Shown one piece after another: positions 1 to 37,450 of a stretch of DNA of 37,450 nt; position 1 is the stretch's first letter; each line of letters begins with the position of its first letter. The position numbers and the translations under genes are program-made. This DNA comes from Candidatus Eisenbacteria bacterium. GTDB lineage: Bacteria > Eisenbacteria > RBG-16-71-46. The notes below the pieces were generated by a model. It saw only the letters and a list, made by a program, of their open reading frames with translations, ran no database searches and was not told where the DNA came from. The stretch is taken from the NCBI GenBank assembly GCA_020847735.1, contig JADLBL010000013.1, positions 1-37,450 on the forward strand, in the 5' to 3' direction.

Positions 1-84
1 CTGCTTCAACTCCACGTCCGTGATCTCCCACGGCGCCTTCAGGCCCAGCAGTGTCGCGTACAGCGTCCGGCTGTCGATCGTCAT
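1..84 (-). CDS. ISL3-family transposase, N-terminal fragment (runs off the window)
   Basis: Reading the minus strand from the ATG at 84 gives 28 codons without a stop up to the window edge, beginning MTIDSRTLYATLLGLKAPWE. The 'LY..LLGL..PW.V..V.L' pattern is the usual start of ISL3-family DDE transposases, which bind the element ends through an N-terminal zinc finger just after this stretch. Only the first part is in the window, so completeness cannot be judged. The gene points out of the window, away from the glycosidase remnant at 170, which fits an element whose end lies between 84 and about 170. Identification rests on a short but characteristic segment. Confidence 0.6.
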   Translation of the reverse strand, partial: MTIDSRTLYATLLGLKAPWEITDVELKQ

Positions 85-169
85 CGCGCGTCCTCGCGGT
101 CAGGGTCCGCGCGCAGCCTATCAGGCCCTCAGGCCCCTGTTCTCAGCCACACGAAAGTCGGAAGGCCCC
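1..169 (-). mobile_element. End of an ISL3-like insertion sequence (boundary approximate)
   Basis: The stretch between the transposase ATG at 84 and about 169 is non-coding. On the minus strand it starts GGGGCCTTCCGACTTTCGTG (positions 169-150), which resembles the GG-rich terminal repeats of ISL3 elements. Immediately to its right a glycosidase-like reading frame begins in mid-protein with no start codon, as expected if the element had inserted into that gene. The other end and any 8-bp target duplication are outside the window, so the exact boundary is inferred. Confidence 0.4.
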
Positions 170-1004
170 TGATTTATATCCGGCACTTCGCATCAACAGG
201 CGCAGAGCCCTCGCTCGCGCATGCCTGGTCTGAGAACCTGACGAACTGGCGAGTGCAGACCGACGCGTTCTTGCCAAACGCGGGCTGGGACGCGCAGTTC
301 GTCTGGGCGCCATCGATTGTTCAGGTAGGCAACCTCCAGTACATGTTCTACACCGGCGTGGATGCGAGCGGGAACCAGCGCATCGGTTGGGCAACCACGA
401 GCCTTCTCGACACGACCAACACAACTTGGAACCGCCAGTCGACGTGGGTTTACTCGGCCGACAGCACCGGCTGGGCCGACCCTGCCGCGCAAGGCATCGG
501 CCAGCAGCAGTTCCGCGACCCATGGGTGATGGCAGACCCAGATAGCGCCGGGAGGTTTCTGCTCTTCAATGTCGGGCAGGACAAGAACTACGGCGCCGCT
601 GTCCGTACGGTCGTCGGGGTGGCGCGAAACAGAGCGGGCACGATGGAGCGGTGGATTGATCTGGGCTCCTACCGAGCCACCGACTACGGCCACACGGGTG
701 TCAGCTCTGTTGAGTCTCCGCTGGTCGCTCGCGATTCGTCGGAAACCGGGGCTTGGCGGATCTACTTCGCAAACGCGTGGTGGAATCTGCCTGGTTACAA
801 CTCCACGTTCATCGCCACTCAGTCAGGCGGATACGCTGTGACCGACACGACAGTGGCGTATTGGCCAGGCATTGATTCGCTCTACAGCTACCTCGGAGGA
901 AACCCGAGCGTGCTCTATTGGCAGGCCTGCGAACACCTCCAGGTTGGCGAGGTCCATCTGTTCGCTGCGTTCAATGGGACCGGAATTGCTATCACAAGGA
1001 CTTA
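170..1004 (+). pseudogene. GH43-like secreted five-bladed propeller protein, middle fragment (5' cut by ISL3-like element, 3' cut by IS5-type element)
   Basis: The frame is open from before 170 and protein-like from about 172 (IYIRHFASTGAEPSLAHAWS, then ENLTNW), so the GTG at 253 is not a true start; the 5' part is missing. The segment LTNWRVQTDAFLP, then WDAQFVWAPSIV, YMFYTGVD, RIGWATTS, FRDPWVM and VESPLVARD, is typical of GH43/GH32-type propeller glycosidases, where 'VWAP' and 'RDP' lie around the active site. A stop is created only by the insertion at 1005: fusing base 1004 to base 1890 restores the frame (ACT-TAT-TGG), giving ...AITRTYWDGNNFVIGY. The ancestral protein was therefore secreted and ended in the FlgD-like tail at 1887-2235. 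Substrate specificity cannot be told. The gene is very probably dead. Confidence 0.75.
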
Positions 1005-1021
1005 GAGCTCATTTCAAAACG
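1005..1021 (+). repeat. Left terminal inverted repeat of the IS5-type element
   Basis: GAGCTCATTTCAAAACG, matched without mismatch by the complement of 1870-1886. TTA at 1002-1004 is the left copy of the target duplication. Confidence 0.9.
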
Positions 1022-1077
1022 GATGACAACGGGGTCAGCATCGCGTAGCTTCGCGCGACGGACAAGGAGGTCCGACG

Positions 1078-1877
1078 ATGGCGAAGATGCTGGTGGACGA
1101 TGCGCTGTGGGAGTTGATCGAGCCGCACTTGCCGCGGCCGAAGCGATCTCGAATCGGGCGGCCTCGGGTGCCGGATCGTGCCGCGCTGACGGGGATCGTC
1201 TTCGTGCTGCAGACGGGGATGCCGTGGGAGTACCTGCCGAGGGAGATGGGCTGCGGCTCGGGGGTCACGTGCTGGCGACGATTACGCGACTGGCAGCAGG
1301 CCGGAGCGTGGAAGAAGATCCACCACGCCTTGCTGACGGAGCTGCACCAGGCCGGCGAGATCGACTGGTCGCGGGCCGTGATCGACAGCTCGAGTGTGCG
1401 GGCGCTAAAAGGGGGCTCCAAACGGGCCCCAATCCGACGGATCGTGGGCGTCCCGGGAGCAAGCACCACGTCCTCACCGAGGCGCAGAGTGTCCCGCTGG
1501 TGGTCGCGCTCACTGGAGCGAATGCTCATGACGTCACCCAACTCCTCCCGCTCGTCGACGCCATCCCGCCGCTCCAAGGGGAGCGCGGACGTCCGTGCTT
1601 CCGGCCCGCGCGAGCGCAGGCGGATCGGGCGTACCACTCCGGGCCGCACGAGGCCGCGCTGAGGCAGCGGAACATCCAGCCGGTCATCGCCCATCGCGGG
1701 ACTGTCCACGGCAGCGGTCTGGGGAGGACGCGCTGGGTCGTCGAGCGCACGATCAGCTGGCTGCATCAGTTCAAGCGCCTCCGCGTTCGTTGCGAGCGCC
1801 GCACCGACATTCACGAAGCCTTCCTCACGCTGGCTTGCATCCTGATTTGCTGCCGCATCGCGGTGAGGACGTTTTGA
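1078..1877 (+). CDS. IS5/IS427-type DDE transposase made from two frames by a -1 shift
   Basis: The first frame starts at ATG 1078 (RBS AAGGAGG at about 1064-1070) with MAKMLVDDALWELIEPHLP and carries the first catalytic Asp in VIDSSSV (D103). The rest of the enzyme continues in the -1 frame: TGPNPTDRGRPGSKHHVL, then ADRAYHS (second Asp) and RWVVERTISWLHQFKRLR (catalytic Glu, YREK-like region), ending at the TGA 1875-1877. The crossing point is the run AAAAGGGGG at 1407-1415, directly after ALKGG, the place where IS427-group elements shift frame. The product would be about 266 residues, normal for the family. The alternative reading is a simple frameshift mutation; the homopolymer site and intact motifs on both sides favour programmed shifting. 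Confidence 0.85.
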
Positions 1878-1886
1878 AATGAGCTC
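1870..1886 (-). repeat. Right terminal inverted repeat of the IS5-type element
   Basis: Exact reverse complement of 1005-1021. It contains the transposase stop codon at 1875-1877. TTA at 1887-1889 is the right copy of the target duplication. Confidence 0.9.
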
Positions 1887-2235
1887 TTATTGGGACGGCA
1901 ACAACTTCGTGATCGGCTACCCCGACCTGACTGGCGTCGAGGATGGGGCGGCCAGCAGCAACCTCCGGTTCTACGTGGCCAACCTGCGCCCTGGCGTCCA
2001 GTCGGTGTCCTTCGTAGTCGATGCGCCAAGCCGGATTGTTCCGAGACTTGCGGTGTATGACCTGGCAGGGAGGCGAATCCAGACCTTGACGGAGAGGCGG
2101 GAGTTGACGGGCCGTCACGGGATTATCTGGGATTGCCGCAACGCCCAAGGCGAATCCGTGCCATCTGGGATGTACTTCGCGCGGCTGACGGGCGCCGGAT
2201 TCACTCGGGTCCTGCGTGTTCCCGTCGTTCGGTGA
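1887..2235 (+). pseudogene. 3' fragment of the same GH43-like gene, with FlgD-like Ig tail
   Basis: This is the continuation of the frame broken at 1004 (TYWDGNNFVIGYPD). The ATG at 1879 inside the insertion end is accidental. After a short propeller remnant come about 80 residues of a FlgD-type Ig domain (LAVYDLAGRRIQTL ... GIIWDCRNAQGE ... VPSGMYFARLTG), ending in VLRVPVVR. The same kind of tail closes three other secreted proteins in this window. In related bacteria such C-terminal domains act as anchoring or export tags; that role is inferred here. Separated from its promoter and signal peptide, this fragment is not expected to give a working product. Confidence 0.75.
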
Positions 2236-2269
2236 CGCAAGGGGCGAAGTGGATTCGATCCCCCAAGAC

Positions 2270-4768
2270 ATGGCACAGCACCAGACGGCTCGGTCGAATC
2301 GCCTGCTTGCCTCGAGGGTTGGGGTTGACCGCTGGCTGACCCCGCTCTTGCTGGGGGCCTCCCTCCTCGTCACGAGCCCGAGACATCTCCGCGCGCAGTC
2401 CGTCGACTCGAACTTCTGGTGTATGGAGCCGGGTGCCCGCGTGTTTGCGATCGCTCGATCGGGAAACACAATCTACGTGGGTGGCAACTTCGCCACCGTG
2501 GGCCCGGCCTCGGGCGGGGGCGTTCTCATCGACCCGCGAACAGCGTCCTGCGCGCCCGCCTGCCCAAAGGTCGCTGGCAAGGTGAACGCTGTCGTCGCCG
2601 ATGATCGCGGCGGATGGTACATCGCGGGATTGTTCAGCTCCGTGGGCGGGACACGACGTGGGAATATAGCGCGCATCTCCGCTACCGGGGCGGTTGAGGC
2701 GTGGTCGGCTGAAACCAATGACGAGGTGCAGACACTCGCGCTCCAGGGCCCGGTGCTGTACGTCGGCGGCAAGTTCACGTCCGTCGCCAATGTTGAACGA
2801 CAACATCTTGCCGCCCTGAGCACAGAAGATGGGGAACTGTTGGATTGGAACCCTGTTGCCAATGACTGGGTGATGACCTTGCTGGCGCAGGACCGGAAGA
2901 TCTACGCGGGTGGCCTGTTTACGAACATTGGTGGGCAAGCCCGAAACTACGTCGCAGCGCTTGATTCCTCCACAGGGCACGCGACGACGTGGGACGCAGG
3001 TATTGATTCATACCCCGGTGTCCCTCAACGCGTACTCGCTCTGGCGCTCGATGACTCGACTCTCTTTGTTGGGGGACGATTCGTCACCGTCCGCGGCACG
3101 CCCAGGCGGCACCTCGCGGCAGTGAACACCCTGAGTGGAACGCTCACTCCCTGGGACGCTGGAGTCGAGCGACGTCCGGACTACAACTTCGACGGTGGCC
3201 CGCGCGTATCGGCGCTGCTGGTCCGAGGAAGCACGCTCTACGTCGGGGGATCCTTCAAGGTCATTGGCGGGGCAGCCCGGCAAGGGCTGGCAGCGCTGGA
3301 CATCACCACTGGGCTGTCAACATCCTGGGATCCCAAAGCCGTCAGGGACTTCGTGGCCGGGGCCTACTTCAACTCATTCGTGGCGGCGGGGGACACTCTC
3401 TTCGTAGCGGGAGAGGCGGATAGCCTCGGAGGTTCGCCAAGCAGCTACCTCGCAGCGCTGAGCACGCGGACAGGCGAGCGCTTCAGCTGGGATCCCCGTC
3501 CGAACTGGGAAATCTCGACGCTCGCTCTTGCAGATGGAGTGATCTACGCCGGCGGCGCTTTCACTTCGATGGGCCCTTGGGTGAGGCGCCATGATCTCGC
3601 CGCCTTCGATGCGGTTACGGGCAAGGTAACTCCCTGGGCACCAGAGCCGGACTACACGGTACAGGACATCGTGGTTCAGGGAGGCGTCGTGTACGTTGGT
3701 GGCTCGTTTTCATTTGTCGGCGGACAGCCGCGTACTGGGATCGCCGCGTTGGATTCGGTTTCGGGGCTCGCAACTCCGTGGAATCCGGGAGTCAACGGCA
3801 CCGTCTACTCGTTGGCGCCATGGCGCGGCACAATGCTGCTCGGCGGGTCGTTCGGCGCCGTTGGTGGACAACCGCGCCGTAACATTGCCGCGATCGACGA
3901 GACGACAGGGCTCCCAACGCCGTGGAACCCGAACGCGGACGACATCGTCTACACGATTGTCCCCGGTGACTCAGTCATCTATGTTGGTGGTTGGTTCGGG
4001 AGTATTGGGGGTCAGGTGCGTGCCAGCTTGGCGGCCATCGACCCACAAGGTGGGTTCCCGACTACGTGGACACCAAGCACGGATGGGATTGTCAACAAGA
4101 TCGCGATTTTGGGCGGTACGATCTTCGTTGGTGGTGAGTTCAACTTCGTCAATGGTCAGCAGCGGGACGGACTCGCCGCTATTAGTTCTGTTGGGGACCT
4201 CACCCCATGGTCCGCGAACGCGAGCCGCCGAATCCTCGCGCTGGCCGCCAGCGACAGCACCGTGTACGCCGGAGGTGGCTTCTCTTTCGTCGGGGGCGAG
4301 CCTCGCTTCTGCATTGCGGCACTGAACGCCCATACGGGTGCAGTCCGCGAGTGGTACCCAACTCCGGACGGCATCGTGTGGTGTCTGGCGGCGACCGATA
4401 CACGTGTTTACGCTGGAGGCGCCTTCGCCCGAATGGGCGTTTGGCCTCAGGCGTCTTTCGCTGTCATGACACCGGCGGACTACGCCGGGCCGGGCACGCT
4501 ACCCACCGACTTCTTCGTGCAGAGCGCGCCCAATCCGGCGCGGGAGAGCGCCATGATCCGGTACACGTTGCCAGTTCCGGCGACCGTCACGATGACCGTG
4601 TTTGACCTTCACGGTCGGGTAGTCGCTTGCCCTCTATCAGGCGCCTCCCAAACAGCTGGCTTGCATCAAGTGCCCCTCTCCACCAGCGACCTCCGACCGG
4701 GCTGCTACTTCTACCGACTTGAAGCTGGCAGGCTGAGCGCGACACGCAAGATGGTGGTTATCAGATAG
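2270..4768 (+). CDS. Large secreted repeat-propeller protein with C-terminal FlgD-like tail
   Basis: I chose ATG 2270 (832 residues) because it gives a signal peptide (basic start, then WLTPLLLGASLLVTS, cleavage near LRAQ-S). The GTG at 2216 would overlap the upstream remnant. Residues from about 45 to 760 consist of some 14 repeats of about 50 residues on the pattern (I/V)YVGG.F..VGG..R..LAALD..TG....W.P....V, which should form one or two beta-propellers. The last 90 residues hold a linker (SAPNPARESAMIRYTLP), an Ig-like strand set (VTMTVFDLHGRVV) and the terminal DLRPGCYFYRLEAG...KMVVIR. No catalytic motif is visible, so function is unknown, with adhesion or surface binding possible. Codons are richer in A/T at third positions than in most of the window. 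It may have been co-transcribed with the ruined gene upstream (34-bp gap). Confidence 0.85.
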   Translation: MAQHQTARSNRLLASRVGVDRWLTPLLLGASLLVTSPRHLRAQSVDSNFWCMEPGARVFAIARSGNTIYVGGNFATVGPASGGGVLIDPRTASCAPACPKVAGKVNAVVADDRGGWYIAGLFSSVGGTRRGNIARISATGAVEAWSAETNDEVQTLALQGPVLYVGGKFTSVANVERQHLAALSTEDGELLDWNPVANDWVMTLLAQDRKIYAGGLFTNIGGQARNYVAALDSSTGHATTWDAGIDSYPGVPQRVLALALDDSTLFVGGRFVTVRGTPRRHLAAVNTLSGTLTPWDAGVERRPDYNFDGGPRVSALLVRGSTLYVGGSFKVIGGAARQGLAALDITTGLSTSWDPKAVRDFVAGAYFNSFVAAGDTLFVAGEADSLGGSPSSYLAALSTRTGERFSWDPRPNWEISTLALADGVIYAGGAFTSMGPWVRRHDLAAFDAVTGKVTPWAPEPDYTVQDIVVQGGVVYVGGSFSFVGGQPRTGIAALDSVSGLATPWNPGVNGTVYSLAPWRGTMLLGGSFGAVGGQPRRNIAAIDETTGLPTPWNPNADDIVYTIVPGDSVIYVGGWFGSIGGQVRASLAAIDPQGGFPTTWTPSTDGIVNKIAILGGTIFVGGEFNFVNGQQRDGLAAISSVGDLTPWSANASRRILALAASDSTVYAGGGFSFVGGEPRFCIAALNAHTGAVREWYPTPDGIVWCLAATDTRVYAGGAFARMGVWPQASFAVMTPADYAGPGTLPTDFFVQSAPNPARESAMIRYTLPVPATVTMTVFDLHGRVVACPLSGASQTAGLHQVPLSTSDLRPGCYFYRLEAGRLSATRKMVVIR

Positions 4769-4967
4769 TCTCGCTCCCGAGTAGCCGATGCCGTAGCCGG
4801 ACCCGCGCGGGGCATCGCGAACAGTGCCATCGCGACCTCGCGAAAACGTCGGTCACGCAAGTGAGTTGACCGCCCGCCGCGCGTCGGGAAGCGCGATCAG
4901 AGCAGATGTTTCCCAATCCCCAGCTCACGCGCCTGCGGCTCACCGTCCGCAGTCGCCGGCGCCTGCC

Positions 4968-6224
4968 TCACGCCGCAGGCGCTGGCGCCTCGCGTCGGCG
5001 TACGCAGGACGGCACCAGGTACGAGAGCGCCAGGCGCAGCAGGCCCTCCTGTGACAGGTCGGGGCGGTCCGCGCACCTCGCCACGGCCCACTTCGCCTGC
5101 TTCGCTTTGTAGCCGAGCGTGCGCAGCGCGCCGAGCAGGTCCTTCTGCTTCGCGGCCAGCTCAGGCGCCAGCGCCTCATCGCGAGCCAGATCTCGGTAAG
5201 GCGCCAGCGCCTCGTCGGCGCGCCGCGCTTCGCGCTTGCGCCGCATGAACCCGGTGCCGAAGACGCGCTCGGCTTCGAGCTGGTTGTGCGCCCGGCAGCG
5301 CAGCCGGAGGTTGTCCCCGGTCGAGCGGCCGCCCCTGGCCACGGGAAAGATGTGGTCGAACTGGAGGAGCTCGCGCGTGCCGCAGCGGTGGCCGTGATCG
5401 CCGACGAAAGTGCAGCGGCCCTCGTCGCGGACGACCACCGCGCGCCGGACCTCGGCCGGGATCTGGCGCGGGCCTGCGCCGGGGCGCACCGGGCGCGGAC
5501 GAGCGGTCTTCGCGAACTTCCTCGCTTCCAGCTTCGTGATCAGCGCGTCCAGCGCGCGCTCGAGCACGGCGGACTCGTTGCGTGTGGCATGCGAGAGCAG
5601 CGCCTTCGCATACTCGAGCTTCTCCTGCACATCCGCGGTGATCGCGATGCGCCGCACGACCGGCGCCGGCGTTGCGAACACCGGCTCCACGGTCGGCGCC
5701 GGTTCGGGGCAATCCTTGACGTTTGCAGGCGCTGGCGCCTGCGGATCCATTGCGACCGTCGAATCCGGAGCGGTCTGCGAACCAGATTCGGCGACCGCCT
5801 CGAGCATCGGCGTGCTCGCGGACGCGTGCCGCACTCGCAGCGTCCGCTCGAGGTCCTCGATCGTCCGGCCCGCCGCGAGCGAGACCAGCTCGTCGACGTT
5901 TTCAGGTCTCAGGTGGGGCGCGAGCGTGTTGACGGCGGTCACGCCGAGCCGGCCGGCGGCGATGGCGGGCAGCAGCGCCGGGAACTCGTGCGCGGTGCGG
6001 GCGGCCCGCAGCCGGCGCGTCGCCTGGTCGGGCGACATCCCGAGCGCCCGGAGGCAGTAGGCCTTGGGATCGTCGAAGCCTTCGGGCACGAACGCGCGGC
6101 GGGCCACGATCTCGCCCAGCAGGCCGAGCACATCCGCCTTGCCTCCATGCTCCACCTCCAGTGCCGACACCACGCGCGCGTGCAGCTCGCGCGACTCGAA
6201 CCGACGGTACTCGAACCGGCGCAT
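4968..6224 (-). CDS. HNH endonuclease with helix-rich N-terminus and RuvA-C-like tail
   Basis: 418 residues from ATG 6224, which has a good RBS (AAGGTGGAG about 5 nt upstream); a more upstream start at 6278 lacks one. Roughly residues 1-130 are a helical region like those preceding HNH domains in DUF222-type proteins. A low-complexity Pro/Ala linker follows, then a segment resembling a ribbon-helix-helix or short DNA-binding helix pair (IAITADVQEKLEYAKALL, then RNESAVLERALDALI). Next is the HNH nuclease (RDEGRCTF ... CGTRELLQFDHIFPVARGG, then DNLRLRCRAHN), with its metal-binding Cys and His residues present. The last 60 residues (LLGALRTLGYKAKQAKWAV ... LLRLALSYL) look like the C-terminal domain of RuvA. 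The role is unknown; such proteins occur in many copies in some high-GC bacteria and may be mobile or defence-linked. A short palindrome recurs four times inside the gene. Confidence 0.8.
   Translation of the reverse strand: MRRFEYRRFESRELHARVVSALEVEHGGKADVLGLLGEIVARRAFVPEGFDDPKAYCLRALGMSPDQATRRLRAARTAHEFPALLPAIAAGRLGVTAVNTLAPHLRPENVDELVSLAAGRTIEDLERTLRVRHASASTPMLEAVAESGSQTAPDSTVAMDPQAPAPANVKDCPEPAPTVEPVFATPAPVVRRIAITADVQEKLEYAKALLSHATRNESAVLERALDALITKLEARKFAKTARPRPVRPGAGPRQIPAEVRRAVVVRDEGRCTFVGDHGHRCGTRELLQFDHIFPVARGGRSTGDNLRLRCRAHNQLEAERVFGTGFMRRKREARRADEALAPYRDLARDEALAPELAAKQKDLLGALRTLGYKAKQAKWAVARCADRPDLSQEGLLRLALSYLVPSCVRRREAPAPAA
4977..5740. repeat. Four copies of a 14-bp palindrome-like repeat inside the HNH gene
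   Basis: AGGCGCTGGCGCCT occurs at 4977-4990 and 5727-5740, and its reverse complement AGGCGCCAGCGCCT at 5163-5176 and 5199-5212. Each copy can fold on itself (GGCGC..GCGCC). In the protein, two copies read EALAP and two read APAP. Presence in both orientations within one gene suggests spread of a small element or selection for a repeated tail motif; which one cannot be decided from this window. Confidence 0.55.
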
Positions 6225-6710
6225 CGGGACTCCACCTTCGGGGGCGGGTCCGCTTGCGGGGCGAGCCCATTGAAGCACGGGCGTTCGCGGCGCCCGCAGG
6301 TCGTGCCACGGCGGCGAACGCGGGCGAAGCTACGATTTCGCGAGATCGGCGCGAGAAGGGCGGCGGTACGCGACCCGTGGAGTGCTGACGCGATGCGCGA
6401 GGCACGTCGACCGAACCATCACGGCGTGCGCACGTGGAGGCGTCAAGACAGATCTCTGCAACGGAGTGGTGCCTCCCTCCGGAGGCTCGTTTCGGTTTGC
6501 TTCGAAGCGTGGCGGTGACGACGCGCTGGAGGCACATTTCGGCCCGTGATCGGACCGGCCCGTCGCCGTACTCTGCAATCGTGCGCGGGCCGGTCGCCGC
6601 CACTCGAAGCACCCATGCACCGACCCATGGCCGGCGACTCGCGGCGGGCGGTCGAGGGCCAGGGGTCCCAGCCCTGCGCAGCCCAGGTCTCCGGGAGGCT
6701 GTCCATCCCC
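6225..6710. other. 486-bp divergent intergenic region with two hairpins
   Basis: It lies between the start of the HNH gene (minus) and the start of the YaiI-type gene (plus), so it should carry promoters for both. I see no convincing coding frame and no tRNA-like fold. Two structures stand out: a GCCTCC-CTCC-GGAGGC hairpin at 6471-6486, followed by TCGTTTCGGTTT, which could stop plus-strand transcripts, and a 10-bp inverted repeat at 6553-6595. Confidence 0.5.
6553..6595. repeat. 10-bp inverted repeat, GACCGGCCCG / CGGGCCGGTC
   Basis: The arms at 6553-6562 and 6586-6595 are perfect complements around a 23-nt loop, about 115 bp before the YaiI-type gene. It could be an RNA hairpin in the leader or an operator; no T-run follows, so a terminator is unlikely. 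Confidence 0.4.
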
Positions 6711-7160
6711 ATGCGAATCTACGTGGACGCCGACGCCTGCCCCGTGAAGCCCGAGGTCTATCGCGTCGCGAAGCGCCACGGCGTGGGCGTGACGCTGGTG
6801 GCCGCGACGTGGCTGCGCGTGCCGCCGGTCCAGGACGTCGCGCTCGAGGTGGTCGAGGCGGGCCTCGACGCGGCGGACGAGTGGATCGCGTCGCACGCGG
6901 GAGCCGGCGACGTCGTGGTCACGGCCGACATCCCGCTCGCGGCGCGATGCGTCGCGAACGGGGCGCGCGTGCTGGGGCCGACGGGGCAGCCGTTCACCGA
7001 GGAGAACGTCGGCGAGGCGCTGGCGACGAGAAACCTGCTCGCCGACCTCCGCGGCGCGGGGCTCGAGACCACGACCGGTCCCGCGCCCTTCGACGCGCGC
7101 GACCGCTCGCGCTTCCTGCAGGCGCTGGACGAGACGCTCCACGCGCTGCGCCGCGAATGA
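6711..7160 (+). CDS. yaiI: YaiI/YqxD (UPF0178) family protein
   Basis: 149 residues from ATG 6711 (GGGAGG about 12 nt upstream); longer starts lack family similarity. The N-terminus MRIYVDADACPVKPEVYRVA is the family signature, a PIN-like fold with an early Asp pair. GDVVVTADIPLAARCV and the region GQPFTEENV..ALATRNLLADLR are also typical. The length equals the usual size. The biochemical role of this family is not established; a nuclease-like activity is suspected from the fold. The downstream kinase gene begins 87 bp later on the same strand. Confidence 0.9.
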   Translation: MRIYVDADACPVKPEVYRVAKRHGVGVTLVAATWLRVPPVQDVALEVVEAGLDAADEWIASHAGAGDVVVTADIPLAARCVANGARVLGPTGQPFTEENVGEALATRNLLADLRGAGLETTTGPAPFDARDRSRFLQALDETLHALRRE

Positions 7161-7247
7161 CCCGGACGCGCCGCTCGCGCGTCCCGCTGGTGCGCGCCGG
7201 GCCTTCGGCGCAAGAATCCCCGCGCGGGCGTTCCTCCATGGGGTAAG

Positions 7248-10019
7248 GTGCGCCCCGTGCCCATTCAACCGGGAACGAAACTGGGCGCCTACGAAGTCCT
7301 CTCCCCGCTCGGCGCCGGCGGCATGGGCGAGGTCTGGCGCGCGCGCGACACGCGGCTCGGTCGCGACGTCGCGATCAAGGTCATTCCCGAGGACGTCGCC
7401 GCCGATCCGGAGCGCATCACCCGCTTCGAACGCGAGGCGCGATTGCTCGCCTCGCTGCGCCATCCGAACGTGGCCACGCTGCACGGGCTCGAAAGCGACG
7501 GCGCGCAGCGCTTCATCGTCATGGAGTGCGTCGAGGGCGAATCGCTCGCGCAGCGCCTGGCCTCCGGCCCGCTGCCGGTCGCCGAGGCGATCGAGCTGTG
7601 CCGGCAGGTGGCGACGGGCCTCGAGGCCGCGCACGAAAGCGGCATCGTCCACCGCGACCTCAAACCGGCGAACATCATGGTCACGCCTGGCGGCGAGGTG
7701 CGCCTGCTCGACTTCGGCCTGGCGCGCGGCGACCTCGCCAGCTCGGGCGCGGTGTCGGACTACTCGCACTCCCCGACGCTGACGGGCGGCCTGACGGGCG
7801 CGAACGTCATCCTCGGCACGGCCGCGTACATGAGCCCCGAGCAGGCGCGCGGCAAGCCGGTGGACCGGCGCACCGACATCTGGTCGTTCGGCGCCGTGCT
7901 CTACGAATGCCTGGCCGGCCGGCAGTGCTTCGCGGGCGAGACGCTGTCGGACACGATCGCGATGATCCTGCAGAGCGATCCGGACTGGACCGCGCTGCCG
8001 CGCGCGACGCCCCGCCGGGTGCGCGAGTTGCTCGCGCGCTGCCTCGAGCGCGACCCGCGCAAGCGCCTCCGCGACGCGGGCGAGGCGCGCATCGCCCTCG
8101 AGCGCGCGCTCGCCGAGCCCGCGGGGGAGGAGGGCGCCCCGGCGCGGTCCGCGCGCGGCCGCACGCTCGCGTTCGGGGCGCTCGTGCTGGTCGCGGGCGC
8201 GCTGCTGGGCGCGGGTGCGATGCGCTTCGCCGGGCGCGAGGCGGCACGCGTGGTGCGCTACCCGGTGCCGCCCCCGCCGGGTGACGTCATCGGGGTGGAC
8301 GGCTTCACCGCCGCGGCCTACTGGGACGTGCCGGCGAGCGGCGATCGTATCGCCGCACGGCTGACGACGCCGAACCGCGACCGCAAGGGACCCGACCTGT
8401 TCGTGCGCCGACTCTCGGAGGCCGACTGGCGGGTCGTGCCCGGTGGCGAGCGGGTCATGGACGCGCCTCTGTTCGGCGACGACGGGCGGACGCTCTGGTT
8501 CGTCTCCCGGATCTCCGACGATTCGCCCGAAGAGCGGGTGATGAAGGCCAACACCGACGACGGTAGCCCGGCGGTTTCCGTCTGTGACGTCCCCGCGGGC
8601 ATGGGAATGATGGCACCGCTGAGCGGCGGCCGCGTTCTGTTCATCCACGGCGACGGCGAGCGCATCGCCCTCTACGACCCGGCGGCGGGGGGACTGTCCG
8701 GCTGGAAGGTGGTCGAGCGCGGAAAGTACGCGGGCACGATTTCGTCGTTCGTGCCGCCGTCCATGGCCGGTGCCGGCCGCGACGAGGTGTTCGTCGGCAC
8801 GACCGATTACGCGACCGACGGCTGGCACCAGGGCACGGCCGTTCTCGACGTACGCACCGGGCGGCTGTCTCCCGTGATGCGAGACGGGCAGTACGCGCAT
8901 CTGACCGGCGACGGCGTGCTGCTGTTCTCGCGCGGCTCGAGCATCCTGGCCACGCGCTACGACGCGCGGGCGCATGCCACGCGCGGGGACGCGGTGCCGC
9001 TCTTCGAAGGCGTTCGCACGCGCGGCCAGTGGTTGCCCGGGCACTTCGCGCTCACGGCGCGCGGCGACCTGTTCTACTCGCCGGGCGGCGCGGTCGGTGA
9101 GCGGCGCACGCTCGAGCGGCTCGGACTGGACGGCAGGTTCACCCCGCTGCCCATCGCGCCGCGCGCCTTCGGCAACGCACCCGGTGTCGCCCTCGACGGC
9201 CGGCGCCTCGCGATCTCGGTGACCAATGCGCGGGGTTTCGACGAGATCTGGGCCTTCGAGCCGGGCGACAGTCTGGGGCAGCGAATCCTCCGCGTCGAGG
9301 GCGCGGACGTCACCCGGCCGGTGTTCACGCACGACGGGGAGTGGATGGCGTACAACCAGTCGGTTGACCAGTACGGCTCGGGGCTGTTCGTCCGTCGCTA
9401 CGGGGCGGAGGAAGCGGCGCTGAAGGTCGTCGTCGTCCGGGGCGACTCCGTGGTGCGGGCCGTGAAGTGGTTCCCCGACGGCCGGCACCTGCTGTTCCGC
9501 GGCGGTGCGCGCGGCAACGAACGCCTGTTCATCGCCGAGGTTGCTCCGGCGAGCGGGGGCGCGTCGCGCGTGCGGGCCGTGCTCCCTGCGTGGCAGGTGG
9601 GCGAGACGGATCTCTCACCGGACGGCCGGCTGCTCGCGTTCGACACGCGCCGCACCGGGAACCAGCAAGTCCTCGGCTGCACGATCTCGCCGGATGGAGC
9701 GACCGGCCTTCCGGTCGTGCTCGTGCGCTCGGGGGCGATCCCGGCATGGTCGGCCGACGGCCGGCGGCTCTGGTACGTCGCCGGCCCGACCTCCGCCGAG
9801 GCCTGGGAGATGCAGGTCTCCAGCGCCGGAGGCATCACCCCGGGGCCCGCGCGCCGGCTCTTCACGCTCGGCCCGGAGGGCTTCCGGATCGTGAGCGGCC
9901 TGCAGCTGCCGGACGGCACGGTCGTGTGCGCGCTGGACCCCGTCGAGGGCCCCGAGTTGGCGCGCGTGGACGTGGTGCAGGGATGGTGGTCCACCGTGCG
10001 GAGCAAGCTCCGGCGCTGA
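7248..10019 (+). CDS. Membrane Ser/Thr protein kinase fused to a TolB/WD40-like propeller
   Basis: 923 residues if started at GTG 7248; GTG 7257 is an equally likely start because GGGGTAAGG then sits at a normal RBS distance. The kinase domain covers about residues 13-290, with a Gly loop GAGGMGEV (22-29), K44 in VAIK, HRDLKPAN (135-142), DFG (155-157) and SPE (196-198), so it should be catalytically active. A single membrane helix follows (TLAFGALVLVAGALLGAGA, about 306-326). The remaining ~590 residues outside the membrane hold PD40-type strands (FTHDGEWMAYNQS, WFPDGRHLLFRGG, LSPDGRLLAFDTRRTG, WSADGRRLWYV) forming a propeller. The layout suggests an external sensor driving an internal kinase. 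Substrates are unknown. Such fusions are abundant in Acidobacteria, Gemmatimonadetes and Eisenbacteria-like genomes. Confidence 0.9.
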   Translation: MRPVPIQPGTKLGAYEVLSPLGAGGMGEVWRARDTRLGRDVAIKVIPEDVAADPERITRFEREARLLASLRHPNVATLHGLESDGAQRFIVMECVEGESLAQRLASGPLPVAEAIELCRQVATGLEAAHESGIVHRDLKPANIMVTPGGEVRLLDFGLARGDLASSGAVSDYSHSPTLTGGLTGANVILGTAAYMSPEQARGKPVDRRTDIWSFGAVLYECLAGRQCFAGETLSDTIAMILQSDPDWTALPRATPRRVRELLARCLERDPRKRLRDAGEARIALERALAEPAGEEGAPARSARGRTLAFGALVLVAGALLGAGAMRFAGREAARVVRYPVPPPPGDVIGVDGFTAAAYWDVPASGDRIAARLTTPNRDRKGPDLFVRRLSEADWRVVPGGERVMDAPLFGDDGRTLWFVSRISDDSPEERVMKANTDDGSPAVSVCDVPAGMGMMAPLSGGRVLFIHGDGERIALYDPAAGGLSGWKVVERGKYAGTISSFVPPSMAGAGRDEVFVGTTDYATDGWHQGTAVLDVRTGRLSPVMRDGQYAHLTGDGVLLFSRGSSILATRYDARAHATRGDAVPLFEGVRTRGQWLPGHFALTARGDLFYSPGGAVGERRTLERLGLDGRFTPLPIAPRAFGNAPGVALDGRRLAISVTNARGFDEIWAFEPGDSLGQRILRVEGADVTRPVFTHDGEWMAYNQSVDQYGSGLFVRRYGAEEAALKVVVVRGDSVVRAVKWFPDGRHLLFRGGARGNERLFIAEVAPASGGASRVRAVLPAWQVGETDLSPDGRLLAFDTRRTGNQQVLGCTISPDGATGLPVVLVRSGAIPAWSADGRRLWYVAGPTSAEAWEMQVSSAGGITPGPARRLFTLGPEGFRIVSGLQLPDGTVVCALDPVEGPELARVDVVQGWWSTVRSKLRR

Positions 10020-10050
10020 CGGCGCCCGGCGGCATGGGCCTCACGGCCCG

Positions 10051-10080
10051 TTGCCCGCTCGCGAACGCCATCGCTATCCT
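10051..10080 (+). promoter_or_regulatory. Candidate sigma70-type promoter of tnaA
   Basis: TTGCCC (10051-10056), 18-bp spacer, TATCCT (10075-10080), ending 52 bp before the tnaA start. It lies in the gap after the kinase stop, so tnaA can be transcribed on its own. This is a visual prediction. Confidence 0.45.
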
Positions 10081-10132
10081 GCCCGAAGTCCATTCCCCCG
10101 CAGCACCGAACGAACACCCCCGGGGCTTCCCC

Positions 10133-11530
10133 ATGCGTTTTCCAGCAGAGCCGTTCCGCATCAAGGTCGTCGAGCCCATCCGCCGCGTGTCGCGCGAGGA
10201 GCGCGAGAAACTGATCCGCGAGGCGGGCCTGAACATCTTCGCGGTGCCCGCGGACAGCATCTACGTGGACCTGCTCACCGACAGCGGCACGTCGGCGATG
10301 AGCGACAACCAGTGGGCCGGGCTGATGCTCGGCGACGAGTCGTACTCGGGCAGCCGGAACTACTTTCACTTCGAGAAGACGGTCCGCGAAATCTTCGGCT
10401 TCGAGCACGTCATTCCCACGCATCAGGGCCGGGTCGCCGAGAACCTGCTGTTCTCGACGCTCCTCAAGCCGGGCGACGTGGTGCCGAACAACATCCACTT
10501 CGACACGACGCGCGCGAACGTCGAACACCAGCAGGCGGAAGCGGCCGACCTGGTGATTGACGAAGGGCTCGACCCGACTTCGCTGCACCCGTTCAAGGGC
10601 GACCTCGACCCGGGCAAGCTCGATCGGCTGCTGACCGAAAAGAAGGGTCGCGTGCCGCTCGTGATGATCACGGTCACGAACAACTCGGGCGGCGGCCAGC
10701 CGGTCTCCATCGCCAACGTCCGCCAGGTGCGCGAGGTGTGCCGGCGCCACGGCGTGCCGCTGATCTTCGACGCCTGCCGCTTCGCGGAGAACTGCTATTT
10801 CATCCAGCAGCGCGAGAGCGGTTATGCGAACAAGTCCGTGGCGGAAATCGCGAGGGAACTGTTCTCCCACGGCGACGGCTGCACCATGAGCGCCAAGAAG
10901 GACGGTCTCGTCAACATCGGCGGCTTCCTGGCGCTCAACAATGCCGAATGGGTGGCGGCGATCACGAACCTGCTCATCCTGATCGAGGGTTTCCCGACCT
11001 ACGGCGGGCTCGCCGGCCGGGATCTCGAGGCGATGGCGCGCGGCCTGCGGGAGGTCCTGGACGAGGACTACCTCGCGTTCCGCATCGGCCAGGTCGCGCA
11101 CCTGGGCGAGATGCTCGATCAGGCGGGCGTGCCGATCGTCAAGCCGGTGGGCGGGCATGCGGTGTACGTGGACGCGAAGCGCTTCCTGCCGCAGATCCCG
11201 CAGTCGCAGTTTCCGGGGCAGGCGCTGGTCGCCGCGCTCTACCGCGATTACGGCATCCGCGCGGTGGAGGTGGGCAGCCTGATGTTCGCGCACCGCGACG
11301 CGCACAGCGGCGAAGTCGCCTACCCGCGGCTCGAGCTGGTCCGGCTCGCGGTGCCGCGGCGCGTGTACACGACCGAGCACATGCGCTACGTGGCCGAATC
11401 GGTCATCGAGCTGCACCGCCAGCGCGCGCGGCTGAAGGGGCTTCGCATCACCTGGGAAGCGCCGGTGCTGCGCCATTTCACGGCGCGCCTGGAGGAGATC
11501 ACGGACCGCGAAGTCGGCACGGCGCGCTGA
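10133..11530 (+). CDS. tnaA: Tryptophanase (PLP-dependent tryptophan indole-lyase)
   Basis: It splits L-tryptophan to indole, pyruvate and ammonia in the cytoplasm. 465 residues from ATG 10133, normal length. The N-terminus PFRIKVVEPIRRVS, the segment IYVDLLTDSGTSAMSDNQWA, and the PLP lysine in SAKKDGLVNIGG (K256) place it in the beta-eliminating lyase family. Three sites separate it from tyrosine phenol-lyase: FDTT with Asp at 124 (phenol-lyase has Thr), AVEVGS where phenol-lyases carry an Arg (SMERG), and LRHFTA with His at 448 (Phe in phenol-lyase). No TnaC-like leader peptide or tryptophan permease is next to it. A UPF0173 hydrolase gene follows 67 bp downstream and may share the transcript. 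Confidence 0.92.
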   Translation: MRFPAEPFRIKVVEPIRRVSREEREKLIREAGLNIFAVPADSIYVDLLTDSGTSAMSDNQWAGLMLGDESYSGSRNYFHFEKTVREIFGFEHVIPTHQGRVAENLLFSTLLKPGDVVPNNIHFDTTRANVEHQQAEAADLVIDEGLDPTSLHPFKGDLDPGKLDRLLTEKKGRVPLVMITVTNNSGGGQPVSIANVRQVREVCRRHGVPLIFDACRFAENCYFIQQRESGYANKSVAEIARELFSHGDGCTMSAKKDGLVNIGGFLALNNAEWVAAITNLLILIEGFPTYGGLAGRDLEAMARGLREVLDEDYLAFRIGQVAHLGEMLDQAGVPIVKPVGGHAVYVDAKRFLPQIPQSQFPGQALVAALYRDYGIRAVEVGSLMFAHRDAHSGEVAYPRLELVRLAVPRRVYTTEHMRYVAESVIELHRQRARLKGLRITWEAPVLRHFTARLEEITDREVGTAR

Positions 11531-11597
11531 CGCGTTGCTCTCGCACCGGGCGCGCCGGCGTGCCCACGGCCCGCCGCGCGCAGGGAGAAACGTTCCG

Positions 11598-12314
11598 ATG
11601 AAGATCTTCGATCGCGGCTTTCGTCTGACCTGGCTCGGGCACAGCGCCTTCGAGCTGGTGACGAAGACCGGCAAGGTCGTGCTCTTCGATCCGTGGCTGA
11701 CCGGCAACCCGCGGACGCCCGAGGCGCTGCGTGCGCCGCGGAGGGGCGACGTCATCGCCCTTACGCACGCCCATGGCGACCACGTCGGCGACGTGGTCGG
11801 AATCGTCGGGCGGACCGGCTGCGAGGTGGTGTGCAGCTACGAGTGCTCGATCTGGCTGGCGGCCCAGGGGGTTTCGACCTGCCTGCCGATGGGCAAGGGT
11901 GGCACGCAGCAGGCGGCCGGGCTCACCTTCACGATGACTCATGCGGCGCACTCCTCGAGCTTCGACGCCCCGGGTCAGCCGTACGGCGGCGGCGAAGCGG
12001 GCTACGTGGTCACGCTCGAGGACGGCTTCCGCCTCTACCACGCCGGCGACACCGGACCGATGGCGGACTTCGCGGTGATCGCCGAGCTCTACGCGCCCGA
12101 GGTCGCGCTGCTGCCGATCGGCGACCTGTTCACGATGGGGCCGCGCGAAGCGGCGTGGGCGGCGGCGAAGCTCGACGCGAAGTGGGTGGTGCCCATGCAT
12201 TACGGGACGTTTCCGGCGCTGACCGGCACGCCCGAGGCGCTGCGCGCCGAGCTCGCGGCACGCGGTTGCGGCGCCGTGGTCGTCGCGCCGCAACCGGGCG
12301 AGCCGGTCGAGTAG
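11598..12314 (+). CDS. UPF0173-type metal-dependent hydrolase (metallo-beta-lactamase fold)
   Basis: 238 residues from ATG 11598, with AGGGAGA about 10 nt upstream. The N-terminus (LTWLGHSAFELVTKTGKVVL, then FDPWLTGNP) and the metal motif LTHAHGDHVGD (HxHxDH) identify the YtkL/UPF0173 branch of the metallo-beta-lactamase superfamily. Further ligands are in THAAHSS, LYHAGDTG and the terminal VVPMHYGTFP. The physiological substrate is not known for this branch. A 14-bp stem hairpin straddles the stop codon. Confidence 0.9.
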   Translation: MKIFDRGFRLTWLGHSAFELVTKTGKVVLFDPWLTGNPRTPEALRAPRRGDVIALTHAHGDHVGDVVGIVGRTGCEVVCSYECSIWLAAQGVSTCLPMGKGGTQQAAGLTFTMTHAAHSSSFDAPGQPYGGGEAGYVVTLEDGFRLYHAGDTGPMADFAVIAELYAPEVALLPIGDLFTMGPREAAWAAAKLDAKWVVPMHYGTFPALTGTPEALRAELAARGCGAVVVAPQPGEPVE

Positions 12315-12329
12315 GCTCGACCGGCTCGC
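12298..12329. terminator. Perfect 14-bp hairpin between convergent genes
   Basis: GCGAGCCGGTCGAG (12298-12311) and its exact complement (12316-12329) surround TAGG, which contains the stop codon of the hydrolase gene. It lies between two convergent genes (stops at 12314 and 12360). No T-run follows on either side, so it would act as a bidirectional hairpin or RNA-stabilising element rather than a classic intrinsic terminator. Confidence 0.55.
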
Positions 12330-12359
12330 GAAGTCCGCCGTGCGTTGACCACCCGCGCG

Positions 12360-12995
12360 CTACGCGATCACGCCCGCCTTGCGCAGGCCCGGCACGATGC
12401 CGCGGCCGATGGACTGGCGCAGATCGCTCGCCGAGGACGGGTTCGTGCTCTCGACCGTGGCGGCCCAGACCATTCTGCCGCCCGCGGCCGCGTCCCAAAC
12501 CGTCACCTGCTCACGCAGCGTGTGATCGGTTTCGGCGTAACCCGGATGCCAGCGTCCGCGGTACACGATGCGGTCGTAGCCGGTCCAGGGGTTGTAGTAA
12601 TTGACGGGCTCGACGCTGCGCCAGCCGGGCACCCAGCGGGTGTCCCGGGTCGCCTTGAGGGGCTTGAGCACGATCGCGGCGTCGAAGTGCTGGCTGGTCA
12701 TCGCGTCGTCGAGCGCCTGCTGGCTCGGGACGCCGTCGGGAAAGAGCGTGTACGACGAAACGGCGCGCAGGCCCGAGCGCGCGAGCTGCGCCTGGACATC
12801 GTCCTCCCACTGCCGCCGCTGAACGGCGTCCTTACGCTGAGAGACGACGAGGAACGAACCCGCGGGGCCCGCCGGCCGGTTGGGATCCGACCAGACGCCC
12901 ACGACGCGCGCATTGGTGCAGCCTGCGGCGAGCAGGCCGAAGCCCGCAACGCCCACCAGCGCGAGTGCCGTACGGAACCAGGACTGACGTTTCAT
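12360..12995 (-). CDS. DUF4136-like lipoprotein
   Basis: 211 residues from ATG 12995, preceded by AAGGAGGG at good distance. The signal peptide ends in the lipobox LLAAGC (Cys26), so it should be a membrane-anchored lipoprotein. The mature part starts VVGVWSDPN and has the layout of DUF4136-type proteins: LVVSQRKDAVQRRQWEDDV, ALDDAMTSQHFDAAIVLKPL, YYNPWTGYD and a closing MVWAATVESTNPSS. Function is unknown. It stands alone, convergent with the UPF0173 gene. Confidence 0.7.
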   Translation of the reverse strand: MKRQSWFRTALALVGVAGFGLLAAGCTNARVVGVWSDPNRPAGPAGSFLVVSQRKDAVQRRQWEDDVQAQLARSGLRAVSSYTLFPDGVPSQQALDDAMTSQHFDAAIVLKPLKATRDTRWVPGWRSVEPVNYYNPWTGYDRIVYRGRWHPGYAETDHTLREQVTVWDAAAGGRMVWAATVESTNPSSASDLRQSIGRGIVPGLRKAGVIA

Positions 12996-13242
12996 GGGCT
13001 GCCCTCCTTCTGACCGCGGCCGGACGACTCGAACGACTCGTACGCCCGGGAATGCAGCATTGGGAATGCCAGCGGCCGAGCCTTCGGGGAAAGCCATCGG
13101 GCGTCACGCGCAGAACAATGTCGGGACGGAGAGCGCAGGACGAAAACTGGCCCGGGGCGTTCAGGGGCGTGCCGCCGTTGTTCGGACTCGCGCAGCCCGC
13201 GGGCGGTGGCGCGCGGTGACGCAGCGGCTGGCCCGCCCGGCG

Positions 13243-14418
13243 TCAGCCCTGCGACGTCAGGACCGCGAACACGTCGTAGAGCGAGTGCACGAGGATCGCG
13301 GTCGTCGTGTTGGTCCGCCGGCGCACCACGCCGAGCAGGATGCCGAGCAGCGCGATGGTCGTCATGCCGTACCACGAGTACTGCACGTGCCCGCTCGCGA
13401 ACAGCACCGACGTGAGCACGATGCCGAGCCGTGGCTGCAGCGCGCCGCGCAGCATGACCTCCTCGCCGAGGCCGGCGCTCAGGCCCAGGAGCAGCGCGGT
13501 CCACACGGGCATCTGTCCGGCGATGAGCCGGGTGACTTCCTGGTCGTGCCGCCACAGCCCGGGAAACGCGGCGCGCTGGAGCATTTCGGTGCCCGAGTTG
13601 ATGACGATGGCGCCGACCAGCCCGGCGAGCACGAAGCCGACGTACGATAGCTTCACGCCGCCCAGGCCCAGCCGCTCGCGCGCCTGTGGCCAGCGCCGGT
13701 GCACGAGCCAGCCGACGCCCGCCAGCGCGATGGCGATCTCGCCCAGCAGCTGGGCGATCAGCGCGCGCGCGTCGGCGAGCGGCACCGGGCTGTCACGCAT
13801 GGCGTCGAGCAGGTCGGGCAGCATCGCCTGCATCGGCACGGGCAGCAGGACGCCGAGCACGAAGAGCCTCGCCGCGAGCCGCCGCGTCCGGCTGACGACG
13901 GCGGAGCGAAAGATCATCGTGGTCAGGCGGTCGGCGACGGGCCGGGCAATGAGCAGCAGGCTGACGCCCGCGGCGGCGAAGCTCCAGAGCGCCGCGAAGC
14001 GGTGGTGGAACTCGTCGCCGAGTTTCCAGGCGTAGCTGCCGATGCCGAGGTAGACGAGCGCGCCCGCCCCGGGCACGATGGCGCCGACGATGAGCCGGAA
14101 GAACTCGCCGCCGAGGCTGCGCTCCGGAAACAGGTCGCGCACCCAGTGGCGATAGGCCGAAGCCTCGGACGCCGCGTCGGTCGCCTGGGCGAGCGCGAAC
14201 ACGCCCGCGCCCGCGAAGAGCAGCGCGAGCTCGGGGTGCAAGAGCAGCGTGCTGGCCAGCGAGCCCGCACCGATCAGGACCACCCACGCCAGCAGTCCGC
14301 GCTGCGGGGAGGGCCGGCCCGTTTCGGGCACGGGGGGCGCCGCGAGCGCGGCGGAGTCGGGAGTGTCGGCCGGGGGCTGCGGCGGGCCGCCGCCAGGAGG
14401 CGCTTGCGTCGGGTCCAT
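13243..14418 (-). CDS. CPBP (Abi/Rce1-like) family intramembrane metalloprotease
   Basis: 391 residues from ATG 14418. A Pro-rich cytoplasmic head (about 40 residues) precedes about eight hydrophobic segments. The conserved CPBP motifs are at the C-terminus: GLGEEVMLRG (EExxxR, E319-E320), FASGHVQY (H344) and HSLYD (H378-D382), which form the metalloprotease-type active site inside the membrane. Bacterial members are linked to protein maturation, bacteriocin immunity or unknown roles; no partner is visible here. It starts 41 bp from moaD on the other strand. Confidence 0.88.
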   Translation of the reverse strand: MDPTQAPPGGGPPQPPADTPDSAALAAPPVPETGRPSPQRGLLAWVVLIGAGSLASTLLLHPELALLFAGAGVFALAQATDAASEASAYRHWVRDLFPERSLGGEFFRLIVGAIVPGAGALVYLGIGSYAWKLGDEFHHRFAALWSFAAAGVSLLLIARPVADRLTTMIFRSAVVSRTRRLAARLFVLGVLLPVPMQAMLPDLLDAMRDSPVPLADARALIAQLLGEIAIALAGVGWLVHRRWPQARERLGLGGVKLSYVGFVLAGLVGAIVINSGTEMLQRAAFPGLWRHDQEVTRLIAGQMPVWTALLLGLSAGLGEEVMLRGALQPRLGIVLTSVLFASGHVQYSWYGMTTIALLGILLGVVRRRTNTTTAILVHSLYDVFAVLTSQG

Positions 14419-14459
14419 GGGCCCGCGAGCATAGGCGCTCGGCGAGGGAGGGTCCAAGA

Positions 14460-14720
14460 GTGAGCGCGGCGGAGCTGAAGGTGAAGGTGCTGTTGTTCGC
14501 GCAGGCGCGCGAGCAGGCGGGGCGCGGGCAGGAGACGATCTCGCTGGCGCCGGGCGCCCGCGTGAGCGACGCGCTCGAGACCTTGATACACCTGCACCCG
14601 CGGCTGGCCGCGCTCCGCCCGCACCTGGCGGTCGCGGTCAACGGCGCGCTCGCACGCGAGGGCGACGCGCTCGCCGATGGCGCCGAGATCGCGCTGCTGC
14701 CGCCGGTGAGCGGAGGCTAG
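14460..14720 (+). CDS. moaD: Molybdopterin synthase small subunit MoaD
   Basis: 86 residues from GTG 14460 (GGAGGG upstream). A beta-grasp (ubiquitin-like) protein, LKVKVLLFAQAREQAG ... VAVNGALA ... IALLPPVSGG. The terminal Gly-Gly is the site where sulfur is carried as thiocarboxylate for insertion into precursor Z. moaE follows after 4 bp, so the pair is an operon. Other moa/moe genes are not in the window. Confidence 0.93.
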   Translation: MSAAELKVKVLLFAQAREQAGRGQETISLAPGARVSDALETLIHLHPRLAALRPHLAVAVNGALAREGDALADGAEIALLPPVSGG

Positions 14721-14724
14721 GCGC

Positions 14725-15150
14725 GTGCCGGCACTGACCCGCGCCCGCATTGACGACGCCGCGCTCACCGCCGCGGCGGCGCGCGCCGACCTGGGCGCGA
14801 TCGTCACGTTCCTGGGCACGACGCGCGACCATCACGAAGGCCGGCGCGTGACGCGGCTCGAGTACGAGGCCTACGAGCCGATGGCGCTCGAGGCGCTCGG
14901 CCGCATCGAGCGTGAGGCGCGCGGAAGGTTCGCGATCGCCACCTGCATGATCGTCCACCGGCTGGGCGACGTGCCAGCGGCCGAGGCGAGCGTCGTGGTG
15001 GTCGTCGCCGCCGAGCACCGCGGGCCCGCGTTCGACGCCTGCCGCTGGGCGATGGACGAGCTCAAGCGCGCCGTGCCGATCTGGAAGAAGGAGCACTTCG
15101 AAGGCGGCGAAGCCTCATGGGCATCGGGCCAGACGCTGGGCGCCGACTAG
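14725..15150 (+). CDS. moaE: Molybdopterin synthase large subunit MoaE
   Basis: 141 residues from GTG 14725, 4 bp after moaD. Typical features are GAIVTFLGTTRDHHEG, YEAYEPMA, HRLGDVPAAEASVVV, AEHRGPAFDACRWAMDELK and the catalytic-lysine stretch VPIWKKEHFEGG. Together with MoaD it converts cyclic pyranopterin monophosphate to molybdopterin in the cytoplasm. Length is normal. Confidence 0.93.
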   Translation: MPALTRARIDDAALTAAAARADLGAIVTFLGTTRDHHEGRRVTRLEYEAYEPMALEALGRIEREARGRFAIATCMIVHRLGDVPAAEASVVVVVAAEHRGPAFDACRWAMDELKRAVPIWKKEHFEGGEASWASGQTLGAD

Positions 15151-15160
15151 CGGACATTCA

Positions 15161-15299
15161 GCGATTCGGCATCCGTGGCTCGACGGCGGCCCGCTTGCTC
15201 GGCTTCCTGCCTCGCTGCGCTGCATCCACTCGGGCTCTCGCCATCCATGGCTGCGCCCTCGCCGGGCGCACCGCCGTCGAGCCACGGATGCCGAATCGC
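15161..15299. repeat. 139-bp element with 29-bp perfect inverted ends
   Basis: The 29 bases at 15161-15189 (starting GCGATTCGGCATCCG) are exactly complementary to 15271-15299, with 81 bases between. The inner part contains further partial echoes (CCATCCATGG near 15241-15250). It fills the whole gap between the convergent genes moaE and galactanase. It could be a transcription barrier, or a small non-autonomous mobile or REP-like element. No transposase or target duplication is evident, and I see no second copy in the window. Confidence 0.75.
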
Positions 15300-15309
15300 C
15301 GAAGCCTGT

Positions 15310-16395
15310 TCAGCGCGCGAAGGCGCGCAGCGCCGGGAGCGCGGCGCCGGCGGAGTCGAAGAGCGCGCAGTTCTCCCACGGCGAGCCGTAGCCGGGCGCC
15401 GCGATCCACGCGGGTTCCCACCAGAAGACACCCGCGCCGCGGCCACTAGGTACGCCCGCGACCGCGCCGCGCACGGCGCGCGCGAACGCGGCCTGGCCGC
15501 GCGGCGTGGCCGGCCACGCGCCGACCTGCCGCGGCTCGCCCACCGGGTTGTGCGTGGAGTCGAACGCCCGCAGCGTCCACGGATGGGCGGTCTCGACCAC
15601 CATCACATCGCGGCCGAGGCTGTGCGCGAGAGCATCGAGGTTGCGCTCGAGGTCCGCCAGGGAGCCGTGCCACCACGGGTAGTAGGAGAGCCCCGCGATC
15701 TCGAACGGCACGCCGAGCCGGACGAGCCGGCCGAAGAACGCCGCGCTCGCCGCCGCATCGCCGCCGCGCGAGAAATGCACGATGCGCCGGACGTGCGGCG
15801 CGCCCTCGCGCGCGCCCTCGGCCGCGGCGCGCAGCAGCGCGGCGAAGCCGTCGGCGTTCGCGCCGCCCGCGCCGAGGCGGCCAGCGTCCCAGAGCATCCC
15901 CGCGTCCACCTCGTTGCCGAGCTGAACCCACTCGGGCGGCGCGCCGGCGGCGACGCAGTTCGCGAGCACGTCGCGCGTCCACGCGCGCACGCTGTCGGCG
16001 AGCGTCGCGGGCGGAAGTTCACGCCACGCGGCGGGAGGCGTCTGCTTCCCCGGGTCGGCCCAGGTGTCCGAGTAGTGCAGGTCGAGCATCACGCGCAGGC
16101 CCAGCGCGTGCGCCCGCTTCGCCATCCCGACCGTGGCCGCGGGCCCGCACTCGCCGCCGGCGGGAGAGTGCCAGACGCGCAGCCGCACGGCGTCCAGCCC
16201 GGCGTCGCGCAGCGCGACCATCGCATTCACCGTGTCGCCCCGCACGCGAAAGACGCCGCCGCCGGCCTCCACGCGCGGCAGCGAGGAGAGATCGGCGCCG
16301 ATGACGGGCCTGCCCGCCCCTGCGGGCGCGGCCAGCAGCGCCGCCAGCGCCACAGCGACCGCCGGGCGCACGCATGCGGGGCGCAGGAGCGTCAA
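15310..16395 (-). CDS. Secreted GH53 arabinogalactan endo-beta-1,4-galactanase
   Basis: 361 residues if translated from TTG 16395, which overlaps the queG stop (TTGA) and suggests coupling; no ATG or GTG gives a better signal peptide. The leader (VAVALAALLAAPAGA) is followed by IGADLSSLPRVEAGGG. The GH53 core is clear: LRVWHSP, VMLDLHYSDTWADPGKQ, acid/base Glu in QLGNEVDAGMLW, LSYYPWWHG, nucleophile Glu in VVETAHPWT, and VFWWEPAW. It would cut beta-1,4-galactan side chains of pectin outside the cytoplasm. Genetic coupling to a tRNA-modification gene is odd and probably reflects operon compaction rather than shared function. Confidence 0.88.
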   Translation of the reverse strand: MTLLRPACVRPAVAVALAALLAAPAGAGRPVIGADLSSLPRVEAGGGVFRVRGDTVNAMVALRDAGLDAVRLRVWHSPAGGECGPAATVGMAKRAHALGLRVMLDLHYSDTWADPGKQTPPAAWRELPPATLADSVRAWTRDVLANCVAAGAPPEWVQLGNEVDAGMLWDAGRLGAGGANADGFAALLRAAAEGAREGAPHVRRIVHFSRGGDAAASAAFFGRLVRLGVPFEIAGLSYYPWWHGSLADLERNLDALAHSLGRDVMVVETAHPWTLRAFDSTHNPVGEPRQVGAWPATPRGQAAFARAVRGAVAGVPSGRGAGVFWWEPAWIAAPGYGSPWENCALFDSAGAALPALRAFAR

Positions 16396-17693
16396 GCGCG
16401 CACCCCGGCGAGCGCGAGAGTCGCTTCCTCGCGCACGAACGTGGAGTCGTCGTGCTCCGCCGCGCGCAGCACCGCGTTCGCCCGTTCGTGGATCGCGCCG
16501 CCGGCGTCCACCGTGCGCGACCCGTTCCCCGCGTCGCCGCCCGCGGGGCCGTTGTCCGTCCGATCGTGGCGCGCCCGATCGAAGCCCGCGGCCGGGCCGT
16601 CCGCCGTCGCGAGGCCCGCCGCGGCGGCGATCCGGCCGATCGCCCAGGCGGCGTGCCCGCGAACGAGCGGCGAGGGATCGTGCGCCAGCGAGCGCGCCAG
16701 CGCCGTCAGCGCCGCGGCCTGCCCGCGGTTGCCGAGCGCGACGCACACGTTGCGCAGGAACCCTTCGCGGTCCGCGCGCCGGATCGGGCTGGTCGCGAAC
16801 AGTTCCCGGAACCCGGGCTCATCGAGCGCGAGGAAGCGCTCGAGCGTCCAGCCCTCGAGCTCACGAGCGTGCAGGCGCGCCTCGCGCGCGGGCGGGGCGA
16901 AGCGGTTCCAGGGACACACTTCCTGGCAGACGTCGCAGCCGAAGATCCAGTCGCCGACGAGCGGCCGCAGCTCGCGCGGAATGGGCCCGCGCAGCTCGAT
17001 CGTCAGGTAGGAGATGCACAGGCGCGCGTCCACCTGGTAGGGCGCGACGATCGCGTTCGTCGGACACTGGTCGAGGCAGCGCGTGCAGGTGCCGCAGTGC
17101 TCGCCCGCGAGCGGCGCGTCGGGCTCGAGGTCGCGGTCCATGAGCACTTCGCCGAGCAGGAAGTACGAGCCGCGCGCGGGCGAGAGGAGCCCCGAGTGCT
17201 TGCCGATCCAGCCGAGCCCGGCGCGTTCGGCCCAGCCGCGCTCGAGGATCGCGCCGGTGTCGGAGTACCAGAGCGAGCCCGAGCCGGGGAGGAGTTCGGC
17301 GCGGATCCAGTCCTCGAGCGCGCCGAGCTTCTCCTTCATGAGCGCGTGGTAGTCCTCGCCGGCGGCGTAGCGCGCGATGCGACCGACGCGCGCGTCGAGC
17401 GCCTCCTCGCGCGCCGGCGGATACGCGAGCGCGACGCACAGCACCGAGCGGATGCCGGCGAGCAGGCGGGCCGGGTCCGCCCGCCGGGAGCGGTGCTTGT
17501 CGTTGGCGAGCCACGCCATGTCGCCATGACGGCCGGCGGCGAGCCACGCCTCGTAGCGCCCGATCGCCTCGAGCGGCTCCACGCGCGCGATGCCCGCGGC
17601 GTCGAAACCGAGCGCCAGGGCGCGCGCCTTGAGCCGCTCGCCGGGCGATGCGTCGCGCGGCGGATCAGCCCTTCGTGCTGTCGGGTTCGGCAC
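16392..17693 (-). CDS. queG: Epoxyqueuosine reductase QueG
   Basis: It performs the last step of queuosine synthesis in tRNA (epoxyqueuosine to queuosine), using cobalamin and two [4Fe-4S] clusters. 433 residues from GTG 17693. LWYSDTGAILERGWAERAGLGWIGKHSGLL holds the catalytic Asp region. The cluster ligands are in CGTCTRCLDQCPTNAI and CDVCQEVCPWNRF. The C-terminus has HEAT-like repeats (LARSLAHDPSPLVRGHAAWA) interrupted by a low-complexity insert of about 40 residues. The start overlaps the DUF6600 gene by 29 bp, so the true start could be slightly downstream. The stop overlaps the galactanase start. Confidence 0.92.
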   Translation of the reverse strand: MPNPTARRADPPRDASPGERLKARALALGFDAAGIARVEPLEAIGRYEAWLAAGRHGDMAWLANDKHRSRRADPARLLAGIRSVLCVALAYPPAREEALDARVGRIARYAAGEDYHALMKEKLGALEDWIRAELLPGSGSLWYSDTGAILERGWAERAGLGWIGKHSGLLSPARGSYFLLGEVLMDRDLEPDAPLAGEHCGTCTRCLDQCPTNAIVAPYQVDARLCISYLTIELRGPIPRELRPLVGDWIFGCDVCQEVCPWNRFAPPAREARLHARELEGWTLERFLALDEPGFRELFATSPIRRADREGFLRNVCVALGNRGQAAALTALARSLAHDPSPLVRGHAAWAIGRIAAAAGLATADGPAAGFDRARHDRTDNGPAGGDAGNGSRTVDAGGAIHERANAVLRAAEHDDSTFVREEATLALAGVRA

Positions 17694-18705
17694 GGGGGTG
17701 CCGCGGCTCGCGCTGCGGGCGGGGCGGCCCGGGGTGCTTCTTCGGAGGCCGCGGACCCGGATGACCGACGCGCGTCGAGTCGTGACGCACGACGCTGTCG
17801 GCCGGCGTCGCGGGCTCGGGAGGCACGGGAACCGGCACGGGCGCCTTCATTCTCGGCGCGGCCGGCATGGGCGGCGGCGCTTCGACGCGCGCCTGGCCGA
17901 GGACTCGCGCGCCCGCGTTCACGGCGCGCTCGGTCCGCCGGATGAGATCCGACTCGCCCGGCGGCGCGAGCGCGGGAAGCTTCACCCGGCGCACGGCCGG
18001 TTCCTGCAGCGGCGCGCTGAACGCTCCGCCCAATCGCGTGAGGAGCGCCGCATCCGGACCACGGTTGTAGGTCACGCCGCCGCGCCGCGCCCAGTTCGCG
18101 ATCTCGCGCACCGGCCGGTCGGTGACCGGCGGGCGCATCACGTAGAGCGCGGTCGAGGTCTGGTTCATGCCGTTGAACTGCTGCGCGCCGGCGAACGTGA
18201 AGACGCCGCCCGGCGCGTCCGCGTAGTCGTCGTAGCCCGGGGGACCGAGCGGCGCCCAGCCCAGATAGTCGCCGACCGAAACCCACGCCACCCACGCCGG
18301 TCCCCAGACGGGGCCGGGCTGCCAGACCCAGCCCTGGAACGAATCGTAGAACCACGCGCCGTAGTGATCGGTGATCCAGCCGAACGGGTCGTTCGAATAC
18401 CAGACCCAGCCGTAGGCGTCCGACGGCTCCCACCAGCCTTGTTCGTAGGGACGCCACGAGTCGAAGTTGACCCGCGGCCGGAAGACCCAGCCGTAGGGCT
18501 CGATCAGCGTCCAGTCGCCCTCGCCTTCGAGCGCGTCGTAGAATCCGCGATACGGGGGAGCGAGCCCCTCGCGCGCGGCGCTCTGCAGCGGCATGGCCGG
18601 GCTTTCGCCGGGCGCGTACACCCCCGGCACGTCCGAGACGGCGCACGACAACGTCGTCGCGAGCAGCACGACGAGGGCGAAGCCGAACAGCGGGCGGAGC
18701 GACAT
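17665..18705 (-). CDS. DUF6600-like Trp/Tyr-rich lipoprotein
   Basis: 346 residues from ATG 18705 with AGAGGAG upstream. The signal peptide runs to a lipobox-like LLATTLSC (Cys21). Residues about 60-160 are a run of aromatic repeats (GDWTLIEPYGWVFRP, YEQGWWEPSDAYGWVWYS, PFGWITDHYGAWFYD, WVWQPGPVWGPAWVAW), the hallmark of DUF6600/YXWGXW-type proteins. The C-terminal 90 residues are Pro-rich and basic (PRPPKKHPGPPRP), probably cell-wall or surface exposed. Function is unknown. It lies 13 bp after the ETF-QO gene in the trxB operon. Confidence 0.75.
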   Translation of the reverse strand: MSLRPLFGFALVVLLATTLSCAVSDVPGVYAPGESPAMPLQSAAREGLAPPYRGFYDALEGEGDWTLIEPYGWVFRPRVNFDSWRPYEQGWWEPSDAYGWVWYSNDPFGWITDHYGAWFYDSFQGWVWQPGPVWGPAWVAWVSVGDYLGWAPLGPPGYDDYADAPGGVFTFAGAQQFNGMNQTSTALYVMRPPVTDRPVREIANWARRGGVTYNRGPDAALLTRLGGAFSAPLQEPAVRRVKLPALAPPGESDLIRRTERAVNAGARVLGQARVEAPPPMPAAPRMKAPVPVPVPPEPATPADSVVRHDSTRVGHPGPRPPKKHPGPPRPQREPRHPRAEPDSTKG

Positions 18706-18718
18706 GGGCTCCTCTCTT

Positions 18719-20407
18719 CTAGAGGTGCTTGTAGTTCGGGCCGCCGCCGCCTTCGGGCGTGGTCCAGGTGATGATCTGGAATGGATCGGCGATGTCGCAG
18801 GTCTTGCAGTGCACGCAGTTCGCGGCGTTGATCTGCAGCCTCAGCGCTCCGGGTTTCGCCTCGTCGGGGACCATCTCGTAGACGTTCGCCGGGCAGAAAT
18901 GCTGGCACGGGTTGCCGTACTGGGTGCGGCAGGTCGTGGCGCAGACGTTGAGGTCGGCGACCACCAGGTGCACGGGCTGGTCCTCCTCGTGCAGGGTGCC
19001 GGAGAGATAGACGTCGGCCAGCTTGTCGAAGGTGAGCTTGCCGTCGAACTTGCGCGGCGCCGGCTTGCCGTTGGGGTGCACCTCGGCGAGCTTGCGCATG
19101 CGTTCGTGGCTCGCGTGACCCGGCAGGTGGTCGCCGAACGGGTCGCGGCCGCCGAAGTACATCTGGAAGCCGGTGCGCGGCAGCGCCTGCCAGAGTCCGC
19201 CGTCGAACGCCTGGTGAAAGTTGCGCATCGAGCGCAGCTCCTCGCCCGCCCACGACGACGCGACGCGCGTTTCGTAGTCCGCGAGTTTCTGTTTCGAGAA
19301 ATCGCCCGCCTTGAGGCACTCGAAGATCGTCGCGGCCGCGAGCATGCCCGACTTGATCGCGAGGTGAATGCCCTTGAGCCGCCCGCCGTTCAGGAACCCG
19401 CCGTTGTCGCCGGCGAGCAGCAGGCCTTCGGCCGACAGCTTCGGCATCGAGTACCAGCCGCCCTCGGGGATCGCCTTGGCGCCGTAGCCGACGGGTTTGC
19501 CGCCTTCGAGCAGGCCGCGCACGAGCGGGTGCTCCTTGAACCTCTGCAGGTTGCCGTGCGGGTCGCTCGTCGGGTCGGGCGCGTCGAGTCCGGTGCAGAA
19601 GCCCACGTACCACTGCGTGTCGGAAAGTCCGTAGATGAAGCCGCCGCCGAACGTGTGACGGTCGAGCGGCCAGGCCATCGTGTGGATGACGCGGCCTTTG
19701 GCGGCGCGTCCGGGCGGCACCTCCCACAGCTCCTTCACGCCGGTCGCGTACACCTGCGGATCGCGGCCGGCGAGCAGGCCGAGCGGTCCTTCGAGCTGCT
19801 TCGTGAGCGAGCCGCGCGGGCCCTCGCACAGGACCGTGACCTTGGCGAGCGCGTCGGCGCCGGGCTGGTAGGTGCTCTTCTTCCCGCCCGACTTGCTCAC
19901 GCCCTTGTCGCCCGTCCGCACACCGAGCAACCGGCCGTTCTCGAGCAGCGGTGCGGCGGCCGGGGTCTCGGTCGCGATCAGGACGCCCTTCTCCTCGGCG
20001 ATCGTCGCCAGCCACCGGCACACGTCGCCGAGGCTGACGATGACGTTGCCGTGGTTCCTGAGCACGGGCGGCAGGAAGGGCAGCTTGAACTGTCCGTCGC
20101 GCGAGAGAATGTAGACGTCGTCGTGCGCGACGTCGGCGGCGACCGGGCAGCCGCGCTCGCGCCAGTCGGGCAGCAGCTCCGCCATGCCGCGCGGGTCCAT
20201 GACCGCGCCCGAGAAGCCGTGCGCGCCGACCTCGGCGCCCTTCTCGAGCACCGCGATGCCGATCTCGCCGAGCGCCTTTCCGGCGCCGCCGGCGGCGACG
20301 GCCTCATCGTGCCGGGCGATCAGGCTCGCGAGGTGAATCGCACCCGCAAGGCCGGCCGGGCCCGCGCCGACGAACTGGACGTCGAACTCGAGGACTTCGC
20401 GTTCCAA
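18719..20407 (-). CDS. Electron transfer flavoprotein:ubiquinone oxidoreductase (ETF-QO)
   Basis: It passes electrons from reduced ETF (acyl-CoA and amino-acid dehydrogenases) to membrane quinone. 562 residues from TTG 20407, with GGAGGCG at the right distance; an unusual start codon, but no ATG alternative exists near the conserved N-terminus. The FAD site is VGAGPAGLAGA (G14-x-G16-x-x-G19). Family stretches include GAHGFSGAVMDPRGM, GLDAPDPTSDPHGN, LLAGDNGGFLNGGRLKGIH and GKLTFDKLADVYLSGT. The C-terminal [4Fe-4S] ligands are in NPCQHFCPANVYE and NCVHCKTCDIADP. ETF subunit genes are not in the window. It is the second gene of the trxB operon (32-bp gap). Confidence 0.92.
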   Translation of the reverse strand: MEREVLEFDVQFVGAGPAGLAGAIHLASLIARHDEAVAAGGAGKALGEIGIAVLEKGAEVGAHGFSGAVMDPRGMAELLPDWRERGCPVAADVAHDDVYILSRDGQFKLPFLPPVLRNHGNVIVSLGDVCRWLATIAEEKGVLIATETPAAAPLLENGRLLGVRTGDKGVSKSGGKKSTYQPGADALAKVTVLCEGPRGSLTKQLEGPLGLLAGRDPQVYATGVKELWEVPPGRAAKGRVIHTMAWPLDRHTFGGGFIYGLSDTQWYVGFCTGLDAPDPTSDPHGNLQRFKEHPLVRGLLEGGKPVGYGAKAIPEGGWYSMPKLSAEGLLLAGDNGGFLNGGRLKGIHLAIKSGMLAAATIFECLKAGDFSKQKLADYETRVASSWAGEELRSMRNFHQAFDGGLWQALPRTGFQMYFGGRDPFGDHLPGHASHERMRKLAEVHPNGKPAPRKFDGKLTFDKLADVYLSGTLHEEDQPVHLVVADLNVCATTCRTQYGNPCQHFCPANVYEMVPDEAKPGALRLQINAANCVHCKTCDIADPFQIITWTTPEGGGGPNYKHL

Positions 20408-20439
20408 GATCCGCCTCCGTTCCCCTGCCTAGCGCCGCG

Positions 20440-21402
20440 TCATGCGCGCGAGGCCGCCGCATGCTCGGCGTGGGCCTGCGCTTCGAGCCAGCGCTCGGCG
20501 TCGATCGCCGCCATGCAGCCGCTGCCGGCCGCGGTCACCGCCTGACGGTACACCGAGTCGAAAACGTCGCCGGCGGCGAACACGCCCTCGACGCTCGTGT
20601 ACGACGTGCCCGGCTTCACCTTGAGATAGCCCTTGGCGTTCGTCTCGAGCTGGCCGCCGAGGAACCCGGTGTTCGGCTGGTGACCGATCGCGACGAACAC
20701 GCCGTCCACCGCCATTTCGGTGAGCGCGCCCGTCTTCGTGTCGCGCAGCCGGACGCCGGTGACGCGGCGGTGCGGCTCGCCGAGCACCTCGGCGATCTCG
20801 CTGTTCCAGACGAACCGGATCTTCGCGTTCGCGAGCGCCCGCTCCTGCATGATCTTCGAGGCGCGCAGCTCGTCGCGCCGGTGGACGACCACGACCTCGG
20901 AGCAGAAGCGCGTCAGGTACGTGGCTTCCTCCATCGCCGTGTCGCCGCCGCCGACCACGATCACCCGCTTGCCCTTGAAGAAAAAGCCGTCGCACGTCGC
21001 GCAGGCGCTGACCCCCGCGCCCATGAACTCGGCCTCGCTCGGCAGCCCCAGCAGCATGGCGCTCGCGCCGGTCGCGACGATCACGCTGCGCGCCGCGTAT
21101 TCGACCTCGTTGGACCAGACGCGCAGCGGGCGGCCCGAGAAGTCCACGCGTTCGACCGTCTGATCGAGGATCTCGGTGCCGAAGCGGGCGGCCTGTTCGC
21201 GGAACTTGTCCATCAGCTCGGGCCCGAGCAGACCCTCGGGGAAGCCGGGGTAGTTCTCGACCTCCGTCGTGATCGTGAGCTGGCCGCCGGGCTGAAGGCC
21301 GGTGAAGACGACGGGCTTGAGATTGGCTCGCGCCGCGTAGATGGCGGCCGTGTAGCCGGCAGGGCCGGAGCCGAGGATCAGGACGTCGTGAACGCGCGAC
21401 AC
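20440..21402 (-). CDS. trxB: Thioredoxin reductase
   Basis: It reduces thioredoxin with NADPH through FAD and a redox disulfide. 320 residues from GTG 21402, preceded by GGGAGG. The FAD motif is GSGPAGYTAAIYAARA (G11-G13-G16), the redox centre CATC (C134-C137) in VSACATCDGFFFKG, the NADPH site GGGDTAMEEATYLT with HRRDELRASK, and the second FAD motif VEGVFAAGDVFDSVYRQ. All are intact and length is normal. First gene of the five-gene minus-strand operon. Confidence 0.95.
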   Translation of the reverse strand: MSRVHDVLILGSGPAGYTAAIYAARANLKPVVFTGLQPGGQLTITTEVENYPGFPEGLLGPELMDKFREQAARFGTEILDQTVERVDFSGRPLRVWSNEVEYAARSVIVATGASAMLLGLPSEAEFMGAGVSACATCDGFFFKGKRVIVVGGGDTAMEEATYLTRFCSEVVVVHRRDELRASKIMQERALANAKIRFVWNSEIAEVLGEPHRRVTGVRLRDTKTGALTEMAVDGVFVAIGHQPNTGFLGGQLETNAKGYLKVKPGTSYTSVEGVFAAGDVFDSVYRQAVTAAGSGCMAAIDAERWLEAQAHAEHAAASRA

Positions 21403-21729
21403 TGGCGCCTCCCATGCAGGTCATAAGGTGTGGCGAGCGCCGCGGATATTAGCCTCGCCCGGTGCGGCTCCGCCAACCGGCGGGAGCAGATGGCGGGCGT
21501 CGTTCGCGCGGCGGGGCCGGTTGCTCATGTTGAGAGGCACCCGCGTCCGGAAAGGTTCACCGGGCGCCCTTCGGAACGGAGCGTTTTGCGGCCGCTGGAC
21601 ACTTTGGGCTGGTGACGCGTTGGCGGGCACCACTAGAATTCCCCGGCGCGGCCGCGGCGGGGTTCGCGCGATGTCGGCCCTGCGAGCGGCCCGCCGAAGT
21701 TTCCAGCACCCTTCGCTTCGGAGCTTCCC
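21403..21729. other. 327-bp divergent intergenic region between trxB and sugar dehydrogenase
   Basis: It should hold the promoters of the trxB operon (minus) and of the sugar dehydrogenase gene (plus). A candidate minus promoter is at 21446-21476. On the plus side TAGAAT at 21633-21638 is a fair -10 box, but I see no good -35 at the right distance. No coding frame with recognisable product is visible. Confidence 0.5.
21446..21476 (-). promoter_or_regulatory. Candidate promoter of the trxB operon
   Basis: On the minus strand TTGGCG (21476-21471), 19-bp spacer, TAATAT (21451-21446), ending 43 bp before the trxB start. The spacer is slightly long; prediction by eye. Confidence 0.35.
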
Positions 21730-23151
21730 GTGCCGCGAAACCGCGTCTTGTTGATCCTGCTGATCCTGCTGTTCGCCACGCCCGACCTGCGCGCCCAGAC
21801 CCACCCCGCCGGATTCGACGACCAGCCCGTCGTGAGCGGGCTCGAACAGCCCACGACCCTGGCGATGACCCCCGAAGGCAGGCTGCTGGTCGGTCTGCGG
21901 GGCGGCGTGATCCGCGTCGTGGATCAGGGCGGACTGCTTCCCGCGCCCATGCTCACGCTGCCGGTCGAGACCTACGAGGAGCAGGGCCTGCTCGGCATCG
22001 CGCTCGATCCGGACTACGCGGTGAATCGCTGGCTGTACGTGTTCTGGACGCCGTACACGGGCTCGCAGCCCGCGCCGGAGAACCGCGTCTCCCGTTTCAC
22101 GGTTCAGGCGGACACGGTCCTGGCGGGCAGCGAAGTCGTGGTGATCGCACCCCTGCCCACTGGCGCCGGTTATCACGTCGGCGGCGGACTGCGGACGAGC
22201 TCCGACGGGCATCTGTGGCTGACGATCGGCGACGTGAGCGACGGCGAGTTCTTCGGCTGGCCGCGCATGAACGACCGGCTCGAGGGCAAGCTGCTGCGCC
22301 TGAACCTGGACGGCTCGATCCCGGCGGACAATCCGCTCATCGGCGTTCCCGGGGCGCGTGGCGAAATCTGGCAGAAGGGCCTTCGCAGCCCGTTTCGCTT
22401 CGCGCTCCAGCCGGGCACGCTGCGGCCGTTCGTGAACGATGTCGGCTCCTACCTGTGGGAGGAGATCAACCGCGGCGACCCGGGAGCCGACTTCGGCTGG
22501 CCCGACCACGAAGGCGCCGAACAGCCCGCCCCGGCCGACGCGGTGAATCCGATCTTCACCTACCCGCACGCGGGCAACGGCGCCTCGATCACCGGCGCCG
22601 CGTTCCACACCGGCGGATCGTTCCCGCCCGGGTACGCGGGCAACTATTTCTTCGTGGATCACTCGCGCGGGCAGATCGGCCGCATGGTGCTCGCCGGCGA
22701 CAGCGTCGTGTCGGTCACGATGCCCTGGGGCACGACGGCGGGCTGGGGTTGGGGCGGAGGTCCGGTGGACCTGCTGATGGGTGGCGACGGCGCCCTCTAT
22801 TACACGCAATATACCGGCGGGCAGGTGCGCCGGATCACCTACGGTGCGCCGGCGGACGTGAACGCCGCCGCCGCGACGCTGGCGTTCGCCCGGCCGTGGC
22901 CGAATCCCGCGCGGGGTGGAACGACGCTCGCCTTCACGCTGGCGGCCCCCGGACACGCGCGACTCTCGATCCTGGATGTGCAGGGGCGGAGCGTGCGAGT
23001 CCTGGTGGACGGCGCGCTGGTCGCGGGCGCGCACTCGGAAGACTGGGACGGCAGCGACGCCGGCGGTCGCGCCGCGCCGGCGGGCATCTATCTCGCCCGG
23101 CTCGAGACCGCGGGCGCGACGCTCTCGCGGCGCATCGTGCGCCTGCGGTAA
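21730..23151 (+). CDS. Secreted PQQ-dependent sugar dehydrogenase (Asd/YliI type) with FlgD-like tail
   Basis: 473 residues from GTG 21730. The signal peptide LLILLILLFATPDLRAQ resembles that of the repeat protein at 2270 (both end LRAQ). The catalytic domain is the six-bladed glucose/sorbosone dehydrogenase propeller: GLEQPTTLAMTPEGRLLVG, GLLGIALDPDYAVNRWLYVFW, catalytic His in GYHVGGGLRTSSDGHLWLTIGD (H149), RLEGKLLRLNLDGSIP, IWQKGLRSPFRFA, and DFGWPDHEG. It would oxidise aldoses to lactones outside the cytoplasm using PQQ. The final 85 residues are a FlgD-like Ig domain (ARLSILDVQGRSVRVLV, PAGIYLARLETAG) ending IVRLR. Whether this lineage makes PQQ cannot be seen here. Confidence 0.88.
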   Translation: MPRNRVLLILLILLFATPDLRAQTHPAGFDDQPVVSGLEQPTTLAMTPEGRLLVGLRGGVIRVVDQGGLLPAPMLTLPVETYEEQGLLGIALDPDYAVNRWLYVFWTPYTGSQPAPENRVSRFTVQADTVLAGSEVVVIAPLPTGAGYHVGGGLRTSSDGHLWLTIGDVSDGEFFGWPRMNDRLEGKLLRLNLDGSIPADNPLIGVPGARGEIWQKGLRSPFRFALQPGTLRPFVNDVGSYLWEEINRGDPGADFGWPDHEGAEQPAPADAVNPIFTYPHAGNGASITGAAFHTGGSFPPGYAGNYFFVDHSRGQIGRMVLAGDSVVSVTMPWGTTAGWGWGGGPVDLLMGGDGALYYTQYTGGQVRRITYGAPADVNAAAATLAFARPWPNPARGGTTLAFTLAAPGHARLSILDVQGRSVRVLVDGALVAGAHSEDWDGSDAGGRAAPAGIYLARLETAGATLSRRIVRLR

Positions 23152-23305
23152 GGGGCGCGGACCCGCGGCCGCCCGCCGCGTCCGTCGCTTTCCCGTGCGT
23201 TCGCGCGCACGCCGTGGTATGCACGCGGGAACAGCGCCCCGCCGGAGGTCGTCCTGGCGCGCACCGGCGCGCCTGCGGCGGGATGGGGAGACGGAGGCGG
23301 ACGGA

Positions 23306-23983
23306 ATGCACGGCTGGGAGATGCTGCGAATCGTGGTGGCCGCGCTGCTCGGCGGCGTCATCGGCATGGAGCGCGACCGGCGCGGCCGACCGGCCGGGCT
23401 GCGCACGCACATGATCGTGGCGCTCGCCTCGGCGACCTACATGGTCGTCTCCACGCACTTCATTGACCACCAGTCCTACACGAGCGCCGAGCACGTCGAG
23501 GTGGACGTCTCGCGAATCGCGGCGTCCATCGTGACGGGCATCGGCTTCCTGGGCGGCGGCGCGATCATGCGCACCGGGCTCAACGTGCTGGGCCTGACGA
23601 CGGCCGCGGGTCTGTGGCTGGTCGGCGCGATCGGCATGGCCGCCGGCGGCGGCATGTACATGACCGCCGTGTTCGTCACCGCGCTGGGGCTGGTCGCCCT
23701 CACGCTGCTGCGCCGCCTCGAGGACAAGGACGACCGGCTCGAGACCCGCCGGGTGCAGGTCTCTCTGATCGAGCAGGACTCGCTGGACGAGGTGTATTCG
23801 CGGCTGCGCCGCACCGGCGCGCACGTCGGGCTCGTGCAGGCGGAGCGGTTCGTCGCCGAGAACCGGCTGACCGCGTCGCTCGAGGTCCGCGTCACGCGCG
23901 AGACACCGCACGAGACGCTCATGGACGCGCTCGCAGGCTGCACCGGCCTCGAGCGCGCGCGCGTGGAGAAGGCCGAGATCTAG
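23306..23983 (+). CDS. MgtC/SapB family membrane protein
   Basis: 225 residues from ATG 23306, preceded by GGAGGCGGACGGA. The N-terminal half has four or five membrane helices with the family signatures GGVIGMERDRRGRPAGLRTH and GIGFLGGGAIMRTG ... GLTTAAGLWLVGAIGMAAG. The C-terminal half (VQVSLIEQDSLDEVYSRLR to LERARVEKAEI) is a soluble ACT-like domain. MgtC-type proteins are linked to survival at low magnesium and regulation of ATP synthase; the role here is inferred from the family only. A hairpin follows the stop directly. Confidence 0.92.
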   Translation: MHGWEMLRIVVAALLGGVIGMERDRRGRPAGLRTHMIVALASATYMVVSTHFIDHQSYTSAEHVEVDVSRIAASIVTGIGFLGGGAIMRTGLNVLGLTTAAGLWLVGAIGMAAGGGMYMTAVFVTALGLVALTLLRRLEDKDDRLETRRVQVSLIEQDSLDEVYSRLRRTGAHVGLVQAERFVAENRLTASLEVRVTRETPHETLMDALAGCTGLERARVEKAEI

Positions 23984-24008
23984 GCGAGCCGTCCAGCCCG
24001 CGGCTCGC
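23984..24008 (+). terminator. Hairpin directly after the mgtC-like stop codon
   Basis: GCGAGCCG (23984-23991) pairs perfectly with CGGCTCGC (24001-24008) over a 9-nt loop, starting on the base after the TAG. No T-run follows, so termination strength is uncertain. Confidence 0.4.
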
Positions 24009-24078
24009 ATGGCGCCGCACCGTCGCTCGAACGCGGGGGGCGGACGCGCGGGAACGCGGTCCGGATCGCGGGGCCGCC

Positions 24079-24107
24079 TTGCCGCATCGCGGCGGCTTAC
24101 CTAGACT
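24079..24107 (+). promoter_or_regulatory. Candidate promoter of the ferredoxin gene
   Basis: TTGCCG (24079-24084), 17-bp spacer, TAGACT (24102-24107), 80 bp before the ferredoxin start. It resembles the boxes upstream of tnaA and of the hydrolase at 33606. Confidence 0.5.
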
Positions 24108-24187
24108 GGTCCGCGGTTTCCAAGGGCCCGCCTGCTCGCGCGCCGGTTCGATCCCGGCACGCTGGTTTCGCATCGGAGGTTGTCGCC

Positions 24188-24424
24188 ATGCCGTTCGTCA
24201 TCGCCGAGCCGTGCATCGGTGTGAAGGACAAGTCGTGCGTCGAGGTCTGCCCCGTCAACTGCATCTACGAGGGCGAGGACCAGTTCTATATCCATCCCGA
24301 CGAGTGCATTGATTGCCAGGCCTGCGAAGCCGCCTGCCCCGTGCAGGCGATCTTCCCGGACAACGGCGTGCCCGAGAAGTGGGCGAGCTTCACCGCGAAG
24401 AACCGGGAGTTCTTCCAGAAGTGA
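24188..24424 (+). CDS. 7Fe ferredoxin ([3Fe-4S][4Fe-4S])
   Basis: 78 residues from ATG 24188 (CGGAGG upstream). The Cys pattern C9-x7-C17-x3-C21-x3-C25 and C40-x2-C43-x2-C46-x3-C50 matches seven-iron ferredoxins of the Azotobacter FdI type, in which C9, C17 and C50 hold the 3Fe cluster and C21, C40, C43 and C46 the 4Fe cluster. The segment VKDKSCVEVCPVNCIYEGED is typical of the family. It is a small cytoplasmic electron carrier; the partner is unknown. Confidence 0.92.
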   Translation: MPFVIAEPCIGVKDKSCVEVCPVNCIYEGEDQFYIHPDECIDCQACEAACPVQAIFPDNGVPEKWASFTAKNREFFQK

Positions 24425-24479
24425 GCCCGGCGCCGGTCGTGGTCGCCCTTTCGCGCGAACCGCACGTCCGCGAACGCTG

Positions 24480-25049
24480 ATGTCCGCGGCCACTCTGCCC
24501 ACCCGCGAGGAAGCGCTCTCTCTGCTGCACGAGTGGGTCGCGAACCCGGCGCTCCGCAAGCACTGCCTGGTCGTGGAGGCCGCCATGCGCGCGTACGCCG
24601 AGGCGCACGGCGGCGACGTCGAGCGCTACGGGATCACCGGCCTCATCCACGATTTCGACTGGGAGCGCCACCCCGATCTCGAGCGTCACCCCGTGCAGGG
24701 CGTCGCCGTGCTGCGCGAGAAGGACTGGCCCGAGGACGTGTGCCGCGCCGTGCTCGGCCATGCGACGCACACGGGCGTGCCGCGCGACACGCCGATGGCG
24801 AAGGCGCTGTTCGCGTGCGACGAGCTGTGCGGCTTCCTCGTCGCGTGCACGCTCGTCCAGCCCGACAAGTCCATCGCCGGCGTCGAGGTCGCGTCGGTGA
24901 AGAAGAAGCTCAAGCGCGCCGACTTCGCCCGCAACGTGAACCGCGACGACATCGTCAACGGCGCCGCCGAGCTGGGCGTGGACCTCGACCAGCACCTCTC
25001 GTTCGTGCTGGGTGCGCTCAAGTCCCGACGGACGGAACTGGAACTGTGA
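24480..25049 (+). CDS. HD-domain protein (metal-dependent phosphohydrolase-like)
   Basis: 189 residues from ATG 24480. The HD residues are H28 (LRKHCLVVEAAM), H57-D58 (GLIHDFDWERHP) and a later Asp in LFACDELCGF. The pattern LRKHCLVVEAAMRAYAEAHG ... GLIHDFDWERHPDLERHP ... VLGHATHTGVPRDTPMAKAL is that of the small HDIG proteins found in many anaerobes. Substrate is not known. The stop overlaps the next start (GTGA), indicating coupled translation with the membrane protein. Confidence 0.85.
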   Translation: MSAATLPTREEALSLLHEWVANPALRKHCLVVEAAMRAYAEAHGGDVERYGITGLIHDFDWERHPDLERHPVQGVAVLREKDWPEDVCRAVLGHATHTGVPRDTPMAKALFACDELCGFLVACTLVQPDKSIAGVEVASVKKKLKRADFARNVNRDDIVNGAAELGVDLDQHLSFVLGALKSRRTELEL

Positions 25050-25675
25050 GCCCGGCGGCGCTGCTCCTCTCGCTGCCGTTCCTGCACGCGAAGAGCGGCG
25101 CCGCGCCCGACTCGGCCGCCGTCGCCGCCACGGCGCTCAGGCACGCGATCGAAGGCTGGCACGAGTTCTACCTGCTCGCCGGCACGGCCGCCGTCACGCT
25201 CGTCGGCCTGCTGTTCGTGGCGCTTTCGTTCCACCTCGACACGCTTCTCCACGACGAACGCGCGCACCTCCTCGCGGCCGCACGCATGGCGTACCTGAAC
25301 TTCATCTTCGTGCTCACGCTCTCGCTCTTCTTTCTCATCCCGGACCCGCCGCCGCGGGTGCTCGGGCTCGCGGTGTTCGTGCTGTCCACCGTGAGCCTCG
25401 GGTACATCGCCTGGAACATGTACCGGGCGCGTGCCCGACGACAGTTGACCCGGCACGAGCAGTTTCTGCGCCGGCGACTCGGGCTCGCAGGTTTCATCTT
25501 CGGCATCGCGGTGGCCGCCTCGATCGGGTTCCTGGTCGAACCCGGACCGGGGCGCATGCTGCAGTTCATGATGCTCACCATCGTCACGCTGGTGAACGCC
25601 GCGGGCATGTCGTGGGACCTGCTCGTCCAGGTCGGGCGGATGCGCAAGGCCTCCGGCGAGGCCCCGAAGGCCTGA
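25046..25675 (+). CDS. Uncharacterised five-helix membrane protein
   Basis: 209 residues from GTG 25046, whose GTG overlaps the HD gene stop. After a short leader-like stretch there are five hydrophobic segments (EFYLLAGTAAVTLVGLLFVA, AYLNFIFVLTLSLFFLIP, VLGLAVFVLSTVSLGYIAW, LAGFIFGIAVAASIGFLV, FMMLTIVTLVNAAGMSW) separated by basic loops such as RARARRQLTRHEQFLRRR. I do not recognise the family. Coupling to the HD gene is the only hint to its role. Confidence 0.75.
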   Translation: MSPAALLLSLPFLHAKSGAAPDSAAVAATALRHAIEGWHEFYLLAGTAAVTLVGLLFVALSFHLDTLLHDERAHLLAAARMAYLNFIFVLTLSLFFLIPDPPPRVLGLAVFVLSTVSLGYIAWNMYRARARRQLTRHEQFLRRRLGLAGFIFGIAVAASIGFLVEPGPGRMLQFMMLTIVTLVNAAGMSWDLLVQVGRMRKASGEAPKA

Positions 25676-25718
25676 CCGCCTGCTTGCCCGTCCGCGCGGG
25701 CGCTGGGAGAGTGCCGCC

Positions 25719-26216
25719 ATGCCGCCCGCCGAGTCTCCCGGGACCCGCGTGCTCGCCCTGTGGCGCACGCTTTCGCCGCTGCCGTTCGGCCGCGCGCTGT
25801 TCATGTTCGTCTTCGGCCGCCTCGTGCCGTACAGCGGCGCGCTCGGCGCGCGGGTGATCGTGCTCGAACCCGGTCGCGTGAAGCTCGAGTTGCGTGACCG
25901 CCGCGGCATTCGCAATCACCTGAACTCGGTCCACGCCGTCGCGCTCGCCAACCTGGGCGAACTGGCGAGCGGCCTCGCGATGACGACCGCGCTGCCGGCC
26001 GGTGTGCGCGGCATCGTGCTCGGCCTGAACGCGACCTACGCGAAGAAGGCCCGCGGCACGCTGCTCGCCGAAGCGAACGTGACCGTGCCCGCGGTGACGG
26101 GCGACCTCGAGCACGACGTGCGCGCCGAGATCCGCGACGCCGCGGGCGACGTGGTGGCGGTCATCATCGTTCGCTGGCGGCTCGGTCCGGCGCCGCCGCC
26201 CGCGCCTCCGCGATGA
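25719..26216 (+). CDS. DUF4442 hotdog-fold thioesterase-like protein
   Basis: 165 residues from ATG 25719. The core RNHLNSVHAVALANLGELASGLAM is the central helix of hotdog thioesterases with the N-H...H pattern, followed by ATYAKKARGTLLAEANV and VRAEIRDAAGDVVAVIIVRW. The N-terminal helix region (LWRTLSPLPFGRALFMFVFG) fits DUF4442. It probably acts on an acyl-CoA or related thioester; the substrate is unknown. Confidence 0.8.
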   Translation: MPPAESPGTRVLALWRTLSPLPFGRALFMFVFGRLVPYSGALGARVIVLEPGRVKLELRDRRGIRNHLNSVHAVALANLGELASGLAMTTALPAGVRGIVLGLNATYAKKARGTLLAEANVTVPAVTGDLEHDVRAEIRDAAGDVVAVIIVRWRLGPAPPPAPPR

Positions 26217-26310
26217 CGGGCGCGCGTCCGCCGCGGAAGGCGGGACCGCACGCGGACGGCCCGTGCGCTCCGGGGCCGCGGGCGGCGGCACCGCCCGGGC
26301 CGGGTCCGCG

Positions 26311-27303
26311 ATGAGCGCCGGGCTGCTCGACACGCCGCTGACGCGACACGCGGGCATCGAGGTGCCGCTCATCGGCGGGGCCATGTATCCGTGCGGCAAC
26401 CCCGAGCTGGTCGCCGCGGTCTCGGAAGCCGGCGGCATCGGCATCGCCCAGCCCGTGTCTCTGACCTACGTGCACAAGCGCGAGTTCCGCGCCGCGCTGC
26501 GCTACATGCGGACCCTCACCGCGAAGCCGATCGGCATGAACGCGCTCATCGAGAAATCCTCGAAGGCCTACATGGAGCGCATGCGACGCTGGGTGGACGA
26601 GGCGCTGGAGGAGGGCGTGCGGTTCTTCGTCACCTCGCTCGGCAACCCGCGCTGGGTGTGCGAGGCGGCGCACGCGGCGGGCGGGGTCGTGTACCACGAC
26701 GTGACCGAGGCGAAGTGGGCGGCCAAGGCGATCGACGGCGGCGTGGACGGTCTCATCGCCGTGAACCGCCGCGCGGGCGGCCACGCCGGACCGCGCGGCG
26801 CGCGGGAGTTGCTCGCCGAGCTCGCGCCGTTCGGCCTGCCCGTCGTGTGCGCGGGCGGCGTCGGCGACGCCGCCGGATTCGTCGAGGCGCTGCGCCTCGG
26901 CTACGCGGGCGTTCAGATGGGCACCCGCTTCATCGCCACGACGGAGTGCACGGCGAGCGCGTCGTACAAGCAGGCGATCCTCGACGCGGACGAGGACGAC
27001 GTCGTGCTCTCCGAGCGCATCACCGGCGTGCCGGTGGCGGTGCTGAACACACCGGGCGTGAAGCGCGCGGGCCTCAAGGTGAACGCGTTCGAGCGCTGGA
27101 TGCTGCGCGGCCGGCGGCGCAAGCACTGGATGCGGACGGTGTTCGCGCTCAAGTCGCTGTGGCTCATGAAGCGCGACGCCTACGATCCACGCGGGAACCG
27201 CGAGGTCTGGCAGGCCGGCAAGAGCGTCGGCGCGATCCGCTCGATCGTGCCCGCGGGCGACATCGTGCAGGCATGCGCCGAGGCGGCGCGGCACGCGGGC
27301 TGA
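26311..27303 (+). CDS. Nitronate monooxygenase-like FMN oxidoreductase
   Basis: 330 residues from ATG 26311; the longer frame from 26263 adds only a low-complexity head. A TIM-barrel FMN enzyme: DTPLTRHAGIEVPLIGGAMY, AAVSEAGGIGIAQP, KPIGMNALIEK, RRAGGHAGPRGARELLAEL, GLPVVCAGGVGDAAGFVEALRLGYAGVQMGTRFIATTECTAS. The family includes nitronate monooxygenases and enoyl reductases such as FabK; which reaction this one performs is not decided by visible residues. The C-terminal stretch (WMLRGRRRKHWMRTVFALKS) is more basic than usual. Confidence 0.85.
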   Translation: MSAGLLDTPLTRHAGIEVPLIGGAMYPCGNPELVAAVSEAGGIGIAQPVSLTYVHKREFRAALRYMRTLTAKPIGMNALIEKSSKAYMERMRRWVDEALEEGVRFFVTSLGNPRWVCEAAHAAGGVVYHDVTEAKWAAKAIDGGVDGLIAVNRRAGGHAGPRGARELLAELAPFGLPVVCAGGVGDAAGFVEALRLGYAGVQMGTRFIATTECTASASYKQAILDADEDDVVLSERITGVPVAVLNTPGVKRAGLKVNAFERWMLRGRRRKHWMRTVFALKSLWLMKRDAYDPRGNREVWQAGKSVGAIRSIVPAGDIVQACAEAARHAG

Positions 27304-27424
27304 GGGCGGTCCGCCCGCGCGATGGTTTCCAGTCCACGCGGCGCCTTCCGCCGGCACCGCGACCCACGCCGGGCGCACGCAACGGGCGGACGCGCCCCGT
27401 CGCGTGCGGTTCGCGCGTGCACCG

Positions 27425-30400
27425 CTACGGCGCGACGCGGTATCGCGACGGCGGGCCCTGCTCGCCGGCCCGGCGGGTGAGCGCGGACTCGGGCCGGTTG
27501 CGTGAGGGCGCGCCTTCGGATCGCGAGCCGCCGGCTCCGAACGAGGCCGCGCGCTCGACGACCACCGTGAGCGCGCCGAGCGTCTCGTCCACGCGGCCCT
27601 CGACGCGCACGACCTCGCCGGACATCGCGGCGCCGAGCCGCCGGTAGTCGCGGGGGAAGACGACGCACTCGGCGGCGCCGCCACGGTCGGCGAGCGTCGT
27701 GAACAGCACGTGACCGCCGGTCTTCGCCTCGACGCGCCGTGAGGCGCACGGCACGCCGCAAAGGGCGACCCAGCGGCCCACCCAGTGGTGGAGCGAAGCG
27801 CACGACACGGTGTCCTCGAGCGCCTCAGGCGGCGCGAACACCTCGAGCGGATGGGCGCTGAACCACAGGCCCGTCGAGGCGAACTCACCGCGCACGCGCT
27901 CGGCGCGCGGCAGCTCGGGCAGCTCCGGCAGCGCCTCGCCTCCCGGTTTCGGGGCCCCGGCCGCCGGCGCGAGCGGAACACCGTCGGGCGAGACCAGCGT
28001 GCCACGCACTCCCGCGCGCGCCCCGCCGCGCCGGCCCGCGGCCGCGGCGAGCGCCGTGCCGACGCGCGCTTCGAGCAGCATGGACGCGCGCGTACGCGGG
28101 CGGCCGCCCGGGCCCGGCAGCGCATCGCACGCGCCCGCGAGCACCAGCGCTGCCAGCTCGGGCGGCGTGGCGCGCGCGCGGTCCACGAGATCGGCCAGGC
28201 TCGCGAACGCGCGCGCCCCGCGCGCCGCGACGATCCGCGCGCCGGTCGCGTGCGAAAGCCCGGTGACGCGATGCAGCCCGACGCGCACGGCGCCGTGGCG
28301 GGCGAGCAGCGCCGCAGGTGGCGCGCCGCCGCTCGCCGCTGATGGCGCGGCGCGGGCCGCCACCACGACGCCGACCGCCACGACGCGCCGCCTCGCGGCG
28401 CCCTCCTCCGCCGCCAGGTCCGCGCCGGCCGAAGCGCCACGCGCCGCCGTCGGCCCGGTCGCGCGCGGCCACGCGCCGCCGTCGTCCTCGAGCCGGCTCT
28501 CCCAGGCCGAGCGCAGCACGCAGGGCGCGAGCACCCGCACCGGCGGGCGATGAAGCCCGCCGCGGCGCAGGTCCTCGACGTGCACCCATGTCGGGTACAT
28601 GCCGGCGTGCGAGTGCAGCACGCCGACGAGCCAGGCGGCGGGCAGGCGCGTCTTGAGCCACGCGCTCTGCCAGGCGAGCCGGCCGTAGCCGGCCGCGTGC
28701 GCCTTGCAGAACGCGTAGCCGGCGAAGCGCGCGAGTTCGGCCCACACGCGCCGGCCGTCGGCTTCGGCGACGCCCGCGCGCGCGCAACGCGCGAGGAAAC
28801 CGCGCTCGAGGAAGCGGAACTCCTCCTCGTCGCGCGCGGCGGCGATCGCGCGGCGTAGCGTCTCGCCCTCGGCGAACGGCAGGCCGACGAGCGCGTGCGC
28901 GACGCGCATGACGTCCTCTTCGTAGAGCAGCACGCCGTGCGTGCCGGCGAGCGTTTCGCGCAGCCGCTCGTGCGGGAACGCGACCGGCTCGAGCCCGCGG
29001 CGGCGGCGGCAGAACGCCGCCTTGGCGCCGGACTCGGCGGGCCCCGGCCGCACGAGCGCGACCGCCGCCACCGTGTCGTCGAGCGTGTCACCCGCCAGCA
29101 TGCGCAGCAGGCCGCGCATCGCGGGCGACTCGAGCTGGAAGCAGTTGAGCGTGTCGCCCGCGGCGACCACCTCGCCGGTTCGCGTGTCGTCGTCGGGGAT
29201 GTCGTCCGGGTCGGGCACGAAGTCGGGCACGACCTGACGCACGTCCGCGAAGGCGGCCGCGCCGCCGTGTGCGCCGCCCGTCGTGAGCTCGAGGCATTCG
29301 CCGATGGTGGTGATCGCGCGATTGCCGAGCAGGTCCATCTTGACGAGCCCGATCGCCTCGACCGCGCGCATTTCGAACTGCGAGATCACGACGCCCTTGG
29401 CCGCGCGCTCGAGCGGCAGGTAGTGCGTCAGCTCGCGGTCGGCGATGACGAGCCCGCCACAGTGGACGCCCAGGTGCCGCGGCGCGCCCGCGAGCTTCGC
29501 GGCGAGGCGCAGCGCCTCGGCGATGCGCGGCTCGCGGAACTCGTCCGCGTGGCCCGCGTGCAGCGTCCGTTCGAGCGCCGAGGAGTCGGGCAGGGCGCCG
29601 CGCGGGACGCGGCGCGCGAGCGCGTTGACGCGCGGCAGCGGCACGCCGAGGACCTTGGCCGCCTCGCGGAACGCCGCGCGCGGGCCGAGCGTCGCGTGCG
29701 TCGCGATCATCGCCACGCGGCTCGCGCCGTAGGCCTCGTAGACGTGCGCGATCACCTCGTCGCGACGGCGCCAGCACAGGTCCACGTCGAGGTCGGGGCA
29801 GTCGCGCCGTTGCGGGTGCAGGAAGCGCTCGAAGCGCAGGCCGTAGCGGATCGGGTCCACGTTGGTCACGCCGAGCAGGTAGGCGACGATGGACGCGGCG
29901 CCCGAGCCGCGGCCGACGGTCGGGATGCCGCGCGAGCGCGCGAAGCCGACGATGTCGGCGACGAGCAGGAAGTAATCGGTGAAGCCCATGCGTTCGATGA
30001 GCGCGAGCTCGGTCTCGCAACGGGCCCGCGCCGCGCGGCGCACGGCGGGGGACGCGGCGCGCGCGGACGCGCCCGCGACGGACGTGCGCTCCGGGTAGCG
30101 GCGTTCGAGGCCCTCGCGCGCCAGCTCGCGCAGGCGGCGGATCGCCCAGCGGCGGTCATCGTCATCGGCGTGCGCGCCCGCGGCCGGCGGTGCGTTCGCC
30201 GATGCGTCGTCGCCCGGCCGGCGCGGAGCGCGCGGGAAGATGGGCACGCCCATCTCGATCGCGCAGCGGCAGCGTTCGGCGAGCGCCTCGTTGTTGGCGA
30301 GCAGCACGCCGGCGGCGTCGGCGCAGCCGGCGCCGGCGCACACCGCGCGCACACGGCGCACCCACTCCGCGGGCGATGCGAGCCAGGCCTCGCGCGCGCC

Positions 30401-31069
30401 GAAGGAGCCGGGCGGCATGCGTTCGAGCAGCTCGTTCGCGGCGACGGTCACGGCGACGCGGTGCGCTTCGTGATCGGCGGGCGAGAGCAGGAGCACGTCG
30501 CCGGTCGCGACGGCGGGCACGCCGAGCTCGCGCGCGGCGAGGAGCCGCTCGCGCAGGCGCGGCCGCTCGAACGGCAGCCCGCGCACGCCGAGCCACAGCC
30601 CGCCGCGGCGGCCGTCCACGGGGCGCGCGGGCGTGCGGCCTTCGCGGGCGGGCGCGGTGGCGCCCGCGGCGGCCGGCACGCCGGCGGCGAGCAGCGCGGC
30701 GGCGAGCGCGGGCGACTCGGCGACGACGTGGAGTCCGGCGTGCAGTTCGCCGACGGCGACGGCGAGGTCGAAGGCGGGATCGAGGTGGCGGGCGGTGAGC
30801 AGCGCGCACAGGTTGGCCCAGCCGCGGCGGTCGAGCGGCAGCAGCAGCACGGCCGCGCGGCCGTGCGTCAGCTCGGCGCCGGGCAGCGCCCGCAGGCCGT
30901 TGGCTGCGGCGTGCTGGAGGAAGCGGACGGCGAGATAGAGGTTGTCGCGGTCGGTCAGCGCGAGCGCCCGGTAGCCGAGTTCGAGGGCGCGGTCCGCGAG
31001 CGCTTCGGGAGCGGCGACGCCGGCGAGGAGCGAGCCGTGGGAGCGGACGCGGAGCGGGGTGAAGGGCAT
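27425..31069 (-). CDS. dnaE2: DnaE2-like error-prone DNA polymerase (C-family, Pol III alpha-type)
   Basis: 1214 residues from ATG 31069 (GTG 31081 is possible but the RBS-like GTGAGG fits 31069). All three polymerase aspartates are visible: PDLDVDLCWRRRDEV (two) and KMDLLGNRAITT (third). GRGSGAASIVAYLLGVTNVDPI, LGVHCGGLVIAD, FQLESPAMRGLLR, EEDVMRVAH and FCKAHAAGYGRLAWQSAWLK are also typical. The PHP domain is degenerate: the usual HxHS of the active PHP is RVRSHGS, and TDH is TDR, so metal-dependent proofreading is unlikely. A long Ala-rich insert precedes the HhH region, and an OB-fold closes the protein (VGRWVALCGVP ...). No C-terminal tau-binding extension is obvious. Last gene of the SOS-type operon with DUF6504, dinB and VOC, hence the DnaE2 rather than replicative DnaE call. 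Confidence 0.9.
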   Translation of the reverse strand: MPFTPLRVRSHGSLLAGVAAPEALADRALELGYRALALTDRDNLYLAVRFLQHAAANGLRALPGAELTHGRAAVLLLPLDRRGWANLCALLTARHLDPAFDLAVAVGELHAGLHVVAESPALAAALLAAGVPAAAGATAPAREGRTPARPVDGRRGGLWLGVRGLPFERPRLRERLLAARELGVPAVATGDVLLLSPADHEAHRVAVTVAANELLERMPPGSFGAREAWLASPAEWVRRVRAVCAGAGCADAAGVLLANNEALAERCRCAIEMGVPIFPRAPRRPGDDASANAPPAAGAHADDDDRRWAIRRLRELAREGLERRYPERTSVAGASARAASPAVRRAARARCETELALIERMGFTDYFLLVADIVGFARSRGIPTVGRGSGAASIVAYLLGVTNVDPIRYGLRFERFLHPQRRDCPDLDVDLCWRRRDEVIAHVYEAYGASRVAMIATHATLGPRAAFREAAKVLGVPLPRVNALARRVPRGALPDSSALERTLHAGHADEFREPRIAEALRLAAKLAGAPRHLGVHCGGLVIADRELTHYLPLERAAKGVVISQFEMRAVEAIGLVKMDLLGNRAITTIGECLELTTGGAHGGAAAFADVRQVVPDFVPDPDDIPDDDTRTGEVVAAGDTLNCFQLESPAMRGLLRMLAGDTLDDTVAAVALVRPGPAESGAKAAFCRRRRGLEPVAFPHERLRETLAGTHGVLLYEEDVMRVAHALVGLPFAEGETLRRAIAAARDEEEFRFLERGFLARCARAGVAEADGRRVWAELARFAGYAFCKAHAAGYGRLAWQSAWLKTRLPAAWLVGVLHSHAGMYPTWVHVEDLRRGGLHRPPVRVLAPCVLRSAWESRLEDDGGAWPRATGPTAARGASAGADLAAEEGAARRRVVAVGVVVAARAAPSAASGGAPPAALLARHGAVRVGLHRVTGLSHATGARIVAARGARAFASLADLVDRARATPPELAALVLAGACDALPGPGGRPRTRASMLLEARVGTALAAAAGRRGGARAGVRGTLVSPDGVPLAPAAGAPKPGGEALPELPELPRAERVRGEFASTGLWFSAHPLEVFAPPEALEDTVSCASLHHWVGRWVALCGVPCASRRVEAKTGGHVLFTTLADRGGAAECVVFPRDYRRLGAAMSGEVVRVEGRVDETLGALTVVVERAASFGAGGSRSEGAPSRNRPESALTRRAGEQGPPSRYRVAP

Positions 31070-31155
31070 GGGTGTCCTCACGTCTCGGGGTGTTCCGTCA
31101 TGCGGGGGCGCCGGCCCCTCGCCCCGCGGGCCTACGCCTTCATGTGCAATCCCCT

Positions 31156-31527
31156 CTACTTCTTGAAGTGCGGGTTCTCGATGAGGCCGAGGGCGTTGCC
31201 GTCGGGGTCGGTGACGGTGGCGACCTTGATGCCTTCGCCGACGTCCTGGACGGGGGAGAGGTCCCGGGCGCCGAGCGAGAGCACGCGGGCGTGCGCGGCG
31301 GCGCAGTCGGCGACGCGCCAGTAGGCGACGACGCCGCGGTTGCCGGGCTGGTGCGCGGGCGGCTCGGCGGGCATCAGGCCCAGCTCGTAGCCGTCGATGT
31401 CGAAGCCGACGTAGAACGGCTGGTCGAAGTAGGGCTCGGCGCCGAACACCTGCGCGTACCAGGCTTTCGCCTTGGCGAGGTCGGCGGTGGGGTAGATCGC
31501 GGTGGCGATCGCGGTGAAGTGGGGCAT
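31156..31527 (-). CDS. VOC (glyoxalase/bleomycin-resistance-like) family protein
   Basis: 123 residues from ATG 31527 with GAGGAGG upstream. The fold is shown by TAIYPTADLAKAKAWYAQVFG, PYFDQPFYVGFDIDGYELGLM, GVVAYWRVADCAAAHARVL and VATVTDPDGNALGLIENPHF, two beta-alpha-beta-beta-beta halves with a possible metal-ligand Glu near the end. It sits between dinB (44-bp gap) and dnaE2 (86-bp gap) and is therefore probably co-transcribed with them. Its substrate and any link to DNA damage are unknown. Confidence 0.88.
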   Translation of the reverse strand: MPHFTAIATAIYPTADLAKAKAWYAQVFGAEPYFDQPFYVGFDIDGYELGLMPAEPPAHQPGNRGVVAYWRVADCAAAHARVLSLGARDLSPVQDVGEGIKVATVTDPDGNALGLIENPHFKK

Positions 31528-31571
31528 CGCGTCCTCCTCATGGAATGGGACGGGCGGTGCGCGCCCGCGGG

Positions 31572-33026
31572 TTACCGGGTGAGCGACGGCGTCCGCAGGC
31601 GGAAGCCGTGGCGATCCTGCTCGACTTCGGTCTTCAGGTGCAGCGCGCGGCCCGAGACGACCGAGCCGTGGCCGAAGCTGCCGCGCACGCGGTCGAGCGC
31701 CTCGCAGAGCGCCGCGCGCCGGCCGGCCTCGCGCTCGTCGAACAGCGCGCCCTGCTCGGCGGTGTCGCGCGTGAAGCCCGACAGCGTGACGCCGACCGCG
31801 TGCAGCGAGACGCGGCGCGTGAACTGCCGCCGCAGCAGCTCGAGCGCGAGCGCGAGCACGACCGGGTCCACGGCGCTCGGCGAGCCGAGCGAGCGCGCCT
31901 GCTCGGCGCCCTCGCCGTCGCTGTAGCGCAGCCGCACCGCGACCGTGCGCGCGGCGAGGCCCAGCTCGCGCGCCGCGCGGCAGGCGCGGCCCGTGAGGTA
32001 GTCGAGCATGCCCTCGATCCCGGCCACGTCGGCAGTGTCGCGGTGGAACGAGGTCTCGCGCGAGATCGTGAGCGGGACCTCGCGTGTCGTGACCGGCGCG
32101 GTGTCGCGGCCGCGGCAGCGCTCGTACAGGAGCCGCCCGGGCGAGCCGAACAACGCTTCGAGCGCGCCGACGGGCAGCGCGCGCAGCTCGCCGATGGTGC
32201 GCAGGTTCATCGAGCGCAGCGTCCGCGCGTGCGCGTGGCCCACGCCCGCGAGTTGCTCGATGGGCCGCCCGACGAGGAACTCCTCGGCTTCGCACTCGAG
32301 CACGCGGGCGAGGCCGTCGGGCTTGACCGTCTTGCCGGCGAGCTTGGCGAGCATGCGGTTGGGCCCGAGCCCGCAGGTGACCGTGAGGCCCGTGTCCTCG
32401 AGGATCGCGCGCTTCAGGCGGGCCGCCGCCGCCACCAGGTCGCCGCCGTGCGTGCGCTCGGTGCCGGTCAGATCGAGGTAGGCCTCGTCGAGATAGGTCT
32501 CGACGTCGGGCGAGAGCGCGCGGCAGCGCTCGAAGATGCGCTCGGCGAAGCAGCGGTAGACCTGCGCGTGGCCTTCGAGGATCACGGCCTTCGGGCACAG
32601 GCGCTTCGCTTCGGTCAGCGTCATGCCGGCCTTGAGCCCGAACGCCCTCGCCTCGTACGAGCACGACGCGATCACGCCCGCGCCGACGATGACCGGTCTG
32701 CCCTTCAGCCGCGGATCGCGCTGCTGCTCGATGCTGGCGAAGAAGGCGTCAATGTCCACGTGCAGGACGGTGCGCGGCTGCAGCGACGCGCCGGGCGTCA
32801 TGGAAGATGTCTCCGGGCGGGCCGGTCCGGCGGGCCCGGCCATCCCCGCGATGCCGGCGCCGGACGCGGCCGCGCCCGAGTGTGGTGTCGTTGCCGTCGC
32901 GTTCGCGCGTTCGATCGCGGCGCCTTGCCGCGGCGTCACGGGTGCCTTGTCGTTCGTGGCCGGAGGCAGGGACGCGTCATGCGTTCCCGCCGGCGCCGCG
33001 ACCGAGCGCGCGATGCTGCGGTTCAT
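31572..33026 (-). CDS. dinB: Y-family DNA polymerase, Pol IV/DinB-like, with intact catalytic residues
   Basis: 484 residues from ATG 33026, which overlaps the DUF6504 stop (TGATG) behind GGAGG. The first ~83 residues are Ala/Pro-rich and unlike Pol IV, so an internal ATG at 32801 (GGAG upstream, 409 residues) is a serious alternative. The palm carboxylates are present: HVDIDAFFASIEQQ (D91, D93) and YLDEAYLDLTG (D180, E181). SCSYEARAFGLKAGM and TVTCGLGPNRMLAKLAGKTVKPDGL (fingers/thumb) follow, then HhH (PIEQLAGVGHAHARTL) and a little-finger domain. QGALF (425-429) fits a QxxLF beta-clamp-binding motif. Because the acids are intact, this is an active lesion-bypass polymerase, not the inactive ImuB of ImuABC systems. 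Confidence 0.9.
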   Translation of the reverse strand: MNRSIARSVAAPAGTHDASLPPATNDKAPVTPRQGAAIERANATATTPHSGAAASGAGIAGMAGPAGPARPETSSMTPGASLQPRTVLHVDIDAFFASIEQQRDPRLKGRPVIVGAGVIASCSYEARAFGLKAGMTLTEAKRLCPKAVILEGHAQVYRCFAERIFERCRALSPDVETYLDEAYLDLTGTERTHGGDLVAAAARLKRAILEDTGLTVTCGLGPNRMLAKLAGKTVKPDGLARVLECEAEEFLVGRPIEQLAGVGHAHARTLRSMNLRTIGELRALPVGALEALFGSPGRLLYERCRGRDTAPVTTREVPLTISRETSFHRDTADVAGIEGMLDYLTGRACRAARELGLAARTVAVRLRYSDGEGAEQARSLGSPSAVDPVVLALALELLRRQFTRRVSLHAVGVTLSGFTRDTAEQGALFDEREAGRRAALCEALDRVRGSFGHGSVVSGRALHLKTEVEQDRHGFRLRTPSLTR

Positions 33027-33280
33027 CAGGCCTCCAGCGAGACCGAGTCGAGCCACCAGAGCAGGTCTCCGCCGTGGAGCTGCAACTGGTAGACGTCGCC
33101 GTTCTCGTCGGTGACGGAGAAATAGAAACGCGGGTGCTTCCCGACCCGGTCCACCCAGCGCGTGTTGACGCGCCGGATCCGGTACTCGCGGCCCCGGCGC
33201 CGGAAGGCCACCGGGGTGGCGGTGCCGCCCGAAAAATCGGCGCGCACCGCCACGGCTTCGTCGATCGCTTCGCTTCGCAT
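33026..33280 (-). CDS. DUF6504-like small protein, first gene of the translesion operon
   Basis: 84 residues from ATG 33280. The sequence SGGTATPVAFRRRGREYRI ... RWVDRVGKHPRFYFSV ... VYQLQLHGGDLLWWLDSVSLEA matches the small DUF6504 proteins often encoded next to Y-family or DnaE2 polymerases in other bacteria. It has the look of a compact beta-rich domain (aromatic, basic), perhaps nucleic-acid or protein binding; no activity is known. Its stop overlaps the dinB start by one base, so the two are translationally coupled. It is the gene closest to the LexA-like operator. Confidence 0.75.
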   Translation of the reverse strand: MRSEAIDEAVAVRADFSGGTATPVAFRRRGREYRIRRVNTRWVDRVGKHPRFYFSVTDENGDVYQLQLHGGDLLWWLDSVSLEA

Positions 33281-33347
33281 GGCTTCGGAGGTCCCGTTTG
33301 CGATCAGCCGCGCCGCCGTGGCGGGGCGGGTCGCGCCGACGCCGGGC

Positions 33348-33377
33348 AATCTACTGCACATGTGTGCAGCAATGCAA
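33348..33377 (-). promoter_or_regulatory. Candidate promoter of the DUF6504-dinB-VOC-dnaE2 operon
   Basis: On the minus strand TTGCAT (33377-33372), 18-bp spacer, TAGATT (33353-33348), leaving about 60 nt of leader before the ATG at 33280. The spacer is almost entirely occupied by the palindrome at 33354-33369, so a bound repressor would block polymerase. Confidence 0.65.
33355..33368. promoter_or_regulatory. LexA operator (SOS box) of the Fibrobacter type
   Basis: TGCACATGTGTGCA fits the consensus TGC-N-C-N4-GTGCA reported for LexA of Fibrobacter succinogenes at every defined base. With flanks it is a 7+2+7 inverted repeat, CTGCACA-TG-TGTGCAG (33354-33369). It lies between the -35 and -10 boxes of the translesion operon. 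The surrounding 325-bp divergent region (33281-33605) otherwise holds the promoter of the plus-strand hydrolase and no coding frame I can support. No lexA gene is in the window, so binding is inferred from motif, position and gene content. Confidence 0.75.
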
Positions 33378-33526
33378 GACTCTTTTTTTCGGGCCGGCGC
33401 GGACGTGCGACGAGGGTGCGACCGGACACCGCGCGAACACCGCGCCCGCACCGTGTCCGGGCGGCACCCGCGCCCGCGCCACGCCGCGCCGGCACCGCAC
33501 GATGCGCGGACCGCACCGCGCCCGCG

Positions 33527-33556
33527 TTGGCGCCCTGCGCGGGCCGGGTGTAGAAA
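33527..33556 (+). promoter_or_regulatory. Candidate promoter of the first alpha/beta hydrolase-like gene
   Basis: TTGGCG (33527-33532), 18-bp spacer, TAGAAA (33551-33556), 49 bp before the GTG at 33606. It is about 160 bp from the SOS box, so SOS control of this gene is not implied. Confidence 0.45.
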
Positions 33557-33605
33557 CGCCGCGCAGACACCCCAGCAGTCCGCGCAACGACAGGAGGTCT
33601 TCGAC

Positions 33606-34457
33606 GTGCGACTCGCCCGCCTCGCAGTCCCCGCGCTGGTCCTGGCCGCCACGATCACCGCGGCGTTCGCCGCCGGCCCGGCGCCCAGCCTGCAGGTCAC
33701 CGAAATGGGCACGGGCGGCGCCACGATGGTGCTGGTCCACGGCCTCGGCGGCTCGCGCACCGACTGGCTGCCGCTCTTCAAGCGCCTCAAGGACCGCTAC
33801 CGGCTGGTGATGGTCGAGCTGCCCGGGCACGGCACCAGCCCGCTGCCGGACCCGTTCTCGCTGGAAGCCGCCGCCGCGCAGCTCGACAGCGTGATCGCGC
33901 TGCAGAAACCCGAGAGCACGATCGTGGTCGGGCAGGGCCTGGGCGGCATGCTGGCGCTCAAGGCACTCGCCGCGCACCCGGGGCAGGCGCGCGGCCTCGT
34001 GCTGATGGACGCGGCGCTCAAGTCGCCGATTCCGGTGGACGACCAGCAGGTCCAGCAGCTCGTCCGCTTCATGAACGACAACTACACGACGTTCACGCAG
34101 ATGGCGTTCTCGAAGATGGGTCGCGACTCGGCCGAGAGCGCGATCCTGTACGCCAAGCTGGCCGCGGTCGAGCCGGCGACGGTCAAGGCGTACATGCGCA
34201 ACCTCCTGCGTGCCGACGCGAACCGCGAACTCAAGTCGGTCGGGCTTCCCATCGAGCTGATCTTCAGCGAGCGCACCTGGAAGCAGGGTGAGCCGTGGGG
34301 CGAGGTCGCGAAGCGCTTCGGTTACGAGGACACGACGATCGCGGTGCCGCGACGCGTCGGCGGTTCGGGCATGCAGATCGCCAGGGACCAGCCCGACACG
34401 CTCGCGGCGATTCTCTCGGCCTACGGCGCGGCACGGCTGGGGGCGGCGAAGAAGTAG
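33606..34457 (+). CDS. Secreted alpha/beta-hydrolase-fold protein lacking nucleophile and catalytic His
   Basis: 283 residues from GTG 33606 with AGGAGG 8 nt upstream. A signal peptide (LAVPALVLAATITAAFA) sends it out of the cytoplasm. The fold is clear: MVLVHGLGGSRTDWLPLF (oxyanion loop), MVELPGHGTSPLPDPFSL, and the nucleophile elbow, which here reads VVGQGLGGM, with Gln110 in place of Ser. Near the end GGSGMQIARDQP aligns with the THTGHFV-type His loop, and Ser254 replaces His. It is therefore probably a non-enzymatic binding protein. The next gene is a close homologue with the expected Ser and His, so this looks like a duplication with loss of activity in one copy. Confidence 0.88.
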   Translation: MRLARLAVPALVLAATITAAFAAGPAPSLQVTEMGTGGATMVLVHGLGGSRTDWLPLFKRLKDRYRLVMVELPGHGTSPLPDPFSLEAAAAQLDSVIALQKPESTIVVGQGLGGMLALKALAAHPGQARGLVLMDAALKSPIPVDDQQVQQLVRFMNDNYTTFTQMAFSKMGRDSAESAILYAKLAAVEPATVKAYMRNLLRADANRELKSVGLPIELIFSERTWKQGEPWGEVAKRFGYEDTTIAVPRRVGGSGMQIARDQPDTLAAILSAYGAARLGAAKK

Positions 34458-34530
34458 CGCGCAGCCCCGCGACGCCACGGGCCACCGCGCGACGAGCGGC
34501 CCGGACCACGCCCCGACACCGCGCTGACGC

Positions 34531-34561
34531 AAGGCCCGCCCGGCCGCTCCGGGCGGGTCTT
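34531..34561 (+). terminator. Intrinsic terminator after the hydrolase-like gene
   Basis: CCCGCCCGG (34535-34543) pairs with CCGGGCGGG (34549-34557) over a 5-nt loop. The stem extends by one G-U pair and AAG/CTT, giving 13 pairs, followed by TCTTC. It lies about 75 bp after the stop at 34457. Confidence 0.65.
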
Positions 34562-34653
34562 CACGTCGGGCGCAAGCGCGCCGCGGCGGCGGCCGATACC
34601 GGACGCGAGCCCCTCCTTCGCGAGGGATGCGCCGTTTCCGCCCGGGGCCCGCC

Positions 34654-35535
34654 ATGACCCGTCGCCTGCTGCTCGTGCTCGTGCCACTCGTCGCGCTCGT
34701 CCTGGTGCTCGGGCGCGTGGCGTCGGTGCGGCGCGCGCCCGCGGCGCTCGGTTCGTTCGGTTCGGGGCCCGAGGTCGTGCTGGTGCACGGGCTCGGCAGC
34801 CGCGCCGAACACTGGCTGCCCATGGCGCGCGACCTCGCCCGCGACCATCGCGTGATCCTCACCGAGCTGCCCGGTCATGGCATCGCGAGCATGGCGCGGC
34901 CGCTCACGCTTTCGGGCGCCGCGCTCGCGCTCGACCGCGAGATCGCCGACGAATGCCACGGTCCGGTCGTGCTGGTCGGGCACTCCGTGGGTGGTCTCGT
35001 CGCCGCGGCCGAGGCGCTGCACGCGCCGGGACGCGTGCGCGCGCTGGTGCTGGTCGAGACGGCGCTGAAACCCCAGAGGTCGCCGGCCGAGCGGGCCGGG
35101 CTGCTCACCGCGCTCGAGAAGGACTATCGCGGCACGCTGCGCGAGGCGTACGTGCCCTTCGGCCGCGACTCCGCGCAGGGCGCGGCGCTGTTCGCCGAGG
35201 CCGCGCGGCTCGACTCGACGGTCATGAAGGACTGGATCCGGCTCGCCGTGACCGAGGACCTCTCGCGCCAGATCGAGCACCTGTCGGTGCCGCTGCTCGT
35301 CGTGCTCTCGTCGCGCTCGTGGCCGGACTCTGAGAGCTGGCGCGACTGCGCGGCGGAGCTCGGCTACGCCCGGGCGCGCGGCGCCGTTCCGGTGCGGATG
35401 GCTCACACCGGCCACTTCGTCATGCTCGACCGGCCGCAGGCGCTGGCCGACCTCGTGCGCCGCTTCGCGAGCGAGCGCCCGGCGAACCACCTCGCTCAGC
35501 GCACCGGCGTACCGTCGGGGGCGACGCCGGACTGA
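34654..35535 (+). CDS. Membrane-anchored alpha/beta hydrolase (intact Ser and His)
   Basis: 293 residues from ATG 34654; ATG 34627 would add nine residues but GAGGG is too close to it. An N-terminal hydrophobic helix (RLLLVLVPLVALVLVLG) anchors or exports it. VVLVHGLGSRAEHWLPMARDL, ILTELPGHGIASM, nucleophile elbow VLVGHSVGGLVAA (Ser111) and MAHTGHFVMLDRPQALADL (His254) give a normal hydrolase. It aligns along its whole length with the upstream protein (VHGLG..., ELPGHG, GRDSA, ALK), indicating tandem duplication. It likely hydrolyses an ester or lactone, with substrate unknown. Converges on the gene at 35559 with only 23 bp between. Confidence 0.85.
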   Translation: MTRRLLLVLVPLVALVLVLGRVASVRRAPAALGSFGSGPEVVLVHGLGSRAEHWLPMARDLARDHRVILTELPGHGIASMARPLTLSGAALALDREIADECHGPVVLVGHSVGGLVAAAEALHAPGRVRALVLVETALKPQRSPAERAGLLTALEKDYRGTLREAYVPFGRDSAQGAALFAEAARLDSTVMKDWIRLAVTEDLSRQIEHLSVPLLVVLSSRSWPDSESWRDCAAELGYARARGAVPVRMAHTGHFVMLDRPQALADLVRRFASERPANHLAQRTGVPSGATPD

Positions 35536-35558
35536 ACGGCGTAGGCGCTGCGCGAGAG

Positions 35559-37277
35559 CTACCGGATGACCGCGACCCTCGCCGTGCGGGTCGTCCGCAG
35601 CGTGCCGTCGGAGACGCGCAGGAAGTACATGCCCGGCCGCCGCGCGCCGCTGCCGCCCAGGTCGAGCGTGAACGAATCCTCGCCGGTGCCGTTCGCCGCG
35701 AGGCGCTGGTGCAGCACCTGGCGCCCCTGCAGGTCGTAGAGCCGCACCCACAGCAGGCCGGCCGCGCCGCTCAGGCGGAACGCGAGCCGCGCGCCACTCG
35801 TGGGATTGGTGAGCGTGAGCCCGATCGGCGCGCGCGTGTCGGGCCGCCAGTGCGTGGCCACGTCGCTTTCCCAGCGGTAGCGGACGTCCACGCTCTCGCG
35901 CCGGATGCGGTAACGCCACGTCTGCCCGGGGAAGGCGATCGCATCGTCGAAGGTGAGCACCGAGTCCTCGCCCGCCCGCACGGTGCCGAGCGAGTCGAAG
36001 GCACCGTCGCCCGCGGCGCGCCACACGGACCAGCGGCTGCCCGGCGCGCGCGAGGTGAGCGCCCACGACAGGCGCACGCCGTCGCCGCGGAGGGCAACCG
36101 CCGGCGCGGCGCAGGTGGCGGAGCAGTAGGTGTGCGTCCAGCGGTTGATGCCGTAGCGCGCCAGACGCCAGGCGACCCACACGTCGCCGTTCAGGTCGGT
36201 CGTCATCGTGGGCGAGAACCAGCCGCTCTCCTGGCTGTCGGGCACCTCCTCGCCCGGATCCCAGCCGTGACCGTTCGGGAAGGCGATGGCGGTGACGTCG
36301 CGCCAGGTGTCGCCGTAGCCCGAGTTGGTCCACGCGAGGACCGGGTACTCGGTGGTGTCGTGTTCGGCGTCGAGGAAGATCGGGCGAAACGTCTCGCCCG
36401 CGTTCGGAATGCACTGCACGCTGTCGCCGCGGCTCCAGACGCCGTCCTTGTAGCTCGACATGTGCATCCAGTCGTAGTCGGCCCAGAAGAGCCACAGTCC
36501 ACCGGAGGGGCGTAGCCGGAGGCGGGGGTGGACGGGACTCCACGGGCGCGGGTCGAGATTGCCCGTCACCACCCATCGAGCGCCGTCCAGGATCGCGTAC
36601 TGAAGCCCCGACTCGCCTGCGTAGGCGATCATCGCGGTCGTGTCTCCGAGTGGGGCGATCGAGCAGGTGAACTCGTCGATGCCAACCGGTTCGACTTCGT
36701 GCCAGATGCGGGTGGTGTCGGAGTAATACACGCGCACAAACCAGGCCGAGGACGTACGTCGCTGTTCGCTGCGGATCGCCCAGCGACGCCGGTTGGAGGC
36801 GGCAGCGGCGTAGTCGGAGGACTGCGAGACCGTCGTGCCGATCGAATCCGGTGGAGCGATGGAATCAGGGTTCACGCTCTGCACCGCGAGCCGACAGAGG
36901 AAGTTTCGGTCCTCGGTCCCGATGTCGATCATCGTTCGAGGCCGTACGTCCTGCACGGCAAACTCCGGCAGCCCACCGGTAATGGTGTTCGAGCGAAACG
37001 TATTGCGCCATCCCGTGTCGGCCCAGACGAACGTGCTCCAGACGTACCCGGGGCCGCCGTCCCAGCCAACATTCATCACGAAATACGGAACTCCGAATAC
37101 CGCGCGGTCAAGGCGCAGCCATCCCAACTCGTGCGATGAACCCGACACCTGCATCCTGGCATATGGCGCCCAGGTCCTCCCTATGGGCAAAGCGTCAGCC
37201 GACATCGGGACAAGTCCCCCGGTGAGCGCCATTACCAGTACGGCCAGCACCGCCTCGCAGGTGCGTCTGTATCGCAT
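35559..37277 (-). CDS. Secreted protein of unknown function with FlgD-like C-terminal tail
   Basis: 572 residues from ATG 37277, which has GGAGG 5 nt upstream and gives a signal peptide (AVLAVLVMALTGGLVPMSADA). The body has propeller-like strands rich in Trp and Asp (GLWLFWADYDWMHMSSYKDG, YPVLAWTNSGYGDTWRDVTA, TMTTDLNGDVWVAWRLARYG) resembling those of sialidase-like or exo-type propellers, but no catalytic signature is recognisable. A fibronectin-like segment (VRLSWALTSRAPGSRWSVWR) precedes the tail LWVRLYDLQGRQVLHQRL ... RRPGMYFLRVSDG ... ARVAVIR, the same design as in the other secreted proteins of this window. Codon use is more A/T-tolerant in the first third. Function unknown. Confidence 0.82.
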   Translation of the reverse strand: MRYRRTCEAVLAVLVMALTGGLVPMSADALPIGRTWAPYARMQVSGSSHELGWLRLDRAVFGVPYFVMNVGWDGGPGYVWSTFVWADTGWRNTFRSNTITGGLPEFAVQDVRPRTMIDIGTEDRNFLCRLAVQSVNPDSIAPPDSIGTTVSQSSDYAAAASNRRRWAIRSEQRRTSSAWFVRVYYSDTTRIWHEVEPVGIDEFTCSIAPLGDTTAMIAYAGESGLQYAILDGARWVVTGNLDPRPWSPVHPRLRLRPSGGLWLFWADYDWMHMSSYKDGVWSRGDSVQCIPNAGETFRPIFLDAEHDTTEYPVLAWTNSGYGDTWRDVTAIAFPNGHGWDPGEEVPDSQESGWFSPTMTTDLNGDVWVAWRLARYGINRWTHTYCSATCAAPAVALRGDGVRLSWALTSRAPGSRWSVWRAAGDGAFDSLGTVRAGEDSVLTFDDAIAFPGQTWRYRIRRESVDVRYRWESDVATHWRPDTRAPIGLTLTNPTSGARLAFRLSGAAGLLWVRLYDLQGRQVLHQRLAANGTGEDSFTLDLGGSGARRPGMYFLRVSDGTLRTTRTARVAVIR

Positions 37278-37354
37278 CCGATCCTCCGGCCGATGGCCCA
37301 GACTCCCGACAAGCGAAAACATACTTGGGGCTTCCGAGAATGGTGTGGCTGGAA

Positions 37355-37450
37355 TCATGCGCCTGACCACGCGCAGGCGGGGTAGAGGTCGAGTCCGCCG
37401 CAGTGGAAGTAGATCGCGATGCGGAAGCGCGCGCGGCTGCGGAACCCGCA
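37355..37450 (-). CDS. Possible 3' end of a further minus-strand gene (31 codons visible)
   Basis: From the window edge the minus strand is open in one frame to a TGA at 37357-37355, reading CGFRSRARFRIAIYFHCGGL and DLYPACAWSGA. The stop lies 77 bp before the start of the next minus-strand gene, a normal spacing, but the stretch is short and I do not recognise it. Confidence 0.25.
   Translation of the reverse strand, partial: CGFRSRARFRIAIYFHCGGLDLYPACAWSGA

Follow-up and report, generated by a model that had tools for sequence, protein, structure and literature searches.

What kind of mutagenesis machinery is encoded by a cassette that pairs an error-prone DnaE2 with a Y-family polymerase whose active site is intact, and that has no ImuA? 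The question arises from four genes in Candidatus Eisenbacteria bacterium (contig JADLBL010000013.1 of assembly GCA_020847735.1), of which the first 37,450 nucleotides were analyzed and are here called the window. The host organism is uncultured; its genome measures 3.66 Mb and is 99.6% complete. All four genes (DUF6504, PolY, VOC, and DnaE2) lie on the minus strand, with domains and coordinates as originally predicted, and the features of the locus are as follows.

33354..33369, minus strand: candidate LexA-type (SOS) operator CTGCACACATGTGCAG, pattern match to the recA and lexA promoters
33029..33280, minus strand: DUF6504, standalone ImuB-C, 84 aa, all-beta barrel (PF20114, E 1.8e-6)
about 31572..33028, minus strand: PolY, Y-family DNA polymerase, DinB/PolY-like (PF00817, PF11799, PF21999)
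31575..31750 (approximate), minus strand: PolY C-terminal tail with QGALF, the RecA-NT-like motif RRAALCEALDRVRGSFGHGSVV, and LRTPSLT[KR], from motif comparison
31156..31527, minus strand: VOC/glyoxalase-family protein of 123 aa, an optional gene in the gap between PolY and dnaE2 (PF00903, E 1.7e-12)
27425..31069, minus strand: DnaE2, error-prone C-family polymerase, 1214 aa (PF07733, PF17657, tree, residue check)

We consider it likely that this operon specifies an ImuA-less mutasome under LexA/RecA control, composed of DnaE2, PolY, a standalone ImuB-C, and RecA. The operon promoter contains a LexA-type box, CTGCACA-NN-TGTGCAG, and exact copies of its 14-base pattern, TGCACANNTGTGNA, occur only twice in the 3.66 Mb, in the recA promoter and in front of the DUF6504 operon, with a one-mismatch copy upstream of lexA. 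The operator falls within an 18-nt spacer flanked by TTGCAT (33377-33372) and TAGATT (33353-33348), a -35/-10 assignment made by eye; a sigma-70 scan at a strict threshold found no promoter. The same box stands upstream of DUF6504 in every testable genome of the family (12/12). In the other families of the class, a search ahead of DUF6504 did not turn up this box; those families may rely on a different LexA motif. By analogy with published mutasomes, LexA would bind this box and the operon would belong to the LexA/SOS regulon. The box gives Eisenbacteria a concrete candidate SOS operator.

Judging by its sequence relationships, DUF6504 is the C-terminal domain of ImuB encoded as a separate protein, a detached piece of ImuB. 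It scores 28.6 bits against PF20114 (family cut-off 24.2), and a RefSeq "DUF6504" of the same family occupies the ImuB-C position in the lexA-imuY-imuB-C-dnaE2 cassette of Deinococcus QL22, the cassette used for this comparison. In Methylocapsa and Methylovirgula the same name is carried by ImuB proteins that are intact. PF20114 also hits Rhizobium ImuB at its C-terminus (residues 428-481, E 0.05), and among 14 control genomes it hits that of Caulobacter alone. An hhalign comparison of 19 Eisenbacteria DUF6504 proteins with nine ImuB C-termini gave P 2.8e-5 at a moderate probability of 74%, and the assignment therefore relies more on family membership and synteny. The AlphaFold model of DUF6504 (pLDDT 92.7) is all beta and had no significant match in a PDB fold search; published ImuB-C is likewise all beta without a PDB relative. 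A tblastn search of a plasmid collection with the cassette DUF6504 gave no match, probably because the protein is short and divergent, and the name DUF6504 is absent from the papers of the searched literature. The original prediction that DUF6504 replaces an accessory function was thus only half right, as the protein is no novel substitute and corresponds to the ImuB-C that is fused to ImuB in canonical cassettes. Tying a Pfam family of "unknown" function to ImuB-C should aid the annotation of many RefSeq proteins.

In its 484-aa reading, PolY has the acidic triad D91, D180, and E181 and, near the C-terminus, the clamp motif QGALF, both as originally proposed; the triad is kept across the family and PolY is predicted to be catalytically competent. 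Its best PDB match is DNA polymerase IV (7yll), and a domain search found no DUF6504 domain within it. Residues from about 1 to 80 form a low-complexity, non-conserved extension, which leaves the start uncertain between the TGATG and an internal ATG at about 32800. The TGATG coupling of DUF6504 and PolY was itself confirmed, and the junction recurs in two relatives (G037 and G024) in which PolY begins directly there. Behind the clamp motif sits the RecA-NT-like motif, and the terminus LRTPSLT[KR] is conserved to the point of being near-invariant. The top match of the RecA-NT-like motif in the host's own RecA is at residue 14, with a score of 21.1 versus 4.4 for the next; the match is short, at 27 residues, and its score was reached by 16 of 5000 shuffles (p about 0.003). 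Most likely, RecA fills the role of ImuA through this tail.

The genome carries two DnaE genes, the replicative DnaE1 on contig C20 and the cassette DnaE2 on contig C13, which are separated in the tree at 100/100. According to a residue check, DnaE2 has kept the polymerase Asp triad, its PHP active site is degenerate, and it has no internal clamp-binding motif, whereas DnaE1 keeps one (QSSLF). The cassette DnaE2 groups with the PolY-linked DnaE2B of Bacteroidota (100/100), outside the ImuA-linked DnaE2A; the tree is small and long-branched, with the Bacteroidota DnaE2B joined at 100/100 and a Streptomyces DnaE2B-type row on the other side. Its nearest neighbors are DnaE2 of Bacteroidota and Desulfosarcina.

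Modeled on published mutasomes, the system would respond to DNA damage through RecA filaments that trigger LexA cleavage and so open the promoter. PolY would be the hub, held on the beta clamp by QGALF (DnaE2 itself lacks a clamp motif), and its RecA-NT-like tail would dock a RecA subunit where ImuA sits in canonical cassettes. DUF6504/ImuB-C would form a bridge from PolY and RecA to DnaE2, contacting the latter at its degenerate PHP domain. Without PHP proofreading, DnaE2 would extend across or beyond lesions and leave mutations behind, and PolY, its active site being intact, may insert opposite some lesions.

ImuB-C could instead work mainly as a barrel that binds DNA, recognizes damage, and brings in the polymerases. 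Recognition of damaged DNA by ImuB-C has been proposed (PMC3765255), and DUF6504 has several invariant basic and aromatic residues, such as R13, W42, and W75. Published AlphaFold models nevertheless place ImuB-C on the PHP domain of DnaE2 (PMC12926913), and in Mycobacterium the ImuA'-ImuB contact is stabilized by ImuB-C, so that we regard a DNA-binding role in place of a protein-protein bridge as unlikely. It is doubtful, too, that the Eisenbacteria form is a separate architecture. In that reading, the 84-aa ImuB-C would keep two catalytically competent polymerases in one RecA-containing complex, namely PolY and a DnaE2 that has its own clade and lacks a clamp motif; LRTPSLT[KR] would be a new motif on which ImuB-C or DnaE2 docks, and the two active sites, sharing one clamp, would divide insertion and extension.

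We think it distinctly unlikely that the PolY-ImuB-C pair and DnaE2 are independent translesion polymerases sharing an SOS promoter and no single complex. Both polymerases do have intact catalytic residues, PolY-ImuB-C pairs without DnaE2 exist in Geobacter and in this genome, whose Y-family genes number two and which has a second DUF6504-PolY pair on contig C20, and in one relative (G005) DUF6504-PolY and DnaE2 are on different contigs. DnaE2, however, lacks a clamp motif of its own and therefore needs a partner, published DnaE2 depends on a Y-family partner (PMC11791113, PMC8072749), and PolY and DnaE2 are adjacent across the family with a gap of often 23-87 nt. The linkage of DUF6504, PolY, and DnaE2 is kept throughout the family and largely throughout the class, and the gene order is thus conserved among relatives. 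Because the order of DUF6504 (84 aa) and PolY is retained between families at only 43-59% protein identity, the arrangement is more than chance. Two genomes (G019 and G026) have no detectable DUF6504 beside PolY, with the upstream sequence present.

The single-complex mutasome remains our preferred reading, and VOC has little place in it. A functional part for VOC, for example by acting on damaged nucleotides or on a drug of the bleomycin type, is very improbable: the gene occupies an identical slot at 8 of 17 family loci, but it is missing from the other nine and from the other families examined, in which PolY and DnaE2 often nearly touch, and the slot also holds other genes. VOC had been described as built into the operon; given its variable presence and shared slot, we reject it as a core component and treat it as optional. 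A canonical imuA-imuB-dnaE2 cassette with its imuA elsewhere in the genome is rejected as well and is as good as refuted; with 99.6% of the genome covered, an imuA could sit only in the remaining 0.4%. Searches with an ImuA model and with two aligned ImuA proteins match RecA only, the PolY triad is intact with no fused ImuB-C, and the cassette DnaE2 falls outside DnaE2A. The genome contains no imuB and no separate imuA-imuB-dnaE2 cassette. The proposal of an SOS-type mutagenesis cassette that lacks ImuA and keeps its Y-family active site is borne out.

The wiring had also been suggested to be distinct. Absence of ImuA and a conserved gene order stand, but modules of DnaE2, PolY, ImuB-C, and RecA without ImuA were published in 2013, 2019, and 2026 (PMC3765255, PMC6511836, PMC12926913), and the operon carries a known ImuA-less system into a little-studied phylum without amounting to a system of a new kind. 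The closest composition is DnaE2-[ImuB-C]-PolY-RecA, the active-PolY subtype and fourth DnaE2B group, found for example in Tessaracoccus lapidicaptus and reported from Actinobacteria only (PMC12926913). Shared with it are an active (here predicted) PolY bearing a RecA-NT motif, a standalone ImuB-C, DnaE2, and the absence of both ImuA and ImuB; the Eisenbacteria operon differs in its host, its DnaE2 affinities, the optional VOC, and the conserved PolY terminus. An uncultured phylum thus joins the ImuA-less mutasomes, and the operon fits a published proposal in which Y-family/DnaE2 mutasomes had RecA itself as their ancestral partner.

Canonical ImuA-ImuB-DnaE2 systems (Caulobacter, Mycobacterium) share the error-prone DnaE2, a Y-family hub with a clamp motif, an ImuB-C domain, and SOS control (here predicted); in Eisenbacteria, in contrast, ImuA is missing, the PolY triad is intact where ImuB is dead, and ImuB-C is on a separate gene and not fused. 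The Deinococcus cassette likewise combines a Y-family protein, standalone ImuB-C, and DnaE2 without imuA under LexA control (here predicted), but its ImuY has lost the catalytic residues that Eisenbacteria PolY keeps, the operon includes lexA, imuB-C follows imuY, and its DnaE2 belongs to another clade. The DnaE2B-PolY-RecA operons of Bacteroidota (Cellulophaga, Emticicia; PMC6511836) also have an active PolY (activity here being predicted) beside a related DnaE2 (100/100) and no ImuA, with no ImuB-C gene reported, unlike in Eisenbacteria. In Geobacter, the damage-induced lexA-imuB-C-polY operon (GeoPolY; PMC6511836) similarly places a standalone ImuB-C ahead of an active PolY, activity and induction by damage being predictions here; it lacks dnaE2 and is nearer to the DUF6504-PolY pair on contig C20.

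The operon belongs, by composition, to an already described type of mutasome lacking ImuA, and its makeup is not new. Standalone versions of the ImuB C-terminal domain (ImuB-C) were reported in 2013 from operons that also encode Pol IV or DnaE2 (PMC3765255), ImuA-less variants with active or inactive Y-family polymerase (PolY) and standalone ImuB-C and/or DnaE2 in 2019 (PMC6511836), and a 2026 survey that distinguishes 11 module types includes one made up of DnaE2, active PolY, ImuB-C and RecA, in Actinobacteria only (PMC12926913). The Eisenbacteria operon has this last composition, in a phylum that the 2026 paper does not mention. New are Eisenbacteria as the host phylum, an explicit link of DUF6504 to ImuB-C, and a candidate SOS operator; the name DUF6504 was not found in any paper of the literature searched.

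Features of the operon, in transcription order, and of two other loci of the source genome (G000)
33354-33369, candidate LexA-type box CTGCACACATGTGCAG, upstream of DUF6504, between TTGCAT and TAGATT
33280-33029, minus strand, DUF6504 (PF20114), 84 aa, first gene
33026-31572, minus strand, PolY, second gene
31527-31156, minus strand, VOC/glyoxalase protein, third gene
31069-27425, minus strand, DnaE2, fourth gene
G000:C20:384312-385933 (L036 1196-2817, L165), second pair of DUF6504-like protein (98 aa) and predicted active Y-family polymerase
G000:C25:57137-57808 (L172), LexA gene with SOS-like box

The genome containing the window, as contig C13, is 3.66 Mb in size and 99.6% complete. As the original prediction held, the DUF6504 and PolY genes overlap as TGATG, a junction recurring in relatives, and PolY keeps D91, D180, E181 and a clamp motif (QGALF). 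Its start is only tentative because residues 1-80 are of low complexity and this extension varies from a few to >100 residues among relatives. Two adjoining alpha/beta-hydrolase-like genes (33558-35535, plus strand) are divergent from the operon.

A separate imuA-imuB-dnaE2 cassette was sought in the genome and none was found; neither a model of ImuA nor an alignment of two genuine ImuA sequences matches anything but RecA (contig C3), in line with the noted absence of ImuA. PF07733 matches only the operon's DnaE2 and one DnaE on contig C20, and PF00817 only PolY and one Y-family gene on C20. Immediately upstream of the latter lies a short DUF6504-like gene (98 aa, E 2e-4); the polymerase carries its own QTELF and a tail resembling the RecA N-terminus (RecA-NT), and a DUF72-like reading frame comes after it. 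Inspection by eye showed no SOS box upstream of the pair. This locus reads as a second ImuB-C-PolY pair, without DnaE2.

The nearest DnaE2 relatives in named genomes are almost all Candidatus Eisenbacteria (57-76% identity). The survey covered the phylum's 47 genomes. Within the source genome's family, almost every genome whose contigs permit judging has PolY (68-83% identity) and DnaE2 at one locus, and the DUF6504-PolY-DnaE2 order is kept across most family genomes. Of the family genomes that could be tested, 13 of 15 have DUF6504 upstream of PolY, as do 8/9 more distant genomes, and the protein is 84 aa long in each. The VOC gene, thought to be built into the operon, occurs at 8 of 17 family loci, the others having a PolY-DnaE2 gap of 23-87 nt or a different protein of ~235 aa in the slot; VOC is therefore best read as a passenger. 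The ~235-aa protein, often found there, is conserved and has no Pfam match (RHRAEALCFALA ... GDFDVATLWLRLPG ... HWLVVGWMEG; L134, L135, L139, L141, L143). Another Eisenbacteria family has a different PolY-DnaE2 pair (G042:C42, G039:C62, G044:C14; L160-L162), and the DnaE2 of this pair clusters with the one encoded by a lexA-DUF72-PolY-DnaE2 operon on a Desulfosarcina plasmid. As annotated, the Desulfosarcina PolY is missing the first catalytic block.

DUF6504 had been suggested to replace an accessory function. An accessory gene is indeed kept in the operon, but it is identified as ImuB-C. The strongest link is the Deinococcus sp. QL22 plasmid operon, ordered lexA, Y-family polymerase, 'DUF6504 family protein' and DnaE2, whose DUF6504 protein matches PF20114 at E 1.1e-6 (window protein, E 1.8e-6). 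Some intact ImuB proteins are named 'DUF6504 family protein' in RefSeq, Rhizobium ImuB residues 428-481 match PF20114 weakly, and among control genomes PF20114 matches Caulobacter alone. Comparing profiles of 19 Eisenbacteria DUF6504 proteins and nine ImuB C-termini gave P 2.8e-5 and a probability of 74%. The AlphaFold model is all-beta (pLDDT 92.7) and a search for a PDB relative found none, which agrees with published work describing ImuB-C as a beta barrel that has no close structure in the PDB.

The polymerase aspartates are intact in the operon's DnaE2 (PDLDVD, KMDLLG), and its PHP active site is degraded (H, H, D of PHP-active homologues replaced by R, R, A; TDH by TDR). An internal clamp motif was looked for in DnaE2 and is absent, while the genome's replicative DnaE1 on C20 retains QSSLF; a partner should therefore supply the contact with the clamp, and PolY has the motif for it. 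A tree of 35 DnaE proteins, small and with long branches, sets Eisenbacteria DnaE2 apart from both DnaE1 and ImuA-linked DnaE2A and places it (100/100) with Bacteroidota DnaE2 adjoining active PolY, plus Desulfosarcina. Placement in the DnaE2B group of the 2026 survey is uncertain because a Streptomyces DnaE2B-type row fell elsewhere in this tree.

Beyond QGALF, the tail of PolY has the sequence RRAALCEALDRVRGSFGHGSVV. When 21 PolY tails were made into a profile and scored along the genome's own RecA, the top site, 27 residues long, was at residue 14 (21.1; next site, 4.4), a score reached by 16 of 5000 shuffles. The motif thus scored appears to be the RecA-NT motif published for Y-family polymerases, which in Mycobacterium ImuB is critical for ImuA' binding. 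By analogy with published mutasomes, RecA most likely takes the place of ImuA; it would dock through this tail, in a predicted PolY/DUF6504/DnaE2/RecA complex in which ImuB-C would touch DnaE2. LRTPSLT[KR], exact or slightly varied, closes every PolY tail directly before the stop codon (31575-31600 in the window, and in relatives); it is a candidate docking motif, of which a non-exhaustive literature search found no description.

The exact 14-base pattern TGCACANNTGTGNA occurs twice in the whole genome, in the operon and recA promoters. A one-mismatch box (CTGCACGCGTGTGCAC, between TTGACG and TAGTGT) lies ~60 bases upstream of a LexA domain, which suggests that Eisenbacteria LexA is autoregulated. 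The operon's box precedes DUF6504 in 12/12 family genomes whose upstream sequence is long enough, and in relative G019 it stands directly before PolY. We infer that the operon is under SOS control, with LexA bound at the candidate box. A radical-SAM-like reading frame (PVRGMPFEWSLNPYMGCAHRCTFCYVR...) has another one-mismatch box (CTGCCCACTTGTGCAG; G000:C12:57032-57045, L166) shortly upstream of it and may also be under LexA control; PMC3765255 connects ImuB-C with radical SAM proteins of the SplB-like type.
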